Positions 1 through 64,000 of a stretch of DNA of 64,000 bases are shown here, piece by piece. The translations under genes and the position numbers were made by a program. This DNA is from Rhodocyclaceae bacterium (GTDB lineage: Bacteria > Pseudomonadota > Gammaproteobacteria > Burkholderiales > Rhodocyclaceae). The DNA is taken from positions 1 through 64,000 of the forward strand of contig JAQTNK010000020.1 in NCBI GenBank assembly GCA_028713915.1. The letters are read 5' to 3'. The notes under the pieces are model-generated. The model searched no databases, was not told the DNA's origin, and was given only the letters and a program-made list of their open reading frames with translations. The stretch's first letter is position 1. Each line of letters starts with the position of its first letter.

Positions 1-238
1 AGTAGTCGATGCCCTGCGCCTGGGCGATGGCGGCCTCCAGCGGCTGCGTGATGAAGCCGGCGACGGTCGCGGCGTCGGCGCCGTAATAGGCCGTCGACAC
101 CGTGACGACGGCATTCTCGGTATGCGGATACTGGTTGACCGGCAGGCTGCCGACGGAGCGCAGGCCGAGCACCAGGATGAACAGGCTGACGACGACCGCC
201 AGCACCGGCCGATGGATGAAGATGTCGGTAAAGTTCAT
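1..238 (-). CDS. RND efflux transporter permease, N-terminal fragment (runs off window edge)
   Basis: Minus-strand reading from ATG at 238: MNFTDIFIHRPVLAVVVSLFILVLGLRSVGSLPVNQYPHTENAVVTVSTAYYGADAATVAGFITQPLE..., typical of AcrB/MexF family N-termini; adjacent to an MFP gene. Confidence 0.85.
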   Translation of the reverse strand, partial: MNFTDIFIHRPVLAVVVSLFILVLGLRSVGSLPVNQYPHTENAVVTVSTAYYGADAATVAGFITQPLEAAIAQAQGIDY

Positions 239-247
239 GGCATCGGC

Positions 248-1396
248 CTATTGTTCCTGCGGCTTCGGACTGGCCTCATCGAGCGGCGGATGGGCATTGT
301 CGACGCGCAGCAAGGTGCCGTTCTTGAGCTTCAGCTGGCCGCTGGTGACGACCAGGGCGCCTTCTTCGAGGCCCTTGAGGATCGCCACCTGATCGCCGCG
401 CGTCGGCCCCGTCGTCACGAACACCTGCCGGGCTTGCAGCAGCGGCTTGCCCTGCTCGTCCTTCCTGGCCTTGTCTTCCGGCTTGGCCGGCGCCACCGCG
501 ACGAACACCGTGGCGCCGTAGGGGTTGTAGGTGATCGCGGTCTGCGGCAGCGTGAGGTAGCGCTGCTTGGCGCCCGCATCCACGGCGGCGCGGCCGTACA
601 TGCCGGGCAGCAGGAGCTTCTTGTCGTTCCTGATGGTCGCTTCGACCTGCACGTTGCGCGTGGCGGTGTCGACCTTCGGATCGATGGCCGTGAGCTTGCC
701 GCCGAACGTCCGGTCCGGGTAGGCATCGTTGCGCACGGTCACGGTCTGGCCGAGCTTGGCCGCGCTGATCTGCTGCTGCGGCAGGTAGAAGTCGATGAAG
801 ATCGGGTCGATGGTCTGCAGCGTGGCCACCTTGTCGCCCGGATTGAGGTATTGGCCGGGATTGACCAGCGTGATGCCCAGCCGCCCCGAGAACGGCGCGC
901 GTATCGTCTTCTTGTCGATGGTCGCGCGCTGACCGGCCACCTGCGCCTGCTTGCTCTTGAGATCGGCGCTATCGATGTCGAGCTGGGCCTGCGAAATCGC
1001 ATCGGCCGCGCGCTGCGCCCGGTCGCGCGTCAGGGTGGTGGCGGACAGGTCGGCCGCCGCCGCAAGGGCGTCGAGTTGGGCGATGTCGGCATCGGCATTC
1101 AGGCGCACGAGCAGCGCGCCGGCCTTGACGTCGTCGCCCGACTTGAAGTGCAGGCTGCGCACCAGGCCGGCGATTTCGGTCGTGACGTCCACGCCGCGCA
1201 CCGCGCGCAGGCTTCCCACCGCGGAGAGCTGCGGTTGCCACTCCTGGGTCGCCACCTTCATCGCCGTCACCACGACTGGCGGCTGCGGCGCCTGCGACTG
1301 CTTGATGGCCTTCATGATGTCCAGCACCTTGACGCCGGCGATGGCTCCGACCAGCAGCACGACGCACAACACCATGATCAACATTCGCTTGCGCAT
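248..1396 (-). CDS. RND efflux periplasmic adaptor (membrane fusion protein, HlyD/AcrA family)
   Basis: ORF with start MRKRMLIM at 1396; AcrA-like sequence (VTTEIAGLVRSLHFKSGDDVKAGALLVRL, APFSGRLGI). Confidence 0.9.
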   Translation of the reverse strand: MRKRMLIMVLCVVLLVGAIAGVKVLDIMKAIKQSQAPQPPVVVTAMKVATQEWQPQLSAVGSLRAVRGVDVTTEIAGLVRSLHFKSGDDVKAGALLVRLNADADIAQLDALAAAADLSATTLTRDRAQRAADAISQAQLDIDSADLKSKQAQVAGQRATIDKKTIRAPFSGRLGITLVNPGQYLNPGDKVATLQTIDPIFIDFYLPQQQISAAKLGQTVTVRNDAYPDRTFGGKLTAIDPKVDTATRNVQVEATIRNDKKLLLPGMYGRAAVDAGAKQRYLTLPQTAITYNPYGATVFVAVAPAKPEDKARKDEQGKPLLQARQVFVTTGPTRGDQVAILKGLEEGALVVTSGQLKLKNGTLLRVDNAHPPLDEASPKPQEQ

Positions 1397-1431
1397 GGCT
1401 ATCCCCTCTCCGTTCGTCTCTCCGGCGCGCG

Positions 1432-3042
1432 CTATTTCGCCGCGCCGGAATCCGCCGGCACGTCGGCCAGCGGCGCGGTGCGATTCCACCAGCCGCCGCC
1501 CAGCGCCTGGAACAAGCCGGCGGTGTCGCTCAGGCGGCTGGCCTGCGCCTGCACCAGGTTCACGTGGGCCAGCTGATACTGGCGTTGCGCATCCAGCAGC
1601 GCGAGGTAGCTGACCGCGCCCAGCCGGTACTGCGCCTGCGTCAGATCCAGGGTCCGCTTCGCCAGCGCATCGCTGTCCGCGATTGCCGCCAGCGCCACGG
1701 CATCCGCCTCGAGCGCACGCAAGGCGTCCGCGACGTTCGCGAAAGCCTGCAGCACGGTCTGGCGGTATTGGTGCGCGGCCTGTTCAAAGGCCGCGACCGC
1801 AGCGCGGCGCTGCGCCGTCAGTTGTCCGCCGTTGAAGATCGGCTGCGCGACGCCGGCGAGAAAGCTCCAGACGATGTTCTGCGATTTGAAAAGACCGGAC
1901 CACGTCCCGGCGGCGCGGCCGTACTGCGCCGTCAGCGTGAACTGCGGATACAGCGCGGCCGTGGCCACGCCGATCTGGGCGCTGGCCTGGTGCAGCAAGG
2001 CTTCGCTCGCCAGGATGTCGGGACGCTGGCGCACCAGGGCCGAGGGCAGCGTCACCGGGAGCTCCGGCGGCAGTTGCAGGGCGTCGAGCGTGAACTCCGG
2101 CAGATCGGCATCGCTCGGCAGCCGTCCGGCCAGCACCGCGAGTTGATGGCGCGTCTGCGTCAGCGTCTTCTCGAGCCCCGGCAGCGCCGCGCGCGTCGAC
2201 GCCGCTTGCGTCTGCTGGCCGAGCAAGGCCACGCGCGACACGGCGCCCAGATCGTACTGGCGCTGCACCACGGCGAGCTGGCGCTCCTCGGCCGCGAGCA
2301 CCTCGCGCGTCGCCTGCAGCTGCGCCCGCAGCGATGCCTCCTTGATCGCCGTGGCGGCGATGCTGGAGGTCAGAGTGAGGAAGGTGGCCTCGAGTTCGAA
2401 TTGGGCGAAGTCGGCTTGCGCGGCGACGCCCTCGATGCGGCGGCGCGCGCCGCCGAAGACATCGGGATTGTAGCTGGCGTTCAAGCTCGCGTTGATGACC
2501 GTCAGCTCGGGATTGCCGCCGGCCCCGCCGTTGCTCGGCAGACCGAGGCTCGCCGCGGAAACGCGCTCGCGGGCCCCCGTTGCGCTGGCACCGATGCTGG
2601 GATAGAGCAAGCCGCCGCGCTCGGCGACGAGGTTCTCGCGGGCCGCGCGCAGGGCGGCTTGCGCCGCGCCGAGCGTCGGGCTCTTTTCCAGCGCTTCGCG
2701 GACGAGGCCGTCGAGCGCGGCGGAGTGAAACAGGCTCCACCACTGTTCCGGAATGTCGTTGCCGACCAGGAATCGCTGGCTGCCGCCGTCGCGGCCGGTT
2801 GGCGAAGCCGTCTCGGCGACCAGCGCTTGCGGCGTATAGGAGCTATTCGTCGGCGCGGCCGGTTGGCGAAAATCCGGACCCACGGCGCAGCCCGTCAAGG
2901 CCACGCTCAGCGTCAGGACCGCGCAAAAAGCCGAGCCGACCAGGCATCGTTTGCAGTCGACGATGTCCACGGCCCCAGGGCACGACACCGCCCCGGGACC
3001 CTGCGGCTGCAGCTGCTTCGGTTCGATCGTCGGAGGGTTCAT
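1432..3042 (-). CDS. Efflux outer membrane lipoprotein, NodT/OprM family
   Basis: Lipobox-like LTGCAVGPDF, then RQPAAPTNSSY; OMF family repeats; ATG at 3042 chosen over the upstream ORF extension. Confidence 0.88.
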   Translation of the reverse strand: MNPPTIEPKQLQPQGPGAVSCPGAVDIVDCKRCLVGSAFCAVLTLSVALTGCAVGPDFRQPAAPTNSSYTPQALVAETASPTGRDGGSQRFLVGNDIPEQWWSLFHSAALDGLVREALEKSPTLGAAQAALRAARENLVAERGGLLYPSIGASATGARERVSAASLGLPSNGGAGGNPELTVINASLNASYNPDVFGGARRRIEGVAAQADFAQFELEATFLTLTSSIAATAIKEASLRAQLQATREVLAAEERQLAVVQRQYDLGAVSRVALLGQQTQAASTRAALPGLEKTLTQTRHQLAVLAGRLPSDADLPEFTLDALQLPPELPVTLPSALVRQRPDILASEALLHQASAQIGVATAALYPQFTLTAQYGRAAGTWSGLFKSQNIVWSFLAGVAQPIFNGGQLTAQRRAAVAAFEQAAHQYRQTVLQAFANVADALRALEADAVALAAIADSDALAKRTLDLTQAQYRLGAVSYLALLDAQRQYQLAHVNLVQAQASRLSDTAGLFQALGGGWWNRTAPLADVPADSGAAK

Positions 3043-3327
3043 CTTCTTGGCGAAAACGCGCAGAGTCGAGGGTTTTCGCAGGCGTCTCGGCGCTTTGCCA
3101 CCGCAGCGCGAGGAACTGGAATTTGCCTCGTCCGCAGAGCAGCGTATCGCTGAGATTGCCGGCCCGAATGTTCCGGCGAATCCTATTGCTAGTCCGATCG
3201 AACCAGCTCGCCATGCGGCCTCGCAATGAAACGACTGCCGGCAAAGCTGCCGCCGCCCCGGTGCGCAAGGGAACAAGCGCTGCGAGACGGCGTCACAAAG
3301 ACAGGTGTCCGCCATTGGAGGTTCACC

Positions 3328-3498
3328 ATGTTGCGAAGACTCTCATCTGCGCTTGTGCTCGCCGCATGGCTGGCGAGCGTTGCGTCGGCACTGTCCGGAT
3401 GCGTCGTCGTTCCCTACGACGACGAGGGCTATCACTACGATCGTGGCTATCACGGCTACGATGAGGATCACGATTATCGGGGCCATCATCGCTGGTAG
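3328..3498 (+). CDS. Small lipoprotein-like protein with His/Tyr/Asp-rich tail
   Basis: MLRRLSSALVLAAWLASVASALSGCVVVPYDDEGYHYDRGYHGYDEDHDYRGHHRW: signal peptide with lipobox (LSGC). Confidence 0.6.
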   Translation: MLRRLSSALVLAAWLASVASALSGCVVVPYDDEGYHYDRGYHGYDEDHDYRGHHRW

Positions 3499-3766
3499 GC
3501 GCAGGCGTTGACCTTGCCGCCCAGCGGCAGCCGGGCGGAAAAATTTGCCGGCAGCCCGCGGCCGATCGGGCTGCAGCGTATGGCGCAGTTGCGCCGTCGT
3601 GCCCCTGCCACGGCGGTCATCGCTCGATCGCGCGAACAGTGGCACGAAACTAGCTCTATTCCGCTGCGGCGAAATATCACTTCGAACCTTCGCCAGCACG
3701 CGCCAATGCCATCCGCATGACGGCAGCCGCGCGGCACGAACTCGGGTCCGTTCGAGGTTGATTGCG

Positions 3767-4906
3767 ATGCTAGCTGCCATTCTTCGTCCCGTTGCCTTGC
3801 CTGCCCATCTGCTCGGGCGGCCGGCGCCCTGCGACATTTTCGACGCGCGGGGAACGCTCTTGCAGAGCGCGGGCTCGCCGCTCGCCTGGCGCGCCGATCA
3901 CGCCGAGCGTCCGCCGCGCGTCTTCTGCGAGGCCGGCCATGCCGATCGCATTTCCTCCACCAACCCGATCACGCAATTGCGCGCCGCCTGGCAGGCGCTC
4001 GCGACCCTCGACGCGCAAGTCGAGTGCGGCGGCGCTGTCGCGGCGGCCGCCGTCATCGCTCTGGCGCACGAACTGGTCGACCTCTGGCACCTCGATGCGG
4101 ACGCCTGCATCGGCTATGCGCGGCTTGACCACGGCGCGCGGCCGAGCGTTTGCCACGCCGTGCTGTCCGCGCTCCTGGCGGCGGAGCTGGCGACGGCGAA
4201 CGGCGGCACGCGCCAAGCGATCATGGACGTCGTCGGCGCGGCCCTGACCATGCACCTTGGCAGCATGGCGCTGCATGATCGCATCTTCGCCCTGGCGAAC
4301 CTGCCCGGCCGCGACATGAGCGTGGATTTTCGCCGTCATCCGACGACCTCGGCACAAGCGCTGGCGGGCATCGGCGGAATTCCGGACGACTGGCTCAAGG
4401 CGGTCGCCCAGCACCACGAGAACATCGACGGCAGCGGCTACCCCGACGGCCTGAAGCGCGTCGGCATCGCCCTGCCCGCGCGCATGCTGCGCATCGCCGA
4501 GGCGCTGGCGACGCGGCTGCTCGGCGGCAAGACGCGCCCGCCGCAGCACTGGAACATCCAGCAGACCCGGGACGTCCAGCATCTGGTCCAGCATGTTTTC
4601 GGTGCCGACCTCAAGCGACTGGACTCCTTGCTGGTACGCCAGCTGATGACGCGGCTGAGCGCCTTTCCGCCGGGCAGCCTGGTGCGGCTGAGCAGCCGCG
4701 AACTCGCCGTCATCAACCGGCGCCGCGCCGAGGCCAATGCGCCGCCGCGCGACGCGGTGGTGTTCGTCGGCGCCCACGGCCACCCGCTCGAGACGCCGCG
4801 CGTGCGCCGGATCGGCACGCGCGAATGCAAGATCCACAGCTATGTCGATGACGAACTGCCCAAGCTGCCCCGCTACGACTGGCAGCGCGTCTGGGGCTAC
4901 GGATAA
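3767..4906 (+). CDS. HD-GYP-type phosphodiesterase-like protein
   Basis: Contains QHHENIDGSGYPDGLKRVGIALPARMLRIAEALATRLLG, the HHE..DGxGYPxGL signature. Confidence 0.75.
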   Translation: MLAAILRPVALPAHLLGRPAPCDIFDARGTLLQSAGSPLAWRADHAERPPRVFCEAGHADRISSTNPITQLRAAWQALATLDAQVECGGAVAAAAVIALAHELVDLWHLDADACIGYARLDHGARPSVCHAVLSALLAAELATANGGTRQAIMDVVGAALTMHLGSMALHDRIFALANLPGRDMSVDFRRHPTTSAQALAGIGGIPDDWLKAVAQHHENIDGSGYPDGLKRVGIALPARMLRIAEALATRLLGGKTRPPQHWNIQQTRDVQHLVQHVFGADLKRLDSLLVRQLMTRLSAFPPGSLVRLSSRELAVINRRRAEANAPPRDAVVFVGAHGHPLETPRVRRIGTRECKIHSYVDDELPKLPRYDWQRVWGYG

Positions 4907-4986
4907 CGGCGGTACGGGTATAAATTCCAGCGGAATTTCCGCGCCGGCCGCCAGTCGAACCGCAGGCATCTTGCTGAGGCGGCGAC

Positions 4987-5349
4987 ATGAAGCGGTTATG
5001 GGCATTGCTGGCGGGTTGCAGTCTGGCGGCCTTGAGTCACCCGGCATCGGCGTTCGAGTCGCGGGGCGCCCGCCCATGCATCGGCTGGCAGGAATTCAGG
5101 CAGGAAGAGCGCGCCGGCTACACGCTGCAGGCCTCGATCTACCAGACGTGGCTGGTCGGCTATCTGAGCGGCCTGGTGGCGGGAAGCGGCGTGGATTTCC
5201 TGGCCGGCACGGACAACGAAAAGCTCTTCCAGATGGTCGATGCGTTTTGCAGCGACAATCGCCAGATGAATCTCGACAACGCGGGTATCTACGTGGCGAA
5301 GTCGTTGCTGCAGCAGAAGGGCATCGTCTATCTCGGCACCCGTCCGTAG
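4987..5349 (+). CDS. Small exported protein (HdeA-like size, unknown function)
   Basis: Signal peptide MKRLWALLAGCSLAALSHPASA, mature ~97 aa with 2 Cys. Confidence 0.6.
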   Translation: MKRLWALLAGCSLAALSHPASAFESRGARPCIGWQEFRQEERAGYTLQASIYQTWLVGYLSGLVAGSGVDFLAGTDNEKLFQMVDAFCSDNRQMNLDNAGIYVAKSLLQQKGIVYLGTRP

Positions 5350-5357
5350 CCGCGTGC

Positions 5358-6269
5358 CTAGGCGTCGCCGAGGTCGACCCTGGCCAGGTAGATGGCGGCT
5401 TTGCCTTCGTGCGACGAATAGTAGCTGACCCACAACTGACCGTCGTGCAGCGCGAGCCCGGCGTAGCTCGTATCGCCGCCGGACGGAAGGCCAAGCAGCT
5501 CGGTGAGCCGGGCCGTGCGCGGTTCGATGGCGCAAAGCGCAGTGCGTATGTTTTCGTCATAGAGACGAACCGCCGCGACAAATCTGCCATCGGGAAGACG
5601 CAGCATCTGCGGCCCGCCCACGCGCACGCCGAGATCCCGCCACTGCCATTGCCGGTAAGGCGGCGCGGCAACGCCCAGCAGACCGCTATTGGGATGGCCG
5701 TCGCGGCGCAGCAGGCAGTAGGCGGTATCGCCATCGAAGACGATCGACGTTTCGTTGGGCGCGCCGACATCGAACAGGCGATCGACCAGGACCTCGAAGC
5801 GCCTGCCGTCGTCGCTGCGGTAGAGCCTGAGCGACGCGTCCTCGCCGCAGCCGTAGGCGATGCCGTAGGCCTTGCCCTGGTGCCACGTCACCCGCCACAG
5901 CCAGAAATCGGGATCGGCGACGCTCAGCTTCCGGCTCCAGCTGCGGCCGTCCCTTGAGAACCACACCAGCGATTGGTGCGTGTGCCGCGACGGGTCGTGC
6001 AGCGCTTCCGCTCCGCTCAGCATCAGCTGACCGTCCGGCGCGACGGTGAGTTTCGCGTCGCGCAGATCCGAGTTCGGCGATTCGATGAGCGCCGCCGAAT
6101 TCCATTGCTGGCCGTCGATGGAAGCGATGATGCGCAGTGCGCCGTCGCCGGAAACGTGCGTGGTTCCCTCGCGGAATGCGCAGAACCATTGGCCCTGGAA
6201 GCGAATCAGGTCGGTGAAGGCATTGTGCGGTGCCTTGTCCCAGATCCTGCGCGCTTCAATCAGCCTCAT
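5358..6269 (-). CDS. Sialidase/BNR-repeat-like beta-propeller protein
   Basis: MRLIEARRIWDKAPHNAFTDLIRFQGQWFCAFREGTTHVSGDGALRIIASIDGQQWNSAALI...: exo-sialidase-like blades. Confidence 0.55.
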   Translation of the reverse strand: MRLIEARRIWDKAPHNAFTDLIRFQGQWFCAFREGTTHVSGDGALRIIASIDGQQWNSAALIESPNSDLRDAKLTVAPDGQLMLSGAEALHDPSRHTHQSLVWFSRDGRSWSRKLSVADPDFWLWRVTWHQGKAYGIAYGCGEDASLRLYRSDDGRRFEVLVDRLFDVGAPNETSIVFDGDTAYCLLRRDGHPNSGLLGVAAPPYRQWQWRDLGVRVGGPQMLRLPDGRFVAAVRLYDENIRTALCAIEPRTARLTELLGLPSGGDTSYAGLALHDGQLWVSYYSSHEGKAAIYLARVDLGDA

Positions 6270-6566
6270 CGCCCCGATTCCTTCCGATTTCGCCGATGGT
6301 TCATGATTCCCCCGCTGCTGGCAGCAGTCGGCAAGTTCCCGCCAAACCCAATTTGAAACTGCGGCGGATGCGACTTTCGCATAGGCATGCCTTCTGCGCA
6401 ACCGAATTGCCGGCATGCCGAAACGGCGATGAAATTCGTGCCCGGGCGGCGGGCGGCAGAACACGGCGGCGGCGTGGCGGCGGCCGATATTTTAGGCCGG
6501 GCGAAAACCGCTGCGCGCGCAGGCCTTCTGCCTGCGGCCGAGGACCCGGCGCGCCGCGAACCGCCG

Positions 6567-6848
6567 TCAGGCGCAGACGAAGGTGAAGGAATCCTTCGGA
6601 CAGGTGCGCCCGCAAGCGCCGCAGCCGATGCAGTCCATCGGGTCCTTGACCGTCATCAGCGCCTTGGCATCCTCGTCGTCCCAATCATCCTCGTCCATCG
6701 CGTCATCCTCGCCGCGATCGACCAGGGTCAGCACGTCGCGCGGGCAGACCTTGAAGCAGCGGCCGCAGCCGATGCAATTCTTCGGATTCACCGCCTCGAC
6801 GTACTGCGGCGTCCAGGGCGTGCCGCCCCGTGTCGTTGCTGATGCCAT
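6567..6848 (-). CDS. fdxB: nif-specific ferredoxin III (2[4Fe-4S])
   Basis: CIGCGRCFKVCPRDVL and CIGCGACGRTCPKDSFT; last gene of the nifN-nifX operon. Confidence 0.85.
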   Translation of the reverse strand: MASATTRGGTPWTPQYVEAVNPKNCIGCGRCFKVCPRDVLTLVDRGEDDAMDEDDWDDEDAKALMTVKDPMDCIGCGACGRTCPKDSFTFVCA

Positions 6849-6852
6849 GCTG

Positions 6853-7062
6853 CTATCCTTTCAACAAAGTGGTCAAACGTAAATTTGCGTCGTGCCAGGC
6901 TTTGCATACGTCATAGGTCGCTTGCGCGAGGGCGGGAATTTCCGCGTAGGCGCCGGGCAGGCGCTCCTCGACGAGGTCATGCATCTGCGCCGACCATGCG
7001 CCAGCGATGCGCTTGAGTTTCTTCACTTCCTTGTCCAGGTCCTTGAGTTCGGCGTCGCTCAT
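6853..7062 (-). CDS. Small nif-associated coiled-coil protein (DUF683/CCE_0567 type)
   Basis: MSDAELKDLDKEVKKLKRIAGAWSAQMHDLVEERLPGAYAEIPALAQATYDVC; position between the DUF269 gene and fdxB. Confidence 0.8.
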   Translation of the reverse strand: MSDAELKDLDKEVKKLKRIAGAWSAQMHDLVEERLPGAYAEIPALAQATYDVCKAWHDANLRLTTLLKG

Positions 7063-7081
7063 GTTGCGTATCCGGGGCAGC

Positions 7082-7534
7082 TCAGAGCCCGGCGACTTCA
7101 GGGAAACGGCCGACGATTTCGAGCGCCACCGACAAGACCTTGTCGGCCTCGGTCTTCATCTTCGACAGGCTCTCGAAGCCGAAGCGATGCACGTCGCGCA
7201 GCGTGCGGTCGAGCACCACCAGCTTGCCGATGGTGATCAGGCTGCGGCCGAAGCCTTCGTGCGTCAGGTGGATCAGCGGCACGGCCATCAAGCCGCACTC
7301 CTTCTCGATCAGCACGGCGATGGCGTTGTAGAAGGCTTTGACGCGGGCGAGCGTCGTCTCGTCGGGATCGCCGACCAGGGGAATCTCGGCCTTGCGTTCC
7401 TTGGTCAGGACACAAGGCGCCAGCAGGGCCTCCGGCGGCAGGCGGTCGTACTGGCCGTAGCTGTCGAGGGCGCGCAACTGGCGCAGCATTTCCTTGACGA
7501 AGTCGGTTTCGAGAATCGGATCGGTTGCGCTCAT
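7082..7534 (-). CDS. NifX-associated nitrogen fixation protein (DUF269)
   Basis: FVKEMLRQLRALDSYGQYDRLPPEALLAPCVLTKE..., downstream of nifX. Confidence 0.85.
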   Translation of the reverse strand: MSATDPILETDFVKEMLRQLRALDSYGQYDRLPPEALLAPCVLTKERKAEIPLVGDPDETTLARVKAFYNAIAVLIEKECGLMAVPLIHLTHEGFGRSLITIGKLVVLDRTLRDVHRFGFESLSKMKTEADKVLSVALEIVGRFPEVAGL

Positions 7535-7968
7535 TTAGGTTCTCCGTGATTGGAATCGAGGTCGCAGGCGGCGGAATGCGCTCCCCGGCCCAGGGTGAAA
7601 CGTGAAATCAACCGCGCCAGCAGCAGGCCGACGGCGAAGCCCACGCCGGCGCCGAGCACCGCCGCTGCGTCGCCGCCGTAGCGGCTGGCAGCGATGACGG
7701 CACCGAGCAGCAGGCTCGCCGGCGGCAGCAGGTAGCCGAGCAGCGCCGCCAGCGCAAGCGATGACGACGGCATCGACAGCGTGACGCGATCGCCGAGCCG
7801 GGTCTGCGCCGGCAGATGCAGGCGGATCACCTGCGCGGCCTTCTGCGCCGAACCGCAACTGCCGCGGCTGCCGCAGGTGCCGCAGGATGAAGCGTTCTCC
7901 AGCCGCACCACGGCTTCGTCGCCGTCGAAGCCGACGACCTGGCCGGCGCGCTCGATGGTGTCGATCAT
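7531..7968 (-). CDS. RseC/MucC-type SoxR-reducing system protein
   Basis: [40 protein letters not shown]... plus two hydrophobic segments; Cys-cluster typical of RseC. Confidence 0.75.
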   Translation of the reverse strand: MIDTIERAGQVVGFDGDEAVVRLENASSCGTCGSRGSCGSAQKAAQVIRLHLPAQTRLGDRVTLSMPSSSLALAALLGYLLPPASLLLGAVIAASRYGGDAAAVLGAGVGFAVGLLLARLISRFTLGRGAHSAACDLDSNHGEPK

Positions 7969-8528
7969 TCCTGCCAGCCTTCGTCGGCCATGCGGTCGAA
8001 GCGCCCGGCATCGCCGCCGCGCTTCAGCGCCTTGTCGAGCCAGGGCACGCCGCCGCTGCGGATGGCCGCGCGCAATTCGGTCAGCAGCGTGTCGATGCAG
8101 GCCTCGTCGTCCATGCGCACCGGCTGGATGCCGCCGGCCAGCAACTGGCGCACCGCCGACCCGCCCGCCGCCAGGCAATAGACGGCCGCGCAGCCGGAGA
8201 GCGCCGCGATCTTCTCGGCGAGCTTGTTCTGGCTCCGGCTAACGCCTGCTCCGCAGGCATTACCCTCCACCGAAACTGCGTTTTCATTGCCGTCCATCGC
8301 CTCGACGGGGAACTCGGCGACCTGCACGAGCTTGGCGCGCCCGGCATCGAGGGCATAGATGGCGAAGCCCGCCGCGGCGCCGAAATGCTGGTTCACCGCG
8401 ACGCGGTCGTCGGTGGCGAAGGCGACCTTGAGCATGGCCGGCACGCCGTCAGTGGCGGACCACGCCAGGGCGAGCTGGCGCCCGCTCGGGCTCGGACCGG
8501 TAGACGGATCGATAGGCAGGGATGTCAT
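7965..8528 (-). CDS. nifX: Nitrogenase cofactor biosynthesis protein NifX
   Basis: [29 protein letters not shown] with N-terminal RQLALAWS; start overlaps nifN by ~80 nt; 3' end overlaps the RseC-like gene start. Confidence 0.88.
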
Positions 8529-9831
8529 GGTGCTGCCCCAGGAAAAGGTTGGCGATGTCGAACAAGGCCTGCCGCGCGGCGCGATAGCCGACCCAGGCGC
8601 GCGCATAGCCGCCGACGCAGTCGTATTGCGGAAAGCCGGCGCGCAGCAGCGGAATCTCCAGGCGCTGCGCGCTTTGGACGGCGTGGGAATTCGCTACCAG
8701 CAGTTGCGCCCCGGCATCCCGCGCCGCGCGCTCGAGGTCCTCGAGGTCGCCGATGCGCACTTCGGCGCACGGCAGATCGGCCAGGGATTCGGCGCGCGCC
8801 GATGCCACGGCGGCGACGATTTCGGCGCCGAGGCCGCCGAGCAAGGCGCTGAAGCCCAGCAGCAGGTCGGGATCAAGGCCAAGCGCGATGCGCGCGAAGC
8901 CGAGCATGAAGTGCGTATCCACCATCGCGTCCTGCAACTGCGAACGGCTGCGCTCGACCTTGTCGGGCACCGCCTGGCCGGAGAGTTCGGCGAGCGCCTG
9001 GGTGAAGGCATCGCAGGCATCGAGTCCCATCAGGTGATCGAAGCGCACGTCGGGAACGCCGGTGCGCGCCTTCAGCAGATCGGCGGCGCGGTTCAGCGAG
9101 CGGCCGATCACCAGCGTCGCCACCGACTCGCCCATTTTTTCGATCTCGCCGCGCGGCGTGCCGCCCAGCGTCAGGGGCGTGAATTCGGCGTCGACGAGAT
9201 GACCGTCGAGCGAGTCGCCGATGTCCGGCAGCACCACGGGACGCAGGCCGAAGCCTTCGATCCAGTCCTTGATCGCCTCGATGTCGCCGGGCGTGAGCAT
9301 GGACGACGCCAGCACGTTGACCTGCTTGCGGCGCCGCCCGGCATGGCGCGTTTCCGGCACCAGGACATCGATGACGGCCTCCAGCGCCAGCGCGAAGCCG
9401 GACTCCAGGCAGCCCGCATAGTCCGGCGTATTCACCGGCACGACGGCAATCGCATCGAACTGCGGACACTGGGCGCGAAACTCGCGCACCAGGCGGCGGA
9501 TGTCCGTGCCCTGCGTTTCCGACAAACCGGTGGTCGCCAGGCCGATGATCTCGGGTCGGTTCTTCTCGCAGATCGTGCGCAGCCCATCGATGACATTTGC
9601 ATCGGAGCTCATGACCGTCGAGACCTGGTCCATCGCCGTCGTCTGCAAGGGAATCGGCTCGCGGAAATGGCGTACGAAAAAGACTTTGCCGAACGCTGTG
9701 CAGCCTTGCGAACCATGGAGCATGGGGATGGCGTTCTTCAGGCCGAGGCAGGCCAGCGCCGCGCCGACGGGCTGGCTCGCCTTGAGCGGATTGACCGCCA
9801 GCGGTTTTGTGCGTTTGATGATTTCGGCCAT
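8449..9831 (-). CDS. nifN: Nitrogenase iron-molybdenum cofactor biosynthesis protein NifN
   Basis: [69 protein letters not shown]. Confidence 0.95.
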
Positions 9832-9867
9832 GGTCGCGACGCGAACGGATGATGTCGCCCTCCGTTT

Positions 9868-9883
9868 TGCAAGCCTCATGCCA
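9868..9883 (-). promoter_or_regulatory. sigma54 -24/-12 promoter of nifN operon
   Basis: Minus strand TGGCAT-GAGGC-TTGCA; GG-N10-GC spacing exact; predicted TSS about 9857, upstream of nifN ATG 9831. Confidence 0.8.
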
Positions 9884-9927
9884 CCGATGGAAGCTCAATA
9901 ATTCAAGGCCTTGCCAAATTGCCGCGC

Positions 9928-9943
9928 TGTTGCAAAGACGACA
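9928..9943 (-). promoter_or_regulatory. NifA UAS upstream of nifN
   Basis: Minus strand TGTCGTCTTTGCAACA (TGT-N10-ACA), ~45 bp upstream of the -24 box. Confidence 0.75.
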
Positions 9944-10117
9944 AAAGGCCGACAATCGCCGCCGCCGCTCGCGCCGCGACGCAACCAATTCCGCCGGCGA
10001 CGGTCGACTTCGATGCCGGTGCTTGGCCTCGCCGGGCGCCTGACGGCCGATAGGCTTGCGCCTGCCAGAGCGAAAGCCAGGCCACCGGCTCCGGGCTTTT
10101 CGGTAGGAGTGAACATT

Positions 10118-10312
10118 ATGTGTTACAGGCATATGCAGCAGCAGTCGATGGCCGCCAAGGACAGCGCCGCCAGCAGCGCCGAGCAGCGGGAAACGGCGGC
10201 GCCGGCTGTCACGGCGCCGGCCCGCCACCCGGCCGGCAGCGCTTACGAGCGCTTCATGGCCGAGATCAAGCAGTGGAGCGAAGAGCAGAAGGAGCAGAAC
10301 ACCAAACCCTGA
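10118..10312 (+). CDS. Small (64 aa) hydrophilic protein of unknown function, inserted between nifE and nifN on the opposite strand
   Basis: ATG at 10118 with RBS-like GGTAGGAGT; MCYRHMQQQSMAAKDSAASSAEQRETAAPAVTAPARHPAGSAYERFMAEIKQWSEEQKEQNTKP. Confidence 0.5.
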   Translation: MCYRHMQQQSMAAKDSAASSAEQRETAAPAVTAPARHPAGSAYERFMAEIKQWSEEQKEQNTKP

Positions 10313-10315
10313 TTC

Positions 10316-11821
10316 CTAACTCGCAGCGGCGGCTGGCACTTGACGCTCGACGCGGCGAGCCTCGAGGCAGTCGTCGCGCGCTAGGCGAGACGAGCAGGCG
10401 AGCCGATTTTCTTCCGGCGCCGACAGCCAGGTTCCCGCCGCCTTGGTCTTCGCCCACGGCGCGGGTTTCCTGACGGCGCGCCATACCGGGTTTTCGATGC
10501 TCAGCGCGAGTTGGCGCGCCAGTTCGGTCATGCCCGTGTAGCCGGCATAGCCGAACTCCCGCTCCTGGTTGATGTCGAGGAATGGAATGCGCGCCTTTAG
10601 CGCGGTGTAGAGATTGCGGCCGCCGGCGATGAGGATGTCGGCGGAATATTCCTTGTAGGTCGCGAGCAACGCCGCGGCACTGCCGTCGTCGATCATTTTC
10701 GCGTCCTCGCCCATGAGTTCGCGGATGCGCGCCTTGTCTTCCTCGGTGGATTTCTTGGTTCCGGTGGCGACGACTTCCATGCCCAGATCCTGCAGCGCGG
10801 AGACCACCGACCAGGACTTCACGCCGCCGGTGTAGAGCAGCACGCGCTTGCCTTTGAGCCGAGCGCGCCAGGGTTCCAGTTCGACATCGATCTTCGCTTC
10901 CTCGCGCGCAATCATCGCTTCGGTTCGCGCCGCGAGGTCGGGATCGTTCAAGAGCCGGGCGAAGTCGCGAAACGCCTGCGAGGTATCGGCGACGCCGTAG
11001 AAACTGCCCTCGAAGAAAGGCACGCCCCAACCCTCCTGCACCTTGCGCGCGACGTTGAGCAGCGCCTTGGCGCAGACCACCATCGACGCCTGTGCGCGGT
11101 GCATGGTCTGCACCTCGCGGTAGCGCGCGTCGCCCGAAAGCGCGGCGATGATGCGCAATCCCAGTTCGTCGAACAAGGGTGCGACGCGCCAGAACTCGCC
11201 GGCGATGTTGTACTCGCCGATCAGCGTCACGTCATGAACCTTGATGCCCGGCCGCTGCGCGGGTTCGGCAACGGGATCGGGTTCGCGCGTGCCGATGACA
11301 TGCGCGAGCATGGCTTCCCCGGCGATGCGGTTGCCGAGGTTCTTGGTGCCGTAGAAGCCGGCGCAATCGACCGGCACCACCGGCACGCCCCAGCGTTCAG
11401 CCGCGGCCTTGCAGACGGCGGCGAGATCGTCGCCGATCAAGGCCGTGACGCAGGTCGCATAGACGAACACCGCCGCCGGCGCGTAGTCGTCGATGGCCTG
11501 CTTGATGGCATGGAACAGCCGCTTCTCGCCGCGTCCCATGATGATGTCCTGCTGGGTGAGGTCGGTCGTCATGCCGATGCGGTAGAGCGCCGGGCCGGTG
11601 GTGCGCGTGCCGCGGTTGTCCCACGAACTGCCGGCGCAGGCGATGGGCCCGTGCACGATGTGGGCGACGTCGGCGATGGGCAACAGCGCGATCTGCGCGC
11701 CGTCGAAGGAGCAGCCGCCGGCCGTGGCGCCGGGCTTGGGCCGGGCACAGCCGGACTTCTCCTTTTGGTTGTGGGCGCAGGCCGGCTCGTTGAGCAGAAC
11801 GGCGATTTCACGGGTCTTCAT
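10316..11821 (-). CDS. nifE: Nitrogenase iron-molybdenum cofactor biosynthesis protein NifE
   Basis: [37 protein letters not shown]; NifD-like scaffold. Confidence 0.95.
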
Positions 11822-11846
11822 GGCGGCATCCTTTCAGTCCACGATT

Positions 11847-11862
11847 TGCAAGCGTCGTGCCA
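11847..11862 (-). promoter_or_regulatory. sigma54 -24/-12 promoter of nifE
   Basis: Minus strand TGGCAC-GACGC-TTGCA: consensus -24 and -12 hexamer/tetramer, exact spacing. Confidence 0.88.
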
Positions 11863-11906
11863 AAGGCCAAGCCATTGATCGGCAAAGACTCGCGCCCGAA
11901 AGGCCG

Positions 11907-11922
11907 TGTCGCCATCCCAACA
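11907..11922. promoter_or_regulatory. NifA UAS shared by divergent nifE and nifQ
   Basis: TGTCGCCATCCCAACA (TGT-N10-ACA) located between the two oppositely oriented sigma54 promoters. Confidence 0.8.
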
Positions 11923-11995
11923 AATTCGTCCCACGCGCCATCGAGCCCGCGCCACGACGGACGCGGCGGCCATCCGCGGCGCGCGTCGGCGGCCA

Positions 11996-12011
11996 TGGAA
12001 GGAGTCTTGCT
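11996..12011 (+). promoter_or_regulatory. sigma54 -24/-12 promoter of nifQ
   Basis: TGGAAG-GAGTC-TTGCT; GG-N10-GC exact; nifQ ATG 12047. Confidence 0.65.
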
Positions 12012-12046
12012 TATAAAATAACGAAAAGGACAAACGAATTTCAGCC

Positions 12047-12580
12047 ATGAATCCGGAACCAAACGCTCCTCTCGCCCAAGCCCGTCGTCCAGGCGATCTG
12101 GCGACCGTCGTGTTTGCCGGCGTCATCGCCGAGGCATTGCGCTGCGGCCGGCAGCCGCTGATCCGCGGGCTGTCCGAAGCCCGCTTCCAGAAGCTGCTCA
12201 ACGAGTTCTTCTTCTGCCTCGCCTTGACCAACGGCAAGGCCGCGGCCGCGCCGGACGACGAGTTCGACGATCTCGTCGAACTGCTGCTGGAGCACCGGGT
12301 CGAGCCTTCCGAACAAAACGCCTGGCTGGCTTACGCCGTGGCCTCGTCCGCGATGGGCGCAAACCATCTTTGGCAGGACATGGGACTGCCCAGCCGCAAG
12401 GCATTGTCCGAACTGATGCGCGAGCATTTCCCCGCCCTCGCCGCGGCCAACACACGCGACATGAAGTGGAAGAAGTTCTTCTACCGGCAGTTGTGCGGGC
12501 GCGCCGGCGTGCCCATCTGCAAGTCGCCGCATTGCGCGGACTGCTGCGATTACGCGATCTGCTTCGGAGCGGAAGATTAG
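12047..12580 (+). CDS. nifQ: Nitrogen fixation protein NifQ (Mo donor)
   Basis: C-terminal MKWKKFFYRQLCGRAGVPICKSPHCADCCDYAICFG = C-x4-C-x2-C-x5-C motif. Confidence 0.9.
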   Translation: MNPEPNAPLAQARRPGDLATVVFAGVIAEALRCGRQPLIRGLSEARFQKLLNEFFFCLALTNGKAAAAPDDEFDDLVELLLEHRVEPSEQNAWLAYAVASSAMGANHLWQDMGLPSRKALSELMREHFPALAAANTRDMKWKKFFYRQLCGRAGVPICKSPHCADCCDYAICFGAED

Positions 12581-12596
12581 CGACGCGCATCATTAG

Positions 12597-13664
<1,068 letters not shown>

Positions 13665-13702
13665 GCACGCGCGCCGCGCGCTGTCGCGGTAAGCTTCGCC
13701 GC

Positions 13703-14374
13703 ATGCTGAACGCTCCCGACCTCGCCGCCATCTGGCTCACCCTGCGCCTCGCCGGGCTGACCACGGCGCTGCTGCTCGTGATCGGCACGCCCATCGCCTG
13801 GTGGCTGGCGCGCACGCGCCATTGGGCGAAGGGGCCGATCGGCGCCGTGGTGACGCTGCCGCTGGTGCTGCCGCCGGCGGTGCTCGGCTTCTACCTGCTG
13901 GTGCTGATGGGACCGGACGGCCCCGTCGGTCATCTGACGCAGGCGCTCGGGCTGGGACTGCTGCCGTTCACCTTCCCCGGCCTCGTCGTCGCCTCGGTCA
14001 TCTACTCGATGCCCTTCGTCGTCCAGCCGCTGCGGCAGGCTTTCGAGGCCATCGGCGCGCGGCCGCTCGAAGCGGCCGCCACGCTGCGCGCCTCGCCGCT
14101 GGATGTCTTCTTCACCATCGCCCTGCCGCTGGCGCTGCCCGGCTTTGCCAGCGCCGCCATCCTCGGCTTCGCGCATACCGTGGGCGAATTCGGCGTCGTG
14201 CTGATGATCGGCGGCAACATCCCCGGCAAGACGCAAGTGTTGTCGATGGCGATCTACAACCACGTCGAGGCGCTCGAATACGGCGCGGCCCACTGGCTGG
14301 CCGGCGGCATGCTGCTGTTCTCCTTCCTCGCCCTGCTCGCGCTTTACACGCGCGGCGGGAAACGGCCGACATGA
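13703..14374 (+). CDS. modB: Molybdate ABC transporter permease
   Basis: [27 protein letters not shown]...; [26 protein letters not shown]. Confidence 0.95.
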
Positions 14375-15447
14375 GCATCGCCGCCCGTTTCCGCATCGCC
14401 TTCCCCGGCTTCGTGCTCGACGCCGACCTCACCCTGCCCGGCCGCGGCGTAACGGCGCTGTTCGGGCCCTCGGGCTCGGGCAAGACCACCTTGCTGCGCG
14501 CCATCGCCGGGCTGGAGCGCGTCGCCGGCGGTCATCTCGTGGTCAATGGCGACACTTGGCAGGACGACGAGCGCCGCATCTTCCTGCCGACCCACCAGCG
14601 TCCGCTCGGCTACGTCTTCCAGGAAGCCAGCCTCTTCCCGCACCTCAGCGTGCGCGGCAATCTCGACTACGGCAGGAAGCGCATCGCGGCGGCGAACCGG
14701 CGCATCGACGGCGATCGCGTCATCGATCTTCTCGGCATCGGCGCCCTGCTCGACCGGCTGCCCGCGCGGCTGTCCGGCGGCGAGCGCCAGCGCGTCGCCA
14801 TCGCGCGCGCGCTGCTCACGAGTCCCAAGCTGCTGCTGATGGACGAGCCCCTGGCCGCCCTCGACTACGCGCGCAAGCAGGAAATCCTGCCCTACCTCGA
14901 ACGCCTGCACGACGAACTCGAAATCCCGCTGCTCTACGTCAGTCATGCCCATGACGAGGTGGCGCGGCTGGCCGACCATCTCGTCATGCTCGAGCAGGGC
15001 CGCGTGCTCGCCAACGGCCCGCTCGGCGCCACCCTGGCGCGGCTCGACCTGCCGCTCTACCTCGGCGAAGACGCCGGCGTGGTGCTCGACGCCGTGGTCG
15101 TCGAACGCGATGCCGGCTGGCATCTGGTGCGCGCCGAGTTTCCCGGCGGCAGCGTCTGGGTGCGCGACAACGGCCTGCCCGTCGGCCATCGCGTGCGCCT
15201 GCGCATTCTCGCCCGCGACGTCAGCGTCGCCCGCCACAAGCTCGAGGGCTCCAGCATCCTCAACACCCTGCCGGCACGCGTCGTCGACGTCGCCGACGAC
15301 GCCCATCCGGCGCTCGCCCTGGTGCGGCTCGACATCGGCGCGTCGCCGCTGATCGCGCGCCTGACGCGGCGCTCGGCCGCCGCGCTGGAACTGCGCCCAG
15401 GGATGGAAGTCTGGGGCCAGATCAAGGCCGTGGCATTGATCGGATAG
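14371..15447 (+). CDS. modC: Molybdate ABC transporter ATP-binding protein
   Basis: Walker [27 protein letters not shown]-terminal MOP-like domain; ATGA overlap with modB. Confidence 0.95.
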
Positions 15448-15451
15448 GCGG

Positions 15452-15904
15452 ATGGACATCGACATCGACTTCGCCACGGCCGCCGACCTTGAGCCCATGG
15501 CCGACCTGCTGGCCGAACTGTTCACCCTGGAAAGCGATTTCCGGCCCGCGCGCGACAAGCAAGTGCGCGGCTTGCGTCTGATCCTCGAGCAGCCGCAGAT
15601 CGGACGCCTGTTCGTGCTGCGCAGCGGCGGCGCGGTCGTCGGCATGGCCAACGCGCTGATCACCGTCAGCACCGCCGAAGGCCGGCCGGTGCTGCTGCTC
15701 GAGGACGTGATCATCAACGCCGCCCACCGCGGCCGCCGTCTCGGGCGGCGGCTGGTGGAGCACGTGCTGGCCTGGGCCGCCGGCGCCGGCATGTCGCGCG
15801 TCACCTTGCTGGCCGACCGGAACAACGCCCCGGCGCTGGCCTACTACGAGCGGCTCGGCTTCGCGCCGTCGGCGATGACGGTCTGGCGCAAGAACCTCGC
15901 CTAG
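15452..15904 (+). CDS. GNAT family N-acetyltransferase
   Basis: VIINAAHRGRRLGRRLVEHVLAWAAGAGMSRVTLLADRNNAPALAYYERLGF. Confidence 0.9.
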   Translation: MDIDIDFATAADLEPMADLLAELFTLESDFRPARDKQVRGLRLILEQPQIGRLFVLRSGGAVVGMANALITVSTAEGRPVLLLEDVIINAAHRGRRLGRRLVEHVLAWAAGAGMSRVTLLADRNNAPALAYYERLGFAPSAMTVWRKNLA

Positions 15905-16053
15905 CGCCTTGGCAGCGGCTTCGAAATGCCTTTGATTTCCAAGCCTGATCGACGCTTTCCCAGTCCGGCTTTTGTCGACAATTGGCCAGGGTCGACTGGC
16001 GGAAACCGCCCGATTCCTATTCATCGTTCCGTCATAGGCATTGGATCCTGGCC

Positions 16054-18150
16054 ATGAAAAACAATCAGCCGGTCACGCAGCAGGAAAAGCCTTTCCCCGC
16101 CGGGAAATATCTGGTGTCGAAGACCGACCTGAAAGGCATCATCACCTACGCCAACGACGCCTTCATCGACATCTCGGGCTTCAGCCAGGACGAGCTGATC
16201 GGCAAGAACCACAACGTCGTGCGGCATCCCGACATGCCGCCGGCGGCCTTCCAGTATCTCTGGGACACGATCAAGGACGGCCGCCCCTGGCGCGGCATCG
16301 TCAAGAACCGCACCAAGGACGGCGACCACTACTGGGTCGACGCCTTCGTCGTGCCGGTGCGCGAGAACGACAGGGCCATCGGCTACATGTCGGTGCGCAC
16401 GGCGCCGTCGCGGGAGCAGATCCGAGAGGCTGAGACCCTCTACGCCGGGCTCAACCGCAGCAAGGCGACGATCGACGCCAGGGGCAGCTGGTTCAAGCGC
16501 ATCAGCCTGCGCACGCGCCTGATCGCGGTGATGATCTTCATGGCGCTGATGATCGTCGCCGGCGCGGCCGTCGGCATCGGCGGCATGTTCCTCGCCAACC
16601 AGGACATCCAGGAAGCCTACCAGGAACATTCCAAGCCCTCGCTGGCCATCGCCCGGATGGTCGAGCGGCTCGGCGACAATCGCGCGCAACTGATGCTGGG
16701 CCTGCAGCACAACCCCGCCAATCCCTATGCGAAGCTGCACGATCACCCGCTCGAGACGCACATCGACGCGGCGCTGAAGAACCGCGAGCTGATCGAGAAG
16801 CTGCGCGCCGATTACGAGCAGCGCCAGAAGAGCCCGCAAGAGGAAGCATTGTCCAAGGCCTTTTTCGCCGCCCGCGACCGGCTGTCCCAGGAAGGCAATG
16901 CGCCGGGCCGCGAAGCCTTGCGTGCCGGCGACTACGACAAGGCCAGCGTCTTGCTGCTCACCAAGGTCAACCCGCTCTACGCCGATGTCATGGCGCGCGG
17001 CGCGGCGCTGCAGGACTACCTGGCCCAGAGCGGCGAGGCGAGTTTCGCCGGCTCGCAGCAGCGCTTCCGGACGATCCGCAGCATCAGCATCGCCGGCACG
17101 CTCGCCGGCCTCGTGCTGGTGGCGATCTTCGCCTTCTTCCTGGTGCGCGCCATCATCGATCCGATCCGCCGCGCCATCGGCCACTTCGACCGCATTTCGC
17201 AAAGCAACCTGACCGATGACATAGACATCTCCGGTCACGACGAGGCCGGTCAACTGATGCACGCCCTGGCGACCATGCAGGTGCACCTCAAGGTCATGCT
17301 CGACGACATCCGCCTGGCGTCCGCGGCCATCGACAGCGAATGCCGTCGCCTCAACGACGAGATGACCCAGGTCGTCGACCAGTCGAAGGAACAGCGCGAC
17401 CGCGTCCAGAGCGTGGCGGCGACGACCGAGGAATTTACCGCCACCGTGACCGAAGTCGCGGCCAGTGCCGGCCGCACGGCCGAGGCGGCCGTCCATTCGC
17501 GGTCGCTGGTCAGCGACAGCACGGCCAGCATGGCGAACAGCATGGCCGCCACGTCGCGCGTCGTCGATGCCGTGCAGGCTTCCAGCGCCAGCATCGGCGA
17601 GCTCAACCACGCCATCCAGAAGATCGGCGACATCACCAACACGATCAAGGAAATCGCCGACCAGACCAATCTGCTGGCGCTCAATGCCGCCATCGAAGCG
17701 GCGCGCGCCGGCGAGCAGGGCCGCGGTTTCGCCGTCGTCGCCGACGAGGTGCGCAAGCTCGCCGAGCGCACCAGCGCCAGCACGGAGGACATCACCGTGA
17801 CGGTGACGGAGTTCCGTCAGGTCACCGACAAGGCGGTCGCCTCCATGGGCCAGGCGGTTCAGGAAGTCGAGCAAGGCATCGGCATGATGCGCGCCAGCGT
17901 CAGCGGCCTCGAGGAGATCAAGTCGTCGAGCGAGGAAGTCGCCAGCATGGCCGAGCATATCGCCACCGCCGCGCGCGAGCAGGCGAGCGCCAGCGACCAG
18001 GTCGCCGCCAACATGGAGAAGATCTCGTCGCTCATCGACCAGAATACTTCGATGGCGCAAGATGCCTGGCAAGCCGTCGGCGACCTCACCAAGACCGCTT
18101 CGGGCCTTCGGGCGATGGTCGAGCAGTTCAAGCTGGTGCGGCGCAGCTAA
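16054..18150 (+). CDS. PAS-domain methyl-accepting chemotaxis protein (Aer-like)
   Basis: N-terminal PAS ([43 protein letters not shown]) and MCP signalling hairpin [41 protein letters not shown]. Confidence 0.95.
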
Positions 18151-18172
18151 GGCCGACTGGCGGCCGGCGGCA

Positions 18173-19156
18173 TCAGAAGCCGTAGGGCCGGTGCAGCCAG
18201 TCCCTCACCACCTGGGTATCGCGGTCCGGCAGGTAGCGGAAGCCGGCCTGCACGTCCTCGATGACGGCATTCGCCACGGCGTGCGGAACCGTCTTGGTGG
18301 TCAGCATGTGGAAGAACCAGGCCATCGGATAGCCGGCCCGACGGTCGAAACTTTGCAGCGCTTTCTGTAGCGCCAGTCCCTGCGCCCCGTAGGCGCTTTC
18401 GAACTTCGGCGGCAGGCCGTTGACGGCGGCCACCGGCGTCGCCTGCAGGATGGGCTGACGGTAGCGGTCGAGATGCTCGCGCACGGCCACCACCCAATGG
18501 TTGCTCAGTTGCGTGGCATTGCCGGCGCTGCTGGCCTGCCAGGCATCGAAGAAACGCTGCACGGGCTGCGCTTCGGGCTTCTGGGCGCTGATGCGGCCGA
18601 GGAAGGCGGCGACGTCGGTGATACGGCGCAGCGCGAAGAAGGCGGCGCCGACCGGATGAGCATCAGCCAAGCCGAGGGTGTCGCGCGGCGGATCGACGAG
18701 GTCCTCGATGCTCGCGGGCGCGACGCCGGCGAACAGGACATGGCTCACCGTTTCCTGCAGCTCCTCGATTTCGATTTGCAGGAAGTCGGCCGCCAGCGGT
18801 CCGGTGGCGGCGACGAGGTAATGCGTCCGGCCGCAGAGCCGCGTCGCCTGGAGTCCGCTGTCGGCGTAATCGTCGGCAAGCGCGTGCAGATCGTCGCCGC
18901 GCGCCGCGAGTTCGGCTTCGGCCCATTGCGCGAGGTCATCGGCGATGCGCACGCCCGCCGCATCGATGACGCCGCCGAGGCGGTACCAGCCGCCGCGCGC
19001 CAGGACTTCGCGAAAGCCGTATTGCGGCGCGATGCGCGACAGTTCCCTGGCCAGGCCGGCCGGGCCCGCTGACGCCGGCACGCGCACGCACATCTCGGCG
19101 ACGGCGCGGTTGAGATCGTTCCATTTCGTGTCGGGCGCGGCGGTGCGCATGTTCAT
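18173..19156 (-). CDS. Conserved-looking protein of unknown function at the 3' end of the nifHDK gene set
   Basis: ~327 aa ORF (MNMRTAAPDTKWNDLNRAVAEMCVRVPASAG...), co-directional and closely spaced with the upstream nif genes. Confidence 0.7.
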   Translation of the reverse strand: MNMRTAAPDTKWNDLNRAVAEMCVRVPASAGPAGLARELSRIAPQYGFREVLARGGWYRLGGVIDAAGVRIADDLAQWAEAELAARGDDLHALADDYADSGLQATRLCGRTHYLVAATGPLAADFLQIEIEELQETVSHVLFAGVAPASIEDLVDPPRDTLGLADAHPVGAAFFALRRITDVAAFLGRISAQKPEAQPVQRFFDAWQASSAGNATQLSNHWVVAVREHLDRYRQPILQATPVAAVNGLPPKFESAYGAQGLALQKALQSFDRRAGYPMAWFFHMLTTKTVPHAVANAVIEDVQAGFRYLPDRDTQVVRDWLHRPYGF

Positions 19157-19190
19157 GAGGTTGTCCTGTTGGGTTGCGGCCAAGTACGAG

Positions 19191-19472
19191 TCAGTCGGCT
19201 TCCTCGTCGCAAAGGGCGACGACAAGGCCGGTGGCGGCCTCGGCGTCGGCCGTCAGCGTCAGGCAATGCGCGGAGGATGCGACGTAGTAAAGACGGCAGA
19301 AGGTGTTGCCGGCGACCGACGGCAGCCGCGCCGGCATGTCGTCGTCGCTGCACACCGTGAAGTGCACGCCGGGGAAAGTGCTGCGCAAGTGCGCGACCAA
19401 CGCGTCGCCGGCAATGCTGACGCGGCTGGCCACCTGATCCATCACCTTCGCCAGGAGCGCGGCTTCGATCAT
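19191..19472 (-). CDS. Small protein in nif operon (DUF6129-like)
   Basis: 93 aa MIEAALLAKVMDQVASRVSIAGDALVAHLRSTFPGVHFTVCSDDDMPARL; overlaps the nifY-like gene stop. Confidence 0.7.
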   Translation of the reverse strand: MIEAALLAKVMDQVASRVSIAGDALVAHLRSTFPGVHFTVCSDDDMPARLPSVAGNTFCRLYYVASSAHCLTLTADAEAATGLVVALCDEEAD

Positions 19473-20185
19473 GGTTCGACCACCCGTTCGGCGAACTTCT
19501 CCAGCGACGCGGCCTTCACGCCCATGGCCTTGGCCAGCCAGGGCGGCGGACTGGTCAGCGCCTGCTGCAGGCGCGCCAGGTTCTCGCGCGCGCCGCCGGG
19601 ACGCGCGACCTTTACCGGATGGACGCCGGCGCGCACGACCTTGGCGGCGGCCGGGCCGCCGATCGACTGGACATAGACGACCTGGCAGTCGCCGATGAGC
19701 TGGGCGCGCGCCGCGTTGCGGTCTTCGGCATGGTCGGCTTCCAGCGTCGGGCGCGCTGCGACGAGCCGCAGCTCGGCCGGCGCGACTTGATAGATCAGGA
19801 AGCGCTCGCAGGAGCCGAAATGCCCGTCGAGTTCCTCGCCCAGGTTGGAAGCGCAGGCGACGCGGATCGAGCCGGGCATGTCGCCATCCTGGTAAGCATC
19901 GAGCGGCGGCAGCGCGCTATGCGCGACGTCCTCGCCCCACAGCAGGCGCACGACGGCTTTGAGCGATTCGCTGTCGGCGCCGACGACGCAGTTCTCGTCG
20001 GCATGGTCGCCGGCCAGGATCTCGCGCAAGTCGGAGACGGTGAGTTCGGCGAGTTTGGTTTCGGTCAGCGGCATGCCGAGTTTGGTGGCGATGGCCGTCA
20101 CCAGGCCGGCGGCGGAAACGCCCGGCAGTTCGCGCGCGGCCAGGGCGATGCGCAGCGCCGCTTCACGGGTCATCGATGCAGACAT
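19469..20185 (-). CDS. NifY/NafY-type dinitrogenase cofactor-binding protein (NifX domain)
   Basis: IRVACASNLGEELDGHFGSCERFLIYQVAPAELRLVAARPT...: NifX/NifB C-terminal-like domain. Confidence 0.8.
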   Translation of the reverse strand: MSASMTREAALRIALAARELPGVSAAGLVTAIATKLGMPLTETKLAELTVSDLREILAGDHADENCVVGADSESLKAVVRLLWGEDVAHSALPPLDAYQDGDMPGSIRVACASNLGEELDGHFGSCERFLIYQVAPAELRLVAARPTLEADHAEDRNAARAQLIGDCQVVYVQSIGGPAAAKVVRAGVHPVKVARPGGARENLARLQQALTSPPPWLAKAMGVKAASLEKFAERVVEP

Positions 20186-20275
20186 GTGGTTATTCCTTTC
20201 GAGCGCAGCGAGCCGATCAGTCGCCTCCCCCGCGAGGGGGAGGATGGGAGGGGGCGGGCGCTAATGTGTCGTGTA

Positions 20276-20473
20276 TCAGAGATACACGATGCAGGCCTCG
20301 CCCGCCGGGCAGGCGTCAACGCACTTCGGCGTATCGGCCTCGCCCTCGCACTCGGTGCAGGTTTCCTTGTTGATCTTGAAAATGCCGCCCTTGTCGGTGA
20401 TCGACTTGGTCGGGCAGACCGGCACGCAATCGCCGCAAGACGTGCATTCCGCTTGAACGATCTTCATTGCCAT
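20276..20473 (-). CDS. 2[4Fe-4S] ferredoxin (FdxN type)
   Basis: MAMKIVQAECTSCGDCVPVCPTKSI...CTECEGEADTPKCVDACP. Confidence 0.85.
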   Translation of the reverse strand: MAMKIVQAECTSCGDCVPVCPTKSITDKGGIFKINKETCTECEGEADTPKCVDACPAGEACIVYL

Positions 20474-20497
20474 GATGCTTCTCCTTTCGTTGCTGAA

Positions 20498-20719
20498 TTA
20501 CTCGACGCCGTCGAGACGCTTGGCGCGCACCGAATACGGCAGCCGCGCCGGTGCGGCCTGGGGCTCGATGAAATAGGCGCCGCCGTTGCCGAGCCTGATC
20601 TCGCCGCCCCACTTCTCGGGCGTGTCGAACTCCATCGAGACGATGCTGTCCTCGATGTCGCGCTTGGGCATGTAGAACACGTAGCCCTTGTCGCCCTTGC
20701 GGATCATGATGTTGGCCAT
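20498..20719 (-). CDS. nifT: Putative nitrogen fixation protein NifT/FixU
   Basis: MANIMIRKGDKGYVFYMPKRDIEDSIVSMEFDTPEKWGGEIRLGNGGAYFIEP, immediately after nifK. Confidence 0.9.
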   Translation of the reverse strand: MANIMIRKGDKGYVFYMPKRDIEDSIVSMEFDTPEKWGGEIRLGNGGAYFIEPQAAPARLPYSVRAKRLDGVE

Positions 20720-20773
20720 TCGGTTTCTCCCGATGATCCGGCGGAACCTTGCGGGCTCCGCCGGCAACCCTGC

Positions 20774-22348
20774 CTAGCGGACCAAGTCGTGGTTGTAGTC
20801 GGTCGTCCCCATGCCGCGCGTCTCGTCGTCGAGGCGGTCCAGCACGGCGTTGGTCAGGGTCGTGAGAACGTACATGGCGCCCTCGTAGCCCAGCGTCGTG
20901 TGGCGGTGCAGATGGTGACGGTCGAAGATCGGGAAGCCGATGCGGATCAACGGCACCTCGAACTCCTTGCCCAAGTGCCGCGTGTCGCGCTGGATGTACT
21001 TGCCGTAGCTGCTGCCGATCATGAAATCCGGCTTGTCGGTGAAGCACAGGCTGCGCAGGTGCCAGAGGTCGGCGCCCGGATAGGCCTTGCCGTTGGCGCC
21101 GTAGGGGCTGGAGGCCAGCAGCTTTTCCATCGCCTTCGCCCACTTCTTGCTGCCGTTGTTGCAAACGACATGCGTCGGCTCGATGCCGAATTCCATCAGC
21201 AGCTTGACGATGCCCAGGGTGAAGTCGGGATCGCCATAGACCGCCATTTTCTTGCCGTGCAGCCAGGCATGCGAGTCGGTCATCATGTCGACCAGGCGGC
21301 CGCGCTCCAGCGCCAGCGAGGCGGGAATCGGCTTGCCCGTGACTTCGGAAACCTTCATCAGGAACTCGTCGGTCCACTCGACGCCCATCGGGATGTTGAG
21401 CTTCGGCACGTCATGGTTCCACGTCGTCTCGACGAACTTCCGGGTCTTGTCGAGACCCAGCGGCTGCATCAGGAACGTGGTGTGGGCGTTGGGCGCATCC
21501 TTGACCTCCTCCTGCGTCGTGCCGCCGGCATACATGCGGAACTCGCCGTCGGCTGGCGTATCGAGCACTTCTTCGGGATCGGAGAGCATCGTGCAGTCGA
21601 CGTCCATCTCCTTCATGTAGCGCTTGATGACCCGGTAGTTGCCCAGATAGGTCTCGAAGCCCGGCACGATGTTGATCTTGCCGTTCGATCCCGGCACCTT
21701 GCCTTCCATGCTGTTCAGCGTGAAGTAGCGCAGGATGCCCTCTTCCATGTTGTCCCAGCCGGTGACGTGCGAGCCGACGAAGCTCGGCGTGTGGGCGAAG
21801 GGAATCGGAAAGTCCTCGGGCACGTGGCCTTCCTTGCGGGCGTTGCCGATGAAGGCATTCAAGTCGTCGCCGATGACTTCCGCGATGCAGGTCGTCGACA
21901 TCGCGATCATCTCGGCGCCGTAGAGCGCCTTGGCGTTGGCGAGACCTTCGTGGATGTTCTTCTGGCCGCCGAACACCGCGGCGTCTTCCGTCATCGAGTC
22001 GGCGATGAAAGCGATCGGCTCCTTGAAGTGGCGGTTGAAGTAGGTGCGGAAGTAGGCGATGCAGCCTTGCGAACCGTGGATGTACACCAGCGTCTTCTTG
22101 AAGCCGAGGCCGCACAGCGCCGAGCCGAGCGGCTGGCAGGCCTTGGCCGGGTTGATGGTCAGCGCCTCGCGCTTGAAGTTGAGTTCCTGGTATTCCTTGG
22201 AAGTGGTCCAGGCGAAAGTCTCGGCGACCTTGTCGGCGCCGTGGCCTTCCTCGAACTGCGAACGCTTGTTGCTGATGGATTCCTTGTAGCTATCGTCGCG
22301 GAACAGCGGATAGCAAGGCTTGATCTTTTCTACGGATTGCATCTTCAT
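20774..22348 (-). CDS. nifK: Nitrogenase molybdenum-iron protein beta chain
   Basis: ACQPLGSALCGLGFKKTLVYIHGSQGCIAYFRTYFNRHFKEPIAFIADSMTEDAAVFGGQKN. Confidence 0.99.
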   Translation of the reverse strand: MKMQSVEKIKPCYPLFRDDSYKESISNKRSQFEEGHGADKVAETFAWTTSKEYQELNFKREALTINPAKACQPLGSALCGLGFKKTLVYIHGSQGCIAYFRTYFNRHFKEPIAFIADSMTEDAAVFGGQKNIHEGLANAKALYGAEMIAMSTTCIAEVIGDDLNAFIGNARKEGHVPEDFPIPFAHTPSFVGSHVTGWDNMEEGILRYFTLNSMEGKVPGSNGKINIVPGFETYLGNYRVIKRYMKEMDVDCTMLSDPEEVLDTPADGEFRMYAGGTTQEEVKDAPNAHTTFLMQPLGLDKTRKFVETTWNHDVPKLNIPMGVEWTDEFLMKVSEVTGKPIPASLALERGRLVDMMTDSHAWLHGKKMAVYGDPDFTLGIVKLLMEFGIEPTHVVCNNGSKKWAKAMEKLLASSPYGANGKAYPGADLWHLRSLCFTDKPDFMIGSSYGKYIQRDTRHLGKEFEVPLIRIGFPIFDRHHLHRHTTLGYEGAMYVLTTLTNAVLDRLDDETRGMGTTDYNHDLVR

Positions 22349-22415
22349 CTCCTTTGCCCGGCCACTAATCCGTGGACGCGGGCATAAGTTGAGTGGAATT
22401 CAACGAAACTTCTTT

Positions 22416-22498
22416 AACCGCCGAGACGCCGAGACGCAGAGAAATACAACGAGAAATCTTGCCTTCGATCTTCTCCGCGCCTCGGCGCCTCGGCGGTT
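22416..22498 (-). repeat. 28-bp inverted repeat (dispersed-repeat-like) in the nifD-nifK spacer
   Basis: Arms 22416-22443 (AACCGCCGAGACGCCGAGACGCAGAGAA) and 22471-22498; only 3 mismatches, all read as G.U pairs in the minus-strand (nif) RNA; 9 nt after nifD stop. Confidence 0.85.
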
Positions 22499-22506
22499 CA
22501 TGGTTT

Positions 22507-23955
22507 TCACGCGGCCTTCTTCCAAGGCGGCGTCAGCATCTTCCAGCACGGGTTGTTCAGCGTCAGGTCCATGTCCTTGGCGAACACGGCGAAGCCGTCG
22601 TAGCCGTGATAAGGACCCGAGTAGTCCCACGAGTGCATCTGGCGGAAGGGGTAGCCCATCTTGTGGAAAACGTACTTCTCCTTGATGCCGGAACCGATCA
22701 GGTCGGGCTTCATGGCCTTGACGAACTCGTCCAACTCGTGACCCGTGGCGTCGTCGTAGATCAGCGTCGCGTCGCCCATGTCCTTGATGGTGCGGTCGTA
22801 GTCGTCGTTGTGGGCGAACTCGTAGCCGGTGCCGACCACTTCCATGCCAAGGTCCTCGTAGGCGCCGACGACGTGGCGCGGACGCAGGCCGCCGACATAG
22901 AGCATGACCTTCTTGCCTTCGAGGCGCGGACGGTACTTGGCGATGATGGCGTCTGACGCCTTCGTGTATTTCTCGATCACGCGCTCGGCGCCTTCCTTGA
23001 TCTTGTCGTCGAAGAACGCGGCGATCTTGCGCAAGGATTCCTTGATCTTGGTCGGGCCGAAGAAGTTGTATTCGAGCCAGGGAATGCTGTACTTCTCTTC
23101 CATGTGGCGGCTGATGTAGTTCATCGAGCGGTAGCAGTGCAGCAGGTTCAGCTTGACGTTCGGCGTGTTCTCCATTTCCGCCAGCGTGCCGTCGCCGGAC
23201 CACTGGGCGACCACGCGCAACCCCATTTCCTCGAGCAGGATGCGCGAGGCCCAGGCGTCGCCGCCGATGTTGTAGTCGCCCAAGATTGCGACGTCATACG
23301 GCGTCTTGGCGAACGGCTGGCCGTCGCGGTTGGAGAGAATCCAGTCGCGCACCGAATCGTTGGCGATGTGGTGGCCGAGCGACTGCGAGACGCCGCGGAA
23401 GCCCTCGCAGCGCACCGGCACGACCGGCTTGCCGATTTCCGCGGCGGACTTCTTCGACACCGCCTCGATGTCGTCGCCGATCAGGCCCACGGGGCATTCG
23501 GACTGCACCGAAATGCCCTTGTTGAGCGGGAACAGCAGCTCGATTTCGTTGATGACTTTGGCCAGCTTCTTGTCGCCGCCGAAGACGATGTCCTTCTCCT
23601 GGAAGTCCGAAGTGAAGTTGATCTCGCAGAAGGTATCGACGCCGGTGGTGCCGACGTAGTAGTTGCGGCGCCCGCCGCGGGCGTACTGGCCGCAGCCGAT
23701 GGGGCCGTGGGAGATCGAGATCATGTCCTTGATCGGGCCCCACACCACGCCCTTGGAACCGGCGTAGGCGCAGCCGCGCATGGTCATGACGCCGGGCAGC
23801 GACTTGCGGTTGGAAGTGATGCACTTCTTCGACGACTCGAGCGCGACGTCGTTGATCATCAGGTGCTTGGCGCGGTCCTTCTTCGCCTTTTCGGGATAAA
23901 CCTCGAGCACCTCCTGGACGAGGGCTTCGGTCTCTTCGCGGGTTAGCGCAGCCAT
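22507..23955 (-). CDS. nifD: Nitrogenase molybdenum-iron protein alpha chain
   Basis: [37 protein letters not shown]...[42 protein letters not shown]. Confidence 0.99.
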
Positions 23956-24026
23956 GTTGCTTCTCCTTGTCGGACGCCGGCCTCTATCCGGGCACGGCGC
24001 CCCGTTGGATTGAATAGGTTTTCGAC

Positions 24027-24947
<921 letters not shown>

Positions 24948-24992
24948 TCAACGCGGGGGTCGGACGAACTCCCGCGTTCCCGAGCTACGTTC

Positions 24993-25008
24993 CGCAAAGA
25001 CCATGCCA
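24993..25008 (-). promoter_or_regulatory. sigma54 -24/-12 promoter of nifHDK
   Basis: Minus strand TGGCAT-GGTCT-TTGCG; GG-N10-GC exact; 59-nt predicted leader to nifH ATG. Confidence 0.85.
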
Positions 25009-25037
25009 AGCCGCCGTACCTCTCACAACCCACTGAA

Positions 25038-25946
25038 ATGACGGCAGTTCTTCAAGGCAAGGCGAATGTCGCCGCGGCCGCGGAAGCCGACAAGGGATCG
25101 GCACTTTGTCGCAGTACCGACAATGACGGCGCGGCGCGGCCGCCGAGTTTGCCGAGATGGGCGCGCCTGCCGATCAATCGCTGCAATCTTCCCGCCGTCA
25201 TACTCGGCAGCGTCACCTTCCAGCGCCATCCCACCGACCTGCTGCTGGACGGCGTCGCCGAGTTGCACGCCGATTTGTTTCGCCGCCTCGACCGCATCGA
25301 TGCCGGCGCGGAACGCGGTGCCGCTTTCCGCGATTACGTCGCCGTGCATTTCTGTCTCGACCAGCTCGAGGAGGCCGGCCTCACCGACGCTTCACAGCGC
25401 CGTGCCAAGGCCAACTGGATGCGCGCGCTGCGCGGCTGGAGTTTCGATGCGGACGGCCGCGAAGGCGCCGTGCTCAAGGGCTGGGTCGAGTCTCGCTTCG
25501 GCCTGCTGCCGCGCTTCCACGGCGAACCCCTGCGCGACTTCGACGGTCCCGCCTACCGGCGCTACCAGGAAATGCGCGCCGCCGGCATCGCCGGCACAAA
25601 TGCCCTGGAAGGCCAGCTCGACCTACTCTATGCGTACTGCCAGTATGAGTTTCGCCGCAACGTCCCGGCCTGCCCCACCATCGAACTGTTCCGCGGCATC
25701 AACCGTATCGGCGACCACGAGGTGCTGCCCGGCGACGGCGGCCGCCAGGTCGTCCTCTTCAACAACCTCGCCTCCTTCACCGGCTCGCGCGAACGCGCCG
25801 GCGAGTTCGGCGACTACATCCTGTCGACGCGCGTGCCGACGGCCAAGATCTTCTTCCATTGCGGGCTGCTGCCCGGCGTGCTCAAGGGTGAAGACGAATT
25901 CCTCGTCGTCGGCGGGGCTTACGAGGTCGACATCAAGACCATTTGA
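25038..25946 (+). CDS. draT: NAD(+)-dinitrogen-reductase ADP-D-ribosyltransferase
   Basis: LPINRCNLPAVILGSVTFQRHPTDLLLDGVAELHADLF...TIELFRGINRIGDHEVL...VLFNNLASFTGSRERAGEFGDYILSTRVPTAKIFFHCGLLPGVLKGEDEFLVVGGAYEV. In-frame TTG at 25149 is an alternative start. Confidence 0.92.
   Translation: MTAVLQGKANVAAAAEADKGSALCRSTDNDGAARPPSLPRWARLPINRCNLPAVILGSVTFQRHPTDLLLDGVAELHADLFRRLDRIDAGAERGAAFRDYVAVHFCLDQLEEAGLTDASQRRAKANWMRALRGWSFDADGREGAVLKGWVESRFGLLPRFHGEPLRDFDGPAYRRYQEMRAAGIAGTNALEGQLDLLYAYCQYEFRRNVPACPTIELFRGINRIGDHEVLPGDGGRQVVLFNNLASFTGSRERAGEFGDYILSTRVPTAKIFFHCGLLPGVLKGEDEFLVVGGAYEVDIKTI
25107..25122 (-). promoter_or_regulatory. NifA UAS of nifH (overlaps annotated 5' end of draT)
   Basis: TGTCGCAGTACCGACA, ~99 bp upstream of the nifH -24 box. 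Confidence 0.8.
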
Positions 25947-26173
25947 GCGAACGCAACGCACAACGCAAGAAGGGGAACAAATCCGAAAATAGTTCTTGCC
26001 ATTGGCCTATTGTTCCCGTATGGTGGCCGGGCATTCGATTCAAGTAGCGTATTGCTGTTCTGTAGTCACCCGCCGTTACGGCGCCGTTTCTCCGCTGCCA
26101 ACTAGCTTTCTTGATTTCGCTTGCGTTAATGGGCACATGCCCGAATTTTTTACCTTTTTCAAGGAAAGTTATT

Positions 26174-26377
26174 ATGGCAACTGGTACCGTGAAGTGGTTC
26201 AACGACGCTAAGGGTTTCGGCTTCATCACCCCGGACGAAGGCGGCGACGACCTGTTCGCGCACTTCTCCGAAATTCAAGGCAGCGGCTTCAAGTCGCTCC
26301 AAGAAGGCCAGAAAGTCAGCTTCGAGATCAAGCAGGGCCCGAAGGGCAAGCAAGCTGCGACGATCAAGCCGCTGTAA
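26174..26377 (+). CDS. Cold shock protein (CspA family)
   Basis: [67 protein letters not shown]. Confidence 0.97.
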
Positions 26378-26395
26378 TCGGCAACACGCAGTTAT

Positions 26396-26428
26396 AAAAA
26401 ACCGCAGCCTCGGCTGCGGTTTTTTTTT
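26396..26428 (+). terminator. Rho-independent terminator of csp gene
   Basis: ACCGCAGCC-TC-GGCTGCGGT followed by T-run. Confidence 0.92.
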
Positions 26429-26501
26429 GCACGTCTCCCGCGCCTGCCATTCGGCACTGCGCCGCTGCGGCGGCCGTCTCACGCAGAGCCATCGATCGAT
26501 G

Positions 26502-26517
26502 TGTCGCACTCGCGACA
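26502..26517 (+). promoter_or_regulatory. NifA UAS upstream of SIR2-like gene
   Basis: TGTCGCACTCGCGACA: TGT-N10-ACA and full match to the extended TGTCGCA-N4-CGACA core shared with the nifH UAS. Confidence 0.75.
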
Positions 26518-26557
26518 ATGCCGGCGCTCGCGTCCCGCGGACACTGGCCTTGCGTGT

Positions 26558-26573
26558 CGGCCTGCTTCTTGCG
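26558..26573 (+). promoter_or_regulatory. Candidate sigma54 promoter of SIR2-like gene
   Basis: CGGCCT-GCTTC-TTGCG; GG-N10-GC exact but -24 hexamer degenerate; 41 bp after the UAS and 30 bp before ATG 26603. Confidence 0.6.
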
Positions 26574-26602
26574 AGCAGCGGCTTAGCCACCAAGGAGACG
26601 AC

Positions 26603-27454
26603 ATGATTGCCCCAGAACTGCGCACCGAGATCATCGCCGGCATCGAGGACGGCAGTATCGTGCCCTACCTCGGACCCGGCGTCCTGGCCGACGTCGTGTC
26701 GGCGAACGGCACGCCGATGCCGGCCACCAGCGAGCAACTGATACTCGGCCTGAACGGCGGCCGGCCGATGGCGCCCAAGCTGATGTACGAATTCCCGCGC
26801 GCGGCGATGAACGTCGAGCTCAAGCGCGGCCGCACCGCGGTGACGCGCTTTCTCGACGCCGCCTACGGCGCCGCCGACTGGAGCCGCGCCGCCGTGCACG
26901 ACTGGCTGCAGGCGCTTCGCCCGACTTATGTCATCGACATCAACCGCGACACGCAGCTGATCGACAGCTATGCCGGCACGCCGCACGTTCTCGTGCTCGG
27001 CTGCGCCCGCATCGGCGGCAGCGATTTCCGCTTCAAGCTCTACGCCTACGACGGCGTCGACTACACGGCCATCATGCCCGAGCAGGCCGCGCCGGACCAG
27101 CCGGTGCTATTCAAGCCGATGGGGGCGCCCAAGCCCCAATCTTCCTATATCGCCGCCGATGCCGATTATGTCGATTTCATCACCGAGCTGATGGGCGGCT
27201 TCGCCGTGCCGTCCTTCGTCAAGACGCTGCGCCGCCGCAAGCGCTATCTGCTGCTCGGCATGCGCCTTGACCGCGATACCGAACGCATGGTGCTGGCCGA
27301 CATGATCTATGGCGCGGCGGCACCGGCCGGCTGGGCCTTGATCGAAGAACCGACCGACAAGGAACGCCGCTTCCTCGCCAGGCTCAATATCGAGCTGATC
27401 GAGGCCAGCTGCGCCGACTTCATGGCCGGCACGAGCGCGACTGCTTGCGTTTGA
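26603..27454 (+). CDS. SIR2-like domain protein (predicted NAD-binding/hydrolysing)
   Basis: N-terminal IEDGSIVPYLGPGVLADV; VLFKPMGAPKPQSSYIAADADYVDFI; RRKRYLLLGMRLDRDTERMVL resembling SIR2-like family blocks; AAGGAGACGAC RBS before ATG. Confidence 0.65.
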   Translation: MIAPELRTEIIAGIEDGSIVPYLGPGVLADVVSANGTPMPATSEQLILGLNGGRPMAPKLMYEFPRAAMNVELKRGRTAVTRFLDAAYGAADWSRAAVHDWLQALRPTYVIDINRDTQLIDSYAGTPHVLVLGCARIGGSDFRFKLYAYDGVDYTAIMPEQAAPDQPVLFKPMGAPKPQSSYIAADADYVDFITELMGGFAVPSFVKTLRRRKRYLLLGMRLDRDTERMVLADMIYGAAAPAGWALIEEPTDKERRFLARLNIELIEASCADFMAGTSATACV

Positions 27455-27455
27455 G

Positions 27456-28379
27456 TCAGCCTGTCGCGCCCCCGGCCGCGCCGGCGGCGAGGGCGCGCGC
27501 CTGCGCCCGGCATTTCTCGCGCACGAGCGGATCGAGCCCCCTGAGCCAGCGCGCCGGAATCGCCTCGACGCCATAATGCGCACCGGCCAGCATGCCGGCA
27601 ATGGCCCCGGTCGTGTCGGCGTCGCCGCCGCGATTGGTCACGTCCACCAGGCAAGCCTCGAAACCATCCGTCTCCATCAACGCCTGCAGCACGGCCTGCA
27701 TGGTTTCGACGATCCAGCCGCTGGGATTTTCGCGGCGTCTGCCCTGGTAGCGAAATTCGGGACGCGCATCCAGGAGCGGCAGCAGACGACGCCGATAGAC
27801 GTTGCGCAGCGGCTCGCCGCGGACGAAATCCTGCACCGCCAGCGCCAGGAATTCGCTGGCGGCGTCCGAGGCGGCGTTGTGGTGGGTGACGTGCGCCTGG
27901 GCGCGCACGGCGCCGCGCACGGCGGCCTCGTCGCAGCCAAGGGTGCACAGCGCAACCGGCAGCACGCGCATGGCCGCGCCGTTGCCGGCATCGTTCGTCG
28001 ACGGCGGCGCGCACGGATTGCCGCTGCCGCGGAAGGTGATGAGATTGCGCCGCACCGTATTGCCGATGTCGATGGGCTTGGCGCGCATCCACGCATCGAA
28101 AGCGTGGGCGCAGGAAAGCGGCTTCACCGCGCCGCCGCCCGCCAGGATCGACGCGCCCAAGGCCAGCGACATCGTCGTGTCGTCGGTGACCTGGCCGGGC
28201 TTGAGGCGCAGCCAGCCGCCACCGCAGATCTCGCGATGGATGCCGTACCGGCTGCGGATCTCGCGCGCCGTGAGGAACTCGACCGTCGCGCCGAGGGCGT
28301 CGCCGATGGCGAGTCCGAGATACGCGGCCTCGGCACGCGCGATCAGCTCATCGGCTCGAGCGACAGCCTCGGGTGTCAT
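27456..28379 (-). CDS. draG: ADP-ribosyl-[dinitrogen reductase] hydrolase
   Basis: AAYLGLAIGDALGATVEFLTAREIRSRYGIHREICGGGWLRLKPGQVTDDTTMSLALG...; VTNRGGDADTTGAIAGMLAGAHYG. Confidence 0.93.
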   Translation of the reverse strand: MTPEAVARADELIARAEAAYLGLAIGDALGATVEFLTAREIRSRYGIHREICGGGWLRLKPGQVTDDTTMSLALGASILAGGGAVKPLSCAHAFDAWMRAKPIDIGNTVRRNLITFRGSGNPCAPPSTNDAGNGAAMRVLPVALCTLGCDEAAVRGAVRAQAHVTHHNAASDAASEFLALAVQDFVRGEPLRNVYRRRLLPLLDARPEFRYQGRRRENPSGWIVETMQAVLQALMETDGFEACLVDVTNRGGDADTTGAIAGMLAGAHYGVEAIPARWLRGLDPLVREKCRAQARALAAGAAGGATG

Positions 28380-28436
28380 CGAACTTTCCGCGCGCAACGA
28401 GCCAACTAGTCGCCGCCCGCGCGAGGGGAAGGGCCG

Positions 28437-28724
28437 TCAAGCAGGCTTGACGACGATCTCGCCGCCCAGCACCTGCGCCTGGCAGGCGAGGCGGTGATGG
28501 CGCGGCGCCAGGTTATCCTTGAGCACCTGGTCTTCGAGCACCGAGGACGCGGCGAGATTCTCGTCGCCGGAAACGACGTTGGTCAGGCAAGTGCAGCAGT
28601 CGCCTTCGCGGCAGCCGTAGGTGATGCCGGCGCCGACTTTTTCCGAAACCTCGATCAGGCGCGTGCCGGCCGGCACCGAGACGGTGACGCCGACATCGGC
28701 GAAAGTGACTCTTGCTTTGGTCAT
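28437..28724 (-). CDS. 2Fe-2S ferredoxin, nif-associated
   Basis: GITYGCREGDCCTCLTNVVSGDENL...RLACQAQVLGGEIVVKP. Confidence 0.9.
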   Translation of the reverse strand: MTKARVTFADVGVTVSVPAGTRLIEVSEKVGAGITYGCREGDCCTCLTNVVSGDENLAASSVLEDQVLKDNLAPRHHRLACQAQVLGGEIVVKPA

Positions 28725-28733
28725 GACAAATCC

Positions 28734-29198
28734 TCAGTGATGGCAGCGTTCGATGCCGTCGGGGCCATGGCCCTGGCAGCGATGCGGCCCGTCCGGATCC
28801 TCGGCGCCATGGCGGCACGCTTCAAGCTCGGCGCCGATCGGCGCAGCGGGCAGGCCGATCCAGGCGTCGATGGCCGCAGCATCGAAGCCGACGCGGCGCT
28901 CGCCGTCGACCTCGAGCAGCGGCCGGCGGATCAGCAGCGGATGTGCCTGCAGCAACGCCAGCGCCGTCGCCTCGTCGAAATCCTCGGGCACGATGTCGCC
29001 GCACTTCACGGCCGGCGAATTGCGATTGAACCACTGCGCGACGGGCAGCGGCTCGAAGAAGGACAGCAGCCCCATGCGCGTCCACGGCGTCCGCAGCAAG
29101 TCCTTGGCCACGACGGTGTGGCCGGCCGCCTGCAGCAATGCCTTCTGGCGCGCATTGCCGGAACAGCCCGGCTTTTCATAGAAGACGACGACAGCCAT
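28734..29198 (-). CDS. nifO: Nitrogenase-associated ArsC/Spx-like protein (NifO)
   Basis: MAVVVFYEKPGCSGNARQKALLQAAGHTVVAKDLLRTPWTRMGLLSFF...HPLLIRRPLLEVDGERRVGFD. Confidence 0.8.
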   Translation of the reverse strand: MAVVVFYEKPGCSGNARQKALLQAAGHTVVAKDLLRTPWTRMGLLSFFEPLPVAQWFNRNSPAVKCGDIVPEDFDEATALALLQAHPLLIRRPLLEVDGERRVGFDAAAIDAWIGLPAAPIGAELEACRHGAEDPDGPHRCQGHGPDGIERCHH

Positions 29199-29210
29199 TG
29201 ACGGATTCTC

Positions 29211-29489
29211 CTAACGCGCGGCGATCTCCGCCTGGACCGCCGCCCAGCGCGCAGGCGGGATGCCGGTCAGCGAACCCGGCGGGTTCATCGCTTCGTTCCA
29301 CTCATTGACGATGGCGCCCTCGATCGGACAGATCGCCACGCATTGCGGAGCGGCGAAGTCGCCGAGGCATTCGGTGCATTTCTCGTCATCGACGAGAAAG
29401 TGCGGCTGCGCCGCGACGATGGCATTGTTCGGGCACAGCGGTGCGCAGGCCCAGCAATTGACGCAGGACTCGACGATTTCAACAGCCAT
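29211..29489 (-). CDS. 4Fe-4S ferredoxin downstream of nifB
   Basis: ESCVNCWACAPLCPNNAIV...CTECLGDFAAPQCVAICPIEGAIV. Confidence 0.85.
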   Translation of the reverse strand: MAVEIVESCVNCWACAPLCPNNAIVAAQPHFLVDDEKCTECLGDFAAPQCVAICPIEGAIVNEWNEAMNPPGSLTGIPPARWAAVQAEIAAR

Positions 29490-29491
29490 GG

Positions 29492-31021
29492 CTATGCCCG
29501 CCTCTTCGCCGCCGTCGGCGCGTCCAGCTTGCCGGCCGCCAGCATTTCACGCCACACGGCCATGACGGCATCTTCGATGGCTTCTAGCGCATGCTCGCCA
29601 TTGGGCTTGATGCCGGCGGCTTCGAGCTGGCCCCAGGGCTCGAAGCCGATGCGCGCGCAGAGCACCGCCTCGCAGCCTTCGAGCGCACGGATGGTCCTGG
29701 CGAGCACCGTTTCGCCGTCGCCGCAGCCATCGTTGCCGGCGCAATAGAGATCGGTCTTGCGCGTGCCCACGAGCTTGGCACCGGCTGCCGCCGCCTCGTA
29801 AATCAGGAACTCGCGAGCATGGCCGAAGTGCTCGTTGATGACGCCGCCGCCCTTGCTCGCCACGGCCATCAGCGCGGCGCGCCCCGGCGCCGCCTGCGCG
29901 GGCCGCTGCAGCGTGATCACCTGCGGCACAGCGGGCGCACCGTGCGCCGAGTCCGCGCCATGCCGCGCCGCGCGCTTGGCTTCGAGTTCCGCGGCAACCT
30001 TGGCGCGCAAGGCGAGACGCCGCGCCATCGCCGCTTCGTGGTCGATCTCCATCGCCGCCACCTTGTCCATCGTGAATTCGGCGCCGCGATCCTCGCCTAG
30101 CAGGCCGACCGCATCGGCGCGGCACTGGCGGCAGTGGCGCATCATGTTCATGTCGCCTGCGCAGGCGTCCTGCAAGGCCTTCAGCTCGGCGGCGGTTGGG
30201 CTGCGCTGGCCCATGACGCCGTAGAAGGTGCCGTGCTCGGCTTCGGCGATCAGCGGCATGACGTTGTGCAGGAAGGCGCCTTTGGCCTTGACGATGCGCG
30301 ACACTTCCTGGAGGTGGCGGTCATTGACGCCGGGGATCATCACCGAATTCACCTTGACCAGGATGCCGCGCGCCACCAGCATCTCGAGGCCCCGCTGCTG
30401 CTGCTCGATGAGGATGGCGGCCGCCTCGCGGCCGTGGATGCGCTTGTTCTCCCAGAAGATCCAGGGATAGATCTTGGCGCCGACGTCCGGGTCTATGCAG
30501 TTGATGGTGATGGTGACGTGATCGATGTTGTGCTTTGCCAGTTCCTCGACGCAAGCGGGCAGTGCCAGGCCGTTGGTCGATACGCAGAGCTTGAGGTCGG
30601 GCGCCTTCTCGGCCAGCATGCGGAACGTGGCGAAAGTACGCGCCGGATTGGCGAGCGGATCGCCCGGCCCGGCGATGCCCAGCACCGACATCTGCGGGAT
30701 CGCCGCCGCCACCGCCAGCGTCTTCATCACCGCCTGTTCGGGCGTCAGCAGTTCGGACACGACGCCGGGGCGCGACTCGTTGGCGCAATCGTACTTGCGG
30801 TTGCAATAGTGGCACTGGATGTTGCAGGCCGGCGCCACGGCGGCGTGCATGCGCGCGAAGTGGTGGTGCGCCTCTTCCGAATAGCAAGGATGGTCCTGCA
30901 CCCTGCGGCGAATCTCGTCCGGCAGGCCGCTGAGCTGGCTGGCCGCCGAGCCGCAGCTGGCGGCGCTGCATCCGCCTGTTGGCGCCGGGGCGGCGGGTTT
31001 GACAATCACGGGGAGGTCCAC
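29492..31021 (-). CDS. nifB: Nitrogenase cofactor biosynthesis radical SAM protein NifB (with NifX-like C-terminal domain)
   Basis: Radical SAM APACNIQCHYCNRKYDC; C-terminal GGGVINEHFGHAREFLIYE. Start assigned to GTG 31021 because the upstream TTG (31060) lies inside the sigma54 -12 element; GGAG SD 6 nt upstream. Confidence 0.92.
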   Translation of the reverse strand: MDLPVIVKPAAPAPTGGCSAASCGSAASQLSGLPDEIRRRVQDHPCYSEEAHHHFARMHAAVAPACNIQCHYCNRKYDCANESRPGVVSELLTPEQAVMKTLAVAAAIPQMSVLGIAGPGDPLANPARTFATFRMLAEKAPDLKLCVSTNGLALPACVEELAKHNIDHVTITINCIDPDVGAKIYPWIFWENKRIHGREAAAILIEQQQRGLEMLVARGILVKVNSVMIPGVNDRHLQEVSRIVKAKGAFLHNVMPLIAEAEHGTFYGVMGQRSPTAAELKALQDACAGDMNMMRHCRQCRADAVGLLGEDRGAEFTMDKVAAMEIDHEAAMARRLALRAKVAAELEAKRAARHGADSAHGAPAVPQVITLQRPAQAAPGRAALMAVASKGGGVINEHFGHAREFLIYEAAAAGAKLVGTRKTDLYCAGNDGCGDGETVLARTIRALEGCEAVLCARIGFEPWGQLEAAGIKPNGEHALEAIEDAVMAVWREMLAAGKLDAPTAAKRRA

Positions 31022-31055
31022 GGTGTTCTCCGCGAAGTGGATTTGCTCCTCTTTC

Positions 31056-31071
31056 AGCAACGGCCGTGCCA
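31056..31071 (-). promoter_or_regulatory. sigma54 -24/-12 promoter of nifB operon
   Basis: Minus strand TGGCAC-GGCCG-TTGCT: consensus. Confidence 0.88.
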
Positions 31072-31134
31072 GTGCGCGTTACTCGGCCTAAGCCGTTGAA
31101 ACCAATCGCCCTACCGAGAATCCAGCAGGGGTCG

Positions 31135-31150
31135 TGTCGCAAATCGCACA
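31135..31150 (-). promoter_or_regulatory. NifA UAS of nifB
   Basis: Minus strand TGTGCGATTTGCGACA (plus TGTCGCAAATCGCACA), 64 bp upstream of -24. Confidence 0.8.
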
Positions 31151-31282
31151 GTGCGGCGGCGGCGCGATGTGATGAAGGCGACAGCGCTTGTCATGTCGTT
31201 CCCAGATCGATGTCTGCTGCCCTATGAATATCCAGACACGATACTATTCGCACCTGATTCGTCAGCTAGCGGGGAGACTCTG

Positions 31283-32389
31283 ATGTTTGGTACCACAAAG
31301 CTCAGGCAGCAAGTCAGCGACCTCGAATCGAAAATCTCGCAATTGGAGGCGGAGCGCACGACGGAACGGCAGCGATGGGAAGCCGAGCGCTCCGAGCTCG
31401 ACAATTCCCTGCAAGCCGAACGCCGACGCCTGCAATATCATGCCGGCCTGTTTGCAAATGAGATCGTCTTTGGCCAGACGATGCTTGATGTACAGAAATC
31501 CATGATGCTGCTTGCCACCTCGATGAAGCGCGAGGCCGAGGCGGCCGACACAGCGCTGACCACAACCAGCGAAAATTCGTCGGCGCTGGAGACGGTGGTG
31601 TCGAACGTGCATGAAATGGCGAACAAGACGAAGGCCGTCGCCAACACGGTAGATGTGCTCAACCAGCAGGCGACCCAGATTGGCGGCATCGTCAATCTCA
31701 TCAAGGAAATCGCCGATCAGACCAATCTTCTCGCCCTCAACGCAGCCATCGAGGCTGCTCGTGCCGGCGAGCAGGGCCGCGGCTTCGCGGTCGTCGCCGA
31801 TGAGGTTCGCAAACTCGCCGAGCGCACGACTGCGGCGACATCCGAAATCGGTACGCTGGTCAATTCAATCCGGCAGGAAGCGGTCAAAGCGAAAGTTTCA
31901 ACCGAGATAAGTCCGGAGCAGTCGGCGAAATATGAAGGCGATGCCGACCTGGCACATTCCAAAATGCACGGCATGCGGGCGATATCGGAGCAGGCGCGCC
32001 TGACCATTCGTGGCACCGCATTGCGGACCTTCGTCGAACTGGCCAAGCTCGACCACCTGATCTTCAAGATGGAAGTCTATAAGGTGCTGATGGGCGTTTC
32101 GGAAAAGAGCGGTTCCGACTTCGCGAGCCACACGGGCTGCCGCCTCGGCAAGTGGTACTACGAGGGCGACGGCAAGGATTGCTTCTCGCGTCTGCCGGCC
32201 TACAAGCAGATCGAAGATCCGCACAAGGACGTTCATGCGAACGGCCGCTCGGCTGTCGACTGCTATGCCGCCGGCAACTTCGATGCTGCCGTCGATCATC
32301 TCGGAAAAATGGAGCAAGCCAGCGGCGTCGTCTTGCAGCACCTCGAAACGCTTGCCCAGCAAGGCGAAAGCAACGGCTGCGTCGTCTAG
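31283..32389 (+). CDS. Soluble methyl-accepting chemotaxis protein with C-terminal CZB-like zinc-binding domain
   Basis: N-terminal coiled coil with no [44 protein letters not shown]-terminal [14 protein letters not shown]...[36 protein letters not shown]. Confidence 0.9.
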
Positions 32390-32503
32390 CGGCAGACGGC
32401 CGAGCGCCGGCAGCGTCCCGCATCAGGCAAGCGTTTGAAAAGCGGATGCCGACGCTCGCCGCGTGCGCTTGCCGGCGTCGCGCCCGAGCCCATCCGACCT
32501 GCT

Positions 32504-33412
32504 TCAGCGGGTCCCGGTGGTTCCCGTCGTTCCGGTGGTTCCGGGGGTCGTCGACGATGACGTCGAGGGCGACGACGACGAGGCCGATGCGGCGAGCGCC
32601 GCAGCCGCCAGGGCTCCGGCTGAAATTGCCGCCGCGCTGATGCCGCCGGCCGCCGCGGCGCCTGCCCCGGCTGCGCCAGCGCCGCCCGCTCCCGCGCCGC
32701 CCGCGCCGCCTCCCGGACCGGCACCCGGCGTGCCATCGATGCCCGCACCGCCGCTGCCCGAGCTTGACGTGCCGGCCGCGGAGCCCGCAGCGAGGCCGAC
32801 GTTGCTCAGCTGCGCAAACGTCGTGACCACGGTGCCGGGCAGCGCCGTCGCCGGAATCGCCGCGGCGAGCGCGGTGCTGGAAGCGACCATGCCCGTGGCC
32901 CCGGCAGCGAACGTGACGGTGCCGGCCGCATTGGCCGCCGCGATACTGCCGCTGGTGACGGATACGTACATGTTGTTTGCCAGGGCGGCCATGAAGTCGG
33001 TGCCGCGGATGCCGATCGTGGCCTGCGGCGCGCGCAGCGCAAAATTCTGGTGGTTGCGTTCACCGATGAGGCCGGTGATGGAGCGCAGCGCGCCCTTCAA
33101 CAGCGAAAACACGATATTTCCCGCTTCGGGCTTGGCCGCCTCGAATCGATATTCCTCGACGCGGAACTCGGTGTTCTCGGCAAGAACCATGGTGTGGCCG
33201 TCATCGAATCGCAATACCAGCAGCGATCCCCTCCCCGTCTTGACGGTGGCGCCATCGTCTATCGGCTGGTGGGTCGTCAGCGGGACGACCTTGCCGTCCC
33301 GCGCCTGGACTTCCGCATTTCCGGATATCGATTCCACCGTGCCGGCAGCCAGGGCCACGGAAGCCAGGAAAGCCATTGCGACTGCAGCCAGCGTACGTGC
33401 GTATGAACCCAT
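32504..33412 (-). CDS. FecR-domain exported protein with Gly/Ala/Ser/Thr-rich low-complexity tail
   Basis: Signal peptide; FecR-like VPLTTHQPIDDGATVKTGRGSLLVLRFDDGHTMVLAENTEFRV; tail GGAGGAGAGGAGAAGAG...TTPGTTGTTGTTGTR. Confidence 0.75.
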   Translation of the reverse strand: MGSYARTLAAVAMAFLASVALAAGTVESISGNAEVQARDGKVVPLTTHQPIDDGATVKTGRGSLLVLRFDDGHTMVLAENTEFRVEEYRFEAAKPEAGNIVFSLLKGALRSITGLIGERNHQNFALRAPQATIGIRGTDFMAALANNMYVSVTSGSIAAANAAGTVTFAAGATGMVASSTALAAAIPATALPGTVVTTFAQLSNVGLAAGSAAGTSSSGSGGAGIDGTPGAGPGGGAGGAGAGGAGAAGAGAAAAGGISAAAISAGALAAAALAASASSSSPSTSSSTTPGTTGTTGTTGTR

Positions 33413-33536
33413 CTCGATCTCCCTGTCGATCGACGCCTGCCGACCCAACGCGGCGAAGCGATAGTTCCCATTCCGCCGCCTATCGCAATCATGGCGCAAA
33501 TATCACTTCTGCGTACCGACGCCATGCGAAATTATT

Positions 33537-34181
33537 TCACTCGACCGCGCCCTCATCTCTCAAGTACTTGACGACGTCGGCATGCCCATTTTTTTCCGCC
33601 AGGACGAGCGCCGTTTGGCCGTCGTAATCCTCCATGTCCATGTCGGCATCGCCATCGACCAGCATCTTGACGACCTCCAGGTATCCCGCGCTGGCGGCAA
33701 GCATCAAGGCAGTCTGTCCGTTCGGCGCCTGCGCATCGAGATCCGCCTTGCGCTCGATCAGCAGGCGCACGATGCCGGCATGCCCCGCAAACGCCGCGTA
33801 TTGCAGGGCATTCCAGCCTTTGGCGTGGATATCGGCGCCGGCGTCGAGCAGGCGCCGCACGATCGCCGTATGCCCTTGCAGGGCGGCGACCATGACCGCA
33901 GAGTCGCCAAATTTGTTCTTCGTCCGCAGGTTGACGCGGTTGTTCAACAGGAACTCCAGCAATTCGCCGTTGCCGTTGCGCGCAGCAATGATCGCCAACG
34001 TGTCACCCGTTCGATCCGCCGTATTCACGTCCATGCCGCGCCTGAGCAGATCGATGACCTTGGCGGTATCGTTCTGGTTGGCGGCGATCAGGATGTCGTC
34101 GTAAATTCCGGCGCCGGCGGGCAGCGCCAGCGCCATGAAGAGGGCCATACACAGACGGCGCAGCCAAATCGAATCAGGCAT
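33537..34181 (-). CDS. Exported ankyrin-repeat protein
   Basis: Consecutive ankyrin repeats (GNGELLEFLLNNRVNLRTKNKFGDSAVMVAALQGHTAIVRRLLDAGADIHAKG). Confidence 0.92.
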   Translation of the reverse strand: MPDSIWLRRLCMALFMALALPAGAGIYDDILIAANQNDTAKVIDLLRRGMDVNTADRTGDTLAIIAARNGNGELLEFLLNNRVNLRTKNKFGDSAVMVAALQGHTAIVRRLLDAGADIHAKGWNALQYAAFAGHAGIVRLLIERKADLDAQAPNGQTALMLAASAGYLEVVKMLVDGDADMDMEDYDGQTALVLAEKNGHADVVKYLRDEGAVE

Positions 34182-34962
34182 GAGACGGTGACGCCGCAGG
34201 GAAGAGGCGAAAGAAATTCGCGGTGGTGGCGGCCGCGATGTCGTCGAAACTCAAATTCCTCAGCCGCGCGAGTTCTTCGGCGACATGACGGACGTAAGAC
34301 GGCTCGTTGGTCTTGCCGCGGTGCGGTACGGGCGCCAGGTATGGGGAATCGGTCTCCACCAGCAGGCGATCCAGGGGAACGGTGCGGGCGACTTCCTTGA
34401 GCACCGTCGCATTCTTGAAGGTGACGATGCCGGAAACCGAGATGAAGAAACCCAGGTCCAGGGCCTGACGTGCCGTTTCCATATCCTCGGTAAAACAGTG
34501 GAACACCCCGCCCACTGCCTCCGCCCGCTCCTCGCGCAGGACGCGCAAGGTGTCGGCAGCGGCAGCGCGGGTATGAATAATCAAGGGCTTGCCGGCGCGG
34601 CGGGCGGCTGCGATATGGACGCGAAAGCGCCGCCGCTGCCATTCGAGGTCGCCTTGCAAGCGGTAATAGTCGAGCCCGGTCTCGCCGATGGCGACGACCT
34701 TGGGGTCGGCGGCCAAGCTGACCAGGGCATCTTCATCCGCTTCAGCGCCCTCTTCGACGTCGGGGTGCACGCCGACGGCCGCGAACAGGTTGCCGTGCGC
34801 ATGGGCAAGCGCGAGGACCGCCGGCAGGCGCTCCAGCGTCACACCCGCGCAGAGCGCCCAGCCGACTCCGTTTGCGGCCATCCGCTCGAGGACATGCGGG
34901 ATGCTCGCCGCCAGTTCCGGGAAATCGAGGTGGCAATGGGAATCGACCAGCAGCGCGCTCAT
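34174..34962 (-). CDS. TatD family metal-dependent hydrolase
   Basis: LLVDSHCHLDFPEL...AIGETGLDYYR...VFHCFTEDMETARQALDLGFFISVSGIVTFKNA...LVETDSPYLAPVPHRGK. Confidence 0.95.
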   Translation of the reverse strand: MSALLVDSHCHLDFPELAASIPHVLERMAANGVGWALCAGVTLERLPAVLALAHAHGNLFAAVGVHPDVEEGAEADEDALVSLAADPKVVAIGETGLDYYRLQGDLEWQRRRFRVHIAAARRAGKPLIIHTRAAAADTLRVLREERAEAVGGVFHCFTEDMETARQALDLGFFISVSGIVTFKNATVLKEVARTVPLDRLLVETDSPYLAPVPHRGKTNEPSYVRHVAEELARLRNLSFDDIAAATTANFFRLFPAASPSHA

Positions 34963-36008
34963 GGCCGAGCCGGCGCGATGGCGCGCAAATAGCGGGCCGC
35001 GATGTCATCGAGGAACAGGCGCGGATTCAACGGATGGGAGGCCAGCGCGCGAGCCCTGAGCAGTTCGCCGTAATAGCCGAGGATGTTGCCGGCATCGGCA
35101 CGCGCGGCGATGGCTTCCGCCTGCCGCTCGCGGCCTTCGAAGAACCGCAGGCGTCCGGTCATCGCCAGAAACGCCAGGTCGAACAGCCCTTTTTGCACCA
35201 TCGCCACGATATCTTCCATCTTGAAGCCGCCGTCCTTCTTCAGATGGGACTCCCAGCGGCCAGCCAGCGCAAGGAAGTCGCCGCCGTTGTCGAAGAGACT
35301 GGAAGCGACGTCTTCGAAGGCCTTCATGCGCCCTTTCTCGAATTCGTCGAGCGCGCGGATCGGCGCACCGCCGGTCATCGCCAACAGCGGAAGCGCTTTT
35401 TCGCCGCCCTGAGCGGCCAACCATTGCCGCGCTTCGGCGGCGCCGGGCCGCCCGAACATCAATGTGCGGCAACGGCTGCGGATAGTCGGCAACAGCCGCC
35501 TCCAACGATCAGATACCAAAACGAAACAAACACCTGCAGGTGGTTCCTCAAGTATCTTGAGAAGAGAATTCTCGGCCGAAGGATTCATCGCCTCGGCGGG
35601 TTCGAGCAGGATCACCCGCCGGTTGCTCAGGTGTCCACCGATATAGACGAAACTCTCGAGGGCGCGTATCTGCCCGATCAGGATCTGCGAACTGGCTTTC
35701 TTCTTGTCGGCGGCATCGGCGGCACCCTCGCCTTCGGCTTCAAGGGCCTCCGCTTCCGGAATCACATGGCGGAAATCGGGGTGGTTGCCGGCGGCGAAAA
35801 GACGACACGACGTACATTCGCCGCACGCGCAATCGGCGGCCTGACGCGGCGCTTCGCACAAGATGCGCTGCACCAACGCCGCGGCGAAATGGCTCTTGCC
35901 GACGCCGGCCGGCCCGGCAAGCAACAGCGCATGGGGCAGCCCCGCCGGCGCGTCCCAAAGCTGGCGCCATTCGTTACCATGCCACGATAAATATTTATTT
36001 ACAGACAC
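34959..36008 (-). CDS. holB: DNA polymerase III delta' subunit (GTG start)
   Basis: [30 protein letters not shown]...[18 protein letters not shown]. Confidence 0.92.
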
Positions 36009-36609
36009 TTATTGATATTTCTTCAAGTATTGCACTAATTTCCAAGACACTTCGGCTGCCATCGATCAGGCGGATTCTGCCGGGCGCCGCCCGGGCCCGC
36101 TCCAGGTAGGCCGCGCGAACGCGCTCGAAAAATTCGACCTTCTCCTGTTCAAAACGATCCAACTCCCGCCCCATGCTCTTGACCCGGCCGAGGGCTATTT
36201 CGGTCGGGACGTCGAACAGCAGCGTCAGGTCCGGATTCAAGCCGCCCTGCACCCAGGTTTCCAGGGTTTCGAGCTTATCCAGCGCCAAGCCCCGTCCGCC
36301 GCCCTGATAGGCGAAGCTCGCATCCGTGAAGCGGTCGCAGACGACCCAATCGCCGCGCTCAAGTGCCGGGACGATCACCCGCGCCAAGTGCTCGCGGCGG
36401 GCGGCGAACATCAGCAGGGCCTCCGTCTCCAGGTGCATCGGCTCGGCCAGCAACAGTTCGCGCAGCTTCTCGCCCAACGGCGTGCCGCCCGGCTCGCGCG
36501 TCTGGACGACTGTCTTGCCGTGGCGCTGCAGGAACTCGACCAAACGCGCCAGGTGCGTACTTTTCCCCGCGCCATCAAGGCCTTCCAACGTAATGAACTT
36601 GCCGCGCAT
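35995..36609 (-). CDS. tmk: Thymidylate kinase
   Basis: [54 protein letters not shown]. Confidence 0.96.
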
Positions 36610-36611
36610 CG

Positions 36612-37610
36612 CTATCCTCCCCTGCGTTTCTGGTATTTCGCCACGGCCCGGTTGTGTTCGTCCAGGTTGCGCGAAAATTCGCTCGACCCGTCGCCGCGCG
36701 CGACGAAATAGTAAAAGTCGTTCGCCGGCGGATGCAGCGCCGCCTGGATCGATGCCAGGCCCGGCAGCGCAATGGGCGTGGGCGGCAATCCGGCCCGCGT
36801 GTAGGTATTGTAGGGCGTATCCGTAGTCAGGTCGTTCTTGCGGATGTTGCCATCGAACTTCTCGCCGATGCCGTAGATGACGGTCGGATCGGTTTGCAGC
36901 GGCATGCCCTTTTTCAGCCGATTGGCGAAAACCGCGGCAACTTTTCCGCGGTCGGCCGGCTGCCCGGTCTCCTTTTCGACGATCGAAGCCATGATCAGGG
37001 CCTCGTACGGCGTTGCGTAAGGCACCGTTTGGTCGCGGCCTCGCCATTCGGCGGCGAGCCTTGCCTGCATCGCAAGATAGGCGCGGCGCAGAATATGGAG
37101 GTCGCTCGACTGCTTGTCAAACAAATAAGTGTCAGGGAAGAACAGGCCCTCCGGGTAAGCCTCGCTGGCGCCGATGCGTTTCAGGACTTCGCCGTCCGAC
37201 AGGCCACGGCTGTCGTGGCTCAAGTCCGGCTGGGCATCGAGCGCCGCGCGGATCTGGCGGAAAGTCTTGCCTTCGACGAAGACGATCTCGGCTTGGGTGA
37301 CGTCGCCGCGCGTCAGCTTGTCGAGCAGTTGCAGCGGCGTGGTGCCTTGACTGATCTCATAACTGCCGGCCTTGATGTCCGCCGCCCGGCCCAGCAGCCG
37401 TCCAAGCAGGGTGAATTGCCACGGCGCAAAGCCCAAGCCGTCGTGCGCCATCTGGCGCGAAGCAGCACGCAGCGTCATGCCGGGCTGGATGCCGAATTCG
37501 AGCGGATTGGCCGCCAGCGGCAGCGGCGCGGTCGCAAACCAGGCCATCCAGCCGCAAAAACCGACGCCGCCGAGAAAAACCAGGGAAAAGAGTCGCTTGA
37601 AAAAACGCAT
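36612..37610 (-). CDS. mltG: Endolytic murein transglycosylase
   Basis: [87 protein letters not shown]. Confidence 0.96.
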
Positions 37611-37673
37611 GGGGAGGAGCGAAAAGGCGAACGCTATAATAACCCAAGCTTACAACACCGCCGGAGACGCACG

Positions 37674-38696
37674 ATGACACAGGATTGGACGGATTTCCTC
37701 GCCCGCCAGGGCGCCAGCGACACTGTCGAGCACTTCGGCGATCCGGCCGCCGAACTCGCCGCCGCCCGCGGCCAAAGCGTCTTCGCCCCGCTGGCCGACT
37801 TCGGCCTGATCCGCGCCAGCGGCGACGAGGCGGCGACCTTCCTCCATAACCTGCTGACCAACGACGTCAAGAACCTCGCCCCTGACGCCGCGCGCTTTGC
37901 CGGGCTATGCACCGCCAAAGGCCGGCTCATCGCCTCCTTCCACATCTGGCACGACCGCAACGACGACCTCTTGCTGATGTTGTCGGCGGACATCCTGCCC
38001 GGCATCCTGAAAAAACTGTCGATGTACGTCATGCGCAGCAAGGTCAAGCTTACCGACGCCAGCAACGACTGCGTGCTGCTCGGGCTGGCCGGCCCGGAAG
38101 CGGAAGCCGCCGTGCAAGGGCTCGGCGCGGCCATCCCGTTCCCCATGCAGGTCGTGCCCTTCGAACACGGTCAGGTCGTGCGCCTGGACGAGCGCCGCTT
38201 CATCCTGGCGCTCGATCCTGCCGCAGCGCCGGCCGTGTGGACGAAACTGGCCGTCAAGTCGCGCGCCGTCGGCACGGCGGCCTGGCGCTGGCTCGAAATC
38301 GCGGCGGGACAGCCGCGCATCGTCGCCGGCACCCAGGAAGCGTTCGTCCCGCAGATGACCAATCTCGAAGCCGCCGCCGTCGGCGGCGTAAGTTTCACCA
38401 AGGGCTGCTATCCGGGCCAGGAAGTCGTCGCTCGCGCCCAGTACCTGGGCAAGGTCAAGCGGCGCATGTACCGGGCACGAATGGCAGCACCCGCGGCCCC
38501 CGGCACCCATGTCTATGCCGCGGAAACCGGCGACCAGCACTGCGGCGGCATCGTCACGGTCGCTCCGTCGCCCGACGGCGGCTATGACGCGCTCGTCGTC
38601 GTGCAGGCTTCCTGCGCCGACGGCGGCGACGTTCATGTCGGCGCGCTGAACGGTCCGCGCCTCGATTTCCTCGCCCTGCCATACGCCGTGAGCTGA
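37674..38696 (+). CDS. ygfZ: Folate-binding YgfZ-like protein
   Basis: SFTKGCYPGQEVVARAQYLGKVKRRMYRAR. Confidence 0.92.
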   Translation: MTQDWTDFLARQGASDTVEHFGDPAAELAAARGQSVFAPLADFGLIRASGDEAATFLHNLLTNDVKNLAPDAARFAGLCTAKGRLIASFHIWHDRNDDLLLMLSADILPGILKKLSMYVMRSKVKLTDASNDCVLLGLAGPEAEAAVQGLGAAIPFPMQVVPFEHGQVVRLDERRFILALDPAAAPAVWTKLAVKSRAVGTAAWRWLEIAAGQPRIVAGTQEAFVPQMTNLEAAAVGGVSFTKGCYPGQEVVARAQYLGKVKRRMYRARMAAPAAPGTHVYAAETGDQHCGGIVTVAPSPDGGYDALVVVQASCADGGDVHVGALNGPRLDFLALPYAVS

Positions 38697-39466
38697 TGTG
38701 CCTGATCCTGGTCGCCTGGCGCGCCCACCCGGACTACCCGCTGGTGGTGGCGGCCAACCGGGATGAGTTCTTTGCCCGCCCGGCGGCGCCCGCCGCCTTT
38801 TGGACCGAGTCGCCCGACGTGCTCGCCGGACGCGACCTGCAGGCCGGCGGCACGTGGCTGGGCATCACGCGCCGCGGCCGCTTCGCTGCGCTGACCAACT
38901 TCCGCGACCCGGCCGCGCAGCGCGCCGATGCCGCCTCGCGCGGCCAACTGGTGGCGGAATTCCTGCAGGGCACGCAAGGCCCTTGCGCCTATCTCGATGC
39001 GGTCGCCCGCCGGTCGCGCGCCTACAACGGATTCAACCTGCTGGTGGGCGATGGCGAACAGCTCGCCTGGTTCAGCAACGTCGCCGGCAAACCGCTGCAG
39101 CTGGAGCCCGGCATCTACGGCATCTGCAACCATCTGCTCGATACGCCCTGGCCGAAAGTGCAAGCGGCGAAGTCGGCGCTGGGCGCCGCGATGGCCGAAC
39201 TGCCCGACGAGTCCGGCCTGTTCCGGCTGTTGCGCGACGACAGCATTCATCCCGACGCGGCGCTGCCGCGCACCGGCGTCAGCCTCGAATGGGAGCGGCT
39301 GCTGTCCGCGGCCTTCGTCAGGGCGACGGGCTATGGCACGCGCAATTCGACGGTGCTAAGAGTCGGCCAGGACGGCTGGATCGTCCTCGATGAACAGACT
39401 TGGCTCGAAGGCCCTGCGCCCGGCCCGCGCGTGCGCTATCGCCTCAGGCAAGTCGCAGCGTCATGA
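38696..39466 (+). CDS. NRDE family (TANGO2-like) protein
   Basis: MCLILVAWRAHPDYPLVVAANRDEFFARPAAPAAFW. Confidence 0.93.
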   Translation: MCLILVAWRAHPDYPLVVAANRDEFFARPAAPAAFWTESPDVLAGRDLQAGGTWLGITRRGRFAALTNFRDPAAQRADAASRGQLVAEFLQGTQGPCAYLDAVARRSRAYNGFNLLVGDGEQLAWFSNVAGKPLQLEPGIYGICNHLLDTPWPKVQAAKSALGAAMAELPDESGLFRLLRDDSIHPDAALPRTGVSLEWERLLSAAFVRATGYGTRNSTVLRVGQDGWIVLDEQTWLEGPAPGPRVRYRLRQVAAS

Positions 39467-40339
39467 CGATGTGCGGGATGCCGGCTTCCATGAACGGCTC
39501 GCCTTCGGGCTTGAAGCCGAAGCGCGTGTAGAAATCCGCCGCCGCCGTCTGGGCGTGTAGCGCAAGAAGCGGCATCTGCCGTTCGCGCGCGGCATCCAGC
39601 AGGGCTTCGAGCAGCGCGCGCCCGACCCCTTTGCCGCGCCACGCCGGCAGCACCGCCATGCGGCCGACGTGGCCGTCGGGCAGCAGCCGCCCCGTGCCGA
39701 TGGGGTCGCCTGACGGATCGCGGGCCAGGACATGACGGCTGCCGGCGTCGAATTCGTCCCATTCCAGTTCGATCGGCACTTTCTGCTCGCGCACGAACAC
39801 CGCCTCGCGCACCGCCCGCGCGGCGCGGGCGAGCGTCGCCCAATCGCCTGATTCGACGTTGAATTCGACGATATCGACCGCGGTGTAGGGCGGCACCAAG
39901 TCGAAAAGCTCGACAATGTCGCAATTTCGCATGCGCACGCAGCCTATCGATCCTGGCATTCCCATCGCGACGGCGTCGGGGCTGCCATGAAGATAAATGT
40001 AGCGGCGCATGGTGTCCACGTCGCCGCCGCGGTTGAAGCCCGGTTCCTTGCCCGAGAGCCAGAGGATGCGCGTCAATATCCAGTCGCGGCCCGGATTGGC
40101 GGCGCCGAACTCGGGCGACCACTGCTCGCCGGTCGGCCGGCGCCGCACGAACACGGCGTTTTCGGGCTGCCCCGCGCCGATCTTGGCGCGGACGACGTGC
40201 TTGCCGCGCGGCGTGCGGTAGCTGCCCTGCTGCTCTCCCGCACCGTTCCTGGCGGTGGATACGGCGTAGCGGCGCAGCAGCGCGGCGTCGTAGCCGCGCA
40301 GTTCGAGCGTCTGGGCCGGAATGCTGACGCGAATGCGCA

Positions 40340-40340
<1 letters not shown>
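39444..40340 (-). CDS. Fusion of L,D-transpeptidase (YkuD-like) and GNAT acetyltransferase
   Basis: N-half: YIYLHGSPDAVAMGMPGSIGCVRMRNCDIVELFDLV (YkuD-type HG..S.GC.RM motif); C-half: VGRMAVLPAWRGKGVGRALLEALLDAARERQMPLLALHAQTAAADFYTRFGF. Confidence 0.85.
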
Positions 40341-40919
<579 letters not shown>

Positions 40920-40949
40920 GTACATAAATTATTTAGACTATCCAAAGTC

Positions 40950-42422
40950 ATGCTGTCCAGCAAAGAACTCATTGAACTGACGGATATTTCCAGGGCGACC
41001 CTGAACAACTACATTGCCTTGGGCCTACTGTCCAGGCCACTGGTACTCAATCCCGGAACGGGCGCGGCCGGTCCTCGCCAACTCGGCTTCTTTCCCGACG
41101 AAACTGTCGAACGCGTACGCCAGATCCAGCATCTCAAACAGGAGGGTTTCAGCATGAAGGAAATTGCAGCTCGCATCGGCGCGGGCAGCGCAGTGCCGAC
41201 AGCGGCACCGACGGGCGGGGCAACCATCGCCGCCCTGCCCTCCTCCAGCGTGCGCGTCACGATCGAAGACATTGCCTACCCTGCCTACATGGTTAACCAC
41301 AATTTCGAACTGGTGTGGCTCAATCAACATGCCCGCACCGAATTCCTGGCGGGAGCGGAGGAGTTGCCGGCCGCCGGCGAGGAACGAAGCATATTCCGCC
41401 TGTTCGCGGCCAGTTCCACGACAGGGCTGGACGGGCTGTTGCGGTTCCAGGTCGCGCTTGCCAAGTCGCGCGTATCTCCTGCCGGCTTCGCCGCCATGTG
41501 CCACGGCATGAATCCCGAGGACTTCAGCCGACTCCAGCGCGTTTACGCCGACGCCACTGGTGAGCCGGCACGTCCGGTCGTTGATGCCTGGATCGACTTT
41601 CCCGGCGCGGATGGCCAACCGCTGCGGCGCCACATCTATGCGTCGTTCTTTCGCGAGGGCATTTTCGTCGTGCTCATTCCCGACAGCGAAGATTCGGATT
41701 CCATCCAAGGGCTACTGGCGCGCCGCGACGAGGTCATTCGCAGCCTGCTGCGCCATCGCCTGCCGGTACTTACCCATCTCGCCGTGCTGGTCGCGGACCT
41801 GCAAAGCTCGGTCAAGATCTGTTCGGAATTGCCGCCCGACGAGTATTTCAAGCTCATCAACGAAATCTGGGCGGCGATGGAGCCGATCTTCCGCAAATAC
41901 CATGCGACCCATGGCAAGCACGTCGGCGACGGCATGGTCTATTACTTCTTCCCGCAGCCGGACAGCGACTACCTGTTCAATGCGCTCTGCTGCGCGCAGG
42001 AAGTGCGCCGGGAAATGATTCGCATCAGCAAGGCTTGGCAGATCGCCAAGAACTGGCACAACGAGTTGTATCTCAATACCGGCATCCACGAAGGCCAGGA
42101 ATGGCTCGGCACGTTCCAGTCATCGACGAGCGTCGAGTTCGTCGTGCTTGGCGACACCATCAACCAGGCCGCGCGCGTTTCCGACTTCGCCCGCTACGGC
42201 AGCATATGGGCCACCAAGAGCCTGGTCGGCAAGCTGTCGCGCGAGATTCGCGAGAAAGTTCAATACGGCGTCAGCCGCCGCGGCGCCGACGGCCGCGACA
42301 CGTTCGTCACGTCGAGCTTCGCCATGGTCTCGTCGTTGCAGGAACAATCCGGCGAGCATAACGAGAAGCTCCGCGATATCGCCACTTTGCCGATCACCCA
42401 GATCGTCGAAGTCGCCGTCTAG
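40950..42422 (+). CDS. MerR-HTH / PAS-like / class III adenylate-guanylate cyclase domain protein
   Basis: N-term MLSSKELIELTDISRATLNNYIALGLLSRP...FFPDETVERVRQIQHLKQEGFSMKEIAARI (MerR HTH); middle PAS-like IAYPAYMVNHNFELVWLN; C-term LAVLVADLQSSVKICSELPPDEYFKLINEIWAAMEPIFRKYHATHGKHVGDGMVYYFF...VLGDTINQAARVSDFARYGSIWATKSL (cyclase). Confidence 0.85.
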   Translation: MLSSKELIELTDISRATLNNYIALGLLSRPLVLNPGTGAAGPRQLGFFPDETVERVRQIQHLKQEGFSMKEIAARIGAGSAVPTAAPTGGATIAALPSSSVRVTIEDIAYPAYMVNHNFELVWLNQHARTEFLAGAEELPAAGEERSIFRLFAASSTTGLDGLLRFQVALAKSRVSPAGFAAMCHGMNPEDFSRLQRVYADATGEPARPVVDAWIDFPGADGQPLRRHIYASFFREGIFVVLIPDSEDSDSIQGLLARRDEVIRSLLRHRLPVLTHLAVLVADLQSSVKICSELPPDEYFKLINEIWAAMEPIFRKYHATHGKHVGDGMVYYFFPQPDSDYLFNALCCAQEVRREMIRISKAWQIAKNWHNELYLNTGIHEGQEWLGTFQSSTSVEFVVLGDTINQAARVSDFARYGSIWATKSLVGKLSREIREKVQYGVSRRGADGRDTFVTSSFAMVSSLQEQSGEHNEKLRDIATLPITQIVEVAV

Positions 42423-43400
42423 CTAGCGCGCCGCCGGTTCGGGCACCATCTGCACCCGCTGCTTGCGCGGCTCGGCGCGCGTGGCGGAGATTTCCAGCGC
42501 CACAGGCGGCGGTTCCTCGTGCTTGAGGCTGGCGCGGGCGTACTTGGCACGCAGTGCGGCGATGCCGCGGTCGATCTTGTCGACCGACAAGTGGCGCGCG
42601 GCCAGGATCTCGCGGATATCCAGCAGGTCTTCGATGTCCTTGGGAACGGCTTCGGATTTCTGCGGCTGGCCCCAGTCGGCCTTCGGCTTGGCGGCGGCCT
42701 CGCGGAAAGCGTCCGGCGTGGTCGCCACCAGGCGCGCGATGCGCGTGTGGTTGAACTTCATCGCCCATTCGAGCGCGCCGTCGCCGTTCTCGTTCTTGAT
42801 GCCGCTGTCGGCGCCGCGCGCGAGCAGCCGGCGCGCCATGTCTTCGCGGCCCTCGTAGACCGCCATCATGAGCACGCTGGAGCCGTTGGGGCTGCGCGCG
42901 TTGATGTCGGCGCCGCGTTCCAGCAACAGGTCGGCGACCTCGCCGTGGCCGGCAAAGACCGCGTAGTGCAGCGCCGTCCATTGCCTGGCCTCGCGCTCGA
43001 CGCGGGCGCCGTGCGCCAGCAGCCAGCGCACCGCCTCCTTGCGGCCTTTCCACGCCGCATGCATGAGGGCGGTTTCCCCGAGCCGGTTGGTCCGATTGAC
43101 GTCGGCGCCGCGCCCGGCGAAGAGTTCCATCAGCGGAATGTTGCCTTCCCACGCGGCGATCATGAGGCCGCTGCCGATGCGGTCGCCCATGAAGTCGGGA
43201 TCGAGTCCGGCGTCCAGCCATGCGCGCGCCTGGTCGAGGCTGCCTAGTTCCATTTTCACGCGAAACGTCGTTGCGTCGGGCAGGCTGGATGCCGCGACAG
43301 TGGCGGGCCGCTCGACGGCGCCTTGCGCCCAGGCAGCGGGCAGCGGCAGAGACAGCAGGAGAGCGGCGGCGAGACGCGCCGAGCGATGCGGATGGTACAT
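42423..43400 (-). CDS. Exported ankyrin-repeat protein
   Basis: Signal peptide; ankyrin repeats (NRTNRLGETALMHAAWKGRKEAVRWLLAHGARVEREARQWTALHYAVFAGHGEVADLLLERGADINARS). Confidence 0.92.
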   Translation of the reverse strand: MYHPHRSARLAAALLLSLPLPAAWAQGAVERPATVAASSLPDATTFRVKMELGSLDQARAWLDAGLDPDFMGDRIGSGLMIAAWEGNIPLMELFAGRGADVNRTNRLGETALMHAAWKGRKEAVRWLLAHGARVEREARQWTALHYAVFAGHGEVADLLLERGADINARSPNGSSVLMMAVYEGREDMARRLLARGADSGIKNENGDGALEWAMKFNHTRIARLVATTPDAFREAAAKPKADWGQPQKSEAVPKDIEDLLDIREILAARHLSVDKIDRGIAALRAKYARASLKHEEPPPVALEISATRAEPRKQRVQMVPEPAAR

Positions 43401-43412
43401 TAGTGCGCTTCC

Positions 43413-43966
43413 ATGTTCGAATTGCGTAATCCTACCGGTTTCCCGGATGCAGGCGACTTGCGGCTGGCGAAGGCCTGCGTCCTTTCGCTATTGTTTCACG
43501 CGGCGATCCTGGGCGGCGGCAGCTTGACGGGCTTGCGGCCCGGCCGCAGCCAGCCGCCGCCGACGCCATTGCAGGCCACGTTGCTGCCGCCGCCGCTGCC
43601 AGCGCCGGTCCTGCTGGCTCCGGCAGCGCCGCAAGCAGCCGTGCGCGCCGATCCAAAGCCCAAGCCTTTGCCGCCGTCGCGTCCGCCCCATAGCGGCTTT
43701 ACCGCCGTCGATGCCGCGCGCATGGCTCTACGGCAGATCGCCGAGCAGCCGTTCTACCCGGAGGAGGCCATCGCCCGCGGCCTCGAAGGCGAAGTGCTGG
43801 TGAGGCTCTTCCTCGACGAATCCGGCAACGCCATCACCGCGCGCCTGGAGCGCAGCAGCGGCCACGATATCCTCGACGAAGCCGCCGTGCGAGCCGCACG
43901 CAGCGTGCATTCCCTGCCCGCCGGAACGCCGGGCGAAGTGCTGCTGCCGGTGCGCTTCCGCCTGCG

Positions 43967-43970
<4 letters not shown>
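43413..43970 (+). CDS. TonB-family energy transducer
   Basis: Pro-rich centre and C-terminal FYPEEAIARGLEGEVLVRLFLDESGNAITARLERSSGHDILDEAAVRAARS. Confidence 0.88.
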
Positions 43971-45862
<1,892 letters not shown>

Positions 45863-45872
45863 TGGGCGGTCA

Positions 45873-45901
45873 GAAAGAAAAAGGCCCGGCAGCGCCGGGC
45901 C
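45873..45901 (-). terminator. Rho-independent terminator downstream of TusE/DsrC-like gene
   Basis: Minus strand GGCCCGGC-GCT-GCCGGGCC then TTTTTCTTT. Confidence 0.85.
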
Positions 45902-45919
45902 CGCTCGAATTGTAAAGCT

Positions 45920-46249
45920 TCAGACGCAGCCCGTGGGCTTGGGCATTCCGGCGTAGCGCGCCGCCTGCTTGGCCGGGCCATAGGGAAAGAGATCGAACAA
46001 GTATTTCTTGTCCGCCTTCTCTTCGCCAAGTTCCGCCTTCAATAGCTTTTGCAGGATGCGCAGGTTCGGCGCAACGCCATTTTCGTGGAAGTAGCTGCGC
46101 ATGAAGTTGATGATTTCCCAGTGGCTCTCGGTCAGCTGCAGCTGGTCCTGCTCGGACAGATAGCTGGCGATCTCTTCCGACCAGTCTTCCAGGTTGGCAA
46201 GATAGCCTTCCGCATCGGTGCCGATTTCCTTGCTGTTGACGACGATCAT
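45920..46249 (-). CDS. TusE/DsrC/DsvC family sulfur relay protein
   Basis: LSEQDQLQLTESHWEIINFMRSYFHENGVAPNLRILQKLLKAELGEEKADKKYLFDLFPYGPAKQAARYAGMPKPTGCV (C-terminal Cys). Confidence 0.92.
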   Translation of the reverse strand: MIVVNSKEIGTDAEGYLANLEDWSEEIASYLSEQDQLQLTESHWEIINFMRSYFHENGVAPNLRILQKLLKAELGEEKADKKYLFDLFPYGPAKQAARYAGMPKPTGCV

Positions 46250-46321
46250 CTTGTTTTCTCCTGTGGGGGTTGAACAATGGCAATAATACCCGATCATTTT
46301 TGTCAAGCTTTATCGCAAAGT

Positions 46322-46348
46322 CAAGAGGCCGGAAAATCCGGCCTCTTG
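46322..46348 (-). terminator. Hairpin downstream of ppdK, likely terminator
   Basis: Perfect 11-bp stem CAAGAGGCCGG-AAAAT-CCGGCCTCTTG; weak T-tract (ACTTTGCG) on minus strand. Confidence 0.55.
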
Positions 46349-46374
46349 GGCATGGCACAGGAGAAACGCAGGGC

Positions 46375-49176
<2,802 letters not shown>

Positions 49177-49401
49177 GACACTCCCCTGTGGCAAAAATGG
49201 TTATCACGAGACGATAGCAAATCCTGGCGACGCTTGGAACAATAATTTCGAAAAAATGGCCGTCGACGGCGTCTTGTGAACCCGCATCCGGGAACTGTTC
49301 CCTGCCTCGCTGTCAAATCAAGCCAATGGCGGTGCCGAGCGCAGTTCCCTCGCTGACGACGGGGATTTTGCGCCACCGCCGCCGCTTGGGGACATCCACG
49401 C

Positions 49402-50322
49402 ATGACGAATGCATCTTCTCGCCAGGAGCTCGTCGAAGGCCTCTGCGCCGCGCAGGCGGAGGTTGCGCCCAAGTACCTCTATGACGACCTCGGCTGCTGC
49501 CTGTTCGAGCTGATCACGCGCCTGCCCGAGTATTACCCGACGTGCACCGAACTCACCCTGATGACGAATAATGCCGACGACATCATGGCTACGGTCGGCA
49601 CCGGCGCCACGCTCATCGATCTCGGCGCCGGCAACTGCCGGAAGGCGCGCCTGCTGTTTCCGAAGCTGCTGCCGCGGCAGTACGTCGCCATCGACATCTC
49701 CACCGACTTCGTCCGGCAGGCTCTGTGCGCGATGCAGGCGGAATTTCCCGACATCGACATGTTCGCCGTCGGCGCCGACCTGTCGCAGCGGATCGATCTG
49801 CCAGCCGCCGTGAATGGCGCCCGCCGCACCTTCTTCTATCCGGGTTCGTCGATCGGCAACTTCGACCCGGACGCCGCCCTCGCCCTGCTGGCACGTATCC
49901 GCGAACACTGCCGCCAGCGCGGCGGGCTGCTGGTCGGCATCGACCTCGTCAAGGATGCGCAGACGCTGCACGCCGCCTACAACGACGCGCTGGGGCTGAC
50001 CGCGGCCTTCAACCGCAACGTGCTCAATCACGTCAACGCCTTGATCGGCAGCGATTTCCGGCTGTGCGAATGGCGTCACCGCGCCTTCTACGATCCCCGC
50101 CGCGGCCGCGTCGAGATGCATCTCGAGGCCGCTGCAGATATCACCGTGTCATGGCCCGGAGGCCGGCGCCGCTTCGCCGCCGGCGACAGCATTCACACGG
50201 AGAACAGCTACAAGTACCGGCTCGACGACTTCAAGGCCTTGTTGGCGCAAGCCGGCTTCGGCGACGTGCGGGCCTGGACCGACGAGCGGCAATGGTTCGC
50301 CGTCTGCTATGCCGGCGTCTAA
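49402..50322 (+). CDS. egtD: L-histidine N(alpha)-methyltransferase EgtD
   Basis: KYLYDDLGCCLFELITRLPEYYPTCTELTLM...LIDLGAGNCRKARLLFPKLLPRQYVAIDIS...FFYPGSSIGNFDPDAAL. Confidence 0.93.
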   Translation: MTNASSRQELVEGLCAAQAEVAPKYLYDDLGCCLFELITRLPEYYPTCTELTLMTNNADDIMATVGTGATLIDLGAGNCRKARLLFPKLLPRQYVAIDISTDFVRQALCAMQAEFPDIDMFAVGADLSQRIDLPAAVNGARRTFFYPGSSIGNFDPDAALALLARIREHCRQRGGLLVGIDLVKDAQTLHAAYNDALGLTAAFNRNVLNHVNALIGSDFRLCEWRHRAFYDPRRGRVEMHLEAAADITVSWPGGRRRFAAGDSIHTENSYKYRLDDFKALLAQAGFGDVRAWTDERQWFAVCYAGV

Positions 50323-51580
50323 GGTTTCCGCCGTCGCCGCCTCCGCGCTCGCGGCTCGCTACGCCGCGGTGCGCGATCGCACCGTGGCCTTGACCGAGCC
50401 GCTGTCGGCGGAGGACTGCTGCGTCCAGTCGATGCCGGATGCCAGCCCGGCGAAATGGCATCTCGGCCACACCACATGGTTCTTCGAGACCTTCATCCTG
50501 GAGCGCCATGAAAACGGCTTCAAGCCTTTCGCCGAAGCCTTTCGCATACTCTTCAACTCCTATTACAACGGCATCGGCGAGAAGCATCCGCGGCCCCAGC
50601 GCGGATTGCTGACGCGCCCTTCCCTGTCGCGGGTGCTCGACTATCGCCGCAACGTCGATGCGCGCATGGAACGGCTGCTCAGCCATGCGGCGCCGGCGGC
50701 GGTGCGCGAACTCACCGTCCTCGGCCTGAACCACGAGCAGCAGCACCAGGAACTGATCCTCACCGACATCAAGCACCTGTTCTCCCTGAACCCCTTGCAG
50801 CCGGCTTATGTCGACGCCGCCATCGAGGATTCCGCCACGCCGGCGGCGCTGGCATGGCACGACTTCGACGGCGGCGTCGCCGCGATCGGCCATGCCGGCG
50901 AGGGCTTTCGCTACGACAACGAGACGCCGCGGCATCAGGTGCTGCTGGCCCCTTACCAGTTGGCGTCGCGCCTGGTGACCAACGGCGAGTACCGCGACTT
51001 CATCGCCGCCGGCGGCTACGCCGATCCGCGCTTCTGGCTGGCGGACGGCTGGGACTGGCTGGCGGCGCAGGGACGCCGCCAGCCCTGCTACTGGCGGGAA
51101 GGCGCTTCGGGCGCCGCGGAATTCACGCTGCACGGCGCGGTGCCCCTCGACCCGCACCGGCCGGTCGTCCATGTCTGCTACTACGAGGCCGATGCCTTTG
51201 CGCGCTGGGCAGGCGCGCGCCTGCCGACCGAGGCCGAATGGGAGCACGCCGCCGCGCCGCAGCCGATCGGCGGCCACTTCAGCGACAGCCGCCAATTCCA
51301 TCCGAGCGCGACGAGCGCTGCCGGACTCGCCCAACTTTACGGCGACGCCTGGGAATGGACGCAATCGAGCTACGCGCCGTATCCGGGATTCCGCCCGGCC
51401 GACGGCGTCGTCGGCGAGTACAACGCCAAGTTCATGGTGAATCAGTATGTCCTGCGCGGCGGTTCCTGCGCCACGCCCGCCGACCATATGCGCGCCAGCT
51501 ACAGAAACTTCTTCCCGGCCGCCGCCTGCTGGCAATTTTCGGGCATCCGACTGGCGCGCGACCTGATGGGGCGCGGGTAA
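50309..51580 (+). CDS. egtB: Ergothioneine biosynthesis protein EgtB (FGE-sulfatase/DinB-like)
   Basis: AKWHLGHTTWFFETFIL...LGLNHEQQHQELILTDIKH...LPTEAEWEHAA...VLRGGSCATPADHMRASYRNFFP. Confidence 0.95.
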   Translation: MPASKVSAVAASALAARYAAVRDRTVALTEPLSAEDCCVQSMPDASPAKWHLGHTTWFFETFILERHENGFKPFAEAFRILFNSYYNGIGEKHPRPQRGLLTRPSLSRVLDYRRNVDARMERLLSHAAPAAVRELTVLGLNHEQQHQELILTDIKHLFSLNPLQPAYVDAAIEDSATPAALAWHDFDGGVAAIGHAGEGFRYDNETPRHQVLLAPYQLASRLVTNGEYRDFIAAGGYADPRFWLADGWDWLAAQGRRQPCYWREGASGAAEFTLHGAVPLDPHRPVVHVCYYEADAFARWAGARLPTEAEWEHAAAPQPIGGHFSDSRQFHPSATSAAGLAQLYGDAWEWTQSSYAPYPGFRPADGVVGEYNAKFMVNQYVLRGGSCATPADHMRASYRNFFPAAACWQFSGIRLARDLMGRG

Positions 51581-51803
51581 GCAGGCCGTCGCCTAAAGAC
51601 CCTACTACCTGTAAACCAGTAGCAAAAATAGCCAACTCCAAGGATTCCCCGCGCATATCCCCTGTCGTTAAATCTGTACTCAAGACGGCGCCCGCCCTAC
51701 GCACCGCCATCCCGGAGAGAGAACCTGCAGAGGTCCCAACGGCAACCCGCCTGCAAGGCCGCATGCGTTCCAATATGTCGACCACAACTGAGAGAGCCCA
51801 CCT

Positions 51804-52304
51804 ATGAAACTCAACACGAAAAGCCGCATGGCCATCGCTGCCATCCTTGACGTCGCCATGCATGGCACCGAGAAGCCCGTCGCCCTCGCCGGCGTCAGCG
51901 AACGCCAGGACATTTCACTTTCCTACCTCGAGCAGCTGTTCCGCATGCTGCGCGAACAAGGCTTCGTCATGAGTTCGCGCGGTCCCGGCGGCGGCTATCG
52001 CCTGAACAAGCAGCTATCCGCCATTTCCGTCGCCGACATCGTCAATGCGGTCGACAAGAAATCCGACTACGCCGGCGCGCCCCACAGTGCCGACAACTGC
52101 CAGGTCGGCAGTTCGTGCCATGCCCACAGCCTGTGGTGCCGCGTCGACGAACACCTGCAGGATTTCCTGCGCACGGTGACCCTCGCCTCCGTGCTGGAAG
52201 AAGCCAAGAGCGAAGCCCCGGCCATGGACGCGCCGGGCGTGCCGGCTTTCGCCGGCGACGTGCCCCGTCGGCACGAGGAAGTGCAAAGCCCGGCCCTGGC
52301 ATAG
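51804..52304 (+). CDS. Rrf2 family regulator (IscR-like, with Cys cluster)
   Basis: MKLNTKSRMAIAAILDVAMHGTEKPVALAGVSERQDISLSYLEQLFRMLREQGFVMSSRGPGGGYRLNKQ...NCQVGSSCHAHSLWC. Confidence 0.9.
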   Translation: MKLNTKSRMAIAAILDVAMHGTEKPVALAGVSERQDISLSYLEQLFRMLREQGFVMSSRGPGGGYRLNKQLSAISVADIVNAVDKKSDYAGAPHSADNCQVGSSCHAHSLWCRVDEHLQDFLRTVTLASVLEEAKSEAPAMDAPGVPAFAGDVPRRHEEVQSPALA

Positions 52305-52676
52305 CCCCAGTCCCGCTCGCTCGCATGCCCGCGCCACGCATCGTCGGTCGCCTGGGTACGGCGTTCGCCGTCGCCCAGCGACCCGCCGGGAGGCCCAGTG
52401 GAAACCTCCCGGCGCCGGCGCCGACGCAGCCATCGCTGTCCTTCCCGCTATCCGTCGCCGCTCCTGCGGCGGCCGTGCGCCAGCCCGTCGACAACAACAC
52501 AGGCCGGCAACGGGTCGACGACGTCGGCGTTGAACCATTGCGGACGGTCGCCATCTAATTCGTTTGGCACCACCGCATCCGTGATTGTCAGAGATTGGCC
52601 GGCACGGGACGATTCCCGGCCGGCAAACGTTAGTGGTGGCCGGCAACCCCTCTCCCCAATCTGCCGGTTGCCACGG

Positions 52677-52712
52677 AAGGCTCCTGCGACCATCTCGCGG
52701 GAGCCTTCTTTT
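52677..52712 (+). terminator. Rho-independent terminator
   Basis: AAGGCTCCTGCGA-CCATC-TCGCGGGAGCCTT (13 bp, one G.U) followed by CTTTT. Confidence 0.85.
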
Positions 52713-52794
52713 GCCCGCCGCCCGAATTCCAGCGCACAGATTGCGGAAACTACCCTGAAACCGGTATTCCCGAAGGGTCCGTGTTTAAGGTTGA

Positions 52795-55700
52795 ATGGCT
52801 GCATTCCCCGTAGCTCCCCTGTTCATGGCGATCATCCCGAAGAAGTCAAGCAAGCGATTGTTGCATCGCGTTGCCGCCCACGCGTTTCCAGGCGCCGGCA
52901 CGCCGTTCGGGGCGTCGACCGCGAGCAGCGCCGTACCGCGCTATCGTTCGATCTGGCAGTCGCCGGTGCTGGTGCTGCTGGTCATCGCCTTGACCCTCGC
53001 CGGGGCCGGACTGGCGACGTACTTTGAAGCCAAGCGCGCGGTCACCCTGACCGCCAGCGACAACCTGGCCGCCATCGCCACCCTCAAGACCAACCAAATC
53101 GAGCATTGGCTGGAGTCGCGACGCAGCGACGCCAAGATCGTCAGCACCGCCCCAGCCTTCGTGGCGGACTTGCAGCAGTGGCTCAACGACGGACAGCGCG
53201 AGGGGCCGAGCCGGGAACGCTTGCACAACTATCTTCGCGTCCTCGCCGACACGGCACGCTACCGCGACGTCAGCATCCGCAGCGCCGCGGATGGCGCCCA
53301 GCTGCTGACGTCGGGCGGCGACCGCCAGGACACGCCGAGCGTACGGGCACAGGCGAAAGAGAGCGCGCGCCAAGCGCAGCCGCTGCTGGAGGACATGCAT
53401 TTCAACCATCCGGGATCGTCCGACGTCGACCTGGGCTTTTTCGAGCCCGTATTTCCGGCCCGCCAAGCGCCGCCCATCGCGGTGCTCCACGTTACCGTCG
53501 ACCCGCTGCTCCAGTTCTTTCCCATGCTCCAGCGCTGGCCCGGCTCCAGCCCGTCGGCCGAGACTCTGCTGCTGCGCTTCGACGACCACCAGGCGGTCTT
53601 TCTCAACCGCGTGCGCCACCGGGACGACAGCGCGTTCAATCTGCGCCAGCCGCTGACGACGCCCCGCCAGCTCGCCGCGCAGGTCGCCGCCGGCAGCAGG
53701 GGAGCGCTGGAAGGCATCGATTACCGCGAGGTGCCCTCCCTCGGCTACGCCATGCCGGTGCCCGGAACGCCGTGGTTCCTGATCGCCAAGATCGACGCAG
53801 CCGAAGTCTATGCGCACCTCGACCGCATGGCTTTCCACTACGGCCTCATCTTCGCGCTCTTGGCGCTGGCGGGCGCCTGGTGGGTCGCGGAAGGCCACCG
53901 GCACGAACTCGCCCATTATCGCCAGCGCATGCAGCGCGACCTGCTCTCCCGGCGCATCGACTTCCTGACCCGCCACGCCAACGACTCGATCATCCTGTGC
54001 GACACGGAAGAGCGCATCATCGAAGTCAACGACCGGGCCATGACCACCTACGGCTACGCGCGCGGGGAAATGATCGGCATGCGCCTGGCCGAGCTGCGCG
54101 CCGCGGCCGCGCCCGCCGGCAGCCTCGACCGGCTCGCCCTCGAACAGGGATTGATCTTCGAGACGGAGCATCGCTGCAAGGACGGCGGCTCGATTCCGGT
54201 CGAAGTCAGCGTCCGGCTGATCGACATCGACGGCGAACGCTACATCAAGGAAATCGTCCGCGACATTTCCGGCCGCAAGAAAGCGGCGGCGCGGATAGAG
54301 CGCCTGTCCCGCCTCTACGCCGCCATTTCGCGCACCAACCAGGCGATCATCCACGGCACCTCGCTGTCCGAGGTGTTTGGCGCCGTCTGCGAGGCCTGCG
54401 TCGATGTCGGCCGCTTCAAGCTCGCCTGGATCGGCATCGCCGATACGGAAAGGCAGCGCATCCTGCCGGTGGCGGCCAGCGGCGACGCCACCGGCTATCT
54501 CGACGGCATCGTCGTCAGCACCCGCCCCGACCTGCCGGGAGGCCGCGGGCCGACCGCCAGTGCCTACCGCGAGCAGCGCGTCTGCCGCTGCGCCGACTAT
54601 CGCACCGATCCGGCCGTGGCGCCGTGGCAAGACCGCGCCGCCGAACACGGCCTGGCCGCCTCGATCGCGCTGCCGCTGCGCCGCCACGGCAAGCCGCACG
54701 GCGCGCTGACCGTCTACGGCGGCGAGAAGGACTTCCTCGACGAGGACGGTCTCGCCCTGCTCGGCGAAATGGCCAACAACATTTCCTTCTTCATCGATCA
54801 CCTGGATCGTGAAGCCCAGCGCGCGGAAGCCGAAACCGCCTTGCGCCGCAGCGAGGCACGCCTGCAGCAAGCGCAGCAGATCGGCAAGATCGGCGATTGG
54901 CGCTTCGACCTGGACAGCGAGGCGCTGACCCTGTCGCCGGAGATGTTCCGCCTGTTCCAGCGCGCGCCGTCCGCCGCGCCGCCGACGCTCGACGAGATAC
55001 TCGCGTGCTACTTGCCGCCCGTCGCCCGGCAGAAGGAATACCTGCGCCAGGTCGCCGTCGACGGCGTGCGCGCCGCCATAGAACTGCGCGCCACGCTGCC
55101 CGACGGACAGACCGCCTATCACGCCGTCGTCGTCATGCCGGACGTCGATGCCGCCGGCCGCGTCATCGCGCTCTACGGCACGACGCAGGACATCACCGAA
55201 CGCAAGCTGGCGGAAAAACGGCTCGCCGCCTCCGCCCGGGAGATCGAGGATCTCTACCAGAACGCGCCCTGCGGCTACCACTCCATCGATGCCGATGGCA
55301 TCATCGTGCGCATCAACGACACCGAATTGCGCTGGCTCGGCTATGCGCGCGAAGAAGTCGTGAACCGCCTGTGCATCTCCGACTTGATGAGCGAAGCGAG
55401 CCGCGCGGCCCTGCGCGACAGCATCCCGAAGCTCATCGCCCGCGGCGGCGCCACCGATCTCGAAATGGACCTGATCCGCAAGGACGGCAGCGTCCTGCAC
55501 ACGATCCTCAGCGCCACCGTGGTCACCGACAAGGACGGCAAGTTCAAGCACAGCCGTTCGACGCTGTACGACATCACCGAGCGCAAGCGCCTGGAGAGCG
55601 AACGGGCGGCCAACGCCGAACGCGTGGAACAGCTGTCGCGGCGCCTGGTTGCGGTGCAGGAGGAAGAGCGGCGGCGCCTGGTGGACGAGCTGCACGACCA

Positions 55701-56355
55701 CACCAGCCCGAATCTCGCCGCCATCCGCATCATTCTTGCCACCTTGCAGAAGACCCTGCCGCCGGCGGTGCTGGCCACGGCCGCCGCCGGCCTGGAGGAC
55801 GCGCAGGCGCTGCTGGCCGACACCACCGTGAACATGCGCGAGCTGTGCGCCGACCTGCGTCCCAGCCTCCTCGATTACACCGGCCTGGTGCCCGCCCTCG
55901 AAGGCTATGCCCACCAATTCGGCCGGCGCGCCGGCGTTGCCGTCCGCGTCGACTCGCCGGCGACGTTCCCGCGGCTGGCCGCCGACATCGAATCGGCGCT
56001 GTTCCGCATTGCCCAGGAGGCGTTCACCAACAGCATCAAGCACGGCCATGCCCGGAACATCGCGCTGACGCTCGTCCGCCGCGGCGAGCGGATCGTCATG
56101 ACCTTGACCGACGATGGCATCGGCTTCGACCCCGGCGGCCTGGGGCATGCCGGCAACGTGCCCGGCCTCGGCCTCATCACCATGCGCGAGCGCGCCGAAT
56201 TCGGCGGCGGCACCTTCGACATTTCGTCGCAGCCGGGCCAGGGAACGACGATCACCGTCGGGCTGCGCGATCCGGCCGGCGACGACGCGACCTATGCCGT
56301 TGGCATGCGCGGTGCCCTCCCGCCGACGCCGCAGCGCTCGCCGGCGCCGCCGTGA
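52795..56355 (+). CDS. Large multi-PAS/GAF sensor histidine kinase (NarX/HisKA_3 type)
   Basis: N-terminal TM plus periplasmic sensor region, TM, PAS (DSIILCDTEERIIEVNDRAMTTYGYARGEMIGM), GAF-like, two further PAS, HisKA_3 RLVDELHDHTSPNLAAIRIILATL and ATPase FRIAQEAFTNSIKHGHARNIALTL. Confidence 0.93.
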   Translation: MAAFPVAPLFMAIIPKKSSKRLLHRVAAHAFPGAGTPFGASTASSAVPRYRSIWQSPVLVLLVIALTLAGAGLATYFEAKRAVTLTASDNLAAIATLKTNQIEHWLESRRSDAKIVSTAPAFVADLQQWLNDGQREGPSRERLHNYLRVLADTARYRDVSIRSAADGAQLLTSGGDRQDTPSVRAQAKESARQAQPLLEDMHFNHPGSSDVDLGFFEPVFPARQAPPIAVLHVTVDPLLQFFPMLQRWPGSSPSAETLLLRFDDHQAVFLNRVRHRDDSAFNLRQPLTTPRQLAAQVAAGSRGALEGIDYREVPSLGYAMPVPGTPWFLIAKIDAAEVYAHLDRMAFHYGLIFALLALAGAWWVAEGHRHELAHYRQRMQRDLLSRRIDFLTRHANDSIILCDTEERIIEVNDRAMTTYGYARGEMIGMRLAELRAAAAPAGSLDRLALEQGLIFETEHRCKDGGSIPVEVSVRLIDIDGERYIKEIVRDISGRKKAAARIERLSRLYAAISRTNQAIIHGTSLSEVFGAVCEACVDVGRFKLAWIGIADTERQRILPVAASGDATGYLDGIVVSTRPDLPGGRGPTASAYREQRVCRCADYRTDPAVAPWQDRAAEHGLAASIALPLRRHGKPHGALTVYGGEKDFLDEDGLALLGEMANNISFFIDHLDREAQRAEAETALRRSEARLQQAQQIGKIGDWRFDLDSEALTLSPEMFRLFQRAPSAAPPTLDEILACYLPPVARQKEYLRQVAVDGVRAAIELRATLPDGQTAYHAVVVMPDVDAAGRVIALYGTTQDITERKLAEKRLAASAREIEDLYQNAPCGYHSIDADGIIVRINDTELRWLGYAREEVVNRLCISDLMSEASRAALRDSIPKLIARGGATDLEMDLIRKDGSVLHTILSATVVTDKDGKFKHSRSTLYDITERKRLESERAANAERVEQLSRRLVAVQEEERRRLVDELHDHTSPNLAAIRIILATLQKTLPPAVLATAAAGLEDAQALLADTTVNMRELCADLRPSLLDYTGLVPALEGYAHQFGRRAGVAVRVDSPATFPRLAADIESALFRIAQEAFTNSIKHGHARNIALTLVRRGERIVMTLTDDGIGFDPGGLGHAGNVPGLGLITMRERAEFGGGTFDISSQPGQGTTITVGLRDPAGDDATYAVGMRGALPPTPQRSPAPP

Positions 56356-56477
56356 CATGAAAGCGCACGCGGGCCGCGACGAAATGCGAGCAAGCTATAT
56401 AAAATGGCGACATCCTACGTAGGTTAGTCGTTCGATCCAACCGTTGCCTTATCACAACCCTCCACCCAGGATTTCCC

Positions 56478-57119
56478 ATGAAACTGCAAATCATTTTGGC
56501 CGACGACCATCAGATGTTCCGGCAAGCGTTGCGCGCCATGCTGGAGAAGGAACCCGACATCGAGATCGTCGCCGAAGCCGCGGACGGCAACGAGTTGCTG
56601 AAGCTCGCGGCCGAAATCCCCGTCGACCTCGTCTGCATGGACATCGGCATGCCCAACATGAACGGCATCGAAGCGACCCGGCGCCTGCTGGCGTTGCGTC
56701 CGGACGTCAAGGTGATCGGCTTGTCCGCGTTTCACGACCGCGACTTCGTGCTCGACTTGATGAAAGCCGGCGCCAGCGGCTATGTCACGAAGACCGAGGC
56801 CGGCGACGAGCTGCTGCGCGCCATCCAGGCGGCGCGCGTCAACCGCAAGTACCTGTGTTCCGATGTCGCCGACATCGTCACGGGCGCCCTCATCAACAAT
56901 CCTGAAGACAAGCCCGACAGCGTCCGCCTGGGATCGCGCGAACGCCAGGTGCTGCAGCTGGTCGCCGAAGGCATGACGTCGGTTCAGATCGCCGCCAACC
57001 TCCACGTCTCGCCCTCGACCGTCGAAGTGCATCGCCGCAACATCATGCGCAAGCTCGACTTGCACAACGTGGCCGAACTCACCAAGTATGCGATCCGCAA
57101 CGGCCTGACGACAAGCTGA
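56478..57119 (+). CDS. LuxR/NarL-family response regulator
   Basis: IILADDHQMFRQALRAML...LVCMDIGMPNMNGIEATRRLL...LGSRERQVLQLVAEGMTSVQIAANLHVSPSTVEVHRRNIMRKL. Confidence 0.96.
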   Translation: MKLQIILADDHQMFRQALRAMLEKEPDIEIVAEAADGNELLKLAAEIPVDLVCMDIGMPNMNGIEATRRLLALRPDVKVIGLSAFHDRDFVLDLMKAGASGYVTKTEAGDELLRAIQAARVNRKYLCSDVADIVTGALINNPEDKPDSVRLGSRERQVLQLVAEGMTSVQIAANLHVSPSTVEVHRRNIMRKLDLHNVAELTKYAIRNGLTTS

Positions 57120-57121
57120 AA

Positions 57122-57149
57122 CCGGTTGGCGGGCGAACCCGCCAACCGG
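57122..57149. terminator. Perfect 12-bp hairpin between convergent genes
   Basis: CCGGTTGGCGGG-CGAA-CCCGCCAACCGG immediately after the response-regulator stop; no clear U-tract. Confidence 0.45.
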
Positions 57150-57182
57150 CCCGAACCGCCTATGGACTGCTGAATCGCCGAC

Positions 57183-57554
57183 TCAGGGCGTGTCGACGCC
57201 GCCAACCGGCCCCAGCGCACGCTGCCAATACTTCGCCTGGTCTTCCCGCGCGGCGGCCGCGTGCGCGGCGGCTTCTTCGTCGCCGCGCATCGGGCCTTGC
57301 GCCCCGGCGGGCGCGTTGTCGTAAGTCACGATTTCCCAGCCCAGCGGATTATGTTGCACGTGGCGGCCTGCCTGCATCGCCGCGGTATCCGCCGCCGACG
57401 GCATCGGCATGTTCGCATCGCGCTGGAACTCGCCCATGATGCCGCTGGTGGTGAAGTCGGACGCCTGCGCCGCAGTCAGCGGCGCCAACGCGGCGACGGC
57501 GACGACAAGCAAGCAGCGTCCGGGGTTCGTCAAGAATTGTCGTTTCACGGTCAT
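57183..57554 (-). CDS. Small exported protein of unknown function
   Basis: Signal peptide MTVKRQFLTNPGRCLLVVAVAALAPLTAAQA; ~92-aa mature region. Confidence 0.6.
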   Translation of the reverse strand: MTVKRQFLTNPGRCLLVVAVAALAPLTAAQASDFTTSGIMGEFQRDANMPMPSAADTAAMQAGRHVQHNPLGWEIVTYDNAPAGAQGPMRGDEEAAAHAAAAREDQAKYWQRALGPVGGVDTP

Positions 57555-57734
57555 GCTCCTTCGTTCGAGACTCCGCCCTGCGGATGCAGGCGAGCCAGAG
57601 GAAGAACGCAGAGCGAAGGACAGGCGCCTGGCGGCGAATTCCATCCTCGACGCACGACGCACATCTCGCGCCCTGCGAATGAACGGGTCGGAATCGATCC
57701 GTGCCGTTAGGACAATCCTTGATGCGAATGGTTC

Positions 57735-58679
57735 TTAAAGCCGCGGCGCCAAGAAATGTTCCGACAATGCCGACAGGGTCGATGCCGGCGGCCGCGATGG
57801 CGCCGGCGCGGCGTTCGCCAGGGACGCCACCTCGCCGGCCGCGCCGGCCGCCAGCGTTTCGAACACGCTGCCGACGAAGGGCTTGTCCTGCGCCGGAGCA
57901 TTGCGATACCAGTGGGCGAGATACTGCGGCAGGCTGGTGTCGTTGTCCGTGGCATCGAGATTGAGATAGCACAGCGCTTCCCAACTGGCGGGATTGCGTT
58001 CGAACAAGGGCAGCAAGCGCCGCGCCACGAGGTCGTCCTTCTCGCGCAAGTAGGGGTTGTCGCGCAAGCCTTCCTCGTTGTCGGCGAGCCAGGCGGCGAA
58101 GGAATGACCCGCCGGCAGCAGGCGATGCTTTTCGCTGACGAGCAAGTCGAAGAAACTGCGCAGCGGCGCTGCCCGCGCCGCCAATTCGTCGCCGGCGGGC
58201 AACGCAGCCCACGTCGCCGCCAGCCGCTCGAGCACGAACAGCGACGCGGCTTCGCACACGGATTCTTCGAACCACTGGTTGCGCTTGGTCGTCTCGGGTC
58301 CGACGTTCTGCCCGTAGTTCGACACGACGTGCGTCAACTCGTGGGCGAATTCATACACGTACAGGTGCCAGCGCGTGCCGCTGGCGTGCAGATGCACGAG
58401 ATACTCGCCGTTGGCGCCGCGCTCGTAGAGCGTGACCGGATAACCGTCGGTATGCGTGACGACGATCGGCGTCGTCAACCCGCGCGGCAACTGCGGCAGC
58501 AAGACGTCGGCGACCGCATACAGGGTCTCCTCGATCGCGGCGACGGAAACTCCGCCCCAGCCGCCGCCTTCGACGCGGATATCGAGACCGGCCAAGCGGC
58601 CGTTGGCAAGCGGCGCGGCAAAGGCGTTCGCCGTAGAAAACAAAGCACAGGCGACGCAGGCAAGGACAACCAGACGCAT
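57735..58679 (-). CDS. Exported putative zinc metallopeptidase (HExxH)
   Basis: Signal peptide; YEFAHELTHVVSNYGQNVGPETTKRNQWFEESVCEAASLFVL: HELTH plus downstream conserved Glu. Confidence 0.65.
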   Translation of the reverse strand: MRLVVLACVACALFSTANAFAAPLANGRLAGLDIRVEGGGWGGVSVAAIEETLYAVADVLLPQLPRGLTTPIVVTHTDGYPVTLYERGANGEYLVHLHASGTRWHLYVYEFAHELTHVVSNYGQNVGPETTKRNQWFEESVCEAASLFVLERLAATWAALPAGDELAARAAPLRSFFDLLVSEKHRLLPAGHSFAAWLADNEEGLRDNPYLREKDDLVARRLLPLFERNPASWEALCYLNLDATDNDTSLPQYLAHWYRNAPAQDKPFVGSVFETLAAGAAGEVASLANAAPAPSRPPASTLSALSEHFLAPRL

Positions 58680-59148
58680 CGGATGAAACCCTAAAACCCT
58701 TGCAGCAGAAGGGAAAACGTGACCAAGAGCATTGAGCGTAGCAGACCGGCGGCGCCGTCTGGAAGAGCTCGCCGGGGAAAAGAAGCGAACTCCTGATCCA
58801 GGTCAACCTTCGCGCTTCCGGATCGCTCCAAAGCCACGCGCAAGCGCACGTTTCCGCACCCTCGGCTGCGCCCGGCGGCCGCCGATGACCACTGCCGCCG
58901 CAAGGTCTTGCACCGGGCCGATCGACCGCGCCTACACAAGTACCCCATGATAATTACATGTTTTGCCGTATGTCCTTTCGCGATTCCGGCTTGTAGGATT
59001 TGCACGCAGTCGATCGCCTAGTCCATGTGGCGCAGCAATCGAGAAGAAGAAGACCTGTGCAGCGCAGTTCCACCCTGGCCCGTCGTCGGCAGCAGCAGCC
59101 GATGCGGCTGCCAGCTGGCCCGATCGTCGTCACCCGGTTGATTCCACC

Positions 59149-60870
59149 ATGAAGCGTCTGTTCAATCCGCAACACGAGCTGGGTCGCGTCCTGATCGGAT
59201 TGCGGCAGCTGTTCGTCCAGGTCGCCGGCTTCAGCCTCGCCATCAACCTGCTGATGCTGGCGCCCACGCTCTACATGCTGCAGATCTACGATCGCGTGCT
59301 CGCCAGCCGCAACGGCATGACGCTGGCCATGCTCACGGTGATGGTGGTCGGCTTGTACGCGCTGATGGGCTCGCTGGAATGGGTGCGCGCCCGGCTGCTG
59401 ATCCGCATCGGCGTGCGGCTCGACCACTTGCTGAACGAGCGCGTCTTCAGCGCCGCCTTCGAGCGGCACTTGCGGCGCCAAGGCGCCAATCCGGCGCAGG
59501 CCATGCAGGACCTCGCCCATACCCGCCAGTTCCTCGCCGGCACCGGGGCGCTGGCTTTCTTCGACGCGCCGTGGACGCCGATATATCTCATTGTCATTTC
59601 CATCCTGCATCCGCTGCTCGGCCTGTTTTCCCTCGCGGCGGCAATCCTGCTGTTCGCGCTGACCTGGCTCAACGAGATGCTGACCCACAAGCCGCTGGCG
59701 CAAGCCAACCGCGAGGCGCTCGCCGCCCAGGCGTTCGCCAACAACAATCTGCGCAATGCCGAAGCCATCGCGGCGATGGGCATGCTCCCCGCCATCCGCG
59801 GCCGCTGGGCCGCGCGGCAGGCCAGGGTGCTCGGCTTGCAGGTCCTGGCCAGCGACCGCGGCGGCAGCATCGGCGCCATCACCAAGTTCGTGCGGCTGAC
59901 GGCGCAGTCCCTGATCCTCGGCGCCGGCGCGTGGCTGGCCCTGGACAACGAAGTCACGCCCGGCGCGATGATCGCCGGCAGCATCCTCATGGGTCGCGCG
60001 CTGGCGCCGGTCGAGCTGGTCATCTCGGCCTGGAAGCAATGGGTTTCCGCCAGCGCCGCCCATGAACGGCTGAGCGAACTGCTGCAGCGTTTTCCGGCGC
60101 CCGCGCCGACCATGCCGCTGCCGGTGCCGCGCGGCGCCATCACCGTCGACAACGTCAGCGCCGTGCCGCCGGGTGCGACGGCGCCGGTGCTGCGCCACCT
60201 GGCCTTCCGCGTCGGCGCCGGCGACGTGGTCGCCGTCATGGGCCCGAGCGCCGCCGGCAAATCCAGTTTGGCGCGCCTGCTGGTCGGCCTCTGGCCGGCG
60301 GCCAGCGGCCACGTCCGCCTCGACGGCGCCGATGTGTTCGCCTGGAACAAGGACGAACTGGGGCCGCACATCGGCTACCTGCCGCAGGACATCGAACTGA
60401 TGGAGGGAACGGTGGCCGAGAACATCGCGCGCTTCGGCCCGCCCGACGGCGAGAAGATCGTCGCCGCCGCGCGCCTGGCCGGCGTGCACGACATGATCCT
60501 GCATCTGGCCAAAGGCTATGAGACGCAGGTCGGCGCCGATGGCGACGCCCTCTCGGGCGGCCAGCGCCAGCGCATCGCCCTGGCCCGCGCGCTCTACGGC
60601 GAACCCTGCCTGGTGGTGCTCGACGAGCCGAACTCCAATCTCGACGAAGCCGGCGAGACGGCGGTGCTCGCGGCGCTCGACGCCCTGAGCGCGCGCGGCT
60701 GCACCGTCGTCTTCATTTCCCACGGCCCCAACCTGCTGGCGGCGGCGCAGAAGCTGCTGGTGCTGCAGCATGGCACCCTGCTCGCCTACGGTCCGCGCGA
60801 CCAGGTGCTCGCCCATCTCTCGAGCAAGGGACCGCAATTGCTTTCAGCCGCCGGAGGCCACGCGCCATGA
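59149..60870 (+). CDS. Type I secretion system permease/ATPase (PrtD family)
   Basis: MLAPTLYMLQIYDRVLASRNGMTLAMLT...FDAPWTPIYLIVI; ABC domain GPSAAGKSSLARLLVG, LSGGQRQRIALARALYGEPCLVVLDEPNSNLD. Confidence 0.95.
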   Translation: MKRLFNPQHELGRVLIGLRQLFVQVAGFSLAINLLMLAPTLYMLQIYDRVLASRNGMTLAMLTVMVVGLYALMGSLEWVRARLLIRIGVRLDHLLNERVFSAAFERHLRRQGANPAQAMQDLAHTRQFLAGTGALAFFDAPWTPIYLIVISILHPLLGLFSLAAAILLFALTWLNEMLTHKPLAQANREALAAQAFANNNLRNAEAIAAMGMLPAIRGRWAARQARVLGLQVLASDRGGSIGAITKFVRLTAQSLILGAGAWLALDNEVTPGAMIAGSILMGRALAPVELVISAWKQWVSASAAHERLSELLQRFPAPAPTMPLPVPRGAITVDNVSAVPPGATAPVLRHLAFRVGAGDVVAVMGPSAAGKSSLARLLVGLWPAASGHVRLDGADVFAWNKDELGPHIGYLPQDIELMEGTVAENIARFGPPDGEKIVAAARLAGVHDMILHLAKGYETQVGADGDALSGGQRQRIALARALYGEPCLVVLDEPNSNLDEAGETAVLAALDALSARGCTVVFISHGPNLLAAAQKLLVLQHGTLLAYGPRDQVLAHLSSKGPQLLSAAGGHAP

Positions 60871-62243
60871 GCTTCAACGACTGGCTGCGCAAAGCCCGCG
60901 AGCGCGTCGAGCATCGCATTGATGCGACCTTTCCGGCGGACACCGCCGCGGCCCTGTCCGCGCCGGATGGCGACGAGCCCGCGCGCTGGGGCTTTCGCGC
61001 CCTCTGGATCGGCGCCGCGGCCCTGCTCGTCTGGGCGGCCGTCGCGCCGCTGGGGCAAGGCGTGCCGGCGCACGGCTTCGTCAAGGTCGAAGGCAGCCGC
61101 AAGACCATTCAGCATCCGCGCGGCGGCATCGTCGAGGACATCCTGGTGCGCGAGGGCGACAGCGTGCAGGCCAACCAGCCGCTGGTTCGCCTCAACGAGA
61201 CGCAGGCCCAGGCGCTGCTGGGCAGCGTCGACAGCCAGCTGGTCAGCCAGCTCGCGGTCGAGGCGCGCATGAATGCCGAGCGCAACGAAAATGCCACCGT
61301 CATCTTCCCGGCTTTCCTCATGGAACGAAAAGACCTGCCGCAGGCGCAGGAAGCGATGCAGGTACAAAACCAGCTGTTCCAGGCCCGGCGCGCGGCGCTG
61401 AGGGGCGAAATCGCCATCGCCGAGGAAAACATCGCCGGGCTCGAGGAGCAGATTCGCGGCCTGCAGGCGCAGGAGCAGTCGAAGGCCGAGCAGTTGAAGC
61501 TGTTCCAGGAGGAACTGGCGTCGCTCAAGCCGATGTACGAGCAAGGCTTCGTCCCGCGCAACCACATGTTCGAGCTGGAGCGCTCCGTCGCCTACCTGAC
61601 CGGCCAGCGCAGCGAGGATCTCGCCAACATCGGCCGCGCCCGCAGCCAGATCGGCGAGATGCGATTGAAGGTCATCCAGGCGCGCGCGGTCTATCACAAG
61701 GAAGTGGAAACGCAGCTCACCGAAGTCCAGCGCCAGGTGGCCGACCTCAAGGAAAAGCGCATCGCCACGCAGGACGACCTGGACCGCATCGTCCTGCGCG
61801 CGCCCGTGGCCGGCACCATCGTCGATCTCGGCGTGCACACCGTCGGCGGCGTCGTCGCGGCCGGACAGAAGCTGATGGACGTGGTGCCCGCCGGCGACGA
61901 CCTGACCGTCGAAGTGCAGATTCCGCCGCACCTGATTGACAGCATCCGCGTCGGCCAGCCGGCCGACATCCACTTCCTCGCCCTCGACCAGACCATCGTC
62001 CCGACGGTGCCGGGCAAGCTCGACTATTTCTCCGCCGACCGCCTCAACGACCCGAAGACCGACCAGCCTTATTTCATCGGCCGCGTCAGCGTCACCGCGG
62101 CTGGCGTGGCCGCCCTCGGCAAGCACCGGCTGCAGCCCGGCATGCCCGCGGACGTCGTCATCAAGACGAACGAACGCACGCTGCTCGGCTATCTGCTCAA
62201 GCCGTTCCTGACGCGCATGCAGTTCGCATTCACGGAACGCTAG
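60867..62243 (+). CDS. Type I secretion membrane fusion protein (HlyD/PrtE family)
   Basis: GFVKVEGSRKTIQHPRGGIVEDILVREGDSVQANQPLVRLNETQAQALLGSV; ATGA overlap with upstream gene. Confidence 0.95.
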   Translation: MSFNDWLRKARERVEHRIDATFPADTAAALSAPDGDEPARWGFRALWIGAAALLVWAAVAPLGQGVPAHGFVKVEGSRKTIQHPRGGIVEDILVREGDSVQANQPLVRLNETQAQALLGSVDSQLVSQLAVEARMNAERNENATVIFPAFLMERKDLPQAQEAMQVQNQLFQARRAALRGEIAIAEENIAGLEEQIRGLQAQEQSKAEQLKLFQEELASLKPMYEQGFVPRNHMFELERSVAYLTGQRSEDLANIGRARSQIGEMRLKVIQARAVYHKEVETQLTEVQRQVADLKEKRIATQDDLDRIVLRAPVAGTIVDLGVHTVGGVVAAGQKLMDVVPAGDDLTVEVQIPPHLIDSIRVGQPADIHFLALDQTIVPTVPGKLDYFSADRLNDPKTDQPYFIGRVSVTAAGVAALGKHRLQPGMPADVVIKTNERTLLGYLLKPFLTRMQFAFTER

Positions 62244-62245
62244 CC

Positions 62246-63574
62246 ATGTCGCGCCTGGCTTCCTGCTGCGTCGCCGCGGCGCTGCTGGCGTGGTCCGCCG
62301 CCCAAGCCGCCGACGGCCTGACGGCCTATTTCGGCAAGGCCCTGCAGCACGATCCGGACTACGCTGCCGCCAAGGCGGCCTATGAAGCCGATGCCGAATA
62401 CCGCGCCATCGGCCGCGCCGGCCTGCTGCCCAGCGTGAACGTCGCGCTCGCCAGCGACAGCAACCGCCTGAACCGGCTGGACATGGGCGCGACGCAGGCC
62501 AACGATTTTCGCTTCAACTCGCGCACCGCCTCGCTGCGCCTGTCCCAGCCGCTGTTCGACCTCGAGCGCTGGGCCGCCTACAAGGAAGGCGACGCGCGCG
62601 CCGCGCAGGCCGAGGTCGTGCTGGCCGATGCCCGCCAGGATCTCGCCTTGCGCGTCGCCCTCGCCTATTTCAATCTCTTGCTCGCCGCCGACAACCTCGA
62701 TCTGGCGCGCGCCCAGCGCGAAGCCCTGATCGCGCAGCGCATCCAGGCCGAGCATTTGTTCAAGTCCGGCATCGCGACGCTCACCGATGTCGAAGAAAGC
62801 AAGGCGCGCGAGCAGCTTGCCCAGGCGCAGGAACTGGCCGCCGTGAACGCGCTGGAGTTGCGGCGCAAGGAACTGGGCAAAGCCATCGGCGAAGCGCCGA
62901 GCCCGGCGGCCGCGGCGAGCATCGGCATGCCCCTGCTCGCGACGCCCGAGCCGGACGACCTCAAGGCCTGGGTCGAGGCGGCGAGGGATCGCAACCTCAA
63001 AGTGCTGGCCTTGCGCGGACAACTCGCCGTCGCCGACTTCCAGGTCGACCGCGCGCGCGCCGGGCTGTCGCCCAGCATCGCGCTCGTCGCCTCGCATCAA
63101 CGCGGCAGCCAGCCCGACTATCTCACCGAACGGCAGACATCCAACCAGATCGGCGTGGAGCTGTCCATGAACCTGATCGAAGGCGGCCGCACGACCAGTC
63201 TTGCCCGCCAGGCGGCCGCCCAGCGGGAGAAGACGCGCTACGACCTGGAATCGGCCGTGCGCGATGCCGAAATCAAGGCCAGCCAGGCCTACCTCGAGAT
63301 CGTGAACGGCATCGCCCAGGTGCATGCGCTCGAACAAGCCGTCAAGTCGGCGGAAATCACGCTCAAAGGCATGGAAGCCGGCCAGCGATCCGGCTTGCGC
63401 ACCAACACCGACGTGCTCAACGCGCAGCAGCAACTGTTCTCCGCGCGCCGCGACTTGCAGCGCGAACGCTACGGCTACCTGATGAATCGCCTGCAACTGC
63501 TGGCCGCCGTGGGCTCCATCAACGACGCCGCCATCCAGGACATGGACCGCCTCGCCGGCATCGCGGTGCGCTAG
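62246..63574 (+). CDS. Type I secretion outer membrane protein (TolC family)
   Basis: DGLTAYFGKALQHDPDYAAAKAAYEADAEYRAIGRAGLLPSVN...; typical TolC repeats. Confidence 0.95.
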   Translation: MSRLASCCVAAALLAWSAAQAADGLTAYFGKALQHDPDYAAAKAAYEADAEYRAIGRAGLLPSVNVALASDSNRLNRLDMGATQANDFRFNSRTASLRLSQPLFDLERWAAYKEGDARAAQAEVVLADARQDLALRVALAYFNLLLAADNLDLARAQREALIAQRIQAEHLFKSGIATLTDVEESKAREQLAQAQELAAVNALELRRKELGKAIGEAPSPAAAASIGMPLLATPEPDDLKAWVEAARDRNLKVLALRGQLAVADFQVDRARAGLSPSIALVASHQRGSQPDYLTERQTSNQIGVELSMNLIEGGRTTSLARQAAAQREKTRYDLESAVRDAEIKASQAYLEIVNGIAQVHALEQAVKSAEITLKGMEAGQRSGLRTNTDVLNAQQQLFSARRDLQRERYGYLMNRLQLLAAVGSINDAAIQDMDRLAGIAVR

Positions 63575-63597
63575 TCCTGGACGGCCGTCCCGGCGGC

Positions 63598-64000
63598 TCA
63601 AGCGTGGTAGGTGATCAGCGTGCCATGACCGCCGTCCGCCGCCGCGTGGAAGCTGCTCGCGTCATATTGCCCCAAAAGCACGATGCTGGCCGTATGGCTG
63701 CCGTCACTGACGGTCAGCTTGCCGCCCGTCGCGTCGGCATTCGCCGCATAACCCACCGACACGGCGCTGCCGAACTGGACGTCGCGCAGGTCCAGGTTGT
63801 CGTGACTGTTGAAGCCGGCAACGCTGCCGGTGAAATCGAGCGCGTCGTCCACCCTGAGCGTGCCGGCCGCATCCGCTGCGAAGCTCACGTTCTCCGACTC
63901 CGCGGCGCCGAACTCCAGCGTGCCATTGCCGCTGATGAGCGCGTGGCCGTCTCCATTCACCGCGCCGGCGACGGTCAGCGTGCTGCCGTCCGCCCAGAGC
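63598..64000 (-). CDS. C-terminal part of a large secreted beta-repeat protein, probable type I secretion substrate (partial)
   Basis: Open frame to window end; ALWADGSTLTVAGAVNGDGHALISGNGTLEFGAAESENVSFAADAAGTLRVDDALDFTGSVAGFNSHDNLDLRDVQF...GTLITYHA. Confidence 0.7.
   Translation of the reverse strand, partial: LWADGSTLTVAGAVNGDGHALISGNGTLEFGAAESENVSFAADAAGTLRVDDALDFTGSVAGFNSHDNLDLRDVQFGSAVSVGYAANADATGGKLTVSDGSHTASIVLLGQYDASSFHAAADGGHGTLITYHA

Follow-up and report, generated by a model that had tools for sequence, protein, structure and literature searches.

The open reading frame at positions 26603 to 27454, located between draT and draG in the 64,000-nucleotide stretch of Rhodocyclaceae DNA analysed here (hereafter the window), is, by strong inference, the orthologue of pnfA, a gene named in 2010 in Pseudomonas stutzeri A1501 (PST1325; PMC2820453). 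It is probable that pnfA is an accessory, diazotroph-specific nif gene which is driven by NifA and sigma54, is not linked to the DraT/DraG system, and encodes a non-catalytic protein of SIR2 fold that keeps nitrogenase active in respiration. The original prediction of a possible new component of nitrogenase post-translational control holds for the role in nitrogen fixation but not for a part in the DraT/DraG system, nor for the novelty, as the gene was named in 2010 and NifA dependence is likewise published for a SIR2 protein of the R. capsulatus nif cluster (PMC6925177). The incomplete sirtuin catalytic pair across PnfA is new here, and the missing catalytic His, the draT independence and the hemerythrin context are additions to a known family. 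Our analysis itself shows the family assignment, the promoter, the diazotroph specificity, the draT independence, the incomplete catalytic pair and the hemerythrin neighbourhood; from these we infer ligand binding, the absence of catalysis and a protective mechanism. The features of the locus are as follows.

24027..24923, minus strand: nifH, divergent from draT (TIGR01287 match at 24087-24911)
25038..25946, plus strand: draT, ORF as listed (PF07357, E=1.8e-96, domain from residue 46)
26174..26377, plus strand: csp, encoding a cold-shock protein (PF00313, E=1.2e-30)
26402..26428, plus strand: csp terminator, CCGCAGCCTCGGCTGCGG followed by T9 (read from the sequence)
26502..26517, plus strand: predicted NifA upstream activating sequence (UAS) TGTCGCACTCGCGACA, TGT-N10-ACA (conserved among homologues)
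26558..26573, plus strand: predicted sigma54 -24/-12 element CGGCCTGCTTCTTGCG, separated from the UAS by 40 bp (read from the sequence)
26592-26598: ribosome-binding site AAGGAGA, ahead of the ATG start of pnfA at 26603
26603..27454, plus strand: pnfA orthologue, SIR2_2-fold protein of 283 aa (Pfam PF13289, E=5.9e-8, and fold match)
26660..26686, plus strand: codons for VPYLGPGVL (residues 20-28), G-x-G loop of the SIR2 fold
26936..26950, plus strand: codons for DINRD (residues 112-116), counterpart of sirtuin TTNxD; N114 is the retained catalytic Asn
27110..27124, plus strand: codons for FKPMG (residues 170-174), counterpart of the sirtuin K-x-HG loop; Met173 replaces the catalytic His
27456..28397, minus strand: draG, convergent with pnfA (TIGR02662, 363.6 bits, cut-off 337)

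Downstream of the divergent nifH, pnfA follows draT and csp and precedes the convergent draG, and the profile matches bear out the earlier placement of the ORF between draT (5') and draG (convergent, 3'). The strong csp terminator proposed upstream of it is also there, as a hairpin visible in the sequence at 26402-26428; an automated terminator scan gave a minus-strand reading only. Outside the window, csp was seen between draT and pnfA in just two of the loci fetched, those of the closest relatives (L001, 4063-4263; L002, 1164-1364). The nifH UAS, at 25107, falls within the listed draT ORF, and therefore the true draT start is probably downstream of the listed one; the DRAT domain starts near 25173. 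A longer pnfA frame from a GTG at 26501 was rejected: it overlaps the UAS and the promoter, and the ribosome-binding site serves the ATG (26603), not this GTG.

The orthology is drawn from the published description of the A1501 gene and from synteny rather than from an alignment with the A1501 sequence. In A1501, PnfA is a 31.7 kDa protein encoded divergently from nifH behind TGT-N10-ACA and -24/-12 sites, its expression depends on NifA and RpoN as measured by qRT-PCR, and it is 54-55% identical to proteins of D. aromatica and Azoarcus BH72, being found only in diazotrophs (PMC2820453). The gene adjoining nifH, PST_1325, has been annotated as 'SIR2 family protein' (PMC11332353). The window gene shares with it the size, the nifH linkage, the TGT-N10-ACA and -24/-12 promoter, the diazotroph restriction and the SIR2 annotation. 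The surroundings differ, since the A1501 genome has neither draT nor draG (PMC2820453), whereas in the window draT and csp stand between nifH and pnfA and draG is convergent downstream. MAGs and isolates of Dechloromonas and Azonexus encode homologues 61-66% identical to the window protein; wherever the contig is long enough, these genes are seen to belong to nif clusters that include nifH, draT or draG.

The phenotype known from A1501 is informative if, as we presume, the window gene is functionally equivalent. A non-polar pnfA mutant retained 23% nitrogenase activity under microaerobic conditions (0.5% O2) and was complemented, with nifH mRNA unchanged; anaerobically it showed no defect without nitrate and a strong defect with nitrate (PMC2820453).

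The UAS and the -24/-12 element both lie at the positions given for them earlier. Judged from the window alone, the promoter of the ORF is only suggestive: TGT-N10-ACA occurs 9 times in the 64 kb against 3.6 expected, and CGGCCTGCTTCTTGCG fits the sigma54 consensus at 8/12 positions, falling outside the list of sites with at most two mismatches. The homologues carry the case further. A TGT-N10-ACA is present within 400 bp upstream in 88/94 of them, with about 5.5 expected from shuffles, and a sigma54 site scoring at least 9/12 in 82/94 (about 8 expected), usually some 45-55 bp ahead of the start codon. L001 and L002 share the layout of the window gene: the UAS is at -101 in all three, and the sigma54 element is at -44 in the two relatives (CGGCCTGCTTCTTGCA) and at -45 in the window, where CGGCCTGCTTCTTGCG is one base away from the element of both. 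Azoarcus azo0536 likewise has both RpoN and NifA sites. Since the UAS and the sigma54 site recur upstream of most of the 94 homologues, the NifA/sigma54 promoter proposed earlier is conserved and very probably functional. Elsewhere in the window, the region upstream of nifB carries tandem TGT-N10-ACA motifs (31135-31150 and 31168-31183) and a perfect sigma54 site (31056-31071).

The SIR2-like nature of the protein was upheld by profile search and structure prediction. The Pfam SIR2_2 profile (PF13289) scored 33.3 bits over residues 159-266, above the gathering cut-off of 24.5, and the AlphaFold2 model of the 283-aa protein (mean pLDDT 86.3, pTM 0.88) matched best the SIR2 domain of DSR2 (E 2.1e-9, TMq ~0.62) and also that of KomC. 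A sequence search of solved structures gave no credible relative of PnfA. DSR2 and KomC are NADase defence proteins, and their SIR2 domains resemble PnfA in overall fold (TMq ~0.6); however, identity is about 15%, and PnfA consists of one domain that stands alone and is encoded in nif clusters. Over 27 homologues (alignment A1) the mean column identity was 74%, with P21, Y22, G24 and L28 invariant.

Beside the subfamily that includes the window gene (subfamily 1), there is a second nif-linked PnfA subfamily (L101-L109, L123-L130, L155 and L156), about 27-30% identical and often located in nifB operons near nifT. Its loci, such as those on R. etli pRetIE4771b and the Methylococcus plasmid, share with the window gene the SIR2_2 domain and the nif-cluster location; they differ from it in having only ~30% identity, Trp for the catalytic Asn, and a position after nifT or in nifB operons, not beside nifH. 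Three proteins in the literature probably belong here, placed by annotation and not by alignment: Rcc03262 of the R. capsulatus nif cluster, which is NifA-dependent and missing from the nifA mutant proteome (PMC6925177), the SIR2-like msi351 of M. loti, within the nifB operon (PMC3538637), and ZMO1821 of the Zymomonas mobilis nif cluster, in a genome without draT and draG (PMC8600466, PMC8594446). The NifA dependence of Rcc03262 and the induction of ZMO1821 under N2 fixation resemble the nitrogen-fixation regulation of pnfA.

The operon contexts of subfamily 2 bear on a reading in which PnfA, without catalysis and independently of any nucleotide, helps to assemble or stabilise NifH, NifDK or an FeS protein. 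Its members stand in nifB-fdx-nifT operons (after nifT in R. etli) and within the nifB operons of Methylococcus and of another genome (G207), as does msi351, which would suit such a factor. However, the A1501 mutant had normal activity when anaerobic without nitrate (PMC2820453), and so assembly as such is unimpaired; we regard this explanation as rather unlikely.

The residues expected to carry out sirtuin chemistry were compared by a MAFFT alignment with canonical SIR2_2 proteins plus the fold match, on which the residue equivalence rests. Where the canonical proteins have TTNxD and K-L-HG, subfamily 1 aligned with D-I-N-R-D and F-K-P-M-G. All 103 of the 103 scored sequences of this subfamily have the Asn, with N114 invariant, and Met or Leu at the His site. 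The GAGxS loop is changed to LGPGVL in the window protein, a point against the proposed NAD(H) binding. In subfamily 2 the Asn site is occupied by Trp (16 sequences), and the other site by Leu, Trp, Tyr, Thr or sometimes His, which is kept by some alphaproteobacterial members. Asn and His together were absent from every PnfA sequence scored, four being not cleanly scorable, and none of the invariant or almost invariant positions was a Cys that could form the zinc-binding Cys4 of CobB-type deacylases. With part of the catalytic pair missing from all scored members, canonical NADase or deacylase activity of PnfA is unlikely, as is the action on ADP-ribose products that had been suggested for it. 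It must be taken into account that the loss of the canonical His leaves room for other chemistry.

These residues weigh against the activity suggested for ZMO1821, a sirtuin-type deacylation of nitrogenase or NifA. The SIR2 fold would agree with such an enzyme, and in Zymomonas N2 fixation is accompanied by acetylation of NifA and of nitrogenase proteins and by induction of ZMO1821 (PMC8600466). However, the His is missing at the HG position in every scored subfamily-1 member, no conserved Cys is available for the zinc site, and the nearest folds are NADase-type defence sirtuins and not CobB, so that we find deacylation improbable.

The distribution of PnfA was surveyed in a class sample (n=369) and a phylum sample (n=399) of genomes. 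In the former, 28/28 PnfA genomes were nifH-positive, two of them by fragments, as opposed to 5/341 of the others (Fisher p ~3e-37). The phylum sample held 17 PnfA genomes, 16/17 with nifH and the seventeenth with nifB on the same contig as pnfA and a distant nifD-profile match elsewhere; nifHDK are probably missing from that assembly (G428). Over both samples, 43/43 pnfA genomes had nif genes. As to draT, it was present in 17/42 genomes with PnfA and nifH versus 25/30 genomes having nifH but no PnfA (Fisher p=0.0003); after collapsing to families, the counts were 16/33 and 10/14 (p=0.2). PnfA tracks nitrogenase; as to draT, the family-collapsed difference is not significant, and the cautious reading is that there is no positive association. 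In one genome without draT (G138, locus L132) pnfA sits next to nifH and is transcribed away from it. In the phylum sample, three families (f211, f215 and f208) were nifH-positive, almost all with draT, and had no PnfA, a pattern hinting at alternative strategies.

The original prediction had made the protein a possible component of nitrogenase post-translational control that could set the NAD supply or act on ADP-ribose products; as a part of the DraT/DraG switch it might also modulate NifH ADP-ribosylation. Its position between draT and draG speaks for this, many Rhodocyclaceae loci have draT upstream and/or draG downstream, and in Azoarcus draT, azo0536 and dcrH1 have been proposed as one transcript (PMC8467165). 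However, the neighbourhood survey found co-occurrence with nifH and no positive link with draT, which was in fact less frequent in PnfA genomes by the uncollapsed count; the A1501 phenotype arises without draT and draG, which Zymomonas also does not have; and the catalytic pair is incomplete. DraT/DraG and PnfA are genomic neighbours in the window, but they have unrelated folds and independent distributions, and having pnfA flanked by draT and draG is a local trait of certain nif clusters in the Rhodocyclaceae. A part in the DraT/DraG switch is thus quite improbable. An ETF- or UspA-like electron-delivering protein, proposed by the 2010 authors from 31% local identity (PMC2820453), is very unlikely, as profile and fold both say SIR2. 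Least credible of all is an NAD+-hydrolysing effector, the defence- or ammonia-switch-related NADase of the earlier claim: the closest solved folds are indeed the DSR2 and KomC SIR2 domains, but DSR2 requires the catalytic His (H171, mutated in solved entries) that PnfA does not have, PADLOC models and phage records gave no match to the window gene, there is no adjacent effector or sensor domain, the family is confined to nif genomes, and losing pnfA costs nitrogenase activity instead of saving NAD.

The accessory, non-catalytic role of PnfA in respiring cells is the reading that we favour, and the genes downstream of pnfA give it a context. In 46/87 loci, L036, L047, L072, L080, L131 and L132 among them, the 4 kb downstream include a co-directional bacteriohemerythrin gene (PF01814); this holds also in distant lineages, for example in Rhodobium orientis and a Gallionellaceae MAG. 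Together with the O2/nitrate phenotype, this neighbourhood suggests protection of nitrogenase during O2 or nitrate respiration. The window has draG and no hemerythrin gene after pnfA, so that the partner need not be encoded alongside.

In the mechanism we propose, NifA and sigma54 would switch on pnfA together with nifHDK. Since the fold has lost the catalytic His, its Rossmann fold would most likely bind, but not turn over, a protein partner or a nucleotide, for instance NAD(H) or ADP-ribose, and PnfA would most likely serve as a non-catalytic sensor or stabilising partner through which nitrogenase stays active during O2 or nitrate respiration, acting beside O2- or NO-handling proteins such as bacteriohemerythrin. 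The O2/nitrate phenotype could instead be an electron-supply effect, which the 2010 authors also considered (PMC2820453). A more specific version, in which a repurposed dead sirtuin senses an NAD(H)- or ADP-ribose-type ligand and, with bacteriohemerythrin, protects or gates nitrogenase during O2 or nitrate respiration, is offered tentatively, as a possibility. If true, sensing by PnfA would be a second layer of nitrogenase control, independent of DraT/DraG.

Nitrogenase is oxygen-sensitive, and its survival in cells that respire has long been puzzling and stands in the way of bringing nitrogen fixation to crops. PnfA is widespread in proteobacterial diazotrophs, and its SIR2 annotation points to the wrong assay (deacetylase or NADase); its lack of the His, its draT independence and its hemerythrin partner lead to a testable hypothesis of non-catalytic protection or sensing.

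Other genes recur downstream of pnfA in the same 87 loci. A family of 185-aa proteins without a Pfam match is encoded co-directionally within 4 kb in 40/87, the hemerythrin gene often coming after it; a Rieske protein was found in 13 loci, a rhodanese-ankyrin protein in 6 and an Fe-SOD in 2.
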